A DNA stretch of 64,000 nt from Kitasatospora sp. SUK 42. GTDB lineage: Bacteria > Actinomycetota > Actinomycetes > Streptomycetales > Streptomycetaceae. The DNA lies in NCBI RefSeq assembly GCF_015776785.2, contig NZ_LFMD02000003.1, positions 459,798 to 523,797 of the forward strand. The letters run 5' to 3'. Below the pieces are notes generated by a model that saw nothing but the letters and a program-made list of their open reading frames with translations, ran no database searches and had not been told where the DNA came from. Shown here in pieces: positions 1-64,000 of this stretch (position 1 is the stretch's first letter; each line of letters begins with the position of its first letter). A program made the translations under genes and the position numbers.

Positions 1-183
1 GACGTCGCGCTCCTTGAAGCCGACGCGGCCGAGTTCCATCCGGCTGATCTTGGATTCGGAGGCGCGGATCGAGTAGCCGGCCTCCTCGCGGCTGACGCCT
101 CTGGCCTCGCGGAGTTTGCGCAGCTGGGTGCCGAGCAGCAGACGCCGTACGGTGGCGCCCCCGCCTGCCTGAGTCGTGCCCAT
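1..183 (-). CDS. XRE-family helix-turn-helix regulator, 5' part only
   Basis: Reading leftward from an ATG at 183, 61 codons are visible before the window ends, so the gene is cut at its 3' side. The protein has a short flexible N-terminus and then a helix-turn-helix: LRKLREARGVSREEAG, followed by ESKISRMELGR, the usual recognition-helix pattern of the streptomycete XRE regulators that carry a DUF5753 C-terminal half. That C-terminal half lies outside the window, so its presence is inferred from the family. Such proteins are often paired with a small DUF397 gene, which would also be outside. No target can be named. Confidence 0.8.
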   Translation of the reverse strand, partial: MGTTQAGGGATVRRLLLGTQLRKLREARGVSREEAGYSIRASESKISRMELGRVGFKERDV

Positions 184-496
184 CGAAGTCAACCTCCGCA
201 CTCGCGCAGCCCCCCGGCCGTCGGCCGCAGTCTGCCACCTGGCACCGACGAACAACAGTCCGTCCGGGGGCGGGTTCCGGCCGGTTGGGAAGCCTGGGAG
301 TCCGCTGTGAACCCGCTGTCGGTGCGCACGGGGCGTCGCGGGGCGTCGCGGATGGGAACGCGACGGCGCCCGCCCTCCAACTGGTCGGGGAAGAGGGCAG
401 GCGCCAGGAGACCGCGTTGGCCCGGCGACACTGGCGGGGGCAGCGGGTTGAGCTCCCGGCGATGCGGCGCCGGGGGTTCGGGGGCCGGTCGGACCG
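184..496. other. Intergenic region between gltD and the HTH gene
   Basis: This 313-nt stretch holds the 3' flank of gltD and the promoter region of the leftward HTH gene. I see no convincing small gene. On the minus strand a TTGTTC-like -35 and a CAGACT-like -10 lie roughly 45-75 nt upstream of the HTH ATG, but their spacing is short (about 15 nt), so they are only a weak promoter candidate. No strong hairpin followed by T residues was found. Confidence 0.4.
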
Positions 497-1957
497 TCAG
501 ACCACCAGGGGGCGGTCCGTGGGCCGGATCGGGGCGGGAAGCGGGGTCTTGCCGCCCAGGTATCCGTCCACCGCGGCAGCGGCCGAGCGGCCCTCCGCGA
601 TGGCCCAGACGATCAGCGACTGGCCTCGGCCGGCGTCTCCGCAGACGTACACGCCATCGACATTGGTGGCGAACCGGCCGTCGCGGGCAATGTTACCGCG
701 CGCGTCGAGGTCGACGCCGAGCTGCTCGATCAGGCCGTTCCTGACGTCGGTGCCGGTGAAACCCATGGCCAGGGTGACGAGCTGGGCCGGGACGACCCGC
801 TCGGTGCCCGGCACGGGCTCGAACCGGCCGTCCTTGAACTCGACCTCGACGAGGTGCAGTTCCTGGACGTTGCCGTCCTCGTCCCCGACGAATCGGGCGG
901 TGCTGACGGAGTAGATCCGCTCGCCGCCCTCCTCGTGCGCGGAGGTGACCTTGTAGGTCATCGGCATGGTGGGCCAGGGCTGGTGCCCGGGCCGCTCCTC
1001 GGCGGGCCGCGGCATGATCTCCAGCTGGGTGACCGAAAGGGCCCCCTGCCGGTGGGCGGTGCCGACGCAGTCCGCGCCGGTGTCGCCGCCGCCGATCACG
1101 ACGACGTGCTTGCCCTTGGCGCTGATCGGCGAGTCGACGAGGTCGCCCTCCTGCACCTTGTTGGCCAGCGGCAGGTACTCCATGGCCTGGTGGACGCCCT
1201 TGAGCTCGCGCCCGGGCACCGGCAGGTCGCGGGCGGTGGTGGCGCCGGCCGCGACGACGACGGCGTCGAAGCGCTCGCGCAGCTGCTGCCCGGTGATGTC
1301 CTCGCCGACGTGGACGCCGGTGCGGAACCGGGTGCCCTCCGCGCGCATCTGCTCGATGCGGCGGTTGATGTGGCGCTTCTCCATCTTGAACTCGGGGATG
1401 CCGTAGCGCAGCAGTCCGCCGATGCGGTCGGCCCGCTCGTACACCACCACGGTGTGCCCGGCCCGGGTGAGCTGCTGGGCGGCGGCGAGGCCGGCCGGGC
1501 CGGAGCCGATCACCGCGACGGTCTTGCCGGACAGCCGCTCCGGGACCTGCGGGGTGACCCCGCCGCGGTCCCAGGCCTTGTCGATGATGGTGACCTCGAC
1601 GTTCTTGATGGTCACCGCGTCCTGGTTGATGCCGAGCACGCAGGCCGACTCGCAGGGCGCCGGGCAGAGCCGCCCGGTGAACTCCGGGAAGTTGTTGGTG
1701 GCGTGGAGGCGCTCGATGGCGCCGGTCCAGTCGTCCCGGTAGGCGAGGTCGTTCCACTCGGGGATGAGGTTCCCGAGCGGGCAGCCGTTGTGGCAGAACG
1801 GGATGCCGCAGTCCATGCAGCGGCCGGCCTGCTTGGTGATGATCGGCAGGAGGCTGCGCTCGACGTAGACCTCGTTCCAGTCCTTGATCCGGACGTCGAC
1901 CGGGCGGCGCTCCGCCAGCTGCTTGGGCGTGGTCAGGAAGCCCTTGGGGTCAGCCAT
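497..1957 (-). CDS. gltD: Glutamate synthase (NADPH) small subunit
   Basis: This is the 486-aa beta subunit of glutamate synthase. It passes electrons from NAD(P)H through FAD and Fe-S clusters to the large subunit for conversion of glutamine plus 2-oxoglutarate to two glutamates. The N-terminal cysteine groups ([13 protein letters not shown] near residues 48-60 and CPAPCESAC near 98-106) are the [4Fe-4S] ligands. [11 protein letters not shown] dinucleotide-binding loop near 151-160 and a second [11 protein letters not shown] loop near 290-300 mark the FAD and NAD(P) sites. Length is typical. Its start overlaps the end of gltB by 8 nt, so the two subunits form one transcript with coupled translation. 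Confidence 0.97.
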
Positions 1958-4900
1958 GTGCCGCCTCCATCATCTTGCGAGTGGTCTCGGCCTCGGAGAG
2001 GCCATCGCGCTCAGCGGCGTCCTTGGCGGCGAGCACTGCCTTGTAGTCGGTGGGCATGATCTTGGAGAAGCGGGAGACGCCGCTGCCCCAGTCGGCCAGG
2101 AGTTCGGCGGCGACGGTGGAGCCGGTCTCCTCGTAGTGCTGCTGCACGGTCTCGCGCAGCCAGTCGCGGTCCTCGGCGGTGGGGGCCTCGATGCCCACCA
2201 TGCCGTCGTTGACGTTCGCGGGGCGCAGGTCCAGGACGTAGGCGATGCCGCCGGACATGCCGGCCGCGAGGTTGCGTCCGGTCTCGCCGAGGATGACGAC
2301 CCGGCCGCCGGTCATGTACTCCAGGCCGTGGTCGCCCACGCCCTCGACGACCAGTGTGGCACCGGAGTTGCGGACGGCGAAGCGCTCACCGGCCTTGCCG
2401 CGCAGGTGGATCCGGCCGGAGGTGGCGCCGTAGCCGATGGTGTTGCCGGCGATGACGTGGTTCTGCGCGTCGTTGCCGATGGCCGCGGCCTCGCGGGCCG
2501 GGCGGACGATGACGACGCCGCCGGAGAGGCCCTTGCCGACGTAGTCGTTCGCGTCGCCCTCCAGCCGCAGCGTCACGCCGCGGGGCACGAAGGCGCCGAA
2601 GGACTGCCCGGCGGAGCCGGTGAAGGTGACGTCGATGGTCCCCTCGGGCAGGCCCTCGCCGCGGTAGCGCCTGGTCACCTCGTGGCCGAGCATGGTGCCG
2701 ACGGTGCGGTTGACGTTGCGGATCGGCAGCTGGATCCGGACGGTCTCGCCGCGCTCCAGCGCGTCCTCGGCGAGGGTGATCAGCTGGTTGTCCAGGGCCT
2801 TGTCCAGCGCGTGGTCCTGGGCGGTGGTGCGGTGCCGGGCGGCGCCCTCGGGCAGCGCGGGCACGTGGAAGAGCGGGGCCAGGTCGAGCCCGGCGGCCTT
2901 CCAGTGGTCGATCGCGGCCTGGGCGTTGATGTGCTCGGCGCGGCCGACGGCCTCCTCGATCGAGCGGAAGCCCAGCGAGGCCAGGATCTCCCGGACCTCC
3001 TCGGCGATGAACTCGAAGAAGTTGACCACGAATTCGGGCTTGCCGGAGAAGCGCTCGCGCAGCACCGGGTTCTGGGTGGCGACGCCGACCGGGCAGGTGT
3101 CCAGGTGGCAGACGCGCATCATGATGCAGCCGGAGACGACCAGCGGCGCGGTCGCGAAGCCGAACTCCTCGGCGCCGAGCAGGGCGGCGATGACGACGTC
3201 GCGGCCGGTCTTGAGCTGGCCGTCGGTCTGGACGACGATGCGGTCGCGCAGCCCGTTGAGCAGCAGGGTCTGCTGGGTCTCGGCGAGGCCGAGCTCCCAG
3301 GGGCCGCCGGCGTGCTTGAGCGAGGTGAGCGGCGAGGCGCCGGTGCCGCCGTCGTGGCCGGACACCAGGACGACGTCCGCGTGGGCCTTGGAGACGCCCG
3401 CCGCGACCGTGCCGACGCCGACCTCGGAGACCAGCTTCACGTGGATGCGGGCGGCCGGGTTGGCGTTCTTGAGGTCGTGGATCAGCTGAGCCAGGTCCTC
3501 GATCGAGTAGATGTCGTGGTGCGGCGGCGGGGAGATCAGGCCGACGCCCGGGGTGGAGTGCCGGGTCCTGGCGACCCACGGGTAGACCTTGTGGCCGGGC
3601 AGCTGGCCGCCCTCGCCGGGCTTGGCGCCCTGGGCCATCTTGATCTGGATGTCGTCCGCGTTGACCAGGTACTCGGAGGTGACGCCGAACCGGCCGGAGG
3701 CGACCTGCTTGATCGCCGAGCGGCGCTCGGGGTCGTACAGGCGGTCCGGGTCCTCGCCGCCCTCGCCGGTGTTGGACTTGCCGCCGAGGCGGTTCATCGC
3801 GATGGCGAGGGTCTCGTGCGCCTCGCGGGAGATGGAGCCGTACGACATGGCGCCGGTGGAGAAGCGCTTGACGATCTCGGAGACCGGCTCGACCTCCTCG
3901 ACCGGGATGGGCTCACGGCCCTGCCCGTCGAGCTGGAACAGGCCGCGCAGCGTCATCAGGCGCTCGGACTGCTCGTTCACCCGGTCCGTGTACTGCTTGA
4001 AGATGTCGTACCGGCGGGTGCGGGTGGCGTGCTGGAGCCGGAAGACGGTGTCCGGGTCGAACAGGTGCGGCTCGCCCTCGCGGCGCCACTGGTACTCGCC
4101 GCCGATCTCCAGCGCGCGGTGCGCGGCGGGGATGCCGGAGGCCGGGTACGCCTTGGCGTGCCGGGCGGCGGTCTCCCTGGCGATCTCGTCCAGGCCGATG
4201 CCGCCGAGCTTGGTGGTGGTGCCGGCGAAGTAGCCCTCCACCAGGTCCCGGGAGAGGCCGATGGCCTCGAAGACCTGGGCGCCGCGGTAGGAGGCGACGG
4301 TGGAGATGCCCATCTTGGACATCACCTTGAGCACGCCCTTGCCGAGCGCCTTGATCAGGTTCTTGATCGCCTTCTCGCGCTCGACGCCCTGGATGAACAC
4401 GCCCTGAGCGACGAGGTCCTCGACCGACTCCATGGCCAGGTACGGGTTGACCGCCCCGGCGCCGTAGCCGATCAGCAGCGCGACGTGGTGCACCTCGCGG
4501 ACGTCGCCGGCCTCGACCAGCAGCGACACCTGGGTGCGCTGCTTGGTGCGGATCAGGTGGTGGTGGATGGCGGAGGTGAGCAGCAGCGAGGGGATCGGGG
4601 CGTGCTCGGCGTCGGAGTGCCGGTCGGAGAGCACGATGATCCGGGCGCCGTCGGCGATCGCGGCGTCGGCCTCGGCGGCGATCGCGGCCAGCCGCGCGGC
4701 CAGGCCCTCGCCGCCGCCGGAGACCTTGTAGAGGCCGGAGAGCGTGACGGCCTTGAGGCCGGGCTGGTCGCCGTCGTGGTTGATGTGGACCAGCTTGGCC
4801 AGCTCGTCGTTGTCGATCACCGGGAAGGTGATGCCGACCGAGCGGCAGGCGGCGGACTCGGCGGCCAGCAGGTTGCCCTCGGGGCCGAGGTTGGACAGCA

Positions 4901-6551
4901 GCGAGGTGACGAGCTCCTCGCGGATGGCGTCCAGCGGCGGGTTGGTGACCTGCGCGAAGAGCTGGACGAAGTAGTCGAACAGCAGGCGCGGCTTCTCGCT
5001 GAGCGCGGCGATCGGCGAGTCGGTGCCCATCGAGCCGAGCGCCTCGGCGCCGGTGCGGGCCATCGGCGCGAGGATGACGCGCAGCTCCTCCTCGGTGTAG
5101 CCGAAGGTCTGCTGGCGGCGGGTGACGGAGGCGTGGGTGTGCGCGATGTGCTCGCGCTCGGGCAGCTTGGCGAGCTGGATCTGCCCGGCGTCGACCCACT
5201 CCTGGTACGGGTGTTCGGCGGCCAGGGCGGACTTGATCTCGTCGTCCTCGACGATCCGGCCCTCGGCGGTGTCCACCAGGAACATCCGGCCGGGCTGCAG
5301 GCGGCCCTTCTTGGCGACCTTCTCCTGCTCGATGTCGAGCACGCCGACCTCGGAGGAGAGGACGACCAGGCCGTCCTCGGTGATCCAGTACCGGGCGGGG
5401 CGCAGGCCGTTGCGGTCGAGCACGGCGCCGATCTGGGTGCCGTCGGTGAAGGTGACGCAGGCCGGGCCGTCCCAGGGCTCCATCAGGTTGGAGTGGTAGC
5501 GGTAGAACGCGCGGCGGGCCGGGTCCATGGTGGCGTGGTTCTCCCACGCCTCCGGGATCATCATCAGCACCGAGTGCGGCAGCGAGCGGCCGCCGAGGTG
5601 GAGCAGCTCCAGGACCTCGTCGAAGGAGGCGGAGTCGGAGTGGTCCGGGGTGCAGATCGGGAAGATCCGCGACAGGTCGCCCGGAATCAGGTCGGTGGCG
5701 AGCTGCGACTCGCGGGCCCGCATCCAGTTGCGGTTGCCCTTGACCGTGTTGATCTCGCCGTTGTGGGCGACGAAGCGGTACGGGTGGGCGAGCGGCCAGC
5801 TCGGGAAGGTGTTGGTGGAGAACCGGGAGTGCACCAGGCCGATCGCGGAGGCGTAGCCGCGGTCCGACAGGTCGGGGAAGAAGGGCTCCAGCTGGCCGGT
5901 GGTCAGCATGCCCTTGTAGACGATGGTGCGGGCGGACAGCGACGGGAAGTAGACGCCGGCCTCGCGCTCGGCGCGCTTGCGGGCGACGAAGGCGGTCCGG
6001 TCCAGCTCGACGCCGGCCAGGCCGTCCCTGCTCAGGAAGAGCTGCCGGAAGCGCGGCATCACGCTGCGCGCGGTGGAGCCGAGCAGGTCCGGGGTGACCG
6101 GGACGTCGCGCCAGCCGAGGACGGTCAGGTCCTCCTCGGCCGCGATGGCCTCGATCCGCGCGACGGCGGCGGCGTCGGCCTCGTCGTCGTCCGGCAGGAA
6201 GGCGATGCCGACGGCGTAGGAGCCGGCCGCGGGGAGCTCGAAGGCGACCTGGCCGCGCAGGAAGGCGTCCGGGATCTGGGTGAGGATGCCCGCGCCGTCG
6301 CCGGAGTCCGGCTCGGCGCCGGTGGCGCCGCGGTGCTCCAGGTTCCGCAGGACGTTCAACGCCTGCTCGACGATGGTGTGGTCGGCGATGCCGGTCAGTG
6401 TGGCGACGAAACCGACGCCACAGGCGTCGTGCTCGTTCCGCGGGTCGTACAGGCCCTGAGCAGCAGGTCGCGCATCCGGCACGAGCGCGTAGGGCGGGCG
6501 GGCGGCGCCGGCCTGGGGCTCGTTGGCGGAGTGCATGGATGCAGACAGCAT
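1950..6551 (-). CDS. gltB: Glutamate synthase large subunit
   Basis: This 1533-aa protein is the catalytic alpha subunit of NADPH-dependent glutamate synthase. Residues 1-43 look like the propeptide removed to expose Cys44 ([10 protein letters not shown]), the nucleophile of the class II glutaminase domain. The central and FMN-binding TIM-barrel domains follow; GQLPGHKV and [11 protein letters not shown] are typical of the FMN site. The [3Fe-4S] ligands are CHLDTCPVG together with the cysteine in CIMMRVC. The C-terminal GXGXG beta-helix repeats ([13 protein letters not shown] and neighbours) complete the enzyme. The ATG at 6551 is preceded by GGGAGAG at good spacing. An in-frame ATG 15 nt later is a weaker alternative. 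It leads the gltB-gltD operon. Confidence 0.97.
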
Positions 6552-6575
6552 CGGCTCTCCCGTCGTCGTCTTTCG

Positions 6576-6636
6576 GCAAGTTGGTGCAAGTAGGGACGAC
6601 GTTGGCCCTGATGCGATGGTGCGGTGTCGTGCAAGT
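6576..6636. promoter_or_regulatory. Three GCAAGT repeats upstream of gltB
   Basis: GCAAGTT at 6576-6582, GTGCAAGT at 6584-6591 and GTGCAAGT at 6629-6636 lie 25-85 nt before the gltB start, all in the same orientation. The two GTGCAAGT copies are 45 nt apart. Their position fits a regulator-binding cluster or promoter elements for glutamate synthase, but they do not match the GlnR consensus as I know it, so the function is inferred only from position. Confidence 0.35.
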
Positions 6637-6841
6637 TACATGATGCCCACGATCCCGAGAAGCGGAATATCCCGTCCACATGGCGGGACTGGCACGCAGG
6701 TCAGGGGATGTGTGAAGAGGACGTGCCACAGTGCACGTGCTATCGATTGTGCCCAACCGCCCACGGCCTGAAACAGGGGCGAAATCGCACCGCCACACGA
6801 ACCGATCACGGACGCCTGCGATTCCATCCCGGTAGCCCGGT

Positions 6842-6939
6842 CCGCGGATGCGAATCCGCGGCTCCGAGGCCCGGATGATGAGACTATGCCGGGCACCGCG
6901 AGACGTCCGTGTGTGGAACGTCACGCATTGCCCGGCATA
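6842..6939 (-). terminator. Hairpins downstream of the VIT-type gene
   Basis: Two structures lie just past the stop of the VIT-type gene. An 11-bp perfect inverted repeat (6885-6895 with 6929-6939) encloses a second short stem. A separate 8-bp perfect repeat with a 4-nt loop lies at 6842-6861. Together they probably end the VIT transcript before gltB. Neither is followed by a strong T run, which is common in streptomycetes. Confidence 0.45.
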
Positions 6940-6967
6940 ATCATGCAGCGTCGTGCAGTGCTATCGG

Positions 6968-7705
6968 CTAGCCGACGTGCCCGCCGATCAGCCAGCCCAG
7001 CAGGTAGGTCACCCCGGCCGCGGCCGCGCCCAGCACCAGCTGCCGCAGCCCGCTGAACCACCAGGTGCGCGCCGTCACCCGGGCCACCACCGCGCCGCAC
7101 AGGAACAGCCCCAGCGCCGCCAGCACCACGGCGGGCAGCAGCGAGGTCGCCCCGAGCAGGTACGGCAGCAGCGGCAGCAGCGCGCCGAGCGCGAAGCACA
7201 GGAACGAGGAGCCGGCCGCGACCAGCGGCGAGGGCAGGTCGTTGGGATCGATGCCCAGCTCCTCGCGGGCGTGCACCTCCAGGGCCGCCTCCGGGTCGGC
7301 GGTCAGCTGCCGCGCCACCTCGTGGGCGAGCTCCGGCTCGACCCCGCGCCCGATGTACACCTGGGCGAGCTCGGCCAGTTCGCCGTGCGGGTTGCGGCTC
7401 AGCTCCAGCCGCTCGGCCTCGATCTCGGCCTGCACCAGCTCCCGCTGCGAGGCCACCGAGGTGTACTCCCCCGCCGCCATCGAGCAGGCGCCGGCGGCGA
7501 GCCCGGCCAGCCCGGTCAGGATCACCGTGCCGCTGGACGCCGCCCCGCCGACCACACCGGTCATCAGCGCGAAGTTGGACACCAGGCCGTCCACCGCCCC
7601 GAACACCGCGGGCCGCAGCCAGCCGCCGTTGACATCCCGGTGGTGCCCCGCCGCCGGTATCCGCGGGTGGTGCGCCGACTCGGCCTCCAGCGTGATCGCG
7701 CTCAT
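6968..7705 (-). CDS. VIT1/CCC1-family membrane protein
   Basis: This 245-aa protein belongs to the VIT1/CCC1 family, whose eukaryotic members move iron or manganese into vacuoles; bacterial members are presumed Fe/Mn transporters. The family signature FGAVDGLVSNFALMTGV near residue 35 is clear, followed by transmembrane segments around 30-50 and 57-75, a hydrophilic helical domain at about 80-160 (VASQRELVQAEIEAER) and three more membrane segments to the C-terminus. The ATG at 7705 was chosen because AAGAGG precedes it, giving a start MSAITLE; a longer frame upstream lacks a ribosome site. It stands alone between two hairpin terminators. The substrate is inferred. Confidence 0.88.
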   Translation of the reverse strand: MSAITLEAESAHHPRIPAAGHHRDVNGGWLRPAVFGAVDGLVSNFALMTGVVGGAASSGTVILTGLAGLAAGACSMAAGEYTSVASQRELVQAEIEAERLELSRNPHGELAELAQVYIGRGVEPELAHEVARQLTADPEAALEVHAREELGIDPNDLPSPLVAAGSSFLCFALGALLPLLPYLLGATSLLPAVVLAALGLFLCGAVVARVTARTWWFSGLRQLVLGAAAAGVTYLLGWLIGGHVG

Positions 7706-7795
7706 CGTCCTCTTCCCCTCGTCCTCGGTCGTCTGGGTCGACCGTAGCCCGCCTGACCTGCGCACTTCCAGCAAAGTTAGGCTGTCCGAACGGCA

Positions 7796-7835
7796 CTGAG
7801 GCCACCCTTCGCAAGCTCGCGAAGGGTGGCCTCAG
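7796..7835 (-). terminator. Terminator after lgt
   Basis: A 17-bp perfect inverted repeat (7796-7812 with 7819-7835) with a 6-nt loop begins 18 nt past the lgt stop and sits upstream of the VIT-type gene. No T run is visible, but the stem is long and uninterrupted. Confidence 0.75.
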
Positions 7836-7852
7836 CCGGGACAACGCCCTGG

Positions 7853-8899
7853 TCAGGTCGGGTTCTCGACGTCCTTGGCGGTCTTGTCGGCGACGGCGAC
7901 GGCCGGTCCGCCGTCCGTGGAGCGGGACGGCTTCCCGCCGCCCGGGGCCTTTCCGTCCGCCTTCGCGTCCGCCTTGCCCGAGGCCTTCCCGGCCTGCTCG
8001 TCCGCCTTGCCCGGGGCCTTGTCGGCCTTCCCCTCCGCCTCGGCGTCGCCTCCGTCCGCCACCGCGTGCGCGGCCGGATCGATGCTCGCCGGGTCCTCGC
8101 GGCCCGGCCGCTTCCTCCCGACGATCACGAGGTACGCCACGGCGCCCAGGAACACCAGGATCGAGGTCCAGTCGTTCAGCCGCAGGCCGAAGTAGACGTG
8201 CGCCTCGTCGATCCGCAGCCACTCGGTCCAGAACCGGCCCACCGTGTACGCGGCCACGTACAGCGCGAAGGCCCGGCCGTGCCCGAGCTTGAACCGGCGG
8301 TCCGCCCAGATCACCAGCAGCGCGACCCCGACGCACCAGAGCGACTCGTACAGGAAGGTCGGGTGGAAGACGCCCTTCACGACCTCGCCGCTGGGCAGCG
8401 TCTTGTCGATCTCCAGGCCCCACGGCAGCGTGGTCGGCCGGCCGTACAGCTCCTGGTTGAAGTAGTTGCCCCAGCGGCCCATCGCCTGCGCGAGCGCGAT
8501 GCCCGGCGCGATGGCGTCGGCGTACGCGGGCAGCGGCACACCCCGGCGGCGGGCTCCGATCCAGGCGCCGACCGCGCCCAGCGCGATCGCGCCCCAGATC
8601 CCCAGGCCGCCCTGCCAGATCTTGAGGGCGTTCCAGGGGTTCTGCCCCGGGCCGAAGTACAGCCGGCCACCGTCGGTGATCACGTGGTAGAGCCGGCCGC
8701 CGACCAGGCCGAACGGCACCGCCCAGACGGCGATGTCGCCGACGGTGTGCTTGGCACCGCCCCGGGCGACCCAGCGCTTGCTGCCGAGCCAGACGGCCAC
8801 GACGACACCGAGGATGATGCAGAAGGCGTAGGCGCGCAGCGGGATCGGTCCGAGGTACAGGACGCCCCGCGACGGGCTGGGAATGTAGGCGATATCCAT
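7853..8899 (-). CDS. lgt: Prolipoprotein diacylglyceryl transferase
   Basis: Lgt transfers diacylglycerol from phosphatidylglycerol to the lipobox cysteine of prolipoproteins in the cytoplasmic membrane; LspA, also in this window, acts next. The 348-aa protein has about seven membrane segments, the signature GRWGNYFNQELYGRPT near residues 138-153 and the HPTFLYESLW motif near 172-181. The ATG at 8899 gives MDIAYIPSPSRG, matching the family; an upstream in-frame start would add 18 atypical residues. The last ~75 residues are an Ala/Lys/Gly-rich tail (repeats such as GKADE, GKASG, GKADAKADG), cytoplasmic and low in complexity, an extension typical of actinobacterial Lgt. Confidence 0.96.
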   Translation of the reverse strand: MDIAYIPSPSRGVLYLGPIPLRAYAFCIILGVVVAVWLGSKRWVARGGAKHTVGDIAVWAVPFGLVGGRLYHVITDGGRLYFGPGQNPWNALKIWQGGLGIWGAIALGAVGAWIGARRRGVPLPAYADAIAPGIALAQAMGRWGNYFNQELYGRPTTLPWGLEIDKTLPSGEVVKGVFHPTFLYESLWCVGVALLVIWADRRFKLGHGRAFALYVAAYTVGRFWTEWLRIDEAHVYFGLRLNDWTSILVFLGAVAYLVIVGRKRPGREDPASIDPAAHAVADGGDAEAEGKADKAPGKADEQAGKASGKADAKADGKAPGGGKPSRSTDGGPAVAVADKTAKDVENPT

Positions 8900-8972
8900 G
8901 GCGGTTCCGACGCTACAGGGTCTGACGGCCCCGTCGGACACCCCCGGGGTCACAGAAGCCGAACAACGGGCA

Positions 8973-9006
8973 CCGCCGCCCCCTCCGGACGGGGAGGGGG
9001 CGGCGG
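8973..9006 (-). terminator. Terminator after the thioredoxin-fold gene
   Basis: A 14-bp perfect inverted repeat (8973-8986 with 8993-9006) with a 6-nt loop lies 49 nt past the stop of the DsbA-like gene and before lgt. It would separate the two transcripts. Confidence 0.7.
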
Positions 9007-9054
9007 GCGGGGTCCGAACTCAGGGGGACGGGAGTTCGAAGACGGGCCCCGGGC

Positions 9055-9918
9055 TCAGCCGGCGGCCGGGGACGGGTTGTTGGCCTCCGAGGCGGTGCTG
9101 GTCGGGGCCGGGGTCTGCCCGTGCGAGCCCGCCGTGCCCAGTTGCTTGCCCTGGTTCGCGGCGTCCACCCACTTCACCAGGTTCGCCGGGGTGATCTCCT
9201 CGTCGCCGTTCTTCGGGTAGATCGGCTGGCCGTTGAGCAGCACGGTCGGGGTCGACTTGTAGCTGGACTTGTCGAAGTCCTGCTGCACCGCGGACACCCA
9301 TCCGCCGAACTTGTTGTCCTTGACGCAGGCCTGGAACTCGGGCGTGTCCAGGCCGTTGACCTGCTTGGCCAGGTTGAGCAGGACCGACTTGTCGCCGAAG
9401 GCGTCGCTGGTCTCGTCCGGCTGGTTGCGGTACAGCACGTCGTGGAAGTCCCGGAAGTGCCCGGCGTCCTGGGCGCAGGCCAGCGCGTTGGCGCCGGTCT
9501 TGGAGCCCTTGCCCGGTACGGCCCGGTCGATGAACGACACGAGGTGGTAGTTGGTGTAGATCTTCCCGGCGTCCTCCAACTGGTCGATGGTCGCCGAGAA
9601 CTCGCGCTCGAACATGCCGCAGGCGGGGCAGCGCGGGTCCTCGTAGACGGTGAGGACGGAGGGCGCGTTGCCCGCGCCGACGGGGATGACCAGGTTCTTG
9701 TCACCGATCGTCCCGGCCGGGGCGGCGGTCGGGGTCTCCGGCTTGGAGCGCTGGTTCTGCACCACGACGCCGGTGATCACGGCGGCGGCGATGACCGCGA
9801 GCACGGCCCCGCCCACGATCAGTTTCTTCCTGCGCTTGGAGGTGGCCTCATCGGCCGCCCGCTGCTCCAGCATCCGCTCCCGGGCGGCGCGCTTCTCTTC
9901 TCGGTTCTTCTCGCTCAT
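9055..9918 (-). CDS. DsbA-like thioredoxin-fold protein, membrane-anchored
   Basis: This 287-aa protein has a basic cytoplasmic N-terminus (EKRAARERMLEQRAADEA), one membrane segment at about 34-56 and an extracytoplasmic DsbA/thioredoxin-like domain. The redox motif CPAC lies near residues 97-100 within DPRCPACGMFE; the cis-Pro loop is STPTVLLNGQ; two more cysteines (ALACAQD, FQACVKD) could form a structural pair. It probably oxidises or isomerises disulfides of exported proteins. The start at 9918 (MSEKNREEKR) matches related proteins; an in-frame codon 15 nt upstream is possible, and neither has a strong ribosome site. The gene directly upstream encodes a MauE/DoxX-like protein, a natural redox partner. 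Confidence 0.88.
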   Translation of the reverse strand: MSEKNREEKRAARERMLEQRAADEATSKRRKKLIVGGAVLAVIAAAVITGVVVQNQRSKPETPTAAPAGTIGDKNLVIPVGAGNAPSVLTVYEDPRCPACGMFEREFSATIDQLEDAGKIYTNYHLVSFIDRAVPGKGSKTGANALACAQDAGHFRDFHDVLYRNQPDETSDAFGDKSVLLNLAKQVNGLDTPEFQACVKDNKFGGWVSAVQQDFDKSSYKSTPTVLLNGQPIYPKNGDEEITPANLVKWVDAANQGKQLGTAGSHGQTPAPTSTASEANNPSPAAG

Positions 9919-9975
9919 TGCGTTGACATCCACGGTCGGGGGCCTTCGTCGGGGAGGTGGGGGGTGGGGGTACGG

Positions 9976-10491
9976 TCAGCGCGCCAGCCAGCCGTCCGCC
10001 GAGAGCCTGGTCCGGGGCCGCCACAGCAGCCACCCGGCCAGCAGCAGGAACCCGGTGTCGCGCAGGATCTCCTGCAGGTACTCGGTCTGCGAGGCGTCGA
10101 CGTGCCCGCCGCCGCCGAAGCAGCCGCAGTCGATCGAGATGCCCCGCGCCCAGGCCGAGCCGATCCCGGCGATGAAGGTGAGCAGCAGCAGCGCGGACAC
10201 CCCGGCGACCAGCCGGACGCCGAGCCCGATCACCAACAGCAGGGCGAGCGCCAGCTCCAGGAAGGGCAGCCCGTAGCCGACCGGCTTGACCAGGCCCTCG
10301 GGCAGGATCTCGTACGCGCGGACGGCCTGGGCGGCCTCCGCGGGATCGGAGATCTTGGCCAGCCCGGCCCAGCCCCAGACCACCGCGAGGCCGAGCCGCA
10401 CGACGAGGCCGACCCACTCGCTCCAGGCCGGAGCCGCCGGAGCCGCCCGAGGCGCCGACTCCTCGCCGGGCTGCGCTTCCGGGCCGGCCAT
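9976..10491 (-). CDS. MauE/DoxX-like redox membrane protein
   Basis: This 171-aa protein has four predicted membrane helices and the DoxX-like sequence VVWGWAGLAKISDP near residue 35. A CGCFGGGGHVD stretch near the third helix carries a closely spaced cysteine pair, as in MauE-type proteins involved in disulfide formation. The ATG at 10491 follows a strong GGGGGG ribosome site. It lies 57 nt before the exported thioredoxin-fold gene on the same strand, so the two are likely co-transcribed, the membrane protein recycling the thiol protein through quinone. That partnership is an inference from family and context. Confidence 0.82.
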   Translation of the reverse strand: MAGPEAQPGEESAPRAAPAAPAWSEWVGLVVRLGLAVVWGWAGLAKISDPAEAAQAVRAYEILPEGLVKPVGYGLPFLELALALLLVIGLGVRLVAGVSALLLLTFIAGIGSAWARGISIDCGCFGGGGHVDASQTEYLQEILRDTGFLLLAGWLLWRPRTRLSADGWLAR

Positions 10492-10619
10492 CAGGGAACC
10501 CCCCTTGGGAAACTCGTTCACTTCCTGATGAACCGTAAGGAAGGAAGGGCGGTTCCTCCACATTCAGGAATTACGCCGGATGAGTGACGCTCTGTCCGAA
10601 CATGTCGAACACCCGTACC

Positions 10620-10847
10620 TCAGTGGCACCCCGCGGGCCGGGCCGGATCGAACAGCGCCACGTGCCCCTCCCGCTGCGCCGCGTCCCACCGCGCCGCCTC
10701 GGCGCACGCGACCGCCTCCCGCTCGGCCCGCTCGGCGCCCCGCCTGGCCAGCGCCTGCCCGACCTCGGTGTGCGCGCCCACCGCGGCGCCGAGGGTCAGC
10801 GCGGCGGCCGCCGCCCGCAGCAGCACGGCCCGTTGGAGACCAGCCAC
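10620..10847 (-). CDS. Small putative exported or membrane protein
   Basis: A 75-aa reading frame starts with GTG at 10847, preceded by AAGGGG at 8-nt spacing. It opens with GLQRAVLLRAAAAALTLGAAVGA, a plausible signal peptide or single membrane helix, followed by a hydrophilic part rich in Arg, Glu and Ala (RRGAERAEREAVACAEAARW) that may form a helix. It lies downstream of trpA after a terminator and upstream of the MauE-like gene. I do not recognise a family. The ribosome site and the signal-like N-terminus argue that it is real. Confidence 0.5.
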   Translation of the reverse strand: MAGLQRAVLLRAAAAALTLGAAVGAHTEVGQALARRGAERAEREAVACAEAARWDAAQREGHVALFDPARPAGCH

Positions 10848-11021
10848 CAGATCACCCCTTCGCTCGCCCGGCACCCCCGTACACCTGGTTCGTGCACTCG
10901 TCCCTCCTCTCAACGCCGGTCAACCCCGGGTGGTGCGACTCCCCGCCGCTGTTCACCCGTTCGGGGCCACGCCGACGTGGACGCGGGCGGGCGCGCGGAG
11001 CGAGGCGCGCTCCCCCGACGC

Positions 11022-11058
11022 CGACGGCCCGCCACTCCGAGGGAGTGACGGGCCGTCG
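11022..11058 (-). terminator. Terminator after trpA
   Basis: A hairpin of 10 bp plus 6 bp separated by one mismatch, with a GAG loop, begins 23 nt past the trpA stop and marks the end of the trpC-trpM-trpB-trpA transcript. Confidence 0.75.
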
Positions 11059-11080
11059 GGCACCGTGTGTCTACCGGGCG

Positions 11081-11890
11081 TCAGCGCCGCCGGACGCCGG
11101 CCGCCAGCTCCCGGGCCTGCTCCCGCACGCCGTCCAGCGCCGCCGCCTCGTCGTCCCCGGCCGCCAGGATCCGCTTCACGAAGGCCGACCCCACGATGAC
11201 GCCGTCCGCGAACCGCGCGACCTCCGCCGCCTGCTCGGCGTTCGAGACCCCGAGCCCGACGCAGACCGGCAGGTCCGTCGTGGCCCGGGTGCGGGCGACC
11301 AGGTCCTCGGCCATCGAGCCGACCGCGGAGCGGGTACCGGTCACGCCCATCACGGCGGCCGCGTACACGAACCCGCTGCCCGCCGCCGTGACCTCGGCCA
11401 GCCGCTCGTCCTTGCTGCTCGGCGCGACCACGAACACGGTGTCCAGCCCGTGCTCGCCCGCCGCCTTGCGCCACTCCTCGGACTCCTCCACCGGCAGGTC
11501 CGGCAGGATGCACCCGGCCCCGCCCGCCGCGGCCAGGTCGGCGGCGAACCGCGCCACGCCGTACCGGTCCACGGGGTTCCAGTACGTCATCACCAGCACC
11601 GCCGCCCCGGGGTGCGCCGTGGCGACCTCCTGGACGGTGCGCAGCACGTCCTTGATCCGCACGCCGCCGCGCAGCGCGATGTCGTCGGCGGTCTGGATGA
11701 CGGCGCCGTCCAGCACCGGGTCGGAGTGCGGCAGGCCGACCTCGACCACGTCGCAGCCGCCCTCGATCAGCGCGTTGATCGCGCGGATGCCGCCGTCGAC
11801 GGTCGGGAAGCCGGCCGGCAGGTAGCCGATCAGCGCGGCACGGCCCTCGGCCTTGGCGGCCGCCAGCACACTGCTGAGCTTCGAAGTCAT
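11081..11890 (-). CDS. trpA: Tryptophan synthase alpha chain
   Basis: TrpA cleaves indole-3-glycerol phosphate to indole and glyceraldehyde phosphate, and indole passes to TrpB. The 269-aa TIM barrel shows the family sequence GYLPAGFPTVDGG near residue 22, the catalytic Glu in CDVVEVGLPHSDPVLDG and the second catalytic Asp region GCILPDLPVEES; VGLGVSNAEQA is the phosphate-binding loop. The ATG at 11890 lies 2 nt after the trpB stop and has GGGGGTAAG upstream. A GTG six nt earlier would overlap the trpB stop (GTGA) but sits too close to that ribosome site. It is the last gene of the operon. Confidence 0.97.
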   Translation of the reverse strand: MTSKLSSVLAAAKAEGRAALIGYLPAGFPTVDGGIRAINALIEGGCDVVEVGLPHSDPVLDGAVIQTADDIALRGGVRIKDVLRTVQEVATAHPGAAVLVMTYWNPVDRYGVARFAADLAAAGGAGCILPDLPVEESEEWRKAAGEHGLDTVFVVAPSSKDERLAEVTAAGSGFVYAAAVMGVTGTRSAVGSMAEDLVARTRATTDLPVCVGLGVSNAEQAAEVARFADGVIVGSAFVKRILAAGDDEAAALDGVREQARELAAGVRRR

Positions 11891-11892
11891 GA

Positions 11893-13161
11893 TCACTTAC
11901 CCCCGTTGGCGGTGTTGTCGCCGGACGCGTTGCCGGCACCCGGCTCGTCGTACAACCCGAAGTACTCCGCCGCCGTGTGCATGTCCTTGTCCCCGCGCCC
12001 CGAGAGCGAGACCAGGATGGTCGCCTCCGGCCCGAGCTCGCGCCCCAGCTCCAACGCCCCCGCGAGCGCGTGCGCGCTCTCGATGGCCGGGATGATGCCC
12101 TCGGTGCGGGACAGCAGCCGCAGTGCCTGCATCGCCGCGTCGTCGGTGACCGGCCGGTACTCGGCCCGCCCGGTGTCCTTCAGCCAGGCGTGCTCCGGGC
12201 CGACGCCCGGGTAGTCGAGGCCCGCCGAGATGGAGTGCGACTCGATGGTCTGGCCGTCCTCGTCCTGCAGGACGTAGGTGCGGGAGCCGTGCAGCACCCC
12301 GGGGTCGCCCTTGGTGAGGGTGGCCGCGTGCCTGGGCGTCTCGGCGCCCTCTCCGGCCGCCTCGCACCCGATCAGCCGCACGCCGGCGTCCGGGATGAAC
12401 TCGTGGAAGATGCCCATCGCGTTGGAGCCGCCGCCGACGCAGGCGACCACCGCGTCGGGCAGCCGCCCGGTGCGGTCGAGCACCTGCTGCCGGGCCTCGA
12501 CGCCGATGATCCGGTGGAAGTCGCGGACCATCATCGGGAAGGGGTGCGGCCCGGCGACGGTGCCGAACAGGTAGTGGGTGGAGTCGACGTTGGCGACCCA
12601 GTCCCGGAACGCCTCGTTGATGGCGTCCTTGAGCGTGCGGCTGCCGGACTTGACGGCCACCACCTCGGCGCCGAGCATCCGCATCCGGGCGACGTTGAGC
12701 GCCTGGCGCTGGGTGTCGACCTCGCCCATGTAGATGGTGCAGTCGAAGCCGAACAGCGCGCAGGCGGTGGCGGTGGCCACGCCGTGCTGCCCGGCGCCGG
12801 TCTCGGCGATGATCCGGGTCTTGCCCATCCGCCTGGTGAGCAGGGCCTGGCCCAGCACGTTGTTGATCTTGTGCGAGCCGGTGTGGTTGAGGTCCTCGCG
12901 CTTGAGCAGGACGCGCGCCCCGCCCGCCTCTGCGGAGAAGCGGTGCACGTCGGTCAGCGGGCTCGGGCGGCCGGTGTAGTCCTTGAGCAGCGCGTCGAGC
13001 TCGGCGGCGAAGGCCGGGTCGGCCTTGGCCTTCTCGTACTCCTCGGCGACCTGCTCGACCGCGGCGACGAGCGCCTCGGGGATGAAGCGGCCGCCGTACG
13101 CGCCGAAGTAGCCGCGGGCGTCCGGCACCTGGGCACCGGGCAGGTAGTCCTTCTCGGACAT
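11893..13161 (-). CDS. trpB: Tryptophan synthase beta chain
   Basis: This 422-aa PLP enzyme condenses indole with serine to give tryptophan. The PLP lysine is Lys98 in [14 protein letters not shown]. The [10 protein letters not shown] phosphate-binding loop lies near 243-252, and SGRGDKDM is near the C-terminus. ATG at 13161 ([20 protein letters not shown]) follows AAGGGAAA and matches homologues; the open frame runs further upstream, but that part reads like noise. It is sandwiched between trpM and trpA. Confidence 0.97.
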
Positions 13162-13283
13162 GGTGGTTTCCCTTGACGGAGAATCGGATGGCGGTGACGT
13201 CGATCGGCTGGTTTCCGGTCGTGGCTGCCGACCGGACCCAGCCCTGCGGGCAGGCCGGGTCCAGCCGTGCACGCCGGCTGGTT

Positions 13284-13433
13284 TCAGCCCTGCGTCACGC
13301 GCCATCGCCGCCCCGGCACCTGCCCCGGCTCGCAGCCGATCACGTACCGCACCCGACGCCCCAGCACCCGGCGTGCGGGCGCGCGGCAGCCGCGCGGGCG
13401 GCAGCCGGGGGCGAGTCGGGTGGCGATCTTCAT
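13284..13433 (-). CDS. trpM: Tryptophan biosynthesis modulator TrpM
   Basis: This 49-aa basic protein lies between trpC and trpB, starting 10 nt after the trpC stop. Its core ([20 protein letters not shown] followed by CEPGQV and WR) matches the small actinomycete protein TrpM, which in Streptomyces coelicolor sits at the same place and was reported to modulate tryptophan production and differentiation. Nine or more arginines make it strongly cationic. The ATG has only a weak GGTCCGG upstream, so translation may be coupled to trpC. Recognition rests on my memory of the family sequence and on synteny. Confidence 0.8.
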
Positions 13434-13443
13434 CCGGACCGCG

Positions 13444-14250
13444 TCAGTCCTTGTGCCGCACGGCCGGGTGGGCCCCGGCCGCGACCAGGTCGGCGACCGC
13501 GGCACGCGGGTCCCGGCCGGTCACCAGGGACTCGCCCACCAGCACCGCGTCGGCGCCCAGGTTGGCGTAGCTGATGACGTCCAGCGGTCCGCGCACGCCG
13601 GACTCGGCGACCTTGACGACGCTGTCCGGGATGGCGTGGGCCACGTTCTCGAAGGTGTTGCGGTCCACCTCAAGGGTCTTGAGGTTGCGGGCGTTGACGC
13701 CGATGATCCGCGCCCCGGCGTCCACCGCGCGCTTGATCTCCTCCTCGTCGTGCACCTCGACCAGCGGCGTGAGGCCGATCGACTCGGCGCGCTCGATCAG
13801 CGACACCAGGGCCGGCTGGTCGAGGGCGGCGACGATCAGCAGGGCGAGGTCGGCGCCGTGCGCGCGGGCCTCCCACAGCTGGTAGGCGGTGACGATGAAG
13901 TCCTTGCGCAGCAGCGGGGTGTCCACCGCGGCCCGGACGGTGTCCAGGTCGGCGAGCGACCCGCCGAAGCGGCGCTGCTCGGTCAGCACGCTGATCGCGG
14001 CGGCACCGCCGGCCGCGTAGTCGCGGGCCAGGGCGGCCGGGTCGGCGATCGCGGCCAGAGCACCCTTGGACGGGCTGGAGCGCTTCACCTCGCAGATCAC
14101 CCGGACCCCGTCGCCCCTGAGGGCGGCGACGCCGTCCTTGGCCGCCGGGGCCTTGGCCGCGAGCTCCTTGAGCTCGTCCAGGGAAACCCGGGCCTGCCGC
14201 TCGGCGAGGTCCTCACGGACCCCTTCGATGATCGTGTCGAGCACACTCAC
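13444..14250 (-). CDS. trpC: Indole-3-glycerol phosphate synthase
   Basis: TrpC converts carboxyphenylaminodeoxyribulose phosphate to indole-3-glycerol phosphate. The 268-aa barrel shows [11 protein letters not shown] near residue 53 with the catalytic lysine, [21 protein letters not shown] near 115, [12 protein letters not shown] and the phosphate-binding VVKVAESGV. The GTG at 14250 ([11 protein letters not shown]) follows GGGGG at about 8 nt. It opens the trpC-trpM-trpB-trpA operon. The 220-nt leader upstream shows no Trp-rich leader peptide. Confidence 0.96.
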
Positions 14251-14471
14251 TCGGGAGCCCCCATCTCTAGATCTGCCGGTCCGCCAGCCCCTTTTGATGC
14301 TGGTTTCCCGGCGCGAGCCGGACGGGCGGGGGCCCGTCGGCACTTCGATGGTATCGGCACCCGGGGGCGCGCGGCGCATCCGCCCGGCTCGCGTCTCGCG
14401 GAGCGGGACGCCCCGGCGGCGGCTCCCAGCTGCGGATTCACCGGATCCACGGCGGTCCGGCTCCGGCCGGC

Positions 14472-14912
14472 TCAGACCACCGGCGGCGCGAGACCGGCCC
14501 CCACCGGCAGGTTGCGGACCACCGCGAACACCAGCACCAGCAGGACGATCAGCGCCCAGCGCCGGGCCCCGACCGAGACCCTCGGCGGCGGCCCTCCGGT
14601 CAGCGCGGCCCAGCCCCAGCGCAGCCAGAGCACCGCCAGGACGCCGAACAGCAGGACGGCGACCGCGTTGTCGTGCAGGGCGCCGGTGAGGTCCCCGTGG
14701 GCCAGCGCGTGGACGCAGCGCAGGCCCCCGCAGCCGGGGCACCACCAGCCGGTGGCGGTCAGGAAGGGGCAGTCGGGGTAGTGCCCGGGAGCGTTCGGGT
14801 CCACCACGGCGACGTACGCGGTGGGGACGGCCACCGCCGCCAGCGCGGCCAGCGGCGGGCCCAGCCGGCGCACTACGGGCGGCGGGGCGGAGGTGGTGGG
14901 GGCGGCGTTCAC
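14472..14912 (-). CDS. DUF2752 membrane protein
   Basis: This 146-aa protein carries the DUF2752 signature [21 protein letters not shown] near residues 57-77, with three membrane helices around it. The biochemical role of the family is unknown; the CPGCG pair suggests a metal or redox site. The GTG at 14912 is the only reasonable start. It is preceded by CAGAAT six nt upstream, which could be a -10 element of a leaderless transcript. It lies between the HGxxPAAW gene and trpC and keeps this place in related genomes as far as I recall. Confidence 0.85.
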
Positions 14913-14998
14913 GCCCCGATTCTGCCCGTGCCGGGCCCGGACAGAACGAAACGGCGGGCGTGGCGCGCCCGCCGTTCCAATGTGCGAAAAGCGTGTTG

Positions 14999-15256
14999 TC
15001 AGGCCGCGGCAAGCGCCTCGCGGGCCGCCCGCTGCTCCTCGACCGACTTGTAGACGTTCGCGCTGGGCTGCTGGCCCATGCCGGCCATCGACATGGCCTT
15101 GCCGACGACCCCGCCGGCCAGGACGACCGCCAGGCCGACACAGGTCAGCAGCACCGACGGCAGGATCATCGCGACACCCGCGATGCCGAAGCCGACGAAC
15201 GAGATGATCACGCCGGTCCAGGCGGCGGGGGTGTGGCCGTGTGCTGCTGCTGCCAT
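14999..15256 (-). CDS. HGxxPAAW-family small membrane protein
   Basis: This 85-aa protein begins [16 protein letters not shown], the motif that names the family, then has two membrane helices (about 14-34 and 36-54) and an amphipathic C-terminus ([17 protein letters not shown]). AAGGAG stands 8 nt before the ATG, an excellent ribosome site. The family is restricted to actinomycetes and its role is not known. Its place inside the trp block, next to the Trp-associated membrane protein, is the only functional hint. Confidence 0.88.
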
Positions 15257-15391
15257 CGATGGTGCTCCTTGGCTCTCGGGGCCCGGCCGGGCCTACGGGG
15301 CCGCCGGCGGGTTGACGGGTTCCATTGTGCCGGGCCACACACCGGCGCCCCAAAGCGGGTGGCGGGTCTATCGCGTCACATGCGGGGGAGG

Positions 15392-15982
15392 TCAGACCGC
15401 CGTCGGGTCCTCACCGCGGTCCAGGGCCTTCCACAGGTCACCCGGGGTGTCGGTCCTCGCCGGGGCCTTGCGGGTCGGCGCCTCGTAGCGGCTGCCCATG
15501 GCCGGCCAGCCGCGGCCGTAGCGCAGGGTGATCAGCCCGGCCAGGGCCAGCAGCAGCCCGCCGACCAGCGCGACCCACGGCCAGCCGGTGTGCGAGACCC
15601 CGGTGGCGGTCGAGCCGGCCAGGGCGAGCTTGCCGGAGGCGGCGGAGTCCAGCGCGGCGGTGTCCGAGGCCCCGGCCACCGAGGCGGCGGCCGCGCCCAG
15701 CCCGGCCAGCAGCGTCAGCGCGCCGACGGCGAGCCGGCCGACGCCGCGCACCGCGAACACCGCGACGGCCGCGGCCAGGCCCACCAGGGCCAGCCCGCCG
15801 GGCAGTTCGGAGATCTTGCCGCCGGTGACGGACACGTCCAATGTGCCGGCCCGGCCCTCGGCCCAGACCCGCCCGGCCGCGGTCAGCACCAGCACGGCGC
15901 TCAGCACGGTCAGCAGCAGCATCATGCCGAGGGTGCGGCGGCTGGGGGCGGCGGGGGCAGGAGTCTGGTCTGCAGCGGTCAC
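15392..15982 (-). CDS. Trp biosynthesis-associated membrane protein (TIGR02234-like)
   Basis: This 196-aa protein has four membrane helices (about 17-36, 52-70, 76-95 and 127-148) and a cytoplasmic tail. The family is known only from its constant position between trpE and trpC in actinobacteria. The alternation of TM segments with an extracytoplasmic GASDTAALDSAASGKL loop fits. The GTG at 15982 gives MTAADQTPAPAAPSRR; the ribosome site is weak. No enzyme motif is visible, so a transport or scaffold role can only be guessed. Confidence 0.8.
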   Translation of the reverse strand: MTAADQTPAPAAPSRRTLGMMLLLTVLSAVLVLTAAGRVWAEGRAGTLDVSVTGGKISELPGGLALVGLAAAVAVFAVRGVGRLAVGALTLLAGLGAAAASVAGASDTAALDSAASGKLALAGSTATGVSHTGWPWVALVGGLLLALAGLITLRYGRGWPAMGSRYEAPTRKAPARTDTPGDLWKALDRGEDPTAV

Positions 15983-16050
15983 CCGTCCACTATCCCCCGG
16001 CCGACACCCCCGCCGGTACCCGGGGTGTCCGCCCGGGGCCCGTCCGCTGG

Positions 16051-16521
16051 TCAGGCCGTGCCCGGGGCGGCCGCTCCGGTGGGGAAGTCGTCGGTCCTCA
16101 GCACCAGCGTGCGGTCGCCGAGCGGCAGGAACAGGTCGTTGCCGAACGGCACCCGCTCGGCCTCCCGGTACACCCCTTCGGGGGACGGCGCGGTGTGCAC
16201 GGTGCACGCCCGCGCCGCCGGGTCGACCACCACGTACAGCGGCACGCCGCTCTGCGCGTACGCCCGTCCGGCCTCCGCCAGGCCCGGCCGCGCCAGCTCC
16301 AGCACCGCCTCGACCGCGGTGGCCCCGTACCGGCCCCGGGCGCCGTGGACGGCTCCGGGGGCCAGCACCGCCAGGTCGGGGGCGAGCGGGCCGGGTGCGG
16401 CCGGGAAGTCGACCAGGACCCGGGACAGCACCCGGCCGTGCCCCGCCAGCTCCTCCCGGAGCTGGACGGCGGCGTCGAACACGAACCCCCACCGCAGTTC
16501 GTCGTGCGGCACCTCGGACAT
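16051..16521 (-). CDS. Uma2-like (DUF820) protein, short and possibly inactive
   Basis: This 156-aa protein resembles Uma2/DUF820 proteins, which have a PD-(D/E)XK nuclease fold. APDLAVLAP near residue 60, VEAVLELARPG near 85 and RAYAQSGVPLYVVVDPAA near 98-115 match the family core. The N-terminal part of a typical Uma2 protein (about 190 aa) is shortened, and the family's VEV(L/V)SPS-D...K pattern has become LELARPGLAEAG, lacking the usual catalytic lysine. ATG at 16521 follows GAGGAGG. It is inserted between trpE and the Trp-associated membrane gene, 18 nt from trpE, so it could be co-transcribed with trpE. Confidence 0.65.
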   Translation of the reverse strand: MSEVPHDELRWGFVFDAAVQLREELAGHGRVLSRVLVDFPAAPGPLAPDLAVLAPGAVHGARGRYGATAVEAVLELARPGLAEAGRAYAQSGVPLYVVVDPAARACTVHTAPSPEGVYREAERVPFGNDLFLPLGDRTLVLRTDDFPTGAAAPGTA

Positions 16522-16539
16522 CGGCCGCCTCCTCACGCG

Positions 16540-18060
16540 CTACGACAGTTCCGGCGTCCGCAGCGTATTGGCGGTGGCGACGGCCCGCAGCACGGCGGCC
16601 GCCTTGTTGCGGCACTCGGTGTCCTCGCCGTGCGGGTCGGAGTCGGCGACCACGCCCGCGCCCGCCTGCACGAACGCGGTGCCGTCGCGCAGCACCGCGG
16701 TGCGGATCGCGATCGCGGTGTCCGAGTCCCCGGCGAAGTCCAGATAGCCGACGCAGCCGCCGTACAGGCCGCGCCGGGTGGGCTCCAGCTCCTCGATGAT
16801 CCGCATCGCCCGGGGCTTGGGCGCGCCGGAGAGCGTGCCGGCCGGGAAGCAGGCGGTCAGCACGTCGAAGGCGCTGCGCCCGGGGGCGACCCTGCCGGTG
16901 ACGGTGGAGACGATGTGCATCACGTGGCTGTAGCGCTCGATCTGCATGAAGTCGACCACCTCGACGCTGCCCGGCTCGCAGACCCGCCCGAGGTCGTTGC
17001 GGCCGAGGTCCACCAGCATCAGGTGCTCGGCCCGCTCCTTCGGGTCGGCGAGCAGCTCGGCGGCCAGCGCCGCGTCCTCGTGCGGGGTGGCGCCGCGGTG
17101 CCGGGTGCCGGCGATCGGGTGCAGCATCGCCTCGCCGTCGGCGACCTTGACCAGCGCCTCCGGGCTGGAGCCGACCACGTCGAAGCCGCCCTCGGCGCCC
17201 CCGTCCGGCCCGGGGAAGCGGAACAGGTACATGTACGGGCTGGGGTTGGTGGTGCGCAGCACGCGGTAGACGTCCAGCGCGGAGGCCGGGCAGGGCGCCT
17301 CGAAGCGCTGCGAGGGGACGACCTGGAAGGCCTCCCCGGCCCGGATCCGCTCCTTGACGACCTCCACGGCCGCCCGGTACGGCTCCCCGCCGAACGGCGA
17401 GTGCACCTCGCCCGGGCCGGCCGGGGTGAAGGTGGCCAGGCCCGGGTCGACCGGCTTGAGCAGGTCGGCCTCCATCGCGTCCAGGCGGGCCACCGCGTCC
17501 GCCCAGGCCTCGTCCACGCCGCTGGCCAGGTCGTTGTGGTTGACGGCGTTGGCGATCAGCAGCACCGTGCCGTCGTTGTGGTCGAGCACCGCGAGGTCGG
17601 TGGCCAGCAGCATGGTCAGCTCGGGCAGCTTGAGGTCGTCCGGGTTGAGGTCGGGCAGCTTCTCCAGCCGGCGGACGACGTCGTAGCCGAGGTAGCCGAC
17701 CAGGCCGCCGGTCAGCGGGGGCAGGCCGTCGTCGGCGTGGCGCGGGGTGTGCAGCGCCTCCAGGGCGGCGCGCAGCACCTGCAACGGGTCGCCGCTGGTG
17801 GGGATGCCGACCGGCGGGGTGCCGAGCCAGCGGGCCCCGCCGTTCTCGTCGGCGGTCAGCACGGCGGCGCTGCGCACGCCGACGAAGGAGTAGCGCGACC
17901 AGCGGCCCTGCTCGGCGGACTCCAGCAGGAAGGTGCCGGGCCGTTCCTCGGCGAGGCTGCGGTAGAGGCCGATCGGGGTGAGGCCGTCCGCGAGGAGCCT
18001 GCGGGTGACCGGGATCACCCGGGTGTCGACGGCGAGCTTGCGGAAGGCTTCGAGGTCCAT
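16540..18060 (-). CDS. trpE: Anthranilate synthase component I
   Basis: TrpE makes anthranilate from chorismate with ammonia delivered by a TrpG subunit, the first step to tryptophan. The 506-aa protein has the tryptophan-binding LLES element near residue 44 and the chorismate-binding core: [51 protein letters not shown] and [15 protein letters not shown] at 18060 ([13 protein letters not shown]) has AGAAGGTG upstream. It lies 40 nt after hisI on the same strand, so histidine and tryptophan genes may share a transcript. No trpG is in the window. Confidence 0.96.
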
Positions 18061-18100
18061 GAGCGGCGGCACCTTCTGGAGTTCTTCTAGTGGGCTGGGG

Positions 18101-18472
18101 TCAGGAGAGCGGGAGCACGTCGGCGTCGAAGCAGGTGCGGTCGCCGGTGTGGCAGGCCGCACCGGTCTGGTCGACCTTGACCAGCAGGGTGTCGCCGTCG
18201 CAGTCGAGCGCCACCGACTTGACCGCCTGCACGTGGCCCGAGGTGTCGCCCTTGACCCAGTACTCGCGGCGGCTGCGGCTCCAGTAGGTGCAGCGGCCGG
18301 TGGTGAGCGTGCGGTGCAGCGCCTCGTCGTCCATCCAGCCGAGCATCAGCACCTCGCCGGTGTCGTACTGCTGCGCGACGGCCGGGAGCAGGCCGTCCTC
18401 GGTGCGCTTGAGGCGCGCGGCGATCGCGGGGTCGAGGGCGGTGGTGCCGGGGGCGGCGGGTGTGGTGGACAT
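18101..18472 (-). CDS. hisI: Phosphoribosyl-AMP cyclohydrolase
   Basis: HisI opens the adenine ring of phosphoribosyl-AMP in the third step of histidine synthesis. The 123-aa protein shows [37 protein letters not shown] and the zinc/magnesium site [15 protein letters not shown] with CHTGDRTCF. It is monofunctional (no HisE domain). The ATG at 18472 has no clear ribosome site; CACAAT six nt upstream could be the -10 of a leaderless message. It stands apart from the main his operon and directly before trpE. Confidence 0.95.
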
Positions 18473-18605
18473 GGGGCCATTGTGTCAGCCCGGCCGCGGC
18501 ACCCGGGCGCCCGTCCAGGGGGTGAACCGTACGGGGACGCACCGTTCGGGGCGAGTTCCGCGAACCGCCTGCCGGGCGGGGCCCGGGTGGGCCATCCTCG
18601 TGGCC

Positions 18606-19187
18606 ATGACCTCAGAGCAGCAGCCGCCCGAAGCCGCCGCCTCCCGCCCGTCCCGCAGCATGGTCATCGCCGTCGCCGCCGTCCTGGCCCTGCTCCTGGC
18701 GGTGGTCGCCACCGTGCTGCTCTGGCCGCAGGACGCCCCCGAGCCGGCCGCCGCACCGCCACCACCGCCCACCCCCACACTCACCCCGACGCCGACCCCC
18801 ACCCCCACGCCCACCCCCACCAAGCCGCAACCCCCGTACGCCTTCTTCCCGGTGGGCACCTGCTTCGACCACCCGCAGCTGAGCCCGGTGATCACCCGCG
18901 CCGAGGAACGCCCCTGCGCCGGCGAACACGACGGCGAGGTGATCGCCGACCTCACACTGGCCGACGGACTCACCGGAGAACTCCCCATCGCCCTCGCCAT
19001 GCGGGACGGCTGCAAGCAGGCCGAGGCCGCCGCCAAGGCCAGGCAGCCCGACGGAAGGACCTACTACCCACGGCAGTTCGGCCCCGCCCTGGTCAACTAC
19101 CAACAGGGCTGGCGCGACTACTCCTGCACCCTGACCTCCGGCAACAAGCAGGGCGCCCCCAAACTCACCGGCCAGCTCCACCCCTAG
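18606..19187 (+). CDS. Membrane-anchored Thr/Pro-rich protein of unknown function
   Basis: This 193-aa protein has one membrane helix at about 19-40, then a Pro/Thr linker of roughly 25 residues made of alternating T-P pairs, and a ~125-aa extracytoplasmic domain with four cysteines (GTCFDHPQL, RPCAGEH, DGCKQAEA, YSCTLTS) that could form two disulfides. The arrangement is like the septum-formation-type or DUF4190-tail domains of actinomycetes, but I cannot assign it with confidence. ATG at 18606; no good ribosome site. It is divergent from hisI. Confidence 0.75.
   Translation: MTSEQQPPEAAASRPSRSMVIAVAAVLALLLAVVATVLLWPQDAPEPAAAPPPPPTPTLTPTPTPTPTPTPTKPQPPYAFFPVGTCFDHPQLSPVITRAEERPCAGEHDGEVIADLTLADGLTGELPIALAMRDGCKQAEAAAKARQPDGRTYYPRQFGPALVNYQQGWRDYSCTLTSGNKQGAPKLTGQLHP
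18771..18822 (+). repeat. Thr-Pro dipeptide repeat
   Basis: Near-perfect ACCCCC/ACGCCG hexamers encode the alternating Thr-Pro linker of the membrane-anchored protein at 18606. Such a tract may vary in length between strains. Confidence 0.8.
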
Positions 19188-19195
19188 ACACGACC

Positions 19196-19201
19196 TAGGC
19201 T
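19196..19201 (+). promoter_or_regulatory. TAGGCT -10 element, leaderless candidate
   Basis: TAGGCT ends 6 nt before the ATG of the TIGR03085-type gene and fits the TAnnnT consensus. With no ribosome site present, transcription would begin at or next to the start codon. Confidence 0.45.
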
Positions 19202-19207
19202 TCCACC

Positions 19208-19846
19208 ATGTCGAACCACGCCCTCGCCGAACGCCACCGCCTCGCCCAACTCCTCACAGCCGCCGGGCCGGACGCCCCCACGCTCTGTGCCGGGTGGACG
19301 ACCCGGGACCTCGCCGCCCACCTGGTGATCCGGGAGCGCCGCCCCGACGCGGCGGCCGGCATCAAGGTCGGCGCCCTGGCCGGCTGGACCCAGCGGGTGC
19401 AGGACGACTACGCGTCGCGCCCCTACGAGGAACTGGTACGGCTCTTCCGGGCCGGTCCGCCGGTCTACTCCCCGTTCGCCCTTCCCGGCGCGGACGAGGC
19501 GGCCAACACCGTCGAGTACTTCGTCCACGCCGAGGACGTCCTGCGGGCCACCGAGGACTGGACCCCCCTGCCCGTCCCGGAAGGCCGCGCCGAGGCCCTC
19601 TGGCGCCGCCTCCCCCTCATCGCCCGCATGGAAGCCCGCCGCCGCACCCCCGTCCGCCTCACCCTCACCCACCCCGACGGCCGCTCCCTCACCGTCGGCC
19701 CCGCCGACGCCCCCACCGTCCACCTCACCGGCACCCCCGGCGACCTGATCCTCTTCGCCTACGGCCGCGGCGCCCACACCACCCTGACCGTGGACGGCCC
19801 CCCGGACGCCGTCGAGGCCCTCCGCCACGCCCTGCCGCTGCCCTGA
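19208..19846 (+). CDS. TIGR03085-type protein (mycothiol-dependent isomerase superfamily)
   Basis: This 212-aa protein belongs to the DinB/mycothiol-maleylpyruvate isomerase fold group. The N-terminal LCAGWTTRDLAAHLVIRERRPDAAAG contains the His of the metal site, and NTVEYFVHAEDVLRA near residues 98-112 contains the partner His-x3-Asp, typical of TIGR03085 proteins. The C-terminal third (RLTLTHPDGRSL, HLTGTPGDLILFAYGR) is the sterol-carrier-like domain often fused to it. Members are thought to use a metal and mycothiol, but substrates are unknown. It is a single gene ended by a strong hairpin. Confidence 0.82.
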   Translation: MSNHALAERHRLAQLLTAAGPDAPTLCAGWTTRDLAAHLVIRERRPDAAAGIKVGALAGWTQRVQDDYASRPYEELVRLFRAGPPVYSPFALPGADEAANTVEYFVHAEDVLRATEDWTPLPVPEGRAEALWRRLPLIARMEARRRTPVRLTLTHPDGRSLTVGPADAPTVHLTGTPGDLILFAYGRGAHTTLTVDGPPDAVEALRHALPLP

Positions 19847-19856
19847 GCGAACCGCC

Positions 19857-19892
19857 TGCGCTGCCACCTCGACGTATCGAGGTGGCAGCGCA
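19857..19892 (+). terminator. Terminator after the TIGR03085-type gene
   Basis: A 16-bp perfect inverted repeat (19857-19872 with 19877-19892) with a CGTA loop begins 10 nt past the stop. No T run follows. Confidence 0.8.
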
Positions 19893-20012
19893 AGGAACTG
19901 CAACGCCCCCAGGGGCCGCCCCGGCTGCGGATGTCGGTGCCCGGGTGCAGACTCGCAGGTGGCCGGGGTTCGATCCGGGCAGTCCGGTCACCCTCCGTCG
20001 AAGGGGCACCTC

Positions 20013-20792
20013 ATGCTGACCACCGCCTTCCCCGCCGGCTCGCCCTGCTGGATCGACCTGGGCAGCCCCGACATCCCCGCCACCGCCGAGTTCTACGGCA
20101 AGGTCTTCGGCTGGACGTTCCTGCCCATCCCGGGGGCGATGGGCTACGGCTTCGTGCAGTTGGACGGCAGGACCGCGGGCGCCATCGGCCCGATCGACAA
20201 GGGCGACCGCCCCACCTGGACGACGTACTTCCTCACCGTCGACGTCGACGCCACCGTGAAGGCCGCCGAGCAGTCCGGCGGCGCGGTCACGGTCCCGCCG
20301 ACGGACGTGATGGAGGAGGGCCGGATGGCCCAGCTCACGGACCCGCAGGGCGCCCGCTTCGCGCTCTGGCAGCCCGGCAACACCCGAGGTCTGGACGCCG
20401 TCTCCGAGGACAACGCGCTGGTCTGGGCCGAGTTGCACACCCCCGACCCGGACGGCGCCTCGGCCTTCTACCAGGGCCTGTTCGGCTGGCGGGTGGAGAA
20501 CTTCGAGCCGTCCCCCGGCATGAGCTACCGGGTGGTCTCCACGTCCGAGGGCGACCAGCGGCAGACCGGCTTCGGCGGGATCGCCCCGACGATGCAGGAG
20601 GAGCAGCCCGCCGCCTGGACGCCGTACTTCGCCGCCTCCGACGTGGACGCGCTGGTGACCAAGGCGACGGCGGCCGGCGGCTCGGTGCTGATGTCGGCCT
20701 CGGACGTGCAGAACGTCGGCCGGCTCGCCTGGCTGGCCGATCCGAACGGCGCGCCCTTCGCCCTGATCAAGGGCGAGCCGAGCGAGTCCTGA
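20013..20792 (+). CDS. Tandem VOC (glyoxalase/bleomycin-resistance fold) protein
   Basis: The 259-aa protein consists of two VOC domains (about 10-125 and 140-255). Each starts with a P-C/E-L-x-T/S-P-D-x-x-A-x-FY pattern (WIDLGSPDIPATAEFYGKVFGW and WAELHTPDPDGASAFYQGLFGW) and ends with DPQGARFALWQP or DPNGAPFALIKG. This pairing is common in actinomycete hydroxylase-annotated proteins, but no substrate is known. ATG at 20013 follows AAGGGG. It is convergent with hisF. Confidence 0.88.
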   Translation: MLTTAFPAGSPCWIDLGSPDIPATAEFYGKVFGWTFLPIPGAMGYGFVQLDGRTAGAIGPIDKGDRPTWTTYFLTVDVDATVKAAEQSGGAVTVPPTDVMEEGRMAQLTDPQGARFALWQPGNTRGLDAVSEDNALVWAELHTPDPDGASAFYQGLFGWRVENFEPSPGMSYRVVSTSEGDQRQTGFGGIAPTMQEEQPAAWTPYFAASDVDALVTKATAAGGSVLMSASDVQNVGRLAWLADPNGAPFALIKGEPSES

Positions 20793-20802
20793 CCCACGGG
20801 AA

Positions 20803-20832
20803 GAGGGCCCGCCGCGGAAGCAGCGGGCCCTC
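20803..20832. terminator. Bidirectional terminator between the VOC gene and hisF
   Basis: A 10-bp perfect inverted repeat with a 10-nt loop lies between two convergent stops (20792 and 20847), so it can serve both transcripts. Confidence 0.65.
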
Positions 20833-20846
20833 GTACGGGAAGGGCG

Positions 20847-21617
20847 TCACCGCACCGGGTGCCCGGCCTCCCGCAGCGCGTTCTTGACCTCGCCGATCCG
20901 CAGGTCCCCGAAGTGGAACACGCTGGCCGCGAGCACCGCGTCCGCGCCCGCCTCCACGGCCGGGGCGAAGTCGCCGAGCTTGCCCGCCCCGCCGGAGGCG
21001 ATGACCGGCACGGAGACGGCCTTGCGCACGGCCCGGATCATCTCCAGGTCGTAGCCGTCCTTGGTGCCGTCCGCGTCCATCGAGTTGAGCAGGATCTCCC
21101 CCGCCCCCAACTCGGCCGCGCGGCCCGCCCACTCGACGGCGTCCAGCCCGGTGCCCTGCCGCCCGCCGTAGGTGGTGACCTCGTAGCCGGACTCGGTCTC
21201 CGTACCGGGAGCGCAGCGCCGGGCGTCGACCGACAGCACCAGCACCTGCCGCCCGAACCGCTGGGCGATCTCGCGGATCAGCTCCGGCCGGGCGATGGCC
21301 GCGGTGTTGACCCCGACCTTGTCGGCACCGGCCCGCAGCAGCTTGTTCACGTCCTCGACGGCCCGGATGCCGCCGCCGACGGTCAGCGGGATGAACACCT
21401 GCTCGGCGGTGCGGCGGACGACGTCGTAGGTGGTCTCGCGGTCGCCGGAGGAGGCGGTGATGTCGAGGAAGGTCAACTCGTCGGCGCCCTCGGCGTCGTA
21501 CAGCTTGGCCATCTCGACCGGGTCCCCGGCGTCGCGCAGGTTCTGGAAGTTGACGCCCTTGACCACCCGCCCGGCGTCCACGTCCAGGCAGGGGATGACA
21601 CGTACGGCGAGGGTCAT
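20847..21617 (-). CDS. hisF: Imidazole glycerol phosphate synthase cyclase subunit
   Basis: HisF uses ammonia from HisH to close the imidazole ring and release AICAR. The 256-aa barrel shows both catalytic aspartates: [15 protein letters not shown] near residue 11 and [13 protein letters not shown] near 175. Phosphate loops are TVGGGI and ASGGAG. ATG at 21617 has GGAAGG upstream and overlaps the ridA stop as ATGA. It is the last gene of the his operon. Confidence 0.97.
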
Positions 21618-22045
21618 GGCTGTTTGCCTTCCAGGGTCTTTGCCAGCCCGGCACGGTACGCGTCGATCTCGACCTCGACCATCATCCGGGAGTCGATCAG
21701 TCCCTCGACCACCACCATGGTGGCCACCGGGCGTGCGGCGTCGAAGAGTTCGCGGTGGGCGCGGCCCACCTCCTCGGCGTCGCGGACGTGGGTGATGTAC
21801 ATCCGGGTGCGGACCACGTCGTCCACGGTCAGACCGTACGCGGCCAGGGCCCTGAGCCCGACGCCGAAGGCGGCGAGGGTCTGCCCGTACGGGTCGCCCT
21901 CGTGCTCGATCCGGCCGTCCACCCAGGCGGTGGAGCCTGCCACGTGCACGTGGTCGCCCGCGGCGACCGCCCGGGAGTAGCCGAACTCCTCCTCCCAGGG
22001 GGAGAATCCACCGACCCGACCGCGTACGATCCGACCATCCGTCAT
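21614..22045 (-). CDS. RidA-family protein within the his operon
   Basis: This 143-aa protein has the RidA/YjgF fold: [59 protein letters not shown] and a C-terminal [27 protein letters not shown]. Arg98-equivalent (R in VVRTRMY) and the terminal Glu (VEVEIDA) that hold the imine substrate are present. RidA enzymes hydrolyse reactive enamine/imine intermediates. Start and stop both overlap the neighbours by ATGA (priA upstream, hisF downstream), so it is translated with the histidine enzymes. Confidence 0.88.
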
Positions 22046-22764
22046 CCGGAAACCGCCTCCAGGGCCTCTTCGAGGGTGAACTTCTGCTCGTAGAGTGCCT
22101 TGCCCACGATGGCGCCCTCGACACCCTCGCCGACGAGCGTGGCGATGGCCCGCAGGTCGTCCAGCGAGGAGACGCCGCCGGAGGCGACGACCGGGCGGTC
22201 GGTGGCGGCGCAGACGTCGCGCAGCAGCTGCAGGTTGGGGCCGGTCAGGGTGCCGTCGCGGTTGACGTCGGTGACGACGTAGCGGGCGCAGCCCTCCGCG
22301 TTCAGTCGCGCCAGCACGTCGAAGAGCTGGCCGCCGTCGCGGGTCCAGCCGCGGCCGCGCAGGGTGGTGCCGACGACGTCCAGGCCGACGGCGATCTTGT
22401 CGCCGTGCTCGGCGATGGCCTTGGCGACCCACTCCGGGGCCTCCAGGGCGGCGGTGCCGAGGTTGACCCGGGTGCAGCCGGTGGCGAGCGCCCGGGCGAG
22501 CGACTCGTCGTCGCGGATGCCGCCGGACAGCTCGACCTTGATGTCCAGCTGGCCGGTGACCTCGCGCAGCAGCTCGTAGTTGGAGCCGGTTCCGAAGGCG
22601 GCGTCGAGGTCGACCAGGTGGAGCCACTCGGCGCCGGCGTTCTGCCAGGCGAGGGCGGCGGCGAGCGGCTCGCCGAAGGAGGTCTCGGTGCCGGAGGCGC
22701 CCTTGACCAGGCGGACGGCCTGGCCGTCCCGGACATCGACGGCGGGCAGCAGCTCAAGGCTCAT
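22042..22764 (-). CDS. priA: Bifunctional HisA/TrpF isomerase PriA
   Basis: PriA isomerises both ProFAR (histidine) and phosphoribosyl anthranilate (tryptophan) in actinobacteria that lack trpF. The 240-aa barrel shows Asp in [18 protein letters not shown] (residues 4-21), GGIRDDESL, the PriA-type loop GRGWTRDGG with Arg and Trp near residues 138-146, and catalytic [10 protein letters not shown]. No separate trpF was seen in the window, in keeping with a dual role. ATG at 22764 was chosen; a TTG 9 nt upstream is also in frame. It overlaps ridA by 4 nt. Confidence 0.94.
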
Positions 22765-22784
22765 CAGTAACAACTCTCAGACGG

Positions 22785-23420
22785 TCAGAGGGTGTTGACC
22801 CAGTTGGTCAGCAGGGCGGCGCCGGCGTCGCCGGACTTCTCGGGGTGGAACTGGGTGGCCCACAGCGGGCCGTTCTCGACGGCGGCGACGAACGGCTGCC
22901 CGTGCGTGGCCCAGGTGACCAGCGGCGGGTTGATCCGCGCGCTGTGGGCCTCCAGCTCCCAGTGCCGCACCCCGTACGAGTGCACGAAGTAGAAGCGGGT
23001 CTCCGGGTCCAGGCCGGCGAACATCCGGCTGCCCTCGGGCACGTCCACGGTGTTCCAGCCCATGTGCGGGACGACCGGGGCGTCCAGCGGCTCGACGGTA
23101 CCCGGCCACTCGTCGCAGCCGGCCGTCTCGACGCCGTGCTCGACGCCCTTCTCGAAGAGGATCTGCATGCCGACGCAGATGCCCATGACCGGGCGGCCCC
23201 CGGCGAGCCGGCGGCCGATGATCCAGTCCCCGCGGACCGACTTCAGCCCGCGCATGCAGGCCTCGAAGGCGCCGACGCCGGGGACGAGCAGGCCGTCCGC
23301 GGCCATCGCGGTGTCGTAGTCGGAGCTGACCGTGACGTCCGCCCCGGTCCGCTCCAGGGCACGCTGCGCGGAGCGGAGGTTGCCGGAGCCGTAGTCGAGG
23401 ACGACGACGTTCTTGCCCAT
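22785..23420 (-). CDS. hisH: Imidazole glycerol phosphate synthase glutaminase subunit
   Basis: HisH hydrolyses glutamine and channels ammonia to HisF. The 211-aa class I amidotransferase shows the nucleophile Cys in [11 protein letters not shown] near residue 82, and the His-Glu pair in TQFHPEKSG near 190-196. The oxyanion-region PHMGWNTV is also present. It sits between the small membrane protein gene and priA in the his operon. Confidence 0.97.
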
Positions 23421-23457
23421 GTTCAGGTGTCCAGTCTCTCTACGGGGCCAGGCGGGT

Positions 23458-23610
23458 CTACAGGCGCATGAGGCCGGAGGCCAGGCACATCACGGAACCG
23501 AAGGCCAGCACCAGGATGACGCCCTTCGGCAGCTTCTGCTTCCAGAAGGAGATCACTCCGCCGGCCAGGAAGAGGCCGACGAAGACGAGGATCAACGCGG
23601 ACTTGCTCAC
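23458..23610 (-). CDS. Small two-helix membrane protein inside the his operon
   Basis: A 50-aa protein starts with GTG at 23610, overlapping the hisB stop as GTGA, and ends 37 nt before hisH. It is almost entirely two membrane helices ([19 protein letters not shown] and [19 protein letters not shown]) joined by a basic turn KQKLPKG. The overlap shows translational coupling to hisB. I recall similar small proteins at this place in other streptomycetes, but no function is known to me. Confidence 0.8.
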
Positions 23611-24200
23611 AGCGCACCCTTGGTCGACGGGAGGATTCCGGCCGCGCGCGGGTCGCGCTCGGCGGCGTAGCGCAGCGCCCGGGCCAGCGCCTTGAACTGG
23701 CACTCCACGATGTGGTGCGCGTTGCGCCCGTACGGGACGTGCACGTGCAGCGCGATCTGCGCCTGGGCCACGAAGGACTCCAGGATGTGCCGGGTCATCG
23801 TGGTGTCGTAGCTGCCGATCATCGGCGCGATGCCCTCGGGCTCGGTGTGCACCAGGTAGGGCCGGCCGGAGAGGTCCACGGTGACCTGGGCGAGCGACTC
23901 GTCGAGCGGCACCGTGCAGTTGCCGAAGCGGTAGATGCCCACCTTGTCGCCGAGCGCCTGCTTGAAGGCGGCGCCGAGCGCGAGGGCGGTGTCCTCGATG
24001 GTGTGGTGGGTGTCGATGTGCAGGTCGCCGTCGGTCTTGACGGTGAGGTCGAACAGACCGTGGCGGCCGAGCTGGTCGAGCATGTGGTCGTAGAACCCGA
24101 CGCCCGTGGAGATGTCGGTCCGGCCGGTGCCGTCGAGGTCTATCTCGACCAGGACGGAGGTCTCCTTGGTGGTGCGTTCGACGCGTCCGATGCGGGACAT
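23607..24200 (-). CDS. hisB: Imidazoleglycerol-phosphate dehydratase
   Basis: HisB removes water from imidazoleglycerol phosphate to give imidazole acetol phosphate. The 197-aa protein shows the two manganese-binding repeats: DHMLDQLGRHG/DLHIDTHHTIEDTA and RHILESF/RNAHHIVECQFKA. It is the monofunctional form without a phosphatase domain. ATG at 24200 has GGAGCTG upstream and lies 5 nt after the hisC stop. Confidence 0.97.
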   Translation of the reverse strand: MSRIGRVERTTKETSVLVEIDLDGTGRTDISTGVGFYDHMLDQLGRHGLFDLTVKTDGDLHIDTHHTIEDTALALGAAFKQALGDKVGIYRFGNCTVPLDESLAQVTVDLSGRPYLVHTEPEGIAPMIGSYDTTMTRHILESFVAQAQIALHVHVPYGRNAHHIVECQFKALARALRYAAERDPRAAGILPSTKGAL

Positions 24201-24205
24201 ACGGG

Positions 24206-25309
24206 TTACAGCTCCTTGATCACGTTGCGGACGGCGTCCAGGAAGGCGTCGTTCTCGGCTGGCGTGCCGGCGGTGACGCGCAGCCACCCGGGGACGCCGT
24301 TGTCACGGACCAGGACGCCCTGGTCGAGGATGGCCTGCCAGACGGCGTGGGTGTCGGCGAAGCGGCCGAACTGGACGAAGTTGGCGTCCGAGTCGGTCAC
24401 CTCCAGGCCCATGCCCCGCAGCGCGTCCACCAGCCGGTCGCGCTCCTCCTTGAGCCGTCCGACGTACCCGAGCAGGGTGTCGGTGTGCTCCAGGCAGGCC
24501 AGCGCGGTGGCCTGGGTGACGGCCGACAGGTGGTACGGCAGGCGCACCAGCTGGACGGCGTCGACCACGGCCGCGTCGGCGGCCAGGTAGCCCAGGCGCA
24601 GCCCGGCGGCGCCGAAGGCCTTGGACATGGTGCGGCTGACCACCAGGTTGGGCCGGCCCTCGATCAGCGGCAGCAGCGAGGCGCGGTGCGAGAACTCGAC
24701 GTACGCCTCGTCCACCACCACCAGGCTGGGCCGGGCGGCCTGCGCGGCCTCGTACAGCCGCAGCACCGTGTCGGCCTCGACGGCGGTGCCGGTCGGGTTG
24801 TTCGGCGAGCAGATGAACACCACGTTCGGCCGGTGCTCGGCGATGGCGGTGACGGCGGCGTCCACGTCGATGGTGAAGTCGTCGTTGCGCGGGCCGGAGA
24901 TCCAGGCGGTGCCGGTGCCCCGGGAGATCAGCGCGTGCATCGAGTACGAGGGCTCGAAGCCGAGCGCGCTGCGGCCGGGGCCGCCGAAGGTCTGGAGGAG
25001 CTGCTGGAGCACCTCGTTGGAGCCGTTGGCGGCCCACACCTGCTCGCGGACGACGGGGAAGCCGGTGGTGCGGGTCAGGTAGGCGGCCAGGCCCTCGCGC
25101 AGCTCCACCGCGTCCCGGTCGGGGTAGCGGTTCAGGCTCCGGGCGGCCTCGGCGACGCGCTCGGCGATCCGGGCGACCAGCTCCTCGGGCAGCGGGTACG
25201 GGTTCTCGTTGGTGTTCAGCTGTACGGGAACGTCCAACTGCGGTGCGCCGTACGGGGACTGGCCGCGCAGCTCGTCGCGGACGGGGAGGTCGTCGATGCG
25301 GATGCTCAT
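24206..25309 (-). CDS. hisC: Histidinol-phosphate aminotransferase
   Basis: This 367-aa PLP aminotransferase converts imidazole acetol phosphate to histidinol phosphate. The N-terminal [11 protein letters not shown] is family-typical. [11 protein letters not shown] and [10 protein letters not shown] hold the cofactor, and the PLP lysine is in [17 protein letters not shown] near residue 230. The ATG at 25309 overlaps the hisD stop as ATGA. Confidence 0.97.
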
Positions 25310-26613
25310 GCTCCCGGCACCGTCCAATCGAACCGGGCCTTGATGGCGTCCCCGTGCCCGGGGAGGTCCTCGGCGTTGGCCAGGTTGACCACGTGCGCGG
25401 CGACGTCCGCGAGCGCGTCCCGGTCGTACTCGACGACCTGGACGCCGCGCAGGAAGGTCTGCACCGACAGCCCGGAGGAGTGGCAGGCGCAGCCGCCGGT
25501 CGGCAGCACGTGGTTGGAGCCGGCCGCGTAGTCGCCGAGCGAGACCGGGGTCCAGCGGCCGATGAAGACCGCGCCGGCGTTGACGACGCGGGCGGCGACC
25601 GCGTGCGGCTCGCGGGTCTGGATCTCCAGGTGCTCGGCCGCGTACGCGTTGACCACGGCGAGGCCCTGCTCCAGGTCGTCGACCAGGATGATGCCGGACT
25701 GCCGGCCGCCCAGCGCCTCGGCCACCCGCTCGCTGTGCTTGGTCCTGGCGACCTGCACGGCCAGCTCGGCCTCGACCGCGTCGGCGAGCGCCGGGGAGTC
25801 GGTGACCAGCACGGAGCCGGAGGTCGGGCCGTGCTCGGCCTGGCTGATCAGGTCGGCGGCGACGTCGCTCGGCAGCGCGCTGTCGTCGGCCAGGACCGCG
25901 ATCTCGGTCGGGCCGGCCTCGGAGTCGATGCCGATCCGGCCGGCGAACAGCCGCTTGGCGGCGGCCACGTAGATGTTGCCGGGGCCGGTGACCATGTTGA
26001 CCGGCGCGCACTCCTCGGTGCCCAGGGCGAACATCGCGACCGCCTGGGCGCCGCCGACGGAGTAGACCTCGTCCACGCCGAGCAGCGCGCAGGCCGCCAG
26101 GATGGTCGGGTGGACGCGCCCGCCGAACTCTTTCTGCGGCGGGGAGGTGACCGCGATGCCCGTCACGCCCGCCTCCTGGGCCGGCACCACGTTCATCACC
26201 ACGGAGGACGGGTAGACCGCCAGCCCGCCCGGCACGTACAGCCCGACCCGCTCGACCGGCACCCAGCGCTGGGTGACGGTGCCGCCCGGCACCACCTGCG
26301 TGGTGTGCCCGGTGCGGCGCTGGTCCGCGTGCACGGCGCGGGCCCGGCGGATCGACTCCTCCAACGCGGCCCGCACCTTCGGGTCCAGCGTCTCCAGGGC
26401 CTCGGTCAGCTGCTCGGCGGGCACCCGGGTGGACTCCAGCCGGACGCCGTCGAAGCGCTCGGTGATCTCGATCAGCGCCGCGACCCCGCGATGGCGTACG
26501 TCCTCCGCGATCGGCCGCACCTTCTCCAGGGCGGCCGCGACGTCGAACTCGGCACGGGGCAGCAGGTCACGCGGGTCGTCGAGCGAGCCGCGGAGGTCGA
26601 TTCGAGAGATCAC
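25306..26613 (-). CDS. hisD: Histidinol dehydrogenase
   Basis: HisD performs the last two steps, histidinol to histidine, with zinc and two NAD. The 435-aa protein shows [40 protein letters not shown], the zinc-ligand QAEHGP and the catalytic [10 protein letters not shown]. The C-terminal [15 protein letters not shown] is conserved. The GTG at 26613 gives MISRIDLRG; the frame is open far upstream but that portion lies antisense to another gene. TACACT, a good -10, ends 7 nt before the GTG. It begins the eight-gene his operon. Confidence 0.97.
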
Positions 26614-26620
26614 GCCACCC

Positions 26621-26626
26621 AGTGTA
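26621..26626 (-). promoter_or_regulatory. TACACT -10 element of the his operon
   Basis: On the minus strand TACACT ends 7 nt before the hisD GTG, matching TAnnnT. This would give a transcript starting at or just before the start codon. A GGGTGG between them could still act as a partial ribosome site. No clear -35 was found. Confidence 0.4.
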
Positions 26627-26703
26627 AGGAGTGGCCGGAATCGCTGGTCCCGTATTTCAGTCCGTGATACGAAAGGCGAGACGAACGGGGGACGGGGGAA
26701 AAC

Positions 26704-28284
26704 ATGGCGGAATCCGCTCCAGAAGGCTGGACCGACACCGAACGGGAGCTCTGGGAGGCCTTCCGCCAGGGTGAGATCTTCGACCGCCGGAGTGGCCGAG
26801 CCAACACCGACGACCCCTTCGGGGACGCCCCCTGGGGCCCCGAGCGGATGGTCAGCGCCGAGGTGCTCGCCCATCTGCTGCTGGCCGGCCCGGAGCCCGT
26901 CGCCGGGCGGGTCGCCTCGCTGCGGATGAGCGGGGTGACCGTCACCGGCGCGCTCAACCTGGCCGGCGGCCACATCGAACGGTACGTCGAACTGCGCGGC
27001 TGCCGCTTCGAACACAAGATCCTCGTCTCCGAGGCCTCGGCCAGCACCCTGCGCATGATCGACTGCCTGATCCCGCGGATCGAGGCCTCCCGGCTCTCCA
27101 CCACCGGCGACCTCCACCTGGCCCGCTGCCGGATCCCCGAGGGCATCCGGCTCACCGACGCCAGGATCGGCACCGACCTGCTGCTCAACCAGGCCGTCGT
27201 CGGCGGCGACCGCTTCGGCCGCGCCATCTCCGCCGACGGAATGACCGTCCACCAGGACTTCGAGGCCGAACGCCTGGAAACCCACGGCGAGTTGAGCGTC
27301 GCCACGGCCCGGATCGGCGGCCGCTTCTCGCTCCGCGGCGCCCAGCTGCACTGCGACCCGCAGAACAGCCGCACCTGCCTCAACGGCGTCCGGCTCAACG
27401 TCAGCCACACCCTCTACCTGACCAGCTCCGCCGACGGCGGCTGGTCCGGCTCCCGCGGCTACTACGGCTCCGGCTACGGCCAGAGCCCCCCGCCCGGCGC
27501 CCCCAGCACCCCCTTCCGCGCCTTCGGCCAGGTGCGCCTCTCCGACTCCCGCTTCGACGCGGCCTGCCTGATCTCCGGGGAGTTCCACCTGGAGGGTGAC
27601 GACGAGCTCTCGCTGCGCCGCATCCACACCCCCGAGCTGCGTTTCACCTGCCGGGTCCGGCCCACCGGGACGGTCTCGCTCTCCCGCGCCCGGATCGGCA
27701 ACCTCGTCGACCGCCCGGACTCCTGGCCGCGCGGCAAGCACCTGGGCCTGACCGGCTTCGTCTACGAGAACCTGCGCCCGGTCGAGCCGTTCACCGTCCG
27801 CCAGCGGATCGCCTGGCTGGAGGGCTCCTCGGTGGACTTCCAGCCGGAGTCCTACGAGCAGCTCGCCGCCGCGATGCGCCGCGACGGAGCCGACGACGAC
27901 GCCCGCGAGGTGCTGTACGCCAAGCAGCGGCGCCGCCGCCAGACCCTGCCGCTGCCCGCCCGGATCTGGGGCCTGGCCCAGGACGTCAGCGTCGGCTACG
28001 GCTACCGCCCCGGCCGGGCCGGCGCCTGGCTGCTGCTCGCCTGGGCGCTCGGCAGCCTCTGGTTCACCACCCACCCGATGGATCCGCTCAAGGCCGACGA
28101 GCGCCCGCACTGGAACCCGGTGCTCTACACCCTCAACCAGCTGCTGCCGATCGTCGACCTCAACCAGGGCGCCTGGAACCCGGGAGGGATCACCCAGTGG
28201 ATCTCCGCCGGGCTGGTGGTGATCGGCTGGCTGCTCGCCTCCACCGTCGTGGCGGGCGCCACCAGGCTGCTCCAGCGGGGCTGA
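26704..28284 (+). CDS. Membrane protein with beta-helix-like repeats, function unknown
   Basis: This 526-aa protein begins with a conserved acidic region ([16 protein letters not shown]) and a helix, then about 300 residues of repeated short strands of the form V/L-x-G-A/D-L-x-L-x-x-x-x-I ([58 protein letters not shown]), resembling pentapeptide-type or bactofilin-type beta-helices. A basic segment ([13 protein letters not shown]) precedes two C-terminal membrane helices at about 443-460 and 500-522. Databases often label such proteins oxidoreductase; I see no nucleotide-binding or redox motif to support that. ATG at 26704 has GGGGGA upstream. It is divergent from hisD. Confidence 0.8.
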
Positions 28285-28331
28285 CGGGTCTGACGGCGTC
28301 AACCCCGCGACAAGGCCCCGGCCCGGGGAAC

Positions 28332-28337
28332 TACGCT
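28332..28337 (+). promoter_or_regulatory. TACGCT -10 element, leaderless candidate
   Basis: TACGCT ends 7 nt before the GTG of the Lon-N gene, with no ribosome site in between, so the message is probably leaderless or nearly so. Confidence 0.45.
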
Positions 28338-28344
28338 GTCCGCC

Positions 28345-29073
28345 GTGACAGAACGGTTGCCGCTCTTCCCGCTGAACACGGTGCTCTACCCGGGCCTCGT
28401 GCTGCCCCTGAACGTCTTCGAGGAGCGCTACCGCCGTCTCGTCGCCGACCTGCTCGAACAGCCCGAGGACGCACCGCGCCGCTTCGGCGTGCTCGCGATC
28501 AAGGACGGCCGCGAGGTCTCCCCGGTCAGACCGGACGACGGCCCGGCCGGCCCGCTCGACCGGCTCGGCACCGCCACCGGCGACCCGCTGGAGGCGATGT
28601 ACCACATCGGCTGCGTCGCCGACGTCTCCTCCGCCCAGAAGCGGCCCGACGACCGCTACGAGCTCCTGGTCACCGGCACCACCCGGTTCTGGCTGCGCTC
28701 GGTGGACACCTCCGGCCCGTACCTGACCGGCGAGATCGAGCCGATCGAGGAGCGCCCCGGCGAGGGCTCCGGCGCCCTCGCCGCCGAGGTGGAGCGGGCC
28801 TTCCGGATCTACCAGAAGCGCCTGGCCGGGGCCCGCGAGGCCAGCACCGTCGGCCGCCAGCAGCTCCCGGACGACCCCCAGGTGCTCTCCTACCTGGTCG
28901 CCGCCGCCTCGGTGTTCGAGGTCCCGGTCAAGCAGCGGCTGCTGGCCTGCCCCGACACCGCCCAGCGGCTGCGCACCGAGCTCGACCTGCTGCGCCGCGA
29001 GAGCAGCGTCCTCAGCTGGCTGCCCTCGCTCCCGGCGGTCGACCTCACCCGCCAGTCCTTCAGCCCCAACTGA
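28345..29073 (+). CDS. Lon substrate-binding-domain protein
   Basis: The 242-aa protein is a stand-alone Lon N-terminal (LAN) domain: [32 protein letters not shown] at the start and [15 protein letters not shown] in the middle, followed by a helical part with [23 protein letters not shown] near the end. There is no ATPase or protease domain. Such proteins are widespread but poorly characterised and may bind unfolded or degron-bearing proteins. GTG start at 28345. ybaK follows 14 nt downstream, so they are probably one operon. Confidence 0.88.
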
Positions 29074-29087
29074 CCCAGGACCCCCGC

Positions 29088-29582
29088 ATGGCCAAGAAGC
29101 CGAAGAAGGGCGGCCAGGGCACCCCGGCCACCGTCGCCCTGGAGACCGCCGCCGTCCCCTTCACCGTCCACTCCTACGACCACGACCCGGCCGCCGCCTC
29201 CTACGGCGGGGAGGCCGCCGAGGCCCTCGGGGTCTCCGCCGAGCGCGTCTTCAAGACGCTGGTCGCCGACGTGGACGGCACCCTGACCGTCGGCGTGGTC
29301 CCCGTCGCCGGCCAGCTCGACCTCAAGGCCCTGGCCGCCGCCGTCGGCGGCAAGCGCGCCGCCATGGCCGACCCGGCCGCCGCCGAGCGCAGCAGCGGCT
29401 ACGTCCTCGGCGGCATCTCCCCGCTCGGCCAGCGCCGCCCGCTGCGCACCGTGGTCGACGCCAGCGCCCTCGGCCACCCCACCGTCTTCGTCTCGGCGGG
29501 CCGCCGGGGCCTGGAGGTCGAGCTGGCCCCCGCGGACCTCATCACCCTCACCGGGGCCCGTACGGCGCCCATCGCCCGCTGA
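29088..29582 (+). CDS. ybaK: YbaK-type Cys-tRNA(Pro) deacylase
   Basis: YbaK hydrolyses Cys mis-attached to tRNA(Pro) in trans, a proofreading step. The 164-aa protein shows [21 protein letters not shown] with the conserved lysine near residue 63, [27 protein letters not shown] and [13 protein letters not shown] near 105-117, all hallmarks of the family. AGGA stands 8 nt before the ATG at 29088. Ended by a hairpin. Confidence 0.93.
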
Positions 29583-29602
29583 GAGGCGGCCCGGAACGGC
29601 GA

Positions 29603-29640
29603 GAGGCGGAAGGCCGGCCACCCGGCCCGCCTTCCGCCTC
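29603..29640. terminator. Terminator after ybaK (possibly bidirectional)
   Basis: A 12-bp perfect outer stem (29603-29614 with 29629-29640) encloses an inner GGCC/GGCC pair. It lies between two convergent genes (stops at 29582 and 29653). Confidence 0.75.
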
Positions 29641-29652
29641 GTCCACGTCTTC

Positions 29653-30456
29653 TCAGCCCTGTCCCCGGTCCCCCGGGCCCTGCGCCGGAGCCCCGTACGG
29701 CCCCTCGCCCGGCGTCGGAGCCGGAGCCGGTCCCGGAGCCGGAGTCGGAGCCGGAGTCGGCCCCGGATCCACCCCCGCCGGACCGGCCGCCGGGAACCCG
29801 ACCGGAGCCCCCCAGTACGGCGGCGGGTCCTCCTCCCGCTTCCCGAACGCCGCCGACAGGGCGAGCAGCACCACCATCGCCGCCATCGGCCACACCAGCA
29901 GCGCGCCGAGCGCCCCCAGGTCGATGCCCGCGTCGAAGTGCCCGCCGTTGCCGACCCGCCGGGCCTCCCCGATCAGGTTGTCGCTCGGCCCGAACCACCG
30001 CCCGATCCGCCAGGCGCCGATCGACCCGAGCAGTCCGCCGACCGTCAGCCCCAGCGCGACCGAGATCCCGCCGCCGCGCCGCCTGGTCACCAGGAAGGCC
30101 CCGAGCGCGGTCAGAACGCCCGCGCCCAGCCCGATCAGCACGAACACCGCGTCGGCCCCGGCCCGCTGCTCGCCCTCGGGGTCGGCGTAGAGGATCCGGT
30201 CCCCGTCCACGACCAGCGGCACCTTCGGCGACAGCCAGGCCCACAGCCCGGCCATCACCAGGCCGGCCACCAGACAGACGACCACGACCCCCGCCCCGAT
30301 CCGCACCTCGGGCAGCAGCCGCCCCGCCGAAGGGGCGGGCGACGCCTCGGCCGCGGGCGGCGGCGCGAACGGATCGGGCGCGGCACCCGGCACCGCCGCC
30401 GGCACATCGGCGTGGGCGGGATCCGGAGGTGTGTTCGGTACGGTCACAGGCCCCAT
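29653..30456 (-). CDS. Four-helix membrane protein with Pro-rich ends
   Basis: The 267-aa protein has a Pro/Ala-rich N-terminus of about 45 residues, membrane helices near 52-75, 103-124, 133-150 and 182-202, and a Pro/Gly/Ala-rich tail (PTPAPTPAPGPAPAPTPGEG). The first extracytoplasmic loop contains KVPLVVDGDRILYADPEGEQRAGADA. I do not recognise a family with certainty; the layout resembles DUF2567-like actinobacterial proteins. ATG at 30456 or GTG at 30447 could be the start. It is the third leftward gene after the ABC exporter pair, separated by 73 nt. Confidence 0.72.
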   Translation of the reverse strand: MGPVTVPNTPPDPAHADVPAAVPGAAPDPFAPPPAAEASPAPSAGRLLPEVRIGAGVVVVCLVAGLVMAGLWAWLSPKVPLVVDGDRILYADPEGEQRAGADAVFVLIGLGAGVLTALGAFLVTRRRGGGISVALGLTVGGLLGSIGAWRIGRWFGPSDNLIGEARRVGNGGHFDAGIDLGALGALLVWPMAAMVVLLALSAAFGKREEDPPPYWGAPVGFPAAGPAGVDPGPTPAPTPAPGPAPAPTPGEGPYGAPAQGPGDRGQG

Positions 30457-30529
30457 CGTTTCACGACGGCCGTCCGAACGGCCCCACCACCCACACGGTG
30501 GGACGGGCCCGGGCCGGGCTGGACGGGCC

Positions 30530-31339
30530 CTACCGGGAGACCGCCCGCCGGTACGCCCAGGTGGCCAGCGCGAGCGACACCACGCCCACCCCCGCGCAGA
30601 CCCCGAGGTCCACCAGCACCATCCCCCAGTCCGGCGACGGCGCGAAGGTCCGCGCGAACGCCTCCACCCCGTACGTCGAGGGCAGGAGGTCCCGCAGCCA
30701 CAGCACCGGCTGCGGCAGGCGGTCCACCGGCAGGACGCCCAGCAGCAGGGCCGCCGACATGCCGAGCTGCCCCAGCATCGTCGCGATCTCCTGCCGCGGC
30801 GCGAGCAGCCCGCAGGCCGCGCCCAGCCCGGACAGCGCGGCCCCGGCCAGCGGTACGACCGCCAGCAGCACCCACAGCTGCCCGAGCGGCAGCCCGAACA
30901 TCACCGCCCCGACGACCGCCGTGACGACCGTCCCCGGCAGCGTGAACGAGGCGTACGCGGCGGCCGCGCCCAGCACCACCGAGGCGGCCGGCACCGGCAG
31001 CGTCGCGTAGTGGTCCAGGCCGCCGGTGGCCCGCAGCTTCCCGAAGTACTGCGCCAGCAGGTTCAGGGCGACGAACGCCACCACCAGCACGCTCGACCCG
31101 GCGACCACCGAGCGCGCCGCCGAGGTCTGCCCGGCGTCCACGACGCCCCGCATCATCACCAGGATGCCGATGGACTGGAAGGTCGCCACGAACAGCAGCG
31201 GGATCCGTGCCACCTTCGCCCGGGCGAGCTGCGCCCGGTACACCGCGGCGAGCGCGGGCAGCAGCCGCGCGGCGGGGGCGAGCGGGGCGGCCCCGGCCGT
31301 CGACCGGTCGGTCCTCGGGGACACCGAGAGCAGGGTCAC
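30530..31339 (-). CDS. ABC-2 type transporter permease
   Basis: This 269-aa protein has six predicted membrane segments and the ABC-2 permease pattern, including the conserved LRDLLPSTYGVEAFARTF region near residues 210-227 that typically follows helix 5. Its ATG overlaps the stop of the ATPase gene as ATGA, so the two form an exporter. The substrate cannot be read from the sequence. Confidence 0.9.
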   Translation of the reverse strand: MTLLSVSPRTDRSTAGAAPLAPAARLLPALAAVYRAQLARAKVARIPLLFVATFQSIGILVMMRGVVDAGQTSAARSVVAGSSVLVVAFVALNLLAQYFGKLRATGGLDHYATLPVPAASVVLGAAAAYASFTLPGTVVTAVVGAVMFGLPLGQLWVLLAVVPLAGAALSGLGAACGLLAPRQEIATMLGQLGMSAALLLGVLPVDRLPQPVLWLRDLLPSTYGVEAFARTFAPSPDWGMVLVDLGVCAGVGVVSLALATWAYRRAVSR

Positions 31340-32337
31340 TTGGCGAGTCCTCCGTGGCGGCCGCCCAGCTTGAGGTAGGCGTCCTCAAGGCTCGGGGTGG
31401 CGAGGGTGAAGTCGTCGAGGGCGGCGAAGGCCGGGCCGGTGGTGACGGCGGCGACCAGTTCGCGGGCCTGCTCGGGGGTGGTGCGGACGGTCCAGCGGCG
31501 CCCGGTGCGCTCGGCCCGTTCGGCCAGCTCGGCGACGGCGGGCACGCCGAGCGGCGCCTCGTCCCGCCACACCAGGTCGAGCCGGACGTCGCCGTCGACC
31601 AGGGCCTTGAGCCCGCCGGGCGTGTCGCAGGCGATCACCCGGCCCTCGTCCACCACGGCGACCCGGTCGAGGACGGTCTCCGCCTCGATCACGTTGTGGG
31701 TGACCAGCAGCACCGTCGTCCCGTGCTCGGCCCGCCGCCGGTCCACGGCCGACCAGACGGCCCGCCGGGCCACCGGGTCCATGCCCGTGGTCGGCTCGTC
31801 CAGGACGAGCAGCGGCCGTTCCCCCACCAGGGTGGCCGCGAAGCACGCGAGCCGCCGCTGCCCGCCGGACAGCTTGGCCAGCGGCCGCTGGGCGATCGGC
31901 TCCAGCCCGAGCTCCGTCAGCACCTCCGCCGCCCGGCCGCGGGCCTGCGCCCGGGTGAGGCCGCGCAGCCGTCCGGTGGTCTCGGCGGCCATGACGACGG
32001 TCAGGTCGTCCAGGGCGGTGGAGTCCTGCCCCAGGTAGCCGAGCAGCCGCGCGGCCCGCTCCGGGTGCCGCACGATGTCGTGCCCGAGCAGTTCGACCGA
32101 GCCCGAGTCCGGCCGCAGCAGCCCGGTGAGCTGGCGCACCAGCGTGGACTTCCCGGCGCCGTTCGGCCCGAGCAGCCCGAAGATCTCGCCCTGCCGGACG
32201 GTCAGGCTGATGCCGTCGTTGGCCCGGATCTCGGCGATGGCGGCGCCGCCGCGTCCGGTGCGGTAGGTCCTGACCAGGTCGCGCACGGCGACGCACGGCA
32301 GGGTGTCCTGGGGTTCTCGCCCGGCCGTCTCTTTCAC
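31336..32337 (-). CDS. ABC transporter ATP-binding protein (DrrA-like)
   Basis: The 333-aa ATPase shows Walker A GPNGAGKST near residue 54, the Q-loop LGQDST, signature LSGGQRR, Walker B LLVLDEPTTGMD and the H-loop LVTHNV. The C-terminal ~90 residues form the extension typical of drug/antibiotic exporter ATPases (DrrA type). The GTG at 32337 (MKETAGREPQ) is the best start; the ribosome site is weak. Coupled to the permease by a 4-nt overlap. Confidence 0.92.
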   Translation of the reverse strand: MKETAGREPQDTLPCVAVRDLVRTYRTGRGGAAIAEIRANDGISLTVRQGEIFGLLGPNGAGKSTLVRQLTGLLRPDSGSVELLGHDIVRHPERAARLLGYLGQDSTALDDLTVVMAAETTGRLRGLTRAQARGRAAEVLTELGLEPIAQRPLAKLSGGQRRLACFAATLVGERPLLVLDEPTTGMDPVARRAVWSAVDRRRAEHGTTVLLVTHNVIEAETVLDRVAVVDEGRVIACDTPGGLKALVDGDVRLDLVWRDEAPLGVPAVAELAERAERTGRRWTVRTTPEQARELVAAVTTGPAFAALDDFTLATPSLEDAYLKLGGRHGGLAK

Positions 32338-32430
32338 GACCGACGACTCTACGCGCTCACACGGGCGAACCGGACAAGGGGGCCTGATCACCGGAAACCA
32401 CCGGAACGGAGTAGGGGACCCCAACGCTCC

Positions 32431-33696
32431 CTAGTCGTCCACCACCATCGACCCGCCCGGCACCCGGGCCGCGAGTTCCTTCCAGAAGCCCGCCCGAATG
32501 GCGTAGCGGTCGTGCTCGTCGATCTGGTCGTCCTTGTGCGCGAGCAGCCCGAAGCGGGCGGCGTAGCGCAGCAGCTCGCCGTCGACCCGGTGCGGGATGC
32601 GCGGGTAGTCGGGCCAGAGCACGGTGAGCCGTTCCACGTCCCCCAGCCGGTCGGTCCAGCGTCTGGCGAAGACCTGCCCGACCTCGTGGGCGTCGCCGCC
32701 GATCGAGGTGATGTCCTCCTCGCGGTCGGCCCAGCGCTGCTCGGCGGTGGTCAGCTGGGCCAGCGTCGGCAGGCCGTCCCCGGCGGTGACGGGCAGCTCC
32801 GGCGCGGGCCGGTCCACCCAGCCCCGGTCGGAGGACCACCTCAGTACCGGCCCGGCCGCCAGGTGTCCGTTGGCGTGCCCGTTGGCGTGCCCGTTCGCCA
32901 CCGGGGCGGCCGACGCGGCGGCGGAGACCCGCCCGGCGAGGTCCTTCGGGGTGGGGACGACCCGCAGCGCCGCGGCCGGCTGCGGCCGCCCGTTCACCGC
33001 GGGGGCCTCGGGCGCCGCCTCGGCCGCCACCGGCCGGACCACCGGCGGCACCACGGTGGGCAGCGCCGTCGCGGGCGGGGCGGACAGGATCTTGGCGATC
33101 TCCTGCCGGGCCGCGCCCGACCCCGGCACCGGGAACACGCTGGAGCTCTCCCGCAGCGAGAACGACCCCTCGATCCACTCCCGGTCCAGCACCCGCCGCT
33201 CGTCGGCCTCCCCCACCAGGTCCTCGGACTGGTTGAAGTCCCCGTCGGCGGCCTGCAACGCCCACAGGTGCACGGCCACCCCGTGCTCCTTGGCGGTCAT
33301 CATCCCCGGCAGCAGGTCGCCGTCGCCGGTGATCAGTACGACGTCCGCGCAGGCCCGGTTGCGGGCGAGCTCGGAGAGTTCGGCGTGCATCGCGGCGTCC
33401 ACGCCCTTCTGCACCCAGCGCCCCTCGGCCCGGGTCAGCGCGCCCAGCCGCACGGTGACCCTGGGCAGCACCCGCAGCCGGCGGTGTTCGGGCATCGGGC
33501 GCCGGTCGGGGGCCGCGTCGAACCAGTAGATCCGCAGCAGCGGCAGCCCGGTCTCGGCCTCGGCGCGTTCGCGCAGCGCGGTGATCAGCGCGGTGTGGTC
33601 CACGGTGACCCGGGAGCGGGACGGATCACCCGCGAGCAGGCTGGCGGCGGCGCCCAGCAGGTATCCGGCGTCCACCAGGACGACACAGCGGTCCAT
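32431..33696 (-). CDS. NYN-domain (PIN-like nuclease) protein
   Basis: The 421-aa protein opens with a NYN domain, a PIN-like RNase fold: MDRCVVLVDAGYLLGAA with the first Asp, VQKGVDAAMHAELSELA with the second and VVLITGDGDLLPGM with the catalytic Asp pair near residues 117-126. A Pro/Ala-rich linker of about 130 residues contains NGHANGHANGH, and the C-terminal ~100 residues (WADREEDITSIGGDAHEVGQVFARRWTDR) form a second, probably OST-HTH-like, RNA-binding domain. A role in RNA processing or decay is likely by family. ATG at 33696 follows AAAGAGGTG. Confidence 0.85.
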   Translation of the reverse strand: MDRCVVLVDAGYLLGAAASLLAGDPSRSRVTVDHTALITALRERAEAETGLPLLRIYWFDAAPDRRPMPEHRRLRVLPRVTVRLGALTRAEGRWVQKGVDAAMHAELSELARNRACADVVLITGDGDLLPGMMTAKEHGVAVHLWALQAADGDFNQSEDLVGEADERRVLDREWIEGSFSLRESSSVFPVPGSGAARQEIAKILSAPPATALPTVVPPVVRPVAAEAAPEAPAVNGRPQPAAALRVVPTPKDLAGRVSAAASAAPVANGHANGHANGHLAAGPVLRWSSDRGWVDRPAPELPVTAGDGLPTLAQLTTAEQRWADREEDITSIGGDAHEVGQVFARRWTDRLGDVERLTVLWPDYPRIPHRVDGELLRYAARFGLLAHKDDQIDEHDRYAIRAGFWKELAARVPGGSMVVDD

Positions 33697-33890
33697 CTGC
33701 GCACCTCTTTCCACTCGCCCTCGCAGGTCGGCCGGGGTGGGTGGAGCGCCCCGCCGTCCGGGCGTGGTGGGGTGAGGGGCCCCCGTGGCCGCCCGATCGT
33801 TGGGTCACCTTTTCCCCCTGGCTCGCGCGCCGAACCTCGGCGGACGTCCCGGTCCCGCAACGGGCGCCCCAACGGGGCACGAAAACGCGA

Positions 33891-33922
33891 TGACGGGCCC
33901 CGTACAACGACGGGGCCCGTCA
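33891..33922 (-). terminator. Terminator after asd
   Basis: A 13-bp perfect inverted repeat (33891-33903 with 33910-33922) with an ACAACG loop lies 28 nt past the asd stop and separates it from the NYN gene. Confidence 0.75.
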
Positions 33923-33949
33923 AACGTCACGACGGCGTCAGGTCGGGCC

Positions 33950-34984
<1,035 letters not shown>

Positions 34985-35094
34985 CTACTCCTCATGAAAG
35001 ATGCTGTTCACAGCCGCACTCTGCCCATCATGCCTTGTCACACGGGTGGGGCGACCTGGTATTCCACGGTGTGAGAGTGCTGGTGCGAGAGTGT

Positions 35095-35982
35095 CTACTG
35101 GTCCAGACCACTTACGAGCGCCAGCGCCGCTTCCACCTCAGTGGCCCCGGCCGGCAGCAGCGGCAACCGGACGTCCGGGGTGGGGATGCGGCCCTGGGCG
35201 TGCAGCACGCCCTTGGTCACCGTCGGGTTCGGCGCCGTGAACGCGGACAGCGCCAGGGCCGTCAGCCGGTGCCCGAGCTCCCGCGCCCGCTCGACGTCCC
35301 CGGCCCGCCAGGCCTCGTACAGCTCGACGAACCGGGCGGTCGCCAGGTGCGCGGAGGCCAGGATGCCACCGGCCGCGCCGATCGCCAGCATCGGCGACAG
35401 GAAGGCGTCCTCCCCGGTCAGCACCGCGAAGCCCTCAGGGGTGTCGGCGAACAGCTCGGCGGCCGTCTGGTCCAGCCCGCCGGTCGCGTACTTGACGCCC
35501 ACCACGCCCTCGATCGCGGCCAGCTCGCGCAGCGCCGCGGTGGAGAGCTGCTGCCCGGTGCGGTACGGGATGTGGTAGACGACCAGCGGCAGCGGGCTGC
35601 TCGCGGCGAGCGCCCGGAAGTGCGCGACCGTCCCGGCCTCGCCGGCCCGGACGAACGCGGGGGTGGTGACCAGCGCCGCCGCCTGCGGCACCCGCGCGCC
35701 GAGCGCGGCCAGCGCCTCGCCGACGGCCCGGGTGTCGCCACCGGACGCGCCGACGGTCAGCTGCGCCCCGCGCGCGGCGCAGGCGGCCGCGGTGACCTCG
35801 ACCACCGCGTCCCGCTCCTCGGCACTCAGCGCGGCCGGCTCGCCGGTGGTGCCGAGCGCGACCAGTCCGGCGGCCCCGGCGTCGAGCACCTCGTGCGCGA
35901 GCTTCTCCAGCGCGTCGAGGGCGACGGAGCCGTCGGCCGCGAAAGGGGTGATCAGTGGGACGTGGATGCCCTTGAGTTCCAT
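35095..35982 (-). CDS. Dihydrodipicolinate synthase-family aldolase, Tyr107 replaced
   Basis: This 295-aa barrel belongs to the DapA/N-acetylneuraminate lyase superfamily. It keeps GLVALGTTGEPAAL (Thr-Thr pair), the tyrosine in VVYHIPYRTG near residue 136 with the arginine of RTG, and the Schiff-base lysine in VVGVKYATGG near 164. The second proton-relay tyrosine (Tyr107 in E. coli DapA, usually TPYYN) is replaced: the segment reads TTPAFVRAG. It may therefore be a true DapA variant or a different pyruvate-dependent aldolase. ATG at 35982; a GTG six nt earlier is possible. It is divergent from a LysR gene and 116 nt from asd. Confidence 0.85.
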   Translation of the reverse strand: MELKGIHVPLITPFAADGSVALDALEKLAHEVLDAGAAGLVALGTTGEPAALSAEERDAVVEVTAAACAARGAQLTVGASGGDTRAVGEALAALGARVPQAAALVTTPAFVRAGEAGTVAHFRALAASSPLPLVVYHIPYRTGQQLSTAALRELAAIEGVVGVKYATGGLDQTAAELFADTPEGFAVLTGEDAFLSPMLAIGAAGGILASAHLATARFVELYEAWRAGDVERARELGHRLTALALSAFTAPNPTVTKGVLHAQGRIPTPDVRLPLLPAGATEVEAALALVSGLDQ

Positions 35983-36021
35983 GCCCACGATCCTGCGGCC
36001 CGCTGATCGCCCAGGTCCAGT

Positions 36022-36048
36022 TCACGTTGGTGACGCTTCTCGTAAGCT
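36022..36048. promoter_or_regulatory. LysR-type site and -10 element in the divergent promoter
   Basis: TCAC-GTTG-GTGA (36022-36033) is an inverted repeat with the T-N11-A spacing of LysR-type sites and lies between the divergent aldolase and regulator genes. TAAGCT (36043-36048) ends 6 nt before the regulator ATG, so that message is probably leaderless; TTCACG 16 nt upstream can serve as -35 and overlaps the inverted repeat, which fits autoregulation. Confidence 0.5.
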
Positions 36049-36054
36049 GAGCTG

Positions 36055-36942
36055 ATGCTCGACGTCCGACGCCTGCGCCTGCTGCGCGAACTCGCCCACC
36101 TCGGCACCATCGCGGCCGTCGCCGAGGCACTGTCCTTCAGCCCTTCGGCGGTGTCCCAGCAGCTGTCCGCCCTGGAGAAGGAGGCGGGCGTCCCGCTGCT
36201 GGAGCGCACCGGCCGCCGGGTCACCCTCACCCCGGCCGGGCGCAACCTGGTCCGCCACGCCGAGTCGGTGCTCGCCCTGCTGGAGCAGGCGGGCGCCGAA
36301 CTCGCCCACGCCAAGCGGGGATTGGCCGGTCCGCTGCGGATCGGCACCTATCCCTCGGCGGCCCGCGCGATCATCCCGGCGGCGCTCGCCGAGCTCGCCG
36401 CCTGGCACCCGGGCCTGGAGCCGATGGTCACCGAGGTGGACCCCGCGGCCGTCGGCGCGGCGCTGCGCGCGGGCGAGCTGGACGTCGCGCTGGTGCACGA
36501 GTACGACCTCGTCCCGGCCGACCCGGAGCCGGGCCTCGCGGTGACCCGCCCGGTCTTCACCGAGCCGATGTACCTGGCCGCCCGCCACCCGGGTACCGTC
36601 GCCGAGCAGCGCGGCGCGCCCTGGATCATGTCCCCGCCCGGGACGCTCTGCCACTCCATGGCCGTCCGCGCCTGCGAGTCGGCGGGCTTCGCGCCCCGGA
36701 TCCGGCACCAGATCGACGACTTCACCACCGTGCTGGCCCTGGTCGGGGCCGGCCAGGGCGTCGCCCTGGTCCCCCACCTGGGCACCGCCGAGCCCCCGCC
36801 CGGCGTCGTCCTCACCCGGCTGCCCATGTACCGCCGCACCCGCGCGGCGTTCCGGGCCGGCGCGGGCTCCCACCCGGCCATCTCGGCCTTCGTCTCGGCG
36901 CTGCACACGGCCGTCCCGCCGGGGCTGGGCGGCGGTTCCTGA
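36055..36942 (+). CDS. LysR-family transcriptional regulator
   Basis: The 295-aa protein has the N-terminal winged helix (MLDVRRLRLLRELAHLGTIAAVAEALSFSPSAVSQQLSALEKEAG, helix-turn-helix at about 18-37) followed by the periplasmic-binding-like effector domain (GPLRIGTYPSAARAIIPAALAEL and VALVPHLG near 240). It probably controls the divergent DHDPS-like gene and itself. The ATG at 36055 has no ribosome site, consistent with a leaderless message. Confidence 0.93.
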   Translation: MLDVRRLRLLRELAHLGTIAAVAEALSFSPSAVSQQLSALEKEAGVPLLERTGRRVTLTPAGRNLVRHAESVLALLEQAGAELAHAKRGLAGPLRIGTYPSAARAIIPAALAELAAWHPGLEPMVTEVDPAAVGAALRAGELDVALVHEYDLVPADPEPGLAVTRPVFTEPMYLAARHPGTVAEQRGAPWIMSPPGTLCHSMAVRACESAGFAPRIRHQIDDFTTVLALVGAGQGVALVPHLGTAEPPPGVVLTRLPMYRRTRAAFRAGAGSHPAISAFVSALHTAVPPGLGGGS

Positions 36943-36949
36943 GGACGGC

Positions 36950-36984
36950 GGAGCCCGGGGCGCCGCGAGGGCGGCCCGGGCTCC
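36950..36984. terminator. Bidirectional terminator between the LysR gene and dnaE
   Basis: A 10-bp perfect outer stem (36950-36959 with 36975-36984) with an inner CGCC/GGCG stem lies between convergent stops at 36942 and 37003. Confidence 0.7.
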
Positions 36985-37002
36985 GGGCTCCGGAATCCCG
37001 TA

Positions 37003-40000
37003 CTAGACCACCAGGCAGCTCGGCCCGAGCAGCTGCTTCAGGTCCCCGAACAGCGCCGGGTCCGACTTCACCCGGTGCCGGTCCAGCCGCAGCACCGTCG
37101 TCTTGCCCCGGCCCTCCAGCCGCACCCGCACCTCGGTGGTGCCCCGGTGGCTGCCGAGCACCTCGCCGAGCCGGGCCACCAGCGGCGGGGTGACCTTGCC
37201 GCTCGGGATGTTGATGATGATCGGCGCGTCGGCGTGCGCGTTCGACAGGTCCGGAACCGACAGCTCCATCCCCATCAGCCGCGGCACGTCCTCCCGCTTG
37301 TCCAGCTTGCCGCGCACGAACACCACGGCGTCCTCGACCAGTTGCGAGGACACCAGCTGGTAGCTCGCCGGGAAGAACATGCAGTCGATGGACCCGGCCA
37401 GGTCCTCGACCGTGGCGATCGCCCAGGCGTTGCCCTGCTTGGTCATCTTCCGCTGGAGGCCCGAGATGATGCCGCCGATGGTGACGATCGTCCCGTCCGG
37501 CCGCTCCGCGAGGTCCGCCACCGCGCAGTCCGCCTTGTCGGCGAGCACGTGCTCGATGCCGTGCAGCGGGTGCGAGGAGACGTACAGGCCGAGCATCTCC
37601 CGCTCCTGGGTGAGCAGGAAGGACTTCTCCCACTCCTCCTCGGAGAAGACGACGTCCAGCCCGAAGCTGGGCTCGTCGGCGGTGGCGTCGCCGCCGAAGA
37701 GGTCGAACTGCCCCTCGGCCTCCTTGCGCTTCACGCCGACCACGTTGTCGATCATCGGCTCGAACTGCGCGCTCAGGCCCTTGCGGGTGTGCCCGAGCGA
37801 GTCGAAGGCGCCCGCCTTGATCAGCGATTCGACGGTCCGCTTGTTGCAGACCACCGACTCCACCTTGTCCAGGAAGTCGGGGAAGGAGCTGAACTTCCCC
37901 TTGGTCTTCCGCGTCCGGATCATCGAGTCGACCACCGGCCCGCCGACGTTGCGGATGGCGGTGAGGCCGAAGCGGACGGTGGTGTCACCGTGCGGGGTGA
38001 AGTCCGAGTCCGACTCGTTGACGTCCGGCGGCAGCACCTGGATGCCCATCTTGCGGCACTCGTTGAGGTAGACCGCGGACTTGTCCTTGTCGTCCTTGAC
38101 GGAGGTGAGCAGGCCGGACATGTACTCGGCCGGGTAGTTGGCCTTGAGGTACGCCGTCCAGTACGAGACCAGCCCGTACCCGGCGGTGTGCGCCTTGTTG
38201 AACGCGTAGCCGGAGAAGGGGACGAGGACGTCCCACACCGCCTGGATGGCCGCGTCGGAGTAGCCGCGCTCGCGGCAGCCCTTCTGGAAGGGGACGAACT
38301 CCGCCTCCAGGATCTCCTTCTTCTTCTTACCCATGGCACGGCGCAGCAGGTCGGCCTGGCCGAGCGAGTAGCCGGCGAGGATCTGCGCGGCCTTCTGCAC
38401 CTGCTCCTGGTACACGATCAGGCCGTAGGTGGGCCGGAGCACCTCCTCCAGGGGCTTCTCCAGCTCCGGGTGGATCGGGGTGATCTCCTGCTGCCCGTTC
38501 TTGCGCAGGGCGTAGTTGGTGTGCGAGTTGACGCCCATCGGGCCCGGGCGGTAGAGCGCCAGCACGGCCGAAATGTCTTCGAAGTTGTCGGGCTTCATCA
38601 GGCGCAGCAGCGAGCGCATGGGGCCGCCGTCGAGCTGGAAGACGCCGAGCGTGTCACCGCGGGCGAGGAGTTCGTAGGTCGGCTTGTCGTCGAGCGGCAG
38701 CTTGAGCAGCTCGATCTTCTCGCCCTTGTTCTTCTCGATCGCCTTGACGGCGTCGTCCATGATCGTCAGGTTGCGCAGGCCGAGGAAGTCCATCTTGAGA
38801 AGGCCGAGGCCCTCACAGGTCGGATAGTCGAACTGCGTGATGGTGACGCCGTCGGTGTGCCGGGTCCAGACCGGGATGTGGTCGGTCAGCGGCTCGGCGG
38901 ACATGATGACGCCGGCCGCGTGCACACCGGGCTGACGGATCAGGCCCTCGATGCCGCGCGCGGTGTCGATGACCTTCTTCACGTCCGGGTCGGTCTCGTA
39001 CAGACCGCGGATCTCGCCGGCCTCGCCGTAGCGCGGGTGGGAGGAGTCGGTGATGCCGGAGAGCGGAATGCCCTTGCCCATGACGTCCGGCGGCATCGCC
39101 TTGGTGATCCGGTCACCCATCGCGTACGGGTAGCCGAGGACCCGGGAGGAGTCCTTGATGGCGGCCTTCGCCTTGATGGTGCCGTACGTGACGATCATGG
39201 CGACCTTGTCGGACCCCCACTTCTCCGTCACGTACCGGATCACGTCACCGCGCCGGCGCTCGTCGAAGTCGATGTCGACATCGGGCATGGAGATGCGCTC
39301 GGGGTTGAGGAAGCGCTCGAAGATCAGGCCGTGCGGGATGGGGTCGAGGTCGGTGATGCCCATCGCGTACGCGACCAGCGAACCGGCCGCCGAACCACGG
39401 CCGGGGCCCACCGCGATGCCCTGGCTCTTGGCCCACATGATGAAGTCGGCGACCACGAGGAAGTACGCCGGGAACCCCATCTGGATGATGGTGTCCATCT
39501 CGTACTCGGCGAGCTTCTTGTGCTCCTCGTCGTAGCCCCCCGGGAAGCGCCAGTCCATGCCCTCCCAGACCTTGGACTTGAAGAAGTCCGCCTCGGACTC
39601 GAAGCCCTCCGGGATCGGGAAGCGGGGCATCAGGTTCTTGAACTTGAACATGCCCTCGGTGTCGACCCGCGAGGCGACGAGCAGCTGGCTGTTGCGGCAG
39701 CCCTCCTGCCAGGCGTCCGAGGAGTCCAGCGCGTACATCTCGGCGGCGGACTTGATGTAGTAGCCGGTGCCGTCGAAGCGGAAGCGGTCCGGGTCCGAGA
39801 GGTTCTTGCCGGTCTGCACGCAGAGGAGGAGGTCGTGCGCGCCGGCGTCGGCCTCGGTGGTGTAGTGCGAGTCGTTGGTGACCACCGGGGGGATGCCCAG
39901 CTTCTTGCTGATCTCCAGCAGCCCGTCGCGGACCCGCTTCTCGATGTCGAGGCCGTGGTCCATCAGCTCCAGGAAGTAGTTCTCCTTGCCGAAGATGTCC

Positions 40001-40536
40001 TGGTAGTCGGCGGCGGACTTGACCGCCTCGTCGAACTGGCCGAGCCGCAGACGGGTCTGCACCTCGCCGGAGGGGCAGCCGGTGGTGGCCATCAGACCGC
40101 CGGCCAGGTCGGAGATCAGCTCCTTGTCCATCCGGGGCCACTTCACCAGCCAGCCCTCGGCGTACGAGCGCGAGGTCAGCTTGAAGAGGTTGTGCAGGCC
40201 CTCCTTGTTCCGGGCCCAGATGGTCTTGTGGGTGTACGCGCCGGACGCGGAGACGTCGTCCCGCTTCTGGTGCGGCTGGCCCCACAGGATGCGCTTGGTG
40301 TTGGAGCGGGACTCCGGCGCGACGTACGCCTCGATGCCGATGACCGGGGTGATCCCGGCGTCGGTCGCCTGCTTGTGGAACTCGGCGGCGCCGTACATGT
40401 TCCCGTGGTCGGTCATCGCCACGTGGGTCTGCCCCAGGCGCTCGACCTCCTTGAACATCTGCTTCAGCCGGGCGGCACCGTCCAGCATCGAGTACTCGGT
40501 GTGGACGTGCAGATGCGCGAACGGCTGATCGCTCAA
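37003..40536 (-). CDS. dnaE: DNA polymerase III alpha subunit
   Basis: This is the 1177-aa replicative polymerase. The N-terminal PHP domain shows HLHVHTEYSMLDGAARL and MTDHGNMYGA. Palm catalytic aspartates are in SMPDVDIDFDERRR near residue 413, with the phosphate-binding GPGRGSAAGSLVAYA near 377 and QPGVHAAGVI near 525. Thumb, fingers, helix-hairpin-helix and a C-terminal OB-fold (TIVTIGGIISGLQRKMTKQGN) follow. The length and missing exonuclease domain fit DnaE1-type enzymes. The start codon is TTG at 40536, supported by GGAGG 7 nt upstream and by homologues starting MSDQPFAHLH; no ATG or GTG is near. It has its own promoter region with palindromes. Confidence 0.97.
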   Translation of the reverse strand: MSDQPFAHLHVHTEYSMLDGAARLKQMFKEVERLGQTHVAMTDHGNMYGAAEFHKQATDAGITPVIGIEAYVAPESRSNTKRILWGQPHQKRDDVSASGAYTHKTIWARNKEGLHNLFKLTSRSYAEGWLVKWPRMDKELISDLAGGLMATTGCPSGEVQTRLRLGQFDEAVKSAADYQDIFGKENYFLELMDHGLDIEKRVRDGLLEISKKLGIPPVVTNDSHYTTEADAGAHDLLLCVQTGKNLSDPDRFRFDGTGYYIKSAAEMYALDSSDAWQEGCRNSQLLVASRVDTEGMFKFKNLMPRFPIPEGFESEADFFKSKVWEGMDWRFPGGYDEEHKKLAEYEMDTIIQMGFPAYFLVVADFIMWAKSQGIAVGPGRGSAAGSLVAYAMGITDLDPIPHGLIFERFLNPERISMPDVDIDFDERRRGDVIRYVTEKWGSDKVAMIVTYGTIKAKAAIKDSSRVLGYPYAMGDRITKAMPPDVMGKGIPLSGITDSSHPRYGEAGEIRGLYETDPDVKKVIDTARGIEGLIRQPGVHAAGVIMSAEPLTDHIPVWTRHTDGVTITQFDYPTCEGLGLLKMDFLGLRNLTIMDDAVKAIEKNKGEKIELLKLPLDDKPTYELLARGDTLGVFQLDGGPMRSLLRLMKPDNFEDISAVLALYRPGPMGVNSHTNYALRKNGQQEITPIHPELEKPLEEVLRPTYGLIVYQEQVQKAAQILAGYSLGQADLLRRAMGKKKKEILEAEFVPFQKGCRERGYSDAAIQAVWDVLVPFSGYAFNKAHTAGYGLVSYWTAYLKANYPAEYMSGLLTSVKDDKDKSAVYLNECRKMGIQVLPPDVNESDSDFTPHGDTTVRFGLTAIRNVGGPVVDSMIRTRKTKGKFSSFPDFLDKVESVVCNKRTVESLIKAGAFDSLGHTRKGLSAQFEPMIDNVVGVKRKEAEGQFDLFGGDATADEPSFGLDVVFSEEEWEKSFLLTQEREMLGLYVSSHPLHGIEHVLADKADCAVADLAERPDGTIVTIGGIISGLQRKMTKQGNAWAIATVEDLAGSIDCMFFPASYQLVSSQLVEDAVVFVRGKLDKREDVPRLMGMELSVPDLSNAHADAPIIINIPSGKVTPPLVARLGEVLGSHRGTTEVRVRLEGRGKTTVLRLDRHRVKSDPALFGDLKQLLGPSCLVV

Positions 40537-40593
40537 GGCGGGGCCTCCGGAGGCTCTGGTGCTGGTCTGGTGGGCCGGCGAACGTGCAGGTCA

Positions 40594-40648
40594 CAGGGGT
40601 CACCCCTGGAAATGGATGTGGCCCGGACCGCCTCTTGGGGTCCGGACC
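40594..40648. promoter_or_regulatory. Palindromes upstream of dnaE
   Basis: CAGGGGT-C-ACCCCTG (40594-40608) is a perfect 15-nt palindrome 58-72 nt before the dnaE start. Next to it CCGGACC at 40623-40629 can pair with GGTCCGG at 40639-40645, which is itself part of the palindrome GGTCCGGACC. The second structure may terminate the upstream leftward gene (stop at 40670); the first could be an operator for dnaE. Confidence 0.45.
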
Positions 40649-40669
40649 ATCACTCACACGTTCACGCGT

Positions 40670-41506
40670 CTACTCTAGCCCCCTCCGGGGGGCTTCCCTC
40701 GCCCGTACGGAGGGTGCCCAGGCCAGCCCGGCGAGTCGCGCCGCGGCGGCCGTACGGACCCCGGGTTCCTCCATCGGATCGTCCCGCAGGTGGGCCAGCC
40801 GCTCCCGCACCTCGGCCCGATCAGGGGCGTGCCCGACCCCCAGCAGCCGCGCTCGCACTTCGCAGTCCCACAGCGACTCCGTGTACGCCTCGGCCATCCC
40901 CGCCGCCCCCATCGCCGCGAGCGCCTCCAGGTACGCGGCCCGCTCGTACGAGTGCGGTGTCCACAACCAGAACCGCCGCAGCAGCGAGGCCGCGCCCGCC
41001 GCCTTCGCCCCGAACCGCGCCAGCCCTCCGGCGAGCCTGTCGGGCCCGCACCAGGACTGGTCCACCCAGTGCTGCTCCAGCTCGGCGATCAGGGCCGGCA
41101 CGTCACTCTCGTCCGACGGCTTCGGGCGGTGCCGGGGCGGTGCCTCCTCCTCCGGCTCCGGGACGTATCCCGGCAGCGCGGCCCTGGCTTCGGCCGAGCC
41201 GCCGCGCACCAGCAGCTCCAGCACGTACGCGGCCCGGCGCCGGGTGTCCTCGTCCAGGGCCAGCATCTCGACCACCGGCCCGAGCGGCAGCTCCAGGTCC
41301 CTGATCAACCTCGCCAGGTACAGGTGCCGGTCGTCGGTCTGCGAATCCCACCGCCACTCCCAGCGGATGCACCCGTAGACGAGGTCGGCGGCGCCCGCCG
41401 GATCCTCCGCCGCCATCCGCGCCCCCAGCCCCCGGCCGCGCTGCAACAACCCCGGAAGCGTCCCCGCCGGCGCGTACTCGTGTCTCCGCTCTGCCACGGA
41501 CCCCAT
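40670..41506 (-). CDS. Helical-repeat protein of unknown function
   Basis: This 278-aa protein is all-helical, with units such as LYLARLIRDLELPLGPVVEMLALDEDTRRRAAYVLELL and AAYLEALAAMGAAGMAEAYTESLWDCEVRARLLGV that read like HEAT-type repeats. A short Pro/Glu-rich segment (YVPEPEEEAPPRHRPKPS) lies near residues 117-134. There is no catalytic motif. ATG at 41506; only a weak GAGAG-type ribosome site. It lies upstream of dnaE in the same direction, separated by 133 nt. Confidence 0.7.
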   Translation of the reverse strand: MGSVAERRHEYAPAGTLPGLLQRGRGLGARMAAEDPAGAADLVYGCIRWEWRWDSQTDDRHLYLARLIRDLELPLGPVVEMLALDEDTRRRAAYVLELLVRGGSAEARAALPGYVPEPEEEAPPRHRPKPSDESDVPALIAELEQHWVDQSWCGPDRLAGGLARFGAKAAGAASLLRRFWLWTPHSYERAAYLEALAAMGAAGMAEAYTESLWDCEVRARLLGVGHAPDRAEVRERLAHLRDDPMEEPGVRTAAAARLAGLAWAPSVRAREAPRRGLE

Positions 41507-41615
41507 CGTGCCGCACTCTCCGCGCCCTCCCCGAGCGAGGGGCCGTGAAGCGCCGCTGCGCGGGAAGTCGGCCTGTCCGACTTCCCGCGCAGCCGCGACC
41601 CCCGACCTCCGCGCC

Positions 41616-41990
41616 TCAGAACGCGTACGGCCCGAACCGTCCCCAGGCCACCACGACGGCCAGCACCAGCAGGACGGTGTTCGGCACGAGGCTCTTGGTC
41701 TCGCCCCGCCGGCCGTGGACGACGAGCGCACCCACCATGGTCAGGGCGAGCCCGACGGCCGCGACGGGGACGAGTCCGGCGGCGATGTCCACGGCGGCGG
41801 GCAGGACGAGCCCCACCGCGCCGAGGACCTCGACCAGCCCGATCCCCTTGATCGCGGCGGGCGAGAAGTCCTCCGCCCAGGGGCCCGTGCTGGCGATCAC
41901 CTTCTCCTTGGACTGGAGCAACTTGCCGGCGCCCGCGGCGAGGAACAGGGCGGCGAGGAGGCCGGCGACGACCCAGAGGAAGACGTTCAC
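41616..41990 (-). CDS. DoxX-family membrane protein
   Basis: The 124-aa protein has four membrane helices; the first contains FLWVVAGLLAALFLAAGAGKLL, typical of DoxX, and GPWAEDFSPAAIKGIGLVEVLGAVGLVLP follows. DoxX proteins are linked to thiol/quinone redox and detoxification. It is divergent from a marR gene with twin operators between them, so it is probably the repressed target. Confidence 0.88.
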   Translation of the reverse strand: MNVFLWVVAGLLAALFLAAGAGKLLQSKEKVIASTGPWAEDFSPAAIKGIGLVEVLGAVGLVLPAAVDIAAGLVPVAAVGLALTMVGALVVHGRRGETKSLVPNTVLLVLAVVVAWGRFGPYAF

Positions 41991-42013
41991 GGAGGTTCCG
42001 ATCGAGGCTCGAT

Positions 42014-42061
42014 GACTTGAAGCTTCAATAAGCTACGAGCCACGACTTGAAGCGTCAAGTC
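42014..42061. promoter_or_regulatory. Twin MarR-type operator between doxX-like and marR genes
   Basis: Two copies of GACTTGAAGC start at 42014 and 42044, exactly 30 nt apart (about three helical turns). The first forms the perfect palindrome TTGAAGCTTCAA (42017-42028); the second forms GACTTGA-AGCG-TCAAGTC (42044-42061). TTGA-N4-TCAA is the common MarR half-site pattern. They cover the whole divergent promoter and would allow repression of both genes. Confidence 0.75.
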
Positions 42062-42080
42062 ATCCTGTAGGGTCGTCGGC

Positions 42081-42566
42081 ATGGACAACGGTGAGCCCCG
42101 CTGGCTGAACGCATCCGAGCTGGAGGCCTGGAAGGCGTTCAGCGCGCTGCTCATCAAGATGCCCGCCGCCCTCGACGCCCAGCTCCGCCAGGACTCGGGT
42201 CTGACCACCTTCGAGTACCTCGTACTGGCCGGGCTCTCCGAGGCCCCGGAGCGCACGATGCGGATGAGTGTGCTCGCCGCCCTGGCCAACGGCTCGCTGT
42301 CCCGCCTGTCCCACGTGGTCACACGCCTGGAGAAGCGCGGCCACCTGCGCCGCGAACCCTGCCCGGACGACGGCCGCTACACCAACGCCGTCCTCACCGA
42401 GGACGGATACCGGCAGGTGGTCGAGGCCGCGCCCGGCCACCTGAACAACGTGCGGTCACTCGTGGTGGACGTACTGGAGCCGGAGCAGATCAAGCAGTTG
42501 GGCGAAATCTCCGCGCGGCTCCTGCACGCGATGGACCCCGACTTCCCCTGCCCGGGCCAACACTGA
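42081..42566 (+). CDS. MarR-family transcriptional regulator
   Basis: The 161-aa protein has the MarR winged helix: LTTFEYLVLAGLSEAPERTMRMSVLAALANGSLSRLSHVVTRLEKRGHLRREPCPDDGRYTNAVLTEDG, with the wing Asp-Asp-Gly-Arg at about 97-100. N- and C-terminal helices form the dimer interface. It probably binds the twin palindromes just upstream and controls itself and the DoxX-like gene. No cysteine-sensing motif is apparent. Confidence 0.93.
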   Translation: MDNGEPRWLNASELEAWKAFSALLIKMPAALDAQLRQDSGLTTFEYLVLAGLSEAPERTMRMSVLAALANGSLSRLSHVVTRLEKRGHLRREPCPDDGRYTNAVLTEDGYRQVVEAAPGHLNNVRSLVVDVLEPEQIKQLGEISARLLHAMDPDFPCPGQH

Positions 42567-42652
42567 CCCCGGACCGTCCGGCCCCACGATCCCGCGGCCT
42601 CTCGCACCCGCCCCTTGCCGACTCCACCCCGCGTCGGGCCCGTCCGCCACCG

Positions 42653-43090
42653 TCAACCCGCCCGGTAGTACGCGTCGATCGGCCTGCGGGCCTCCTCGAA
42701 CAGCGCCGGCCCGTCCTGCGCCACCACCGGCCAGGCACCCGACTCCGGGTTGAGCTCGACCAGTTGCTCGGTCGCGAGCGCGTACACCACCCGCCCGATC
42801 CCCGACCGGACCAGCGCCCCCGCGCACATGCCGCAGGGCTGGCAGCTGGTGTACACGGTCGTACCGGCGGCCACGTCCGGGGCCAACTCCCGCGCCGCCC
42901 ACCGGGCGAGCTTCAACTCCGGGTGCGCCGTGATGTCCGCGTCCCGCCGCACCGTGTTGTGGGCCTCCGCCAGGACGTCCCCGCCCGGCCCTACCAGCAG
43001 CGACCCGTACGGCGCGTCCCCGGCCTCCACCGCGCGGGCCGCGATCCCGATCGCGCGCCGCAGCAGCGCCTCGTCGACAGCCGTGATCAC
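42653..43090 (-). CDS. Nucleoside deaminase (CDA superfamily)
   Basis: This 145-aa zinc deaminase shows PYGSLLV near residue 28, the His and Glu in TAHPELKLARWA near 56-61 and the zinc cysteines in SCQPCGMCAGAL near 85-90, a guanine/tRNA-type pattern with HPE instead of the usual HAE. The GTG at 43090 overlaps the preceding stop as GTGA and has GGGGGG upstream; an ATG 15 nt earlier is less likely. Its substrate could be guanine, cytosine or a related base. Confidence 0.86.
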   Translation of the reverse strand: MITAVDEALLRRAIGIAARAVEAGDAPYGSLLVGPGGDVLAEAHNTVRRDADITAHPELKLARWAARELAPDVAAGTTVYTSCQPCGMCAGALVRSGIGRVVYALATEQLVELNPESGAWPVVAQDGPALFEEARRPIDAYYRAG

Positions 43091-43893
43091 CGTTCCGCCC
43101 CCCATCCCGAAACCACCTGCTCAAGCGCCCGCCATGCCGCCTCGGGCCGCCGGGTCTCCTCCGGATCCCCGTGGTACGGATCCAGCACCACGCTCTCCGC
43201 CCCCAGCTCGCGCAGCTCCCGGAGATCACCCGTCACCTGCGCCAGGTCCCCCACCCCGGCGGGGCGTTCGCCCTCATCGACCGGAGCGTCGGTCACCTTC
43301 AAGGCGATCCGCGGCGCGAACCCCGGCAGCCGGTGCTCCGCCAGGGCCGCCCGCATCCGCGCCATCGGCAGCCGCAGCGGATGCCAGGCGTCCCCGAACC
43401 TGGCCGCCCGCCGCAGAGCCGCCCCGCTGTGCCCGCCGACCCACACCTGCGGCGCCGAAGAGCCCTCCCAGGCCTTCCGCAGCTCCCCCAGGTACTCGTC
43501 GGTCAGCCGCCCCCGCGCGGCGAACGGCACCCCGAGCGCCTCGAACTCCTGCCGCGCCCAGCCGACCCCCACCCCGAGCACGAACCGCCCGCCGCTGAGC
43601 CGGTGCAGGCTGCTCGCCATCCGCGCCACCAGCAGCGGGTGCCGGTACGGCAGCACCAGCACCGTCGTCCCCAGCCGGAGCCGCCCTTCGCCGGCCCCCG
43701 CCAGCCAGGACAGCGTGGTGAACGGGTCGTAGAACGGCTCCGGGTACCGCTCGGCCACATCCGCCGTCACGGCCACGTGGTCCGACACCATCAGCAGGTC
43801 GAACCCGAGCCCCTTCACCACCCGCGCCCACTCGCGCAGCACGCCGGGGTCGGTGCCCGGCCCGAAGTTCGGTACGTTGACGCCAAGTTGCAT
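43087..43893 (-). CDS. LLM-class F420-dependent oxidoreductase
   Basis: The 268-aa luciferase-like barrel starts MQLGVNVPNFGPGTDPGVL and shows FDLLMVSDHVAV, LRLGTTVLVLPYRHPLLVARMASSLHRLSGGRFVLGVGVGW and FEALGVPFAARGRLTDEYL, all typical of F420-using TIGR03619-like enzymes. It probably reduces or oxidises a small molecule with F420. It is translationally coupled to the deaminase gene and divergent from an Lrp gene. Confidence 0.9.
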   Translation of the reverse strand: MQLGVNVPNFGPGTDPGVLREWARVVKGLGFDLLMVSDHVAVTADVAERYPEPFYDPFTTLSWLAGAGEGRLRLGTTVLVLPYRHPLLVARMASSLHRLSGGRFVLGVGVGWARQEFEALGVPFAARGRLTDEYLGELRKAWEGSSAPQVWVGGHSGAALRRAARFGDAWHPLRLPMARMRAALAEHRLPGFAPRIALKVTDAPVDEGERPAGVGDLAQVTGDLRELRELGAESVVLDPYHGDPEETRRPEAAWRALEQVVSGWGAER

Positions 43894-43974
43894 GCCCCGA
43901 GGCTATTGCGGCGATCATGCCGCACGGAACCCGATCCTCCCGGCAGGGACCCCCGTCACCCGCGAAATCCCCGG

Positions 43975-43980
43975 TAATAT
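43975..43980 (+). promoter_or_regulatory. TAATAT -10 element, leaderless candidate
   Basis: TAATAT ends 6 nt before the Lrp-family ATG at 43987 and no ribosome site is present, so the message is probably leaderless. It is the most AT-rich hexamer in the intergenic stretch. Confidence 0.5.
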
Positions 43981-43986
43981 CCTCCG

Positions 43987-44433
43987 ATGACCGCGAATCT
44001 CGACGACGTCGACTGGGCCATCATCGAGCAGCTCCAGCGGGAGGCCCGGATCTCCCTCAGCGAGCTGGGCCGCCGCATCAACCTCAGCCCGTCCGCCACC
44101 ACCGAACGGGTGCGGAACCTGGAGTCGCTGGGCGTCATCACCGGCTACCACGCCACCGTCGACCTGGCCAAGGTCGGCTACCCGGCGCTCGCCGTCGTCC
44201 GCCTCAAGTACCCGGGCAACCGCCACCAACCGCTGCACCAGCTGCTCGCCGAGCGGCGGGAGATCCTGGAGTGCCTGCGCACCACCGGCGACGACTGCTA
44301 CACCCTGAAGCTGGCCGCGACCTCCATGGAGCACCTGGAGGTCCTCGTCGACGAACTCGCCGGCTTCGGCAGCACCACCACCAGCGTCGTCTACAGCCAG
44401 ACCCTCCCCCGCCGCGACCCCGCCCGCCCGTAG
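43987..44433 (+). CDS. Lrp/AsnC-family transcriptional regulator
   Basis: The 148-aa protein has the AsnC-type HTH (LDDVDWAIIEQLQREARISLSELGRRINLSPSATTERVRNLESLGVITGYHATVD, residues 3-57) and the RAM ligand-binding domain (LECLRTTGDDCYTLKLAATSMEHLEVLVDEL). It probably senses an amino acid. Its targets may include the divergent LLM/deaminase pair. Confidence 0.93.
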   Translation: MTANLDDVDWAIIEQLQREARISLSELGRRINLSPSATTERVRNLESLGVITGYHATVDLAKVGYPALAVVRLKYPGNRHQPLHQLLAERREILECLRTTGDDCYTLKLAATSMEHLEVLVDELAGFGSTTTSVVYSQTLPRRDPARP

Positions 44434-44462
44434 ACCTGCCGTAGACCTGCCGTAGAACTGCC
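44430..44462 (+). repeat. Three tandem 11-nt repeats at the end of the Lrp gene
   Basis: GTAGACCTGCC occurs twice and GTAGAACTGCC once, head to tail, beginning with the Lrp gene's own TAG stop codon at 44431-44433. They lie between two convergent stops (44433 and 44481). Confidence 0.85.
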
Positions 44463-44480
44463 GGAGGGCCGCCGGAGCCG

Positions 44481-45239
44481 TCAGGCCGCCGCCACCCGGG
44501 CGATCTCCGCCGCCACCGCCGCCGGCTCGGCCGCGACGGTCACCCGCGCGACCCCGTCCAGCCCCGGGTGCGCGCCGACCCGCACCGAGTGCTCGGCGTT
44601 GCGCAGCAGGTCGAGGTCGTTGATGTCGTTGCCGAAGGCGACGTACTCCTCGATCCCCACCGACCGCAGCGCCTCCCACTTGTTGGTCGCCCCGGGCGCG
44701 AAGTCGATGATCGCCTCGTCCAGGTGGTGGTTGACGGTCAGCCCGAGCCCCCGCCCGACCTCGGCCAGCCCCGCCATGTCCGAGGCCCCGACGACCAGGA
44801 ACTTCACCACCTCGGGCAGTTCCGCCAGCTCCACCCGACGCGCCAGACCGCCCTGGTCCACCCGGCCGCGGATCGGGTGGTCGGCCGGGCCGGTGTACGC
44901 GTAGTCCCAGGGCCCGTCCGCGAAGTACGTCGCCCCGTGCCGCCCGACGGCCTCCATCAGCGCACCGAATCCGGCGGCGCCGAACGCGGCCCGGGCCTCC
45001 ACCCGCCCGTCGGCCGACACCAGGCTGCCGTTCCCGCCGATCAGCATCGCCTCGGGGAACGCCCCGCCCAGCACCGGCAGCAGGTCCCGGACCGGCCGGG
45101 CCGACGCGAACACCGGCCGGAACCCGGCCCGTTCGCACTCCCCGATCGCCGCCAGGATCCGTTCGTCGATCGTCCGCCCGTCGAAACAGAGCGTGCCGTC
45201 AATATCGAAGACCACCGTACGGGCGCGAAGCTTCAGCAT
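44481..45239 (-). CDS. HAD-superfamily (Cof-type) phosphatase
   Basis: This 252-aa protein shows motif I TVVFDIDGTLCFDG (Asp12 and Asp14), a Cof-type C2 cap, the lysine in GATNKWEALRSVG and motif IV YVAFGNDINDLDLL. Substrates of the family are sugar phosphates or flavin/PLP phosphates. ATG at 45239 is preceded by TATCAT six nt upstream and lacks a ribosome site, so it is a leaderless candidate; a longer frame upstream is unlikely. Confidence 0.9.
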   Translation of the reverse strand: MLKLRARTVVFDIDGTLCFDGRTIDERILAAIGECERAGFRPVFASARPVRDLLPVLGGAFPEAMLIGGNGSLVSADGRVEARAAFGAAGFGALMEAVGRHGATYFADGPWDYAYTGPADHPIRGRVDQGGLARRVELAELPEVVKFLVVGASDMAGLAEVGRGLGLTVNHHLDEAIIDFAPGATNKWEALRSVGIEEYVAFGNDINDLDLLRNAEHSVRVGAHPGLDGVARVTVAAEPAAVAAEIARVAAA

Positions 45240-45245
45240 CGTCGG

Positions 45246-45251
45246 ATGATA
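45246..45251 (-). promoter_or_regulatory. TATCAT -10 element, leaderless candidate
   Basis: On the minus strand TATCAT ends 6 nt before the ATG of the HAD gene and matches TAnnnT well. No ribosome site is present. Confidence 0.45.
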
Positions 45252-45301
45252 TCCACGCCCGTTCCCGGCCACCGACACCCGCCCGCCCCGGAGGCCGGTC
45301 G

Positions 45302-45880
45302 TCAGTCCTCCAGCTCGGCCAGGAAGTCCAGCGCCGCCGCCCAGGCCCGCTCCGCCGCCTCCGCGTCGTAGTCGGCGAGGTCCGGGTCCGTGAACAGGTG
45401 CCCCGCCCCCTGGTACCGGTGCACCTCCACGTCCGCCCCGGCGCGCAGCATCCGCAGGTACCAGGCGTTCAGCCAGTCCTCCGGCTCGAACGGGTCCGGC
45501 TCCGCCATGTGCAGCTGCACCGGGATCGAGGTCGCCGCGTCCTCCCGCAGGTCCGAGGTCCCGTGCAGGAGCAGCAGCCCGCGCGCCTTCTCGTCCGCGA
45601 GGGCCAGGTTCTGCGCGATCGCTCCGCCGAGCGAGAAGCCCGCGTACACCAGCCCGCCCTCGGAGAGCGGGGCGGAGGCGGTCACCGCGCGGCGCAGCAG
45701 TTCGTCGCTGCCGCCGATCTCCTCCTGGTAGGCCTGCGCGGCCTCGTTGTCGTCGAAGGTCTTTCCCTCGAACAGGTCCGGCGTGTGCACGGTGTGCCCG
45801 GCGGCGCGCAGCCGGTCGGCGGCGGCGTGCACGACCGGGCTCAGGCCGTGGGCGGAGTGGAAGAGGACGATCTGGGCCAC
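45302..45880 (-). CDS. Dienelactone hydrolase-family protein
   Basis: This 192-aa alpha/beta hydrolase shows the nucleophile elbow VYAGFSLGGAIAQN with Ser83, the strand sequence HTPDLFEGKTFDD typical of dienelactone hydrolases, Asp in HMAEPDPFEP and His in YQGAGHLFTD near residue 157. The usual nucleophile cysteine is replaced by serine, which favours an esterase activity. The GTG at 45880 has AAGGA at 9 nt. Single gene, leftward, 86 nt after the ArsR stop. Confidence 0.87.
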   Translation of the reverse strand: MAQIVLFHSAHGLSPVVHAAADRLRAAGHTVHTPDLFEGKTFDDNEAAQAYQEEIGGSDELLRRAVTASAPLSEGGLVYAGFSLGGAIAQNLALADEKARGLLLLHGTSDLREDAATSIPVQLHMAEPDPFEPEDWLNAWYLRMLRAGADVEVHRYQGAGHLFTDPDLADYDAEAAERAWAAALDFLAELED

Positions 45881-45965
45881 GGTTGGGGGTCCTTCGACGG
45901 GGAGGTCAGCTACCCACCCATGATCCCGCATCCCCCGCCGGAGCACCGGCCGGGGCCCGGCGGGG

Positions 45966-46343
45966 TCAGCCCTGCGGGCTCCAGGCCGCCACCAGGTCGA
46001 GCAGCCCGGGGAACCGCGCGTTGAGGTCCTCGACCCGCACATGGCTGCGGCGCTCCAGCCCGTACTGCCGCTGCCGGGTGATCCCCGCCTCGCGCAGCGC
46101 CTTGAAGTGGTGGGTGAGCGAGGACTTGGGGCGGTCGAGGCCGAACCAGCCGCAGGTGTGGTCGAAGTCCTCGGACTCCAGGAGGAGTTTGCGGACGATC
46201 GTCAGCCGCAGCGGGTCGCTGAGCGCGCCCAGCACGGTCTCCAGGCGCAGTTCGTCGACGCCCGGCTCGGGCAGCGGTTCGGGCAGGCCGGGCGGCTCGG
46301 GGAGCACCTTGACGGCGGGTGCGGCACCCGTGGTCGCTGACAT
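45966..46343 (-). CDS. ArsR-family winged-helix regulator
   Basis: The 125-aa protein has the ArsR-like fold: LETVLGALSDPLRLTIVRKLLLES, DRPKSSLTHHFKALREAGITRQRQYGLERRSHVRVEDLNARFPGLLDLV, with the recognition helix around KSSLTHHFKALREAG. No metal-binding CxC is present, so it probably senses something other than a metal. AGGAGGAG precedes the ATG. It is divergent from an MFS transporter and likely represses it. Confidence 0.9.
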   Translation of the reverse strand: MSATTGAAPAVKVLPEPPGLPEPLPEPGVDELRLETVLGALSDPLRLTIVRKLLLESEDFDHTCGWFGLDRPKSSLTHHFKALREAGITRQRQYGLERRSHVRVEDLNARFPGLLDLVAAWSPQG

Positions 46344-46385
46344 CGACGACTCCTCCTGACTGATCCCTCTTGACGCGCTCGCGCT

Positions 46386-46431
46386 GTACGAGTCAAATCG
46401 TACTGCATGCTAAGTTCGACTCAACTCGTAC
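46386..46431. promoter_or_regulatory. Twin 18-bp operator between arsR-like and MFS genes
   Basis: GTACGA-GTCAAA-TCGTAC (46386-46403) has perfect 6-bp arms. A second copy at 46414-46431 matches it at 15 of 18 positions. The two start 28 nt apart and fill the middle of the divergent promoter, as expected for binding of the ArsR-like dimer. Confidence 0.7.
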
Positions 46432-46476
46432 TGCTGCACAGCCGCCCAGCCCGCCCACCGATCGGGAGACACCGTC

Positions 46477-47757
46477 ATGCCCGCAACCCGGACCGCGCCC
46501 GTCCAGGCCGTCGAGCGGAACCCCGCCCGCCCCGCCCCGCTGTGGTGGGTCTGGCTCGCCGCCTGGCCGGTCACCGCCGTCTTCGTGCTGTCGAACGCCG
46601 CCACCCCCCTCTACGTCCTGTGGCAGCACGACATCGGCTTCTCCAAGGGCACCCTGACCGTGGTGTTCGCCTTCTACATCGTCGGCCTGATCGGCTCGCT
46701 GCTGGTCTCCGGCGTGGTCTCCGACCGGCTCGGCCGCAAGCCCGTGCTGCTCCCCGCCCTGGCGCTCGCCCTCGCCGCCTGCCTGATCTTCGCGACCGCC
46801 ACCAGCGTGGCCGCGCTCATCGTGGCGCGGCTGTTCACCGGCATCGCGGTCGGCGCCGTCGTCTCGGCGGGGATGGCCGCGGTCACCGACGTCGCCGGGC
46901 CCGAGCGTCGGCGGACCGCCGCCCTGCTCGCCTCCTGCGCGATGGTCTTCGGCGCCGGGCTCGGCCCGCTGCTCGCCGGGGTGCTCTCCGAGCTGGCACC
47001 CGCGCCGACCGCCACCGTCTTCCTCGTCGAGGCCGTGCTGCTGGCCACCGCGCTGCTGGTCGTCCTGCGGATGCCGGTGCACCGCCCGAAGGTGCGCCGC
47101 CCCGAGACGCGCCGCCCCGAGACGCGCCGCCCCGAGACGCGCGGCAACGGACCGTGGGTCCGGGTGCCCGGCGTCCCGCGCGGCAACGGCCGTCAACTCG
47201 CCCTGGGCATCGCGGTGTTCGCGCCCGGCATCACCGCCACCTCGTTCGTGCTCTCGCTCGGCCCCTCACTGCTGTCCGGGCTGCTCGGCACCACCGACCG
47301 GATCCTGGCCGGCGCCATGGCGTTCGCGATGTTCCTCACCGCCACCGGGGTGCAGTTCGCCGTCCAGCGGCTGCGCCGCCGCACCATCCTCACGCTCGGC
47401 GCACTGAGCACCGCGCTGAGCATGGCCACCCTGGTCCTCGCCGTGCACGTCGAGGCGGTGGCGGTCCTGCTCGCCGCCGCGCTGCTGGCCGGCGCCGGCC
47501 AGGGCCTGGGCCAGCTCGGCGGCCTGTCGCTGCTCAACGCGGGCGTCCCGCCGCAGCGCCTCGCCGAGGCCAACGCCGCGCTCAACGTGGGCGGTTACCT
47601 CCCGGCGGGCCTCCTGCCCGTCTCGGCCGGCTACCTCAGCGACGCGGTGGGCCTGACCGACGGTGCCACGGTCTTCGCCGCCGTCCTGCTGGCCCTCGCC
47701 GTCCTCGGCGCCCTGGTGGTCCGCGCCACCCGCCGCGACGTCACGGACCCGGCCTGA
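46477..47757 (+). CDS. MFS transporter
   Basis: The 426-aa protein has 12 predicted membrane helices and the MFS motif A in the 2-3 loop, VSDRLGRKPVLL near residues 79-90. The central cytoplasmic loop between helices 6 and 7 contains three RRPET repeats. It is a drug-efflux-type (DHA1-like) exporter by general layout. It is divergent from the ArsR-like regulator with twin operators in between, so it is likely induced by the regulator's ligand. Confidence 0.92.
   Translation: MPATRTAPVQAVERNPARPAPLWWVWLAAWPVTAVFVLSNAATPLYVLWQHDIGFSKGTLTVVFAFYIVGLIGSLLVSGVVSDRLGRKPVLLPALALALAACLIFATATSVAALIVARLFTGIAVGAVVSAGMAAVTDVAGPERRRTAALLASCAMVFGAGLGPLLAGVLSELAPAPTATVFLVEAVLLATALLVVLRMPVHRPKVRRPETRRPETRRPETRGNGPWVRVPGVPRGNGRQLALGIAVFAPGITATSFVLSLGPSLLSGLLGTTDRILAGAMAFAMFLTATGVQFAVQRLRRRTILTLGALSTALSMATLVLAVHVEAVAVLLAAALLAGAGQGLGQLGGLSLLNAGVPPQRLAEANAALNVGGYLPAGLLPVSAGYLSDAVGLTDGATVFAAVLLALAVLGALVVRATRRDVTDPA
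47094..47138 (+). repeat. Three tandem 15-nt repeats in the MFS gene
   Basis: The 15-nt unit GCGCCGCCCCGAGAC is repeated three times without change and encodes Arg-Arg-Pro-Glu-Thr in the central loop of the transporter. It keeps the frame, so copy number may vary without breaking the gene. Confidence 0.85.
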
Positions 47758-47788
47758 CGAACGGCCCTACAACACCACGTCCCCGCGC

Positions 47789-48655
47789 CTAGGACACCAC
47801 GTCCTTGCGCGCGAACCCGCGGAACGCCAGCGCCAGCAGCACCACCGCGTACGACAGCGACAGCGAGACGCCCTGCAGCATGCCGCCCCACTCCAACTGC
47901 GGCTGCAGGGCGTCCGCCCACGAGTACTGCCAGTGCGCCGGCAGCCACTCCCGCAGGTCGCCGAGCGCCGTGACCGCCTCCAGCACCCCGGTGAGGATCG
48001 ACGCGAACACCGCCCCGCCGACCGCCCCCAGCGGCGCGTCCGTCACCGTCGACAGCCAGAACGCCAGCGCCGCGATCACGATCTCGCTCAGGAACACGAA
48101 CACCACCGCGATCGCGAGCCTGGGCAGCGCCTCCCCGGCCGACAGGCTCATCCCGGCGGGCAGCTTGAGGTCCCCCCACCCGTACGCCGCCGTCCCCACG
48201 ACCAGCCCGATCGCCGGCAGCATGATCACCGCCACCGCCGAGAACGCCAGCCCGACCGCGAACTTGCGGGCCAGCAGCCGCGCCCTCGGCACCGGCGCGG
48301 CCAGCAGGTACCGCAGCGAGGACCAGCTGGCCTCCGAGGCGACGGTGTCCCCGCAGAACAGCGCGACCGGGATCACCAGGATGAAACCGGTGCCCATGAA
48401 CAGCATGGTGGCCGCGAAGTTGGGCCCCGAGGCGGTGGCCAACTCGATGAAGGTGGTCCGGTTCTGGCGGCTGGGGGTGCCGCCGATCTGGAACGCGGCC
48501 AGGATGATGAGCGGCATCGTCGCCAGCACCGCGCCGATCACCAGCGTGCGGCGCCTGCGCAGCTGCCGCATCGCCTCCACGCGCAGCGGGAGCGTCCGGC
48601 CCACCCGGTACCCCTGCGCGTGATCGGCCGAAGTCGCCGAAGTCACCGAACTCAC
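47789..48655 (-). CDS. ABC transporter permease
   Basis: The 288-aa protein has six membrane segments, beginning after a basic cytoplasmic part (RVEAMRQLRRRRTLVIGAVLATMPLIILAAFQIGG). The extended VALFCGDTVASEASWSSLRYLLAAPVPRARLLARKF region is typical of ABC-2 family permeases. The GTG at 48655 overlaps the stop of the hydrolase-ABC gene as GTGA, so the two are translated together and probably form one transporter. Confidence 0.9.
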   Translation of the reverse strand: MSSVTSATSADHAQGYRVGRTLPLRVEAMRQLRRRRTLVIGAVLATMPLIILAAFQIGGTPSRQNRTTFIELATASGPNFAATMLFMGTGFILVIPVALFCGDTVASEASWSSLRYLLAAPVPRARLLARKFAVGLAFSAVAVIMLPAIGLVVGTAAYGWGDLKLPAGMSLSAGEALPRLAIAVVFVFLSEIVIAALAFWLSTVTDAPLGAVGGAVFASILTGVLEAVTALGDLREWLPAHWQYSWADALQPQLEWGGMLQGVSLSLSYAVVLLALAFRGFARKDVVS

Positions 48656-51432
48656 GCCGCACCACCTCCGATCAACGACAGGAACGCGTCCTCCAACCGC
48701 CGCTGCGGCCCGGCGCTCTCCACCGGCACCTCCAGCCGCACCAGCTCCGCCAGCAGCCCGCTCGCGGCGAGCCCGTCCAGCCGGACCAGCAGCCCGCCCT
48801 CGACGGCCTCCGCCGAGGCGACCCCGGCCAGCGCGCCCACCTTCCGGACCACCGGCTCCGGGTCGTACGAGTCGGCGAGCCCGATCATCAGCAGCTCACC
48901 GGCCCCGATGATCTCCCCGACCGGCCCGGCCGTCACCAGCCGCCCGCGGTCCATCACCACCAGGTCCGTACAGCTCTGCTCGACCTCGGACAGCAGGTGG
49001 CTCGACACGATGACGGTCCGTCCTCCGGCCGCGTAGCGGATCATCACCTCGCGCATCTCGCGGATCTGCGGCGGGTCCAGCCCGTTGGTCGGCTCGTCCA
49101 GGATCAGCAGGTCCGGCATCCCGAGCATCGCCTGCGCGATCGCGAGCCGCTGCCGCATGCCCTGCGAGTACGTCCGCACCGCGCGGTCCAGCGCCTCCCC
49201 GAGCCCGGCGATGGCCAGCGCCTCGTCGAAGTGCGCGTCGGCCTCCGGTCGGCCGGTCGCCTGCCAGTACAGCCGCAGGTTGGCCCGCCCGGTGAGGTGC
49301 GGCAGGAAGCCCGCGCCCTCGACGAAGGCCCCGACCCTCGACAGCACCGGCGTCCCGGGCCGCACCAGGTGCCCGAAGAGCCGGATCTCCCCCTCGTCCG
49401 GCCTGATCAGGCCCATCAGCATCCGCAGTGTGGTGGTCTTGCCCGCACCGTTCGGCCCGAGCAGGCCGAGCACCTGCCCCTGCTCCACCCGGAAGCTCAA
49501 CTCCCGTACGGCGTAGCGGTCCTGGGCTCCCTTGTAGCGCTTGCTCAGCCCGCTGATCTGCAACGGCACCCCGGCCAGCTCCGGATCGAACCCGGGCCCG
49601 CCGGCGGCCGAGCGCCGTCGCCGTACCAGCGGCACCAGCACCAGCCCGGCGGCCACCAGCACGGCCACCACCGGCAGCATCCAGGTCCGCGCGGGCAGCG
49701 GCGCCGACCCCGTGACCAGCTGCTCGACGGTCGGCACGGTGAGCGGCCCGGCCGGTGCGACCCGGTAGGTGGCCGGCTCGCCCGGCGAGGCGTACGCCAG
49801 GTCGGAGGAGGCCAGCACCAGCCGCACCCGGTGCCCGGCCGGGAAGCTGTGGTCCACCACGGGCAGCGCGACCGTCACCGTCTTCCCCGCGTCCGCGCCG
49901 GTCACCCGCAGCGGAGCGGCGAGCTGCTCCGGCAGCACCGCGTTGCCGTCCGGCCCGACGTCGTACAGCTTCGCGAACAGCACCGCGTCCGGCCGGTCCG
50001 CCGTCACCCTCACGGGCACCGTCGGCTGGCCGGTCAGGTTCAGCGGCCGGTCCAGCGGGGCGGAGTCGAAGGCGGCGTTCTGCCCCGGGAAGTCCAGCGA
50101 CAGTCCGACCCCGAGCGAGGCGGCCTGGCTGAGCGCGCCGATCCCCGGCACCGTCGAGATCCCCGGCGGCGAGCCGCCGGGCGGGTTGGCGAGGGCCTTC
50201 TCCCCGCCCGTCAGCTCGATCGAGCGCGTGGCCGTCCCGTCCAGCCCCGGGTACCGGTCGGCGGTCGCCTCGCGCAGCACGGCCTGGTAGCCGATCGAGT
50301 CGACACCGCCGCTCCTGGTCACCCGGAAGGCCGGCCCGGTGTCGTTCCCGCGCCCCTTCAGATAGTGGTCGAACCAGGCGGTCACCCGGTCGTCCACCCG
50401 CGCGCTGGTGTCCGTCCCGCCGTCGTGCCCGCCCGCGAACCAGTCCACCGCGACGGGCGCGCCGTTGGCCGCCACCGCCCGGGCGATCCGGTCGCCCTGG
50501 TCGAGCGGGAACAGCGAGTCCTGCTGCCCCTGCACCACCAGCGTGGGCGCCTTGAGCTGCGCCGCCACCGAGGACGGGCTCGACCGGTCCAGCAGCGCGA
50601 CGGCCTCCGGATCGGCGTGCCCGGTGGTCGCGACCCGGTCGTACATCTGGCAGAGCGACTCCAGGAACCGCCCGCAGCCGATCGGCCCGTCCGCGGCCGG
50701 AGCCTGCCCGCTCCCGCCGCGCGGCGCACCGCCCGAGGGCCCGAGGTTCCCGGCCGCGCCGGTGGTGAAGAAGATCCCGGCCCACAGCTTCTTGAACACG
50801 CCGTCGGCCGCACCGGAGCCCTGCACCCCTTGCGGGAACAGCGCGTCGGCCAGGTTCCACCAGGTGACCTGCGTCGCCACGGCGTCGATCCGGTGGTCGT
50901 ACGCGGAGGCCAGCAGCGAGATCGCCCCGCCGTACGAGGGGCCGGTGATGCCGACCCGGGGGTCGCCGGGCCCGTCGAGCTCCACCTCGGGCCGCTGGGC
51001 CAGCCAGTCCACCAGGTGCTTGACGTCCTCGACCTCGCGGTCCGGCGAGTTCAGGCCGATCTTGCCGCCCGAGTGCCCGAAGCCGCGCGCCGACCAGGTC
51101 AGCACCGCGTAGCCCTGCCGGGCGAGCTGCTGGGCGCGGTCGTGCTGGCCCTCCTTGGAGCCGCCGAAGCCGTGCGCGAGCAGCACCGCCGGCCGCGGGG
51201 TGGTGCCGGTGGTGAAGAACGAGGTGTCCAGTTGCACCTGCTGGGAGCTGCCGGGCGTCTCCGGCATGCTGAGGAAACGATCCTCCTGGCGGACCGTCTG
51301 CTCACCGCCGGACGCCACCGCCACCGTGCCCGTACCGGCGACCACCACCAGGGCCACCGCACCGGCCAGAACCCTCCGCCGCATCGACGCGCCCCGGCCG
51401 CGCCAGCGGCGCCATGCCCCACCGATCCCCAT
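48652..51432 (-). CDS. Exported CocE/S15-type hydrolase fused to an ABC ATPase
   Basis: This 926-aa protein joins two functions. A signal-anchor helix (about 20-40) leads to an alpha/beta hydrolase of the X-Pro dipeptidyl-peptidase/CocE type: LLAHGFGGSKEG near 84, nucleophile Ser166 in GITGPSYGGA, Asp305 in QGQQDSLFP and His336 in AGGHDGG, then the CocE-type jelly-roll (SFPAGHRVRLVLASSDLAYASPGE near 530-550). A second membrane helix (584-603) ends in RRRR and is followed by a complete ABC ATPase: Walker A GPNGAGKTT near 659-667, signature YSQGMRQRL, Walker B LLILDEPTNGLDP and SSHLLSEVEQ. The hydrolase thus lies outside and the ATPase inside. TACGAT ends 8 nt before the ATG. Its permease follows with a GTGA overlap. 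Confidence 0.88.
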   Translation of the reverse strand: MGIGGAWRRWRGRGASMRRRVLAGAVALVVVAGTGTVAVASGGEQTVRQEDRFLSMPETPGSSQQVQLDTSFFTTGTTPRPAVLLAHGFGGSKEGQHDRAQQLARQGYAVLTWSARGFGHSGGKIGLNSPDREVEDVKHLVDWLAQRPEVELDGPGDPRVGITGPSYGGAISLLASAYDHRIDAVATQVTWWNLADALFPQGVQGSGAADGVFKKLWAGIFFTTGAAGNLGPSGGAPRGGSGQAPAADGPIGCGRFLESLCQMYDRVATTGHADPEAVALLDRSSPSSVAAQLKAPTLVVQGQQDSLFPLDQGDRIARAVAANGAPVAVDWFAGGHDGGTDTSARVDDRVTAWFDHYLKGRGNDTGPAFRVTRSGGVDSIGYQAVLREATADRYPGLDGTATRSIELTGGEKALANPPGGSPPGISTVPGIGALSQAASLGVGLSLDFPGQNAAFDSAPLDRPLNLTGQPTVPVRVTADRPDAVLFAKLYDVGPDGNAVLPEQLAAPLRVTGADAGKTVTVALPVVDHSFPAGHRVRLVLASSDLAYASPGEPATYRVAPAGPLTVPTVEQLVTGSAPLPARTWMLPVVAVLVAAGLVLVPLVRRRRSAAGGPGFDPELAGVPLQISGLSKRYKGAQDRYAVRELSFRVEQGQVLGLLGPNGAGKTTTLRMLMGLIRPDEGEIRLFGHLVRPGTPVLSRVGAFVEGAGFLPHLTGRANLRLYWQATGRPEADAHFDEALAIAGLGEALDRAVRTYSQGMRQRLAIAQAMLGMPDLLILDEPTNGLDPPQIREMREVMIRYAAGGRTVIVSSHLLSEVEQSCTDLVVMDRGRLVTAGPVGEIIGAGELLMIGLADSYDPEPVVRKVGALAGVASAEAVEGGLLVRLDGLAASGLLAELVRLEVPVESAGPQRRLEDAFLSLIGGGAA

Positions 51433-51560
51433 GAGAGTTGATCGTATCCGCCGCACCGGTAGGCGTCCGATAAAGCCGCCATTCCCTTTCGTCCGGTTCA
51501 CCCCGTAAAACGCCGGTATCGTACGGCACACCCGGCTCCCCCGAACCCGAGAAGGTCCCC

Positions 51561-52580
51561 GTGCTCTGGCCGCTGATCACCCTGCTCGCCACCGTCGCCG
51601 CCACCCTGGCGATCGGCTGGATCGTCGACCAGGCCCTCCAGCGGATCAGCGTGAGCCACCCCGGGGCCCCGGTCTGGGCGCTGCTCCGCCGTTGCCGGAT
51701 CCCGCTCCAACTCGCCGTGGTCTCGGCCCTGCTGCTCGCCGCCAACCCGCTCAAGCGGATCCTCCACCTGAAGAACGACGACGGCGCGCACCACCTCGTC
51801 CTGCTGTTCCTGCTCGCCTCCCTCGGCTGGCTCACCGTCCGCGTGGTCGCCGCCGTCCTGGAGGCCCTGCTCAGCCGCTACGAGACGGTCACCGACGACC
51901 CGGCCCGCGTCCAGCGGGTCCGCACCCAGATCAGCATGCTGCGCCGGGTGGTCAGCGCGGTGATCGTCGTGGTCACCGTCGCCGTGATGCTGCTGACCTT
52001 CTCCGCCATGCGCACCATCGGCGCCAGCCTGCTCGCCTCCGCCGGCATCATCGGCATCGTGGCCGGCATCGCCGCCCAGAGCACCCTGGGCAACTTCTTC
52101 GCCGGCCTGCAGATCGCCTTCGGCGACACCGTCCGGATCGGCGACACCGTGGTGGTGGAGGGCCAGCAGGGCACGGTCGAGGAGATCACCCTCTCCTACC
52201 TGGTGGTCCGGCTCTGGGACTACCGCCGGCTGGTCGTCCCGGTCTCCTACTTCGTCAGCAAGCCCTTCGAGAACTGGACCCGCCGCGACCCGGGGCTGCT
52301 CGCCTCCGTCTTCCTCCACCTCGACCACACCACCCCGGTCGACGAACTGCGCGCGGCCCTGCGCACCCTCCTGGAGCGGCACCCGCTGTGGGACGGCGCC
52401 GAGTGGGCCCTCAACGTCACCGACACCACCCCGAGCACCATCGTCGTCCGCGCCACCATGACCGCCCGCACCCCCGACGACGCCGCCCAGCTCCGCTTCG
52501 ACGTCCGCGAGCAGCTCATCGCCCACCTACGCGACGAACACCCGCACGCCCTCCCCCGCCTCCGCACCACCGAGGCCTGA
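51561..52580 (+). CDS. Small-conductance mechanosensitive channel (MscS) protein
   Basis: The 339-aa protein has three to four N-terminal helices and the MscS pore helix and beta domain: LLASAGIIGIVAGIAAQSTLGNFFAGLQIAFGDTVRIGDTVVVEGQQGTVEEITLSYLVVRLWDYRRLVVPVSYF (residues about 155-230). Such channels release solutes under osmotic downshock. The GTG at 51561 follows GAAGG. It is divergent from the hydrolase-ABC gene. Confidence 0.93.
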   Translation: MLWPLITLLATVAATLAIGWIVDQALQRISVSHPGAPVWALLRRCRIPLQLAVVSALLLAANPLKRILHLKNDDGAHHLVLLFLLASLGWLTVRVVAAVLEALLSRYETVTDDPARVQRVRTQISMLRRVVSAVIVVVTVAVMLLTFSAMRTIGASLLASAGIIGIVAGIAAQSTLGNFFAGLQIAFGDTVRIGDTVVVEGQQGTVEEITLSYLVVRLWDYRRLVVPVSYFVSKPFENWTRRDPGLLASVFLHLDHTTPVDELRAALRTLLERHPLWDGAEWALNVTDTTPSTIVVRATMTARTPDDAAQLRFDVREQLIAHLRDEHPHALPRLRTTEA

Positions 52581-52643
52581 TCCCGCACCCCGGCGCGCAC
52601 ACCGCACCACGCGCCGCCCAAACTCCCCGTGCCCCCGACAAAA

Positions 52644-52675
52644 GTTCCCCGCGCCCCGAAAGGGACGCGGGGAAC
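52644..52675. terminator. Terminator between the MscS and GNAT genes
   Basis: A 10-bp stem, one mismatch and 3 bp more close a GAAA tetraloop (52644-52653, 52655-52657 with 52662-52664, 52666-52675). Reading leftward it is followed by TTTTG, a classical intrinsic terminator for the GNAT gene; it may also serve the MscS gene. Confidence 0.8.
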
Positions 52676-52712
52676 CACGCGAGGCGGAAGGCCGGGGCCC
52701 ACCACCCCGCGG

Positions 52713-53174
52713 CTACAGAACCCTCGTCATCGTCCGGTGCGGAATCCCGGCGTCGTCGTACACCGGCCCCTCCGCCACGTACCCCAGCCGCTCGTAGAAC
52801 CCGAGCGCCCGCACCTGCGCGTGCAGCTCGACCTCGACGGCCCCGCGCTCGCGCCCCGCCGCCTCGATCGCCCGGACCAGCTCCACCCCGAGCCCCGTCC
52901 CCCGGGCCGCCGCGACGACCGCGAGCCGCCCGAGCAGCACCCGCCCCTCGACGCCCCCGGTCAGCTCCCGGGCCTGGTCCCCGAAGATCAGCCGCCCGGT
53001 GCCCAGCGGGGCCCCGTCGGCCCCGAGGGCCAACAGGTGCACCGAGGTCGCGTCGTACTCGTCGTACTCCAGCTCCTCCGGCACGTTCTGCTCGACGATG
53101 AACACCTCACGCCGGACCTCCCGCACCAGCGTCAGGTCCGACTCCCCCTCGGCGACCCGGACGGTGGCCGGCAC
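52713..53174 (-). CDS. GNAT-family N-acetyltransferase
   Basis: The 153-aa protein shows the GNAT fold: VRREVFIVEQNVPEELEYDEYDATSVHLLAL near residue 22, GRLAVVAAARGTGLGVELVRAIEAAGRE with the acetyl-CoA loop RGTGLG near 96, and LHAQVRALGFYERLGYVAEGPVYDDAGIPHRTM near the end. The layout resembles ElaA-type proteins. The GTG at 53174 lies 1 nt after the pseudouridine synthase stop, so they are coupled. Substrate unknown. Confidence 0.9.
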   Translation of the reverse strand: MPATVRVAEGESDLTLVREVRREVFIVEQNVPEELEYDEYDATSVHLLALGADGAPLGTGRLIFGDQARELTGGVEGRVLLGRLAVVAAARGTGLGVELVRAIEAAGRERGAVEVELHAQVRALGFYERLGYVAEGPVYDDAGIPHRTMTRVL

Positions 53175-53175
53175 C

Positions 53176-54114
53176 TCAGCTCTCCGCCGCGATGATGTCG
53201 AGCGCCTTCCGCAGGTCCGCCGGGTACTCGCTGCTGAACTCGACCCACTGCCCGTCCGCCGGGTGCTCGAAGCCCAGCGAGACGGCGTGCAGCCACTGCC
53301 GGGTCAGCCCGAGCCGCTTGGCCAGCGTCGGGTCGGCGCCGTACGTCAGGTCGCCGACGCACGGGTGCCGCAGCGCGGACATGTGGACGCGGATCTGGTG
53401 GGTGCGGCCGGTCTCCAGCTTGATGGCCAGCAGCGAGGCGGCCCGGTACGCCTCGATCAGGTCGTAGTGGGTGATCGACGGCTTGCCGTCGCGGGTCACC
53501 GCCCACTTCCAGTCCGAGCTGGGGTGCCGCCCGATCGGCGCGTCCACGGTGCCGCTCATCGGGTCCGGGTGCCCCTGGACCAGCGTGTGGTAGCGCTTCT
53601 CGGTGATCCGGTCGTGGAACTGCCGCTTGAGGTCGGTGTACGCCCGCTCGGACTTGGCGACGACCATCAGCCCCGAGGTGCCGACGTCCAGCCGGTGCAC
53701 GATGCCCTGGCGCTCGGCGGCACCCGACGTCGAGATCCGGTAGCCCGCCGCGGCGAGCCCGCCGATCACGGTCGGACCGGTCCAGCCGGGGCTCGGGTGC
53801 GCGGCGACGCCGACCGGCTTGTCGACCAGCACGATGTCCTCGTCGTCGTGGACGATCCGCATGCCCTCGACCGGCTCGGCGACGATCCGCACGGGGGCGG
53901 CGGGGGCCGGGATCTCGACCTCCAGCCAGGAACCGGCGGTCACCCGGTCCGACTTGCCGGCCGTGGCGCCGTCGAGCGTCACCTTGCCGTCGGCGGCCAG
54001 CTCGGCGGCCTTGGTCCGGGAGAAGCCGAACATCCGGGCCAGGGCGGCGTCGAGACGCTCGCCCTCCAGGCCGTCGGGTACGGGGAGGCTTCGGATCTGC
54101 GCTGCGGTACTCAC
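53176..54114 (-). CDS. RluA-family pseudouridine synthase
   Basis: The 312-aa protein has an N-terminal S4 RNA-binding domain ([32 protein letters not shown], about 18-50) and the RluA catalytic domain with [18 protein letters not shown] near residue 141 (catalytic Asp in HRLD) and [28 protein letters not shown]. It modifies uridines in 23S rRNA or tRNA; which ones cannot be told. GTG start at 54114. lspA lies 64 nt upstream, with a hairpin in between. Confidence 0.93.
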
Positions 54115-54143
54115 CCGTACGAGTATGCCGGAAACGCGACCCC

Positions 54144-54178
54144 GGCCCTCCCGCCGGTGGTCCGCGGGCGGGAGGGCC
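54144..54178 (-). terminator. Hairpin after lspA
   Basis: A 12-bp perfect inverted repeat (54144-54155 with 54167-54178) starts directly at the lspA stop and lies before the pseudouridine synthase gene. It may terminate or attenuate read-through. Confidence 0.6.
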
Positions 54179-54805
54179 CTACTTCTCCGGCTGCTGGTGC
54201 ACGGTGCCGTCCGGGTTGCTGCCCCGGAACGACAGCAGGACCACCAGGATCCCGCCGCACACGATCGCCGAGTCGGCGAGGTTGAAGACCGCGAAGTGCT
54301 GGACGGAGATGAAGTCCACCACGTGCCCGCGGAAGACGCCGGGCGCGCGGAACAGCCGGTCGGTGAGGTTGCCGAGCGCCCCGCCCAGCAGCAGCCCGAG
54401 CGCGACCGCCCACGGCAGGCTGTACAGCCTGCGGGCGATCCGCCAGATCACCACGATGACGGCCGAGGCGATCATCGTGAAGACGACGGTCAGTGCCTGC
54501 CCCATGCCGAAGGCGGCACCGGAGTTGCGGATGACCTGGAGGGTGACGACGTCGCCGATCACCTTGATCGCCGCGTGGTTCTCCAGCCGGGCGACGACCA
54601 GCAGCTTGCTGGCGAGGTCGATCAGGAAGGCCAGCACCGCGACGACGAGCAGCACCCCGACCCGCCGCGGGCCCTTGGGCTTCTCCACCGCCGTGGCACC
54701 GGTCGCGAGCGCCGGCTCCGGAGCCCCCGCGGTCTCCGCGGCCCCCGTGGACTCGGCGCCCCCCGCCGGCTCGGCGGGATCGGCGGACTCGGCGGGATCG
54801 GTCAC
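54179..54805 (-). CDS. lspA: Lipoprotein signal peptidase (signal peptidase II)
   Basis: LspA cleaves signal peptides from lipidated prolipoproteins. The protein (208 aa) has four membrane helices and the two catalytic aspartates: [13 protein letters not shown] and [25 protein letters not shown] near the middle is also family-typical. An Ala/Glu/Pro-rich cytoplasmic extension of about 45 residues precedes helix 1. I prefer the GTG at 54805 because GGAGG stands 6 nt before it; a GTG at 54817 would add four residues. It works after Lgt, encoded at 7853. Confidence 0.94.
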
Positions 54806-55043
54806 GGCCGCCTCCACGTCATCGGCGGGCTTCGGGACGGCGTTGTCCCGGGTCTGGGGGGAACCTTGCGTACTGATGATCCGCTCCGCTGCCGATGGAG
54901 CTCCCCGGGCCTGAGGCGGGGGAGGGTGCTGGGCCGATGACCGTTCCGAACCCGTCCGGAAAACCGCTACGGACGCGTCAGGCGACGTTACGGGGTCGAG
55001 CGTACGGCAAGCCCGACCCCCCGCGTCGCCCTGGTGGGCCGCT

Positions 55044-55592
55044 TCAGCGGCGTTCCTGCTTGGCCTTGCACTGCACGCACAGCGTGGCCCGGGGAAAGGC
55101 CTGCATCCGGGCCTTGCCGATGGCCTGTCCGCAGGACTCGCAGGTGCCGAAGCCGACGCCCTCCAGCCGCTCCAGGGCGCGCTCCGTCTGGGCGAGGCTG
55201 TCCCGCGCGTTGTTGGCGAGCGCCAGCTCGCTCTCCCGCGAGATGTTCTTCGTACCGGCGTCCACCTGGTCGTCGCCGGCTCCGTCGTTGGAGTCGCGCA
55301 TCAGGCCCGCGATGGCGGCGTCGGCGGCGTCGATCTCGCCCCGCAGCCGCTCCAGGTCGCTGATCAGCTCGTCGTGCAGCTCGTGGACCTCCTCGGTGGT
55401 CCACGGGTCCTCGCCGGGGCGGACCGGCAGCGTGGCCGGGTCGACGGACTCGGCGCCGCGCGGCACGGTGACGGTGTCGGTGCTGCTCTTCTGAGGTGCG
55501 GTAGTGGTCACGGTCCCCTCCCCTGGATCGGCCGCCACGGCCTTGCGTGCCCGCTTGGTGGCGGTACCCGCGCCGATTGCCTTCTCAGCCAT
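55044..55592 (-). CDS. TraR/DksA-type zinc-finger protein
   Basis: The 182-aa protein has a long helical hairpin ([35 protein letters not shown] and [28 protein letters not shown]) followed by the C4 zinc finger [29 protein letters not shown] near residues 152-178. This is the DksA/TraR shape, whose members bind in the RNA polymerase secondary channel. The N-terminus is a basic Ala/Thr-rich tail ([14 protein letters not shown]). ATG at 55592 gives MAEKAIGAG. It is divergent from the ileS leader. Confidence 0.87.
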
Positions 55593-55859
55593 GGCCTCGA
55601 CCCCATCTACGAACGAATCGAGCCGCCGGTTCCCGGCGGCTTCCAGTGCCGGAACGATAATCCCGATCAAAACCGGTCACAACATGACATACCGGCGCCT
55701 CACGATGATCCCACCCAGGCAGCCGCCCCAACCGCCACGCCCCGCGCGCTGACAGACTTGTGCCCACCTCACCCCCGCCTAACCACCCCCTCCGACCGCC
55801 CTGAGCCCCCTCCGCCAGCACCCCGGAACCGCCCCCGCGGCCACCCCCGGAAAACCGTT

Positions 55860-55890
55860 TGGACAAACCGTCTCGCCCGGCCGATACACT
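55860..55890 (+). promoter_or_regulatory. ileS promoter
   Basis: TACACT at 55885-55890 (or the overlapping GATACA) with TGGACA at 55860-55865 as -35 gives 17-19 nt spacing. Transcription would start near 55896, just before the T-box leader. The region is the only AT-richer stretch upstream of ileS. Confidence 0.55.
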
Positions 55891-55895
55891 GGCCC

Positions 55896-56165
55896 TTGCA
55901 AGGCGCAGATGGGACGAGTACCGACGTACGCAGCCACCAGCGACCCGGGGACGGTGCGAGCCCGGGGGTGTGCACGACGGGAAGATCACCCCGGAGCCGC
56001 CGGAAGAACGGCCACCGCGCAGCCCGCGGCGGCCCACTAGAACCGGCAGCAAGCCCAAACAAGAGGGCCGCAACGCAGCACCGCGGCCAAGGAGGGTGGT
56101 ACCGCGGGGCGGCCAGGCCGTCTCGTCCCTCCGGAGGATCCAGTCCCAGCATCCGCCGGAGGTCG
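55896..56165 (+). ncRNA. T-box riboswitch (isoleucine) of ileS, translational type
   Basis: The leader shows all T-box parts. The loop-E AGTA lies at 55917-55920, and the specifier codon ATC (isoleucine) at 55985-55987 in AAGATCACC. The T-box core GGGTGGTACCGCGG lies at 56094-56107, with TGGT at 56097-56100 to pair with the tRNA acceptor end and CCGCGG at 56081-56086 pairing with 56102-56107. There is no T-run terminator. Instead CCTCCGG at 56128-56134 can pair with CCGGAGG at 56156-56162, which contains the ribosome site of ileS. Uncharged tRNA(Ile) should free that site, the translational type known from actinobacteria. Confidence 0.93.
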
Positions 56166-56174
56166 ACGCCCGCG

Positions 56175-59306
<3,132 letters not shown>

Positions 59307-59313
59307 CCCACCC

Positions 59314-59357
59314 CGGCGAAGCCGCCGTCGCCCCGAAGGGCGACGGCGGCTTCGCCG
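59314..59357. terminator. Terminator after ileS
   Basis: A perfect 20-bp stem (59314-59333 with 59338-59357) with a CGAA tetraloop begins 8 nt past the ileS stop. It can also act on the convergent divIVA transcript. Confidence 0.85.
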
Positions 59358-59405
59358 TACCCCCACGCCCCCACCCCTCTCCCCGCGCTCCCCCGACACG
59401 AAAAA

Positions 59406-59449
59406 GGGCGTCCCCCTCCCCGACCCGGAGGTCGGAAAGGGGGACGCCC
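59406..59449 (-). terminator. Intrinsic terminator of divIVA
   Basis: A 12-bp outer stem (59406-59417 with 59438-59449) and a 6-bp inner stem with a CGGA loop lie 22 nt past the divIVA stop. Reading leftward, five T residues follow the hairpin (59405-59401), giving a textbook Rho-independent terminator, one of the few in the window with a T run. Confidence 0.88.
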
Positions 59450-59471
59450 CTCAAAAGGCCCTGCTACAACC

Positions 59472-60833
59472 TCAGTTGTCGCCGTCCTCGTCGATCAGGA
59501 AGCCCCGCATCGGCGCCGGAGCCTGCTGCATCGGCTGCGGCGGCTGCGGCCGGACGGCCGCCATCGGCTGGGTCATCCCGGCCGGCTGCATCTGCGGAGC
59601 CCCGCTGTTGCCACCGTTCGACTGCCCGCCGAAGCTCGGCGCACCCGAGTTCCCGCCGAAGGAGCTCTGCCCGCCGAAGGACGGCGAGTTCCCACCGAAC
59701 GACGGCTGGCTGCCACCGAACGACGACCCACCGGAGGTCATCGCGCTCGCGCCGGTCGGCGCCATCGACGAGGCCGCCGGCGGCAGCGACGCGGTGGCGG
59801 GGATCCGCGGCGGGGCGAGCGAGTCGTCGGCCTGCGACTCCAGCTGACGGAGCTGGGTCTCCAGGTACGACTTCAGGCGCGTACGGTACTCACGCTCGAA
59901 CGCCCGCAGGTCCTCGACCTTGCGCTCCAGCGTGGCGCGAGCGGACTCCAGCGAGCCCATCGCGACGCGGTGCTTCTCCTGCGCGTCCCGCTCCAGGGCG
60001 TCGGCCTTGGCCCGGGCGTCGCGCTCAAGACCCTCGGCACGGCTGCGCGCCTCGCCGACGATCTTGTTGGCCTCGGAACGGGCCTCGGAGATCGCCTGGT
60101 CGGCGGTCTGCTGAGCGAGCGCCAGCACACGGGCGGCGCTGTCGCCACCGGGGCCCTGCTGCTGCATCGGGCCGCCCATGGGGCCGCCCATCTGCTGCTG
60201 CGGACCACCCATCTGCTGCGGGCCGCCCATGGGGCCGCCCATCTGCTGCATCTGCTGCTGGCCCATGCCCTGGCCCATCGGGTTGCCCATCTGCTGCGGG
60301 CCACCGGGACCGCCCATGGGCTGGAGCATCTGACCGCCCATCGGCTGGACCAGCTGCTGCTGGCCGCCCATGGTCTGGTTCATCTGCTGCGGACCGCCGG
60401 GGCCCATCGGACCGCCCTGGCCGGCCGGGAGCTGCGGCGCGCCGGAGGGCAGGCCGAGCGGCTGGTTGCCCATCTGCTGCTGGGGTCCACCCGGGCCCAT
60501 CTGCTGCTGCTGCGGACCACCGGGGCCCATCTGCTGCGGGCCGCCCGGGCCCTGCTGGCCGGGGACCGGCGGACCGGATATGGCGGCCGGAACGGGAGCG
60601 GCCGGTCGGGCCGCCTCCTGCGGCGGCTCCTTCCGCATGTTGGCCTGGTTCTGCGCGGCGGCGCGGGTCGCGGCGGCCAGCTTGGCGCGCAGGTCCTCGT
60701 TCTCCCGGAGGAGGCGGGTCAGCTCCGCCTCGACCTCGTCGAGGAAGGCATCGACCTCGTCCTCGTCATAGCCTTCACGCAGGCGGACGGTCGTGAACTG
60801 CTTGTTCCGAACGTCCTCGGGGGTCAATGGCAT
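59472..60833 (-). CDS. divIVA: Polar growth protein DivIVA (Wag31)
   Basis: DivIVA marks curved membrane at hyphal tips and directs apical growth and branching. The 453-aa protein has the N-terminal membrane-binding DivIVA domain ([49 protein letters not shown]), a short coiled coil to about residue 65, then about 165 residues rich in Gly, Pro, Gln and Met made of PGGPQQMG-like repeats, and a long second coiled coil (about 240-345: [22 protein letters not shown]...). The tail is Ser/Gly/Phe-rich (SFGG repeats) and ends [22 protein letters not shown] precedes the ATG. This layout is specific to streptomycetes. Confidence 0.96.
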
Positions 60834-60892
60834 CTCTTCACCTCAACGTGATCGTCGGCACACCGGCATCCTGTCGCATCGCTCACCTACGA

Positions 60893-61174
60893 CTAGGGGT
60901 GCACAAGCGAGATCAGGACATACACAATGATCATCAGTACGAAGAAGGACAGGTCGAGCGCCACGCCCCCGAAACGCAACGGCGGAATGAACCGCCGAAG
61001 AAGCTTGAGCGGCGGATCCGTGACAGTGTACGTGGCCTCCAGGACCAGGACCATGGCCTTGCCGGGCCGCCACGAACGCGCGAACTGGAAGACCCAGTCC
61101 ATGACCAGCCGCACCAGCAGGAACACCAGGAAGACGGTCAGGGCGTAGTAGAGCACCGCCCACACGATGTCCAT
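60893..61174 (-). CDS. YggT-family membrane protein
   Basis: The 93-aa protein has two membrane helices, VWAVLYYALTVFLVFLLVRLVMDWV and ALDLSFFVLMIIVYVLISLV, flanking the conserved YggT stretch ATYTVTDPPLKLLRRFIPPLRFGGVALD. It lies between sepF and divIVA, the usual place in Gram-positive division clusters. Its role in division or osmotic tolerance is not well defined. Confidence 0.93.
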   Translation of the reverse strand: MDIVWAVLYYALTVFLVFLLVRLVMDWVFQFARSWRPGKAMVLVLEATYTVTDPPLKLLRRFIPPLRFGGVALDLSFFVLMIIVYVLISLVHP

Positions 61175-61227
61175 CGCGTTTCCCTCTCCCCGGTCCCGGG
61201 CCCTAGGGCCTGCCGCTCGTCACCTGT

Positions 61228-61247
61228 CGTCAACCACTGACTGTTGA
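61228..61247 (-). promoter_or_regulatory. -35-like TTGACG upstream of yggT
   Basis: On the minus strand TTGACG (61228-61233) lies 54-59 nt before the yggT start and overlaps the inverted repeat TCAAC-N8-GTTGA (61230-61247). No clear -10 was found at the right distance, so a yggT-divIVA promoter here is only a candidate. Confidence 0.35.
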
Positions 61248-61276
61248 TCAGATCCACACGTAAAGTCGTGGCCGGG

Positions 61277-61891
61277 TCAGCTCTGGTTGAAGAACCCACC
61301 CTCGGCGATCCGAGCCTTGTCCTCCGCCGTGACATCGACGTTAGCAGGCGACAGCAGGAACACCTTCTGTGTCACGCGCTCGATACTGCCGTGCAGACCG
61401 AAGACGAGTCCAGCGGCGAAGTCTACGAGGCGCTTCGCGTCGGTGTCGTCCATCTCGGTCAGATTCATGATCACGGGGGTCCCACCACGGAACTGTTCCC
61501 CGATGGTACGGGCCTCGTTGTAGGTCCGGGGGTGCAACGTGGTGATGCGGTAGGGCTCTCGTTCGTTCACTACCTTGGGCATGATCACCGGGGAGCTCTT
61601 CTCCAGGTTGTGGCGACGTTCGGGTGTGATGGACGACACGGGGGCCATCCTCGGAGTCTCCTGTCGGATCGGCACCGCCGCCGGGACCGGCTGCGGGGTG
61701 ATCGAGGAGACCGGGGCGGGTGCGGCGGCGGCAGCGGCGGCCGGCCGGGGGATGTCCTCGGTCCGCTGCCCCGTGCGAATCGGCTCGGGGTCCGCGTCGT
61801 AGTCGTCGTCGGGGTCGTACCCCTGGCCGTCGTACGTCTCGTCCTCCACGAGGCCGAGGTAGACCGCCATCTTGCGCATTGCGCCGGCCAT
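61277..61891 (-). CDS. sepF: Cell division protein SepF
   Basis: SepF anchors FtsZ to the membrane. The 204-aa protein starts with the amphipathic membrane-binding helix [18 protein letters not shown], then a long acidic and Pro/Ala-rich linker (about 20-105), and the SepF core: [77 protein letters not shown] at 61891 has GGAGACAGGAG upstream. The longer open frame upstream has no ribosome site. Confidence 0.95.
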
Positions 61892-62192
61892 GCTCCTGTC
61901 TCCTCCGCTCATGGCCACCTCGCTGACGCTCGGTGACTGATTCGCGGAACGCGCACCTTCCGATGGTCGCTCGCTCCGCTCGCTCCGTGCGGACCAGCTC
62001 CGTCCCGGCGGCCGGGCCACGGCCCTGCCTGCGGATTCCGCGGTCCCTCCACGACGGCGCGTCAGGACGACGACCTGTCAGAGTTGTGGAGTGGGGGCCG
62101 CGGAGCTGCGATCCACGGTTCGCTAGCGCTCCGGAGAGCTGCTAGATTCTGTCCTATTTTGTCCTGCAGTCTGATCTACTTACCCGGTGACG
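61892..62192. other. Intergenic region between yggS and sepF
   Basis: This 301-nt gap separates yggS from sepF, both leftward. It contains no gene I can support. Near the yggS end lies the most AT-rich stretch of the neighbourhood, with a tandem 10-nt repeat (next entry), probably part of a sepF promoter. Confidence 0.5.
62146..62165 (-). promoter_or_regulatory. Tandem 10-nt repeat upstream of sepF
   Basis: ATTCTGTCCT and ATTTTGTCCT follow each other directly, one helical turn apart (minus strand AGGACAAAAT-AGGACAGAAT). The location 255 nt before sepF suggests a promoter or regulator site, but no consensus can be assigned. Confidence 0.4.
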
Positions 62193-62999
62193 TTACCTGA
62201 GGGGTGACCTCACTCCGAGTACCGCCGTTCCGACGCGCACATGTGTCGCCCCGGCGGCAATCGCCTGCTCAAGGTCGCCGCTCATCCCTGCGGAGACCAT
62301 GGTGGCAGCAGGATGGGCCGTCCGTACGGCGGTTGCGATTTCCGCCAACCGGCCGAACGCCCCCGCCGGGTCTCCGGCCAATGGGCCGACCAGCGGAGCG
62401 ACGGTCATCACACCGTCCAGTCGCAGCCCGGGCGTGTCGGCGATGGCGTCGGCCAGACGGGCGACGTCCGCCGGAGCGACTCCGGCGCGGTGCTCGCCCT
62501 CGCCGTGCTCCTTGTCCAGCGCCACCTGCACCAGGCAACCCAGCTCCGGGCGCCCGGACTTGAGCACCGCCGCCGAGAGCGACTCGACCAGCCGCAGCCG
62601 GTCCACCGAGTGCACGTGGTTCGCGTACCGGACGACCGAGCGGACCTTGTTGGTCTGCAACTGTCCGACGAAGTGCCAGTCGAGAGGAAGGTTTCTGCAC
62701 TGCTCCGCCTTGGGCGCGGCGTCCTGGTCGCGGTTCTCCGCGACGTCCGTCACACCCAGGCCGGCCAGCAGTGCGGTGTCCTCGGCCGGGTAGGTCTTGG
62801 TGACGACGATCAGGGTGACCTCGTCGCGCGGGCGTCCGGCGGCCGCACAGGCGTCCGAGATCCGGCGCTCGACCACTTCGAGGTTGGTCCCGAGCTCCTC
62901 GTACCGGGCCCGCTGGCCCTCGGTCAGGGCTTCGAGCCAGTTCTTGTCGGGAAAGCCGGCCGAACCGCCCGGGAACGGTCCGTAGATGTCGTTCGTCAT
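62193..62999 (-). CDS. YggS-type PLP homeostasis protein
   Basis: The 268-aa PLP-binding protein shows the cofactor lysine in VTLIVVTKTYPAED near residue 67, VTDVAENRDQDAAPK, DWHFVGQLQTNKVRSV, HSVDRLRLVESL and SAGMSGDLEQAIAAGATHVRVGTAVLG near the C-terminus. It is a single-domain alanine-racemase-like barrel that buffers PLP and has no known catalytic product. Its ATG overlaps the pgeF stop by one base (TGATG). Confidence 0.93.
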   Translation of the reverse strand: MTNDIYGPFPGGSAGFPDKNWLEALTEGQRARYEELGTNLEVVERRISDACAAAGRPRDEVTLIVVTKTYPAEDTALLAGLGVTDVAENRDQDAAPKAEQCRNLPLDWHFVGQLQTNKVRSVVRYANHVHSVDRLRLVESLSAAVLKSGRPELGCLVQVALDKEHGEGEHRAGVAPADVARLADAIADTPGLRLDGVMTVAPLVGPLAGDPAGAFGRLAEIATAVRTAHPAATMVSAGMSGDLEQAIAAGATHVRVGTAVLGVRSPLR

Positions 63000-63730
63000 C
63001 AGTTTTCAGAGCCCAACCAGACGTAGCTCGCGAGCCGGCCCGTGCGCTGCTCGCGGCGGTAGGAGTAGTGATCGGCGGATTCGAGGGTGCAGACCGGTGA
63101 GCGCACCAGCCCGGTGACCCCCGCCGCGGCCAGCTGGGCCGCGACCCCCTCCGGCACGTCCAGCGCCGGAGTCCCCCAGGACGTCTCGGCGAAGGCCGTC
63201 GGCACCACGGCGGCGACCTCGGCGCGCAGTTCGGCCGGTACCTCGTAGCAGCGGCCGCAGACCGCGGGGCCGGTGGCGGCGGTGATCCGCGCCGGCTCGG
63301 CCCCCAGCCCGACCATCGCCCGGACGACCGCGGGCACCACCCCGGCCGCCAGCCCGGGCCGGCCCGCGTGGGCCGCGCCCACCACGCCCGCCACCGGGTC
63401 GGCCAGCAGCACCGGGGTGCAGTCGGCGGTCAGCACGGCCAGCGCGAGCGGCCGGTCGGTGACCACCGCGTCCACCGTCGGGGCCTCCCCGTGCGGCTGG
63501 CGCTGCGTCACCACGGCGACCTCGGCGCCGTGCACCTGGTTCATCCAGACCACGTCGGCCGGGTTCAGCCCCAGTTCGCGGGCGGCGATCGCCCGGTTCT
63601 CCCGGACGGCCTCCGGGTCGTCCCCCACCGCGCCGCCGAGGTTGAGCTCCCCGTACGGCGAAGTGCTCACCCCGCCCCACCGGTCGGTGAAGGCGAAGTG
63701 AGCACCCGCGTGTACCGCGCGATCGATCAC
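62999..63730 (-). CDS. pgeF: Peptidoglycan editing factor PgeF (laccase-domain protein)
   Basis: The 243-aa protein of the DUF152/YfiH family shows GVSTSPYGELNLGGAVGDDPEAVRENR, the zinc His in WMNQVHGAEV, Cys in LTADCTPVLLAD and His in GAAHAGRPGLA; the usual GWRG is GRPG here. In E. coli PgeF prevents faulty muropeptide incorporation. The GTG at 63730 overlaps the ftsZ stop as GTGA, so it is translated with ftsZ. Confidence 0.92.
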   Translation of the reverse strand: MIDRAVHAGAHFAFTDRWGGVSTSPYGELNLGGAVGDDPEAVRENRAIAARELGLNPADVVWMNQVHGAEVAVVTQRQPHGEAPTVDAVVTDRPLALAVLTADCTPVLLADPVAGVVGAAHAGRPGLAAGVVPAVVRAMVGLGAEPARITAATGPAVCGRCYEVPAELRAEVAAVVPTAFAETSWGTPALDVPEGVAAQLAAAGVTGLVRSPVCTLESADHYSYRREQRTGRLASYVWLGSEN

Positions 63731-64000
63731 TTAAGGAAATCCGGGACGTCGAGCTCCTCGGCCGGGCTCTCCACGAACGGCTGCCGGGCCGGCTGCACCT
63801 GCGGCGGCACCGGGGCGGCGGCGGTCGTGGTGGCCTGGGTCTCGGTCGAACGGGCCGGGGCGGACTGGGCCTCCCCCTCCGAACGCGACGTCACCGAGCC
63901 GATGCTCCCGTACGACGGGCGGCCGGCCGGGCGCTCCGGGGCGGCCGGCGGGGTGGCCGGGCGCTCCGGGGCGGTGGACTTCACCACCGGGTCGCGGACG
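63727..64000 (-). CDS. ftsZ: Cell division protein FtsZ, 3' end only
   Basis: The last 91 codons of ftsZ are in the window, entering at 64000. They cover the variable Pro/Ala/Glu-rich linker (VRDPVVKSTAPERPATPP...) and the terminal DVPDFLK, the conserved peptide that binds SepF and other FtsZ partners. The GTPase domain lies outside. Gene order ftsZ-pgeF-yggS-sepF-yggT-divIVA is the standard actinobacterial division cluster. Confidence 0.93.
   Translation of the reverse strand, partial: VRDPVVKSTAPERPATPPAAPERPAGRPSYGSIGSVTSRSEGEAQSAPARSTETQATTTAAAPVPPQVQPARQPFVESPAEELDVPDFLK

Follow-up and report, generated by a model that had tools for sequence, protein, structure and literature searches.

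In ABC exporters built from separate subunits, the ATPase is normally a cytoplasmic protein. In PCAT (C39) transporters, the transmembrane chain carries a fused cytosolic cysteine protease, and FtsEX controls peptidoglycan hydrolases, the hydrolase being a separate protein bound via FtsX, a type of permease with an extracytoplasmic domain. A gene of Kitasatospora sp. SUK 42 recalls both systems. Like PCAT, it would join an exporter to a hydrolase able to process cargo, and like FtsEX it would combine a cytoplasmic ATPase, a membrane partner, and an extracytoplasmic hydrolase. It differs from PCAT in that a serine hydrolase, predicted on the opposite side of the membrane, is fused to the ATPase chain, and from FtsEX in that hydrolase and ATPase form one chain. 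The ATPase has all the motifs found in ABC-2 exporters of the DrrAB, NosFY, and ABCA types, and the separate permease of the fusion system is likewise ABC-2; the molecule names of these entries mention no ATPase-tethered enzyme, unlike the fusion. No esterase-ABC ATPase fusion architecture was found in the titles and abstract openings of open-licence papers, in agreement with the first-pass annotation, which knew of no characterised member.

The window, that is, the whole 64,000-nucleotide stretch of DNA analysed, contains the fusion as a 926-aa frame on the minus strand, without internal stop, from ATG 51432 to TGA 48654-48652 (table 1). The order of its parts is a hydrophobic helix, a Ser-Asp-His CocE/PepX-type hydrolase, a second helix followed by a basic stop-transfer, and a complete ABC ATPase. 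The first-pass annotation had read the frame in the same way, with a signal anchor, a triad hydrolase with CocE-type jelly-roll, a transmembrane helix, and a complete ATPase, and all of these are present. Three Pfam families match above their cut-offs in this order: Peptidase_S15 (residues 77-308, score 72.8 versus a cut-off of 23), PepX_C (446-553, 62.6 versus 22.5), and ABC_tran (643-783). The NCBIfam model CocE_NonD TIGR00976 reaches 95 bits for a cut-off of 66.3. These matches rule out a chance reading frame. In the ATPase, Walker A lies at 659-667, the signature at 755-759, Walker B at 775-781, and the H-loop histidine is H812; profile coverage of the ATPase stops at about 305 or about 230, depending on the locus. 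Hydropathy identifies segments 21-39 and 585-603 only, and about 18 residues link the second helix to the ATPase. The raw ORF list opens the frame at GTG 51531. ATG 51432 is the better start, as its Met is aligned in 18/18 relatives printed and a promoter-like block lies just upstream. TACGAT is found 7-8 nt 5' of the fusion ATG in 14 of these 18 relatives, and the position of the block suggests a leaderless transcript. A model of the full-length fusion is of moderate quality (pLDDT 73.7, pTM 0.58), with unreliable domain placement; AlphaFold2 of the hydrolase gives a good core (mean pLDDT 78.5, pTM 0.79). A search of its own genome gave 141 matches, of which almost all lie in the ATPase half; the fusion itself is the sole full-length copy.

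Table 1. Features of the fusion gene and its permease partner (positions in the window)
Feature	Position	Strand	Basis or remark
ABC-2 type permease, 288 aa, six predicted helices	47789..48655	-	GTG start at 48655; 4-nt overlap with fusion stop (GTGA)
Fusion gene: predicted extracytoplasmic CocE-type hydrolase, transmembrane helix, and cytoplasmic ABC ATPase	48652..51432	-	Open frame, Pfam/NCBIfam
C-terminal extension of ATPase, residues 843-926	48655..48906	-	Unrecognised in some relatives
ABC ATPase domain, residues 620-842, all motifs	48907..49575	-	Pfam match, motif alignment
Second transmembrane helix, residues 585-603, then basic stop-transfer	49624..49680	-	Hydrophobic in 81/81 rows
PepX_C-type jelly-roll, about residues 400-570	49723..50235	-	PepX_C match 446-553; beta strands in model; fold match to PaL and CocE
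Alpha/beta hydrolase domain with cap, residues 48-360; triad S166, D305, H336; HGFGG 87-91; Cys pair C253/C261	50353..51291	-	
N-terminal hydrophobic helix, signal anchor, residues 21-39	51316..51372	-	Hydropathy; helix 6-40 in structure model
Promoter-like block TTTATCGGACGCCTACC ... TACGAT, conserved, ends 8 nt before ATG	51441..51474	-	Alignment of relatives

The 4-nt overlap between the permease gene and the fusion stop, first noticed from the sequence itself, is confirmed (GTGA, 48655), and among the 79 loci with the permease on the same contig, 77 offer an ATGA or GTGA overlap start. The product matches ABC-2 families of Pfam (ABC2_membrane_2, 44.1 bits versus a cut-off of 27.2) and shows six hydrophobic segments; phmmer found no relative of it among solved structures at E values up to 1. 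Among its predicted outside loops, 229-259 has a conservation of 0.85, similar to that of the helices (0.74-0.88), a level compatible with the hydrolase docking there. The remaining two score lower (0.75 and 0.77) and the cytoplasmic loops higher (0.91 and 0.93), as in any ABC permease, which counts against this hint.

We compared the locus with the best 80 of 506 confirmed candidates from a scan of genome contigs, mainly from Kitasatospora and Streptomyces. All 80 have a single open frame, without the internal stop and restart that a split gene would show. The permease lies next to the fusion in 79/80 of them, and the remaining contig (L082) ends before it. Single frames across relatives rule out a sequencing artefact joining two genes. 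The catalytic triad, Walker A, signature, Walker B, and H-loop are intact in 81/81 sequences (these 80 and the gene itself). After removal of 11 of 75 fused frames as duplicates, a wider alignment retains the triad in 64/65 rows, the Walker lysine in 65/65, and Y167, which follows the catalytic Ser, in 65/65. The loss of the triad, raised at the outset as a possible objection, is thus confined to one row (L198), in which a frameshift falls within the hydrolase half and not at the domain junction. Ka/Ks versus eight close relatives ranges from 0.19 to 0.45 for the hydrolase and from 0.14 to 0.25 for the ATPase: both halves of the fusion are under purifying selection. A degenerate hydrolase is ruled out by the conserved triad and this selection. 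A few other matches of the class search contain a stop (e.g., G661 and G489).

The fusion and the permease are kept together in many Actinomycetota. Besides the 79/80 nearest loci, they are the sole genes common to 35/35 loci chosen for spread; other large gene clusters across these loci resemble shadow frames of the two genes. The gene caller missed many overlapping permeases (41/80 loci clustered), and our permease counts rest on direct reading of the loci. In wider regions, chosen from match lists and not at random, a first set of 20 comprises ten with fusion and permease and ten with a hydrolase lacking both ATPase and permease. A second set of 21 (L183-L203) comprises 16 with fusion and permease, among them the frameshifted L198, three with the hydrolase alone, and one fusion and one hydrolase each cut by a contig end. 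All 26 short loci L157-L182 are fused, and the permease is visible in 25; the contig of L173 stops earlier. The pair is also present in 6/6 loci read from six genomes of 1.3-1.9 Mb (L183-L188). The class sample gave no hydrolase match for some further small genomes, G055 (1.4 Mb) among them.

Genome counts were obtained with the hydrolase half as query and include hydrolase-only relatives, so that they are not counts of fusions. At E values up to 1e-40, 42/61 genomes match: 37/37 of the same genus (own included), all with the match in an open frame of at least 915 aa, 4/15 of the rest of the order, and 1/9 of the class, leaving 11/15 same-order and 8/9 same-class genomes without a match. Even samples give 43/396 genomes of the phylum (E up to 1e-30) and 132/394 of the class (E up to 1e-35), and at least four same-family genomes of the latter sample have no hydrolase match. 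Sampling was confined to Actinomycetota, apart from plasmid records, which yielded three hits, all from Actinomycetota. One named relative is annotated merely as "alpha/beta fold hydrolase," a label under which the transporter half can be missed.

The surroundings of the pair vary. Its neighbors in the window are an MFS gene on one side and, on the other, an mscS-like gene followed by lspA and ileS. The lspA/ileS setting recurs in many Kitasatospora loci and in none of L057-L107, where different genes flank the pair. Neighbors in some Streptomyces loci are putative inositol-catabolism-like genes, and those in the small genomes include copper-monooxygenase-like, DUF305, and arginase genes. Apart from the permease, no neighbor recurs across groups in the loci compared, hence neither a substrate-binding protein nor a biosynthetic gene. 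As no substrate or biosynthetic neighbor is conserved, the cargo lacks an independent pointer.

Both domain phylogenies favor a single origin of the fusion. In the ATPase tree, 60 fused rows form one side of a branch with support 100/99, the other side holding 14 unfused ATPases from the own genome, with long branches among the unfused rows. In the hydrolase tree, built by a quick method, 60 fused rows are on one side (SH-aLRT 96) and 12 hydrolase-only relatives on the other; outgroups are limited in both trees. The fused rows L133, L198, L189, L128, and L173 were dropped before tree building. On the hydrolase-only side, L193, L201, the rows of loci below L137, and matches no longer than 250 residues were left out as well. 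A split into three genes (hydrolase, ATPase, and permease) was found in none of ten plus three (L199, L200, and L201) hydrolase-only regions. Around L148, the hydrolase has a distinct frame about 1.1 kb away that gives a weak double ABC match, and the L193 hydrolase region stops at a contig edge.

Several signals place the hydrolase outside the cytoplasm: the two helices, a mostly basic stretch after the second, a Cys pair, and cell-wall-binding repeats on relatives. Two hydrophobic segments are present in 81/81 rows (the best 80 of 506 and this gene). The RRRR stop-transfer of the first-pass annotation holds as a tendency, the net charge after the second helix averaging +2.2; the literal RRRR is not conserved, and the minimum is 0 over the 81 rows. 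The C253/C261 pair is found in at least 79/81 nearest rows and in 62/62 of another set, and each Cys in 63/65 rows of the wider set. CWB2 cell-wall-binding repeats occur on three of the eight hydrolase-only relatives scanned (L141, L152, and L153).

The best solved match of the hydrolase by profile, Foldseek, and structural alignment is PaL (PDB 8YZN/8YZO), deposited as "Lipase" and presumably the lipase of Pseudomonas alcaligenes. With Z 29.3 (rmsd 3.4 over 436 residues, 26% identity), it tops 1000 chains; cocaine esterase reaches about 24.5. The fusion and PaL both combine an alpha/beta hydrolase with a jelly-roll and have in common DSLFP surrounding the catalytic Asp and, at the Ser, SYG; unlike the fusion, PaL as deposited is an enzyme of 505 residues that lacks an ATPase. 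Cocaine esterase and the Peptidase S15 group (CocE/NonD, TIGR00976) have the same fold over the whole hydrolase. Tyr44 of CocE is an oxyanion-hole tyrosine. The fusion differs from cocaine esterase in being joined to an ABC ATPase and in carrying HGFGG, which includes F89, near the expected oxyanion hole; proline specificity is not indicated. Puromycin hydrolases also share the alpha/beta fold in the structural alignment. Of the ester or proline-containing peptide first suggested as substrate, the ester is favored, since PaL is nearest by both profile and fold and the family match is CocE/NonD. Nothing beyond Pfam names points to proline peptides in the sequence and fold comparisons made. Given this and the cell-wall-binding domains of secreted relatives, we favor an extracytoplasmic esterase over a proline peptidase, although the likeness to PaL does not prove a substrate.

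The ATPase half is closest among solved structures to the ABCA lipid exporters ABCA3, A7, A4, and A1, then to NosF, with Rv1218c lower; DrrA and lantibiotic-protection models are its top NCBIfam scores, both below their cut-offs. Sequence comparison gives good support to the predicted architecture, the signals of topology, and the constant partnership with the permease, and our best inference is one transporter with an enzyme on its outer face. Fusion and permease would form a single ABC-2 exporter of the DrrAB/NosFY/ABCA kind, probably with two chains of each. Through its transmembrane helix, each ATPase would be tied to a serine esterase at the outer face, placing two esterases above the exit of the permease. 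By binding and hydrolyzing ATP, the paired ATPases would drive a lipophilic substrate through the membrane, and the esterase tethered to them would cleave an ester or acyl group on the emerging substrate, leading to its release or making export irreversible. In this scheme, we infer the two-plus-two assembly, the direction, the ester chemistry, and the sharing of one substrate by enzyme and pump. The substrate had been proposed to be exported or arriving; the former is favored because the permease is of the ABC-2 type and no substrate-binding protein recurs. That enzyme and pump act jointly on one substrate seems an evenly balanced proposition, and the tether by itself does not prove it. Against it count the hydrolase-only relatives without ABC partner (10/20 regions of the first wider set) and the absence of the fusion from some related genomes. 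Overall, we give an even chance to the description as an ABC-2 exporter in which the ATPase bears an outside esterase of its own that works on the substrate during its emergence.

The other readings appear less probable. By analogy with FtsEX, ATP-driven movements of ATPase and permease might switch the extracytoplasmic hydrolase on and off without moving any solute, its target being an ester or peptide of the envelope. The helix that directly joins hydrolase and ATPase in the rows printed, the lack of a biosynthetic neighbor, and the cell-wall-binding domains of some hydrolase-only relatives are consistent with such a switch; we nevertheless consider it unlikely, as the permease matches ABC-2 transporter families and one helix followed by a linker of some 18 residues might be too flexible to transfer force. 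Self-protection is more doubtful: the esterase would inactivate a compound expelled by a drug-efflux pump of the DrrAB or Rv1218c type, as the top-scoring ATPase models (sub-threshold as they are), the presence of Rv1218c among the solved matches, and the fold common to puromycin hydrolases might suggest. A resistance cassette would, however, be expected to be patchier than a hydrolase matched in 37/37 same-genus genomes, and the pair occurs with varying neighbors in the six genomes of 1.3-1.9 Mb.

Its retention in small genomes would in turn suit scavenging, with the pair importing acids or alcohols that its tethered esterase has released from esters in the environment, as would the inositol-catabolism-like neighbors in some Streptomyces loci; with an ABC-2 permease and no recurrent substrate-binding protein, we hold import to be improbable, even more so than self-protection. 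Least credible is an accidental fusion, with the hydrolase as a passenger unlinked to transport. Hydrolase-only relatives without ABC partner do exist, but the fused rows cluster in the trees of both domains, the regions read showed no split trio, and selection constrains each half, so that we give this reading very little weight.

Returning to the exporter with an outside esterase, a widely conserved family with a membrane-spanning ATPase and an intact-looking enzyme on the outer face would couple export to cargo processing in a new way. More tentatively, and with somewhat less than an even chance, it may represent an old, phylum-wide class of exporters in which a membrane-crossing ATPase bears an enzyme that processes or traps the cargo, the ATP cycle being mechanically linked, within one polypeptide, to ester hydrolysis outside. 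The hydrolase matches in all 37 same-genus genomes and the presence of the pair in six genomes below 2 Mb point to a basic function in the traffic of the envelope or of metabolites.

A promoter-like block is conserved 5' of the fusion gene, with the motif TACGAT standing 7–8 nt ahead of the ATG in 14 of the 18 relatives printed, which suggests that the fusion mRNA is leaderless. The C-terminal extension of the ATPase was not recognised in some relatives, including six genomes of 1.3–1.9 Mb (L183–L188) and Tsukamurella tyrosinosolvens (L203). The latter bears both genes on a 386-kb plasmid, whose annotation names the fusion "alpha/beta fold hydrolase" and its partner, the permease, "ABC transporter permease." Three of the small genomes (L183, L184, and L186, the call in L184 being based solely on likeness of the printed sequence) have a divergent copper type II monooxygenase-like gene adjoining the fusion. 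Among the regions read, the sole broken fusion is L198, whose hydrolase is divided between two frames at about profile positions 176–177, reflecting either a sequencing error or a pseudogene.

Coordinates of the features discussed
Feature	Locus	Position	Strand	Basis
Promoter-like block	window	51441-51474	-	comparison of relatives
ATPase C-terminal extension	window	48655-48906		
Frame-broken fusion	L198	4159-7328		
Plasmid fusion + permease	L203	5911-9170		
Copper monooxygenase-like gene	L183	4208-5314		
Copper monooxygenase-like gene	L184	7661-8767		printed sequence
Copper monooxygenase-like gene	L186	2333-3457		
Hydrolase-only gene, CWB2	L141	6310-9270		
Hydrolase-only gene, CWB2	L152	6271-8916		
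Hydrolase-only gene, CWB2	L153	6137-8689		

Three relatives with the hydrolase and no ATPase half (L141, L152, and L153) terminate in three CWB2 cell-wall-binding repeats. This CWB2-bearing form is a further architecture in the enzyme family of the fusion hydrolase.
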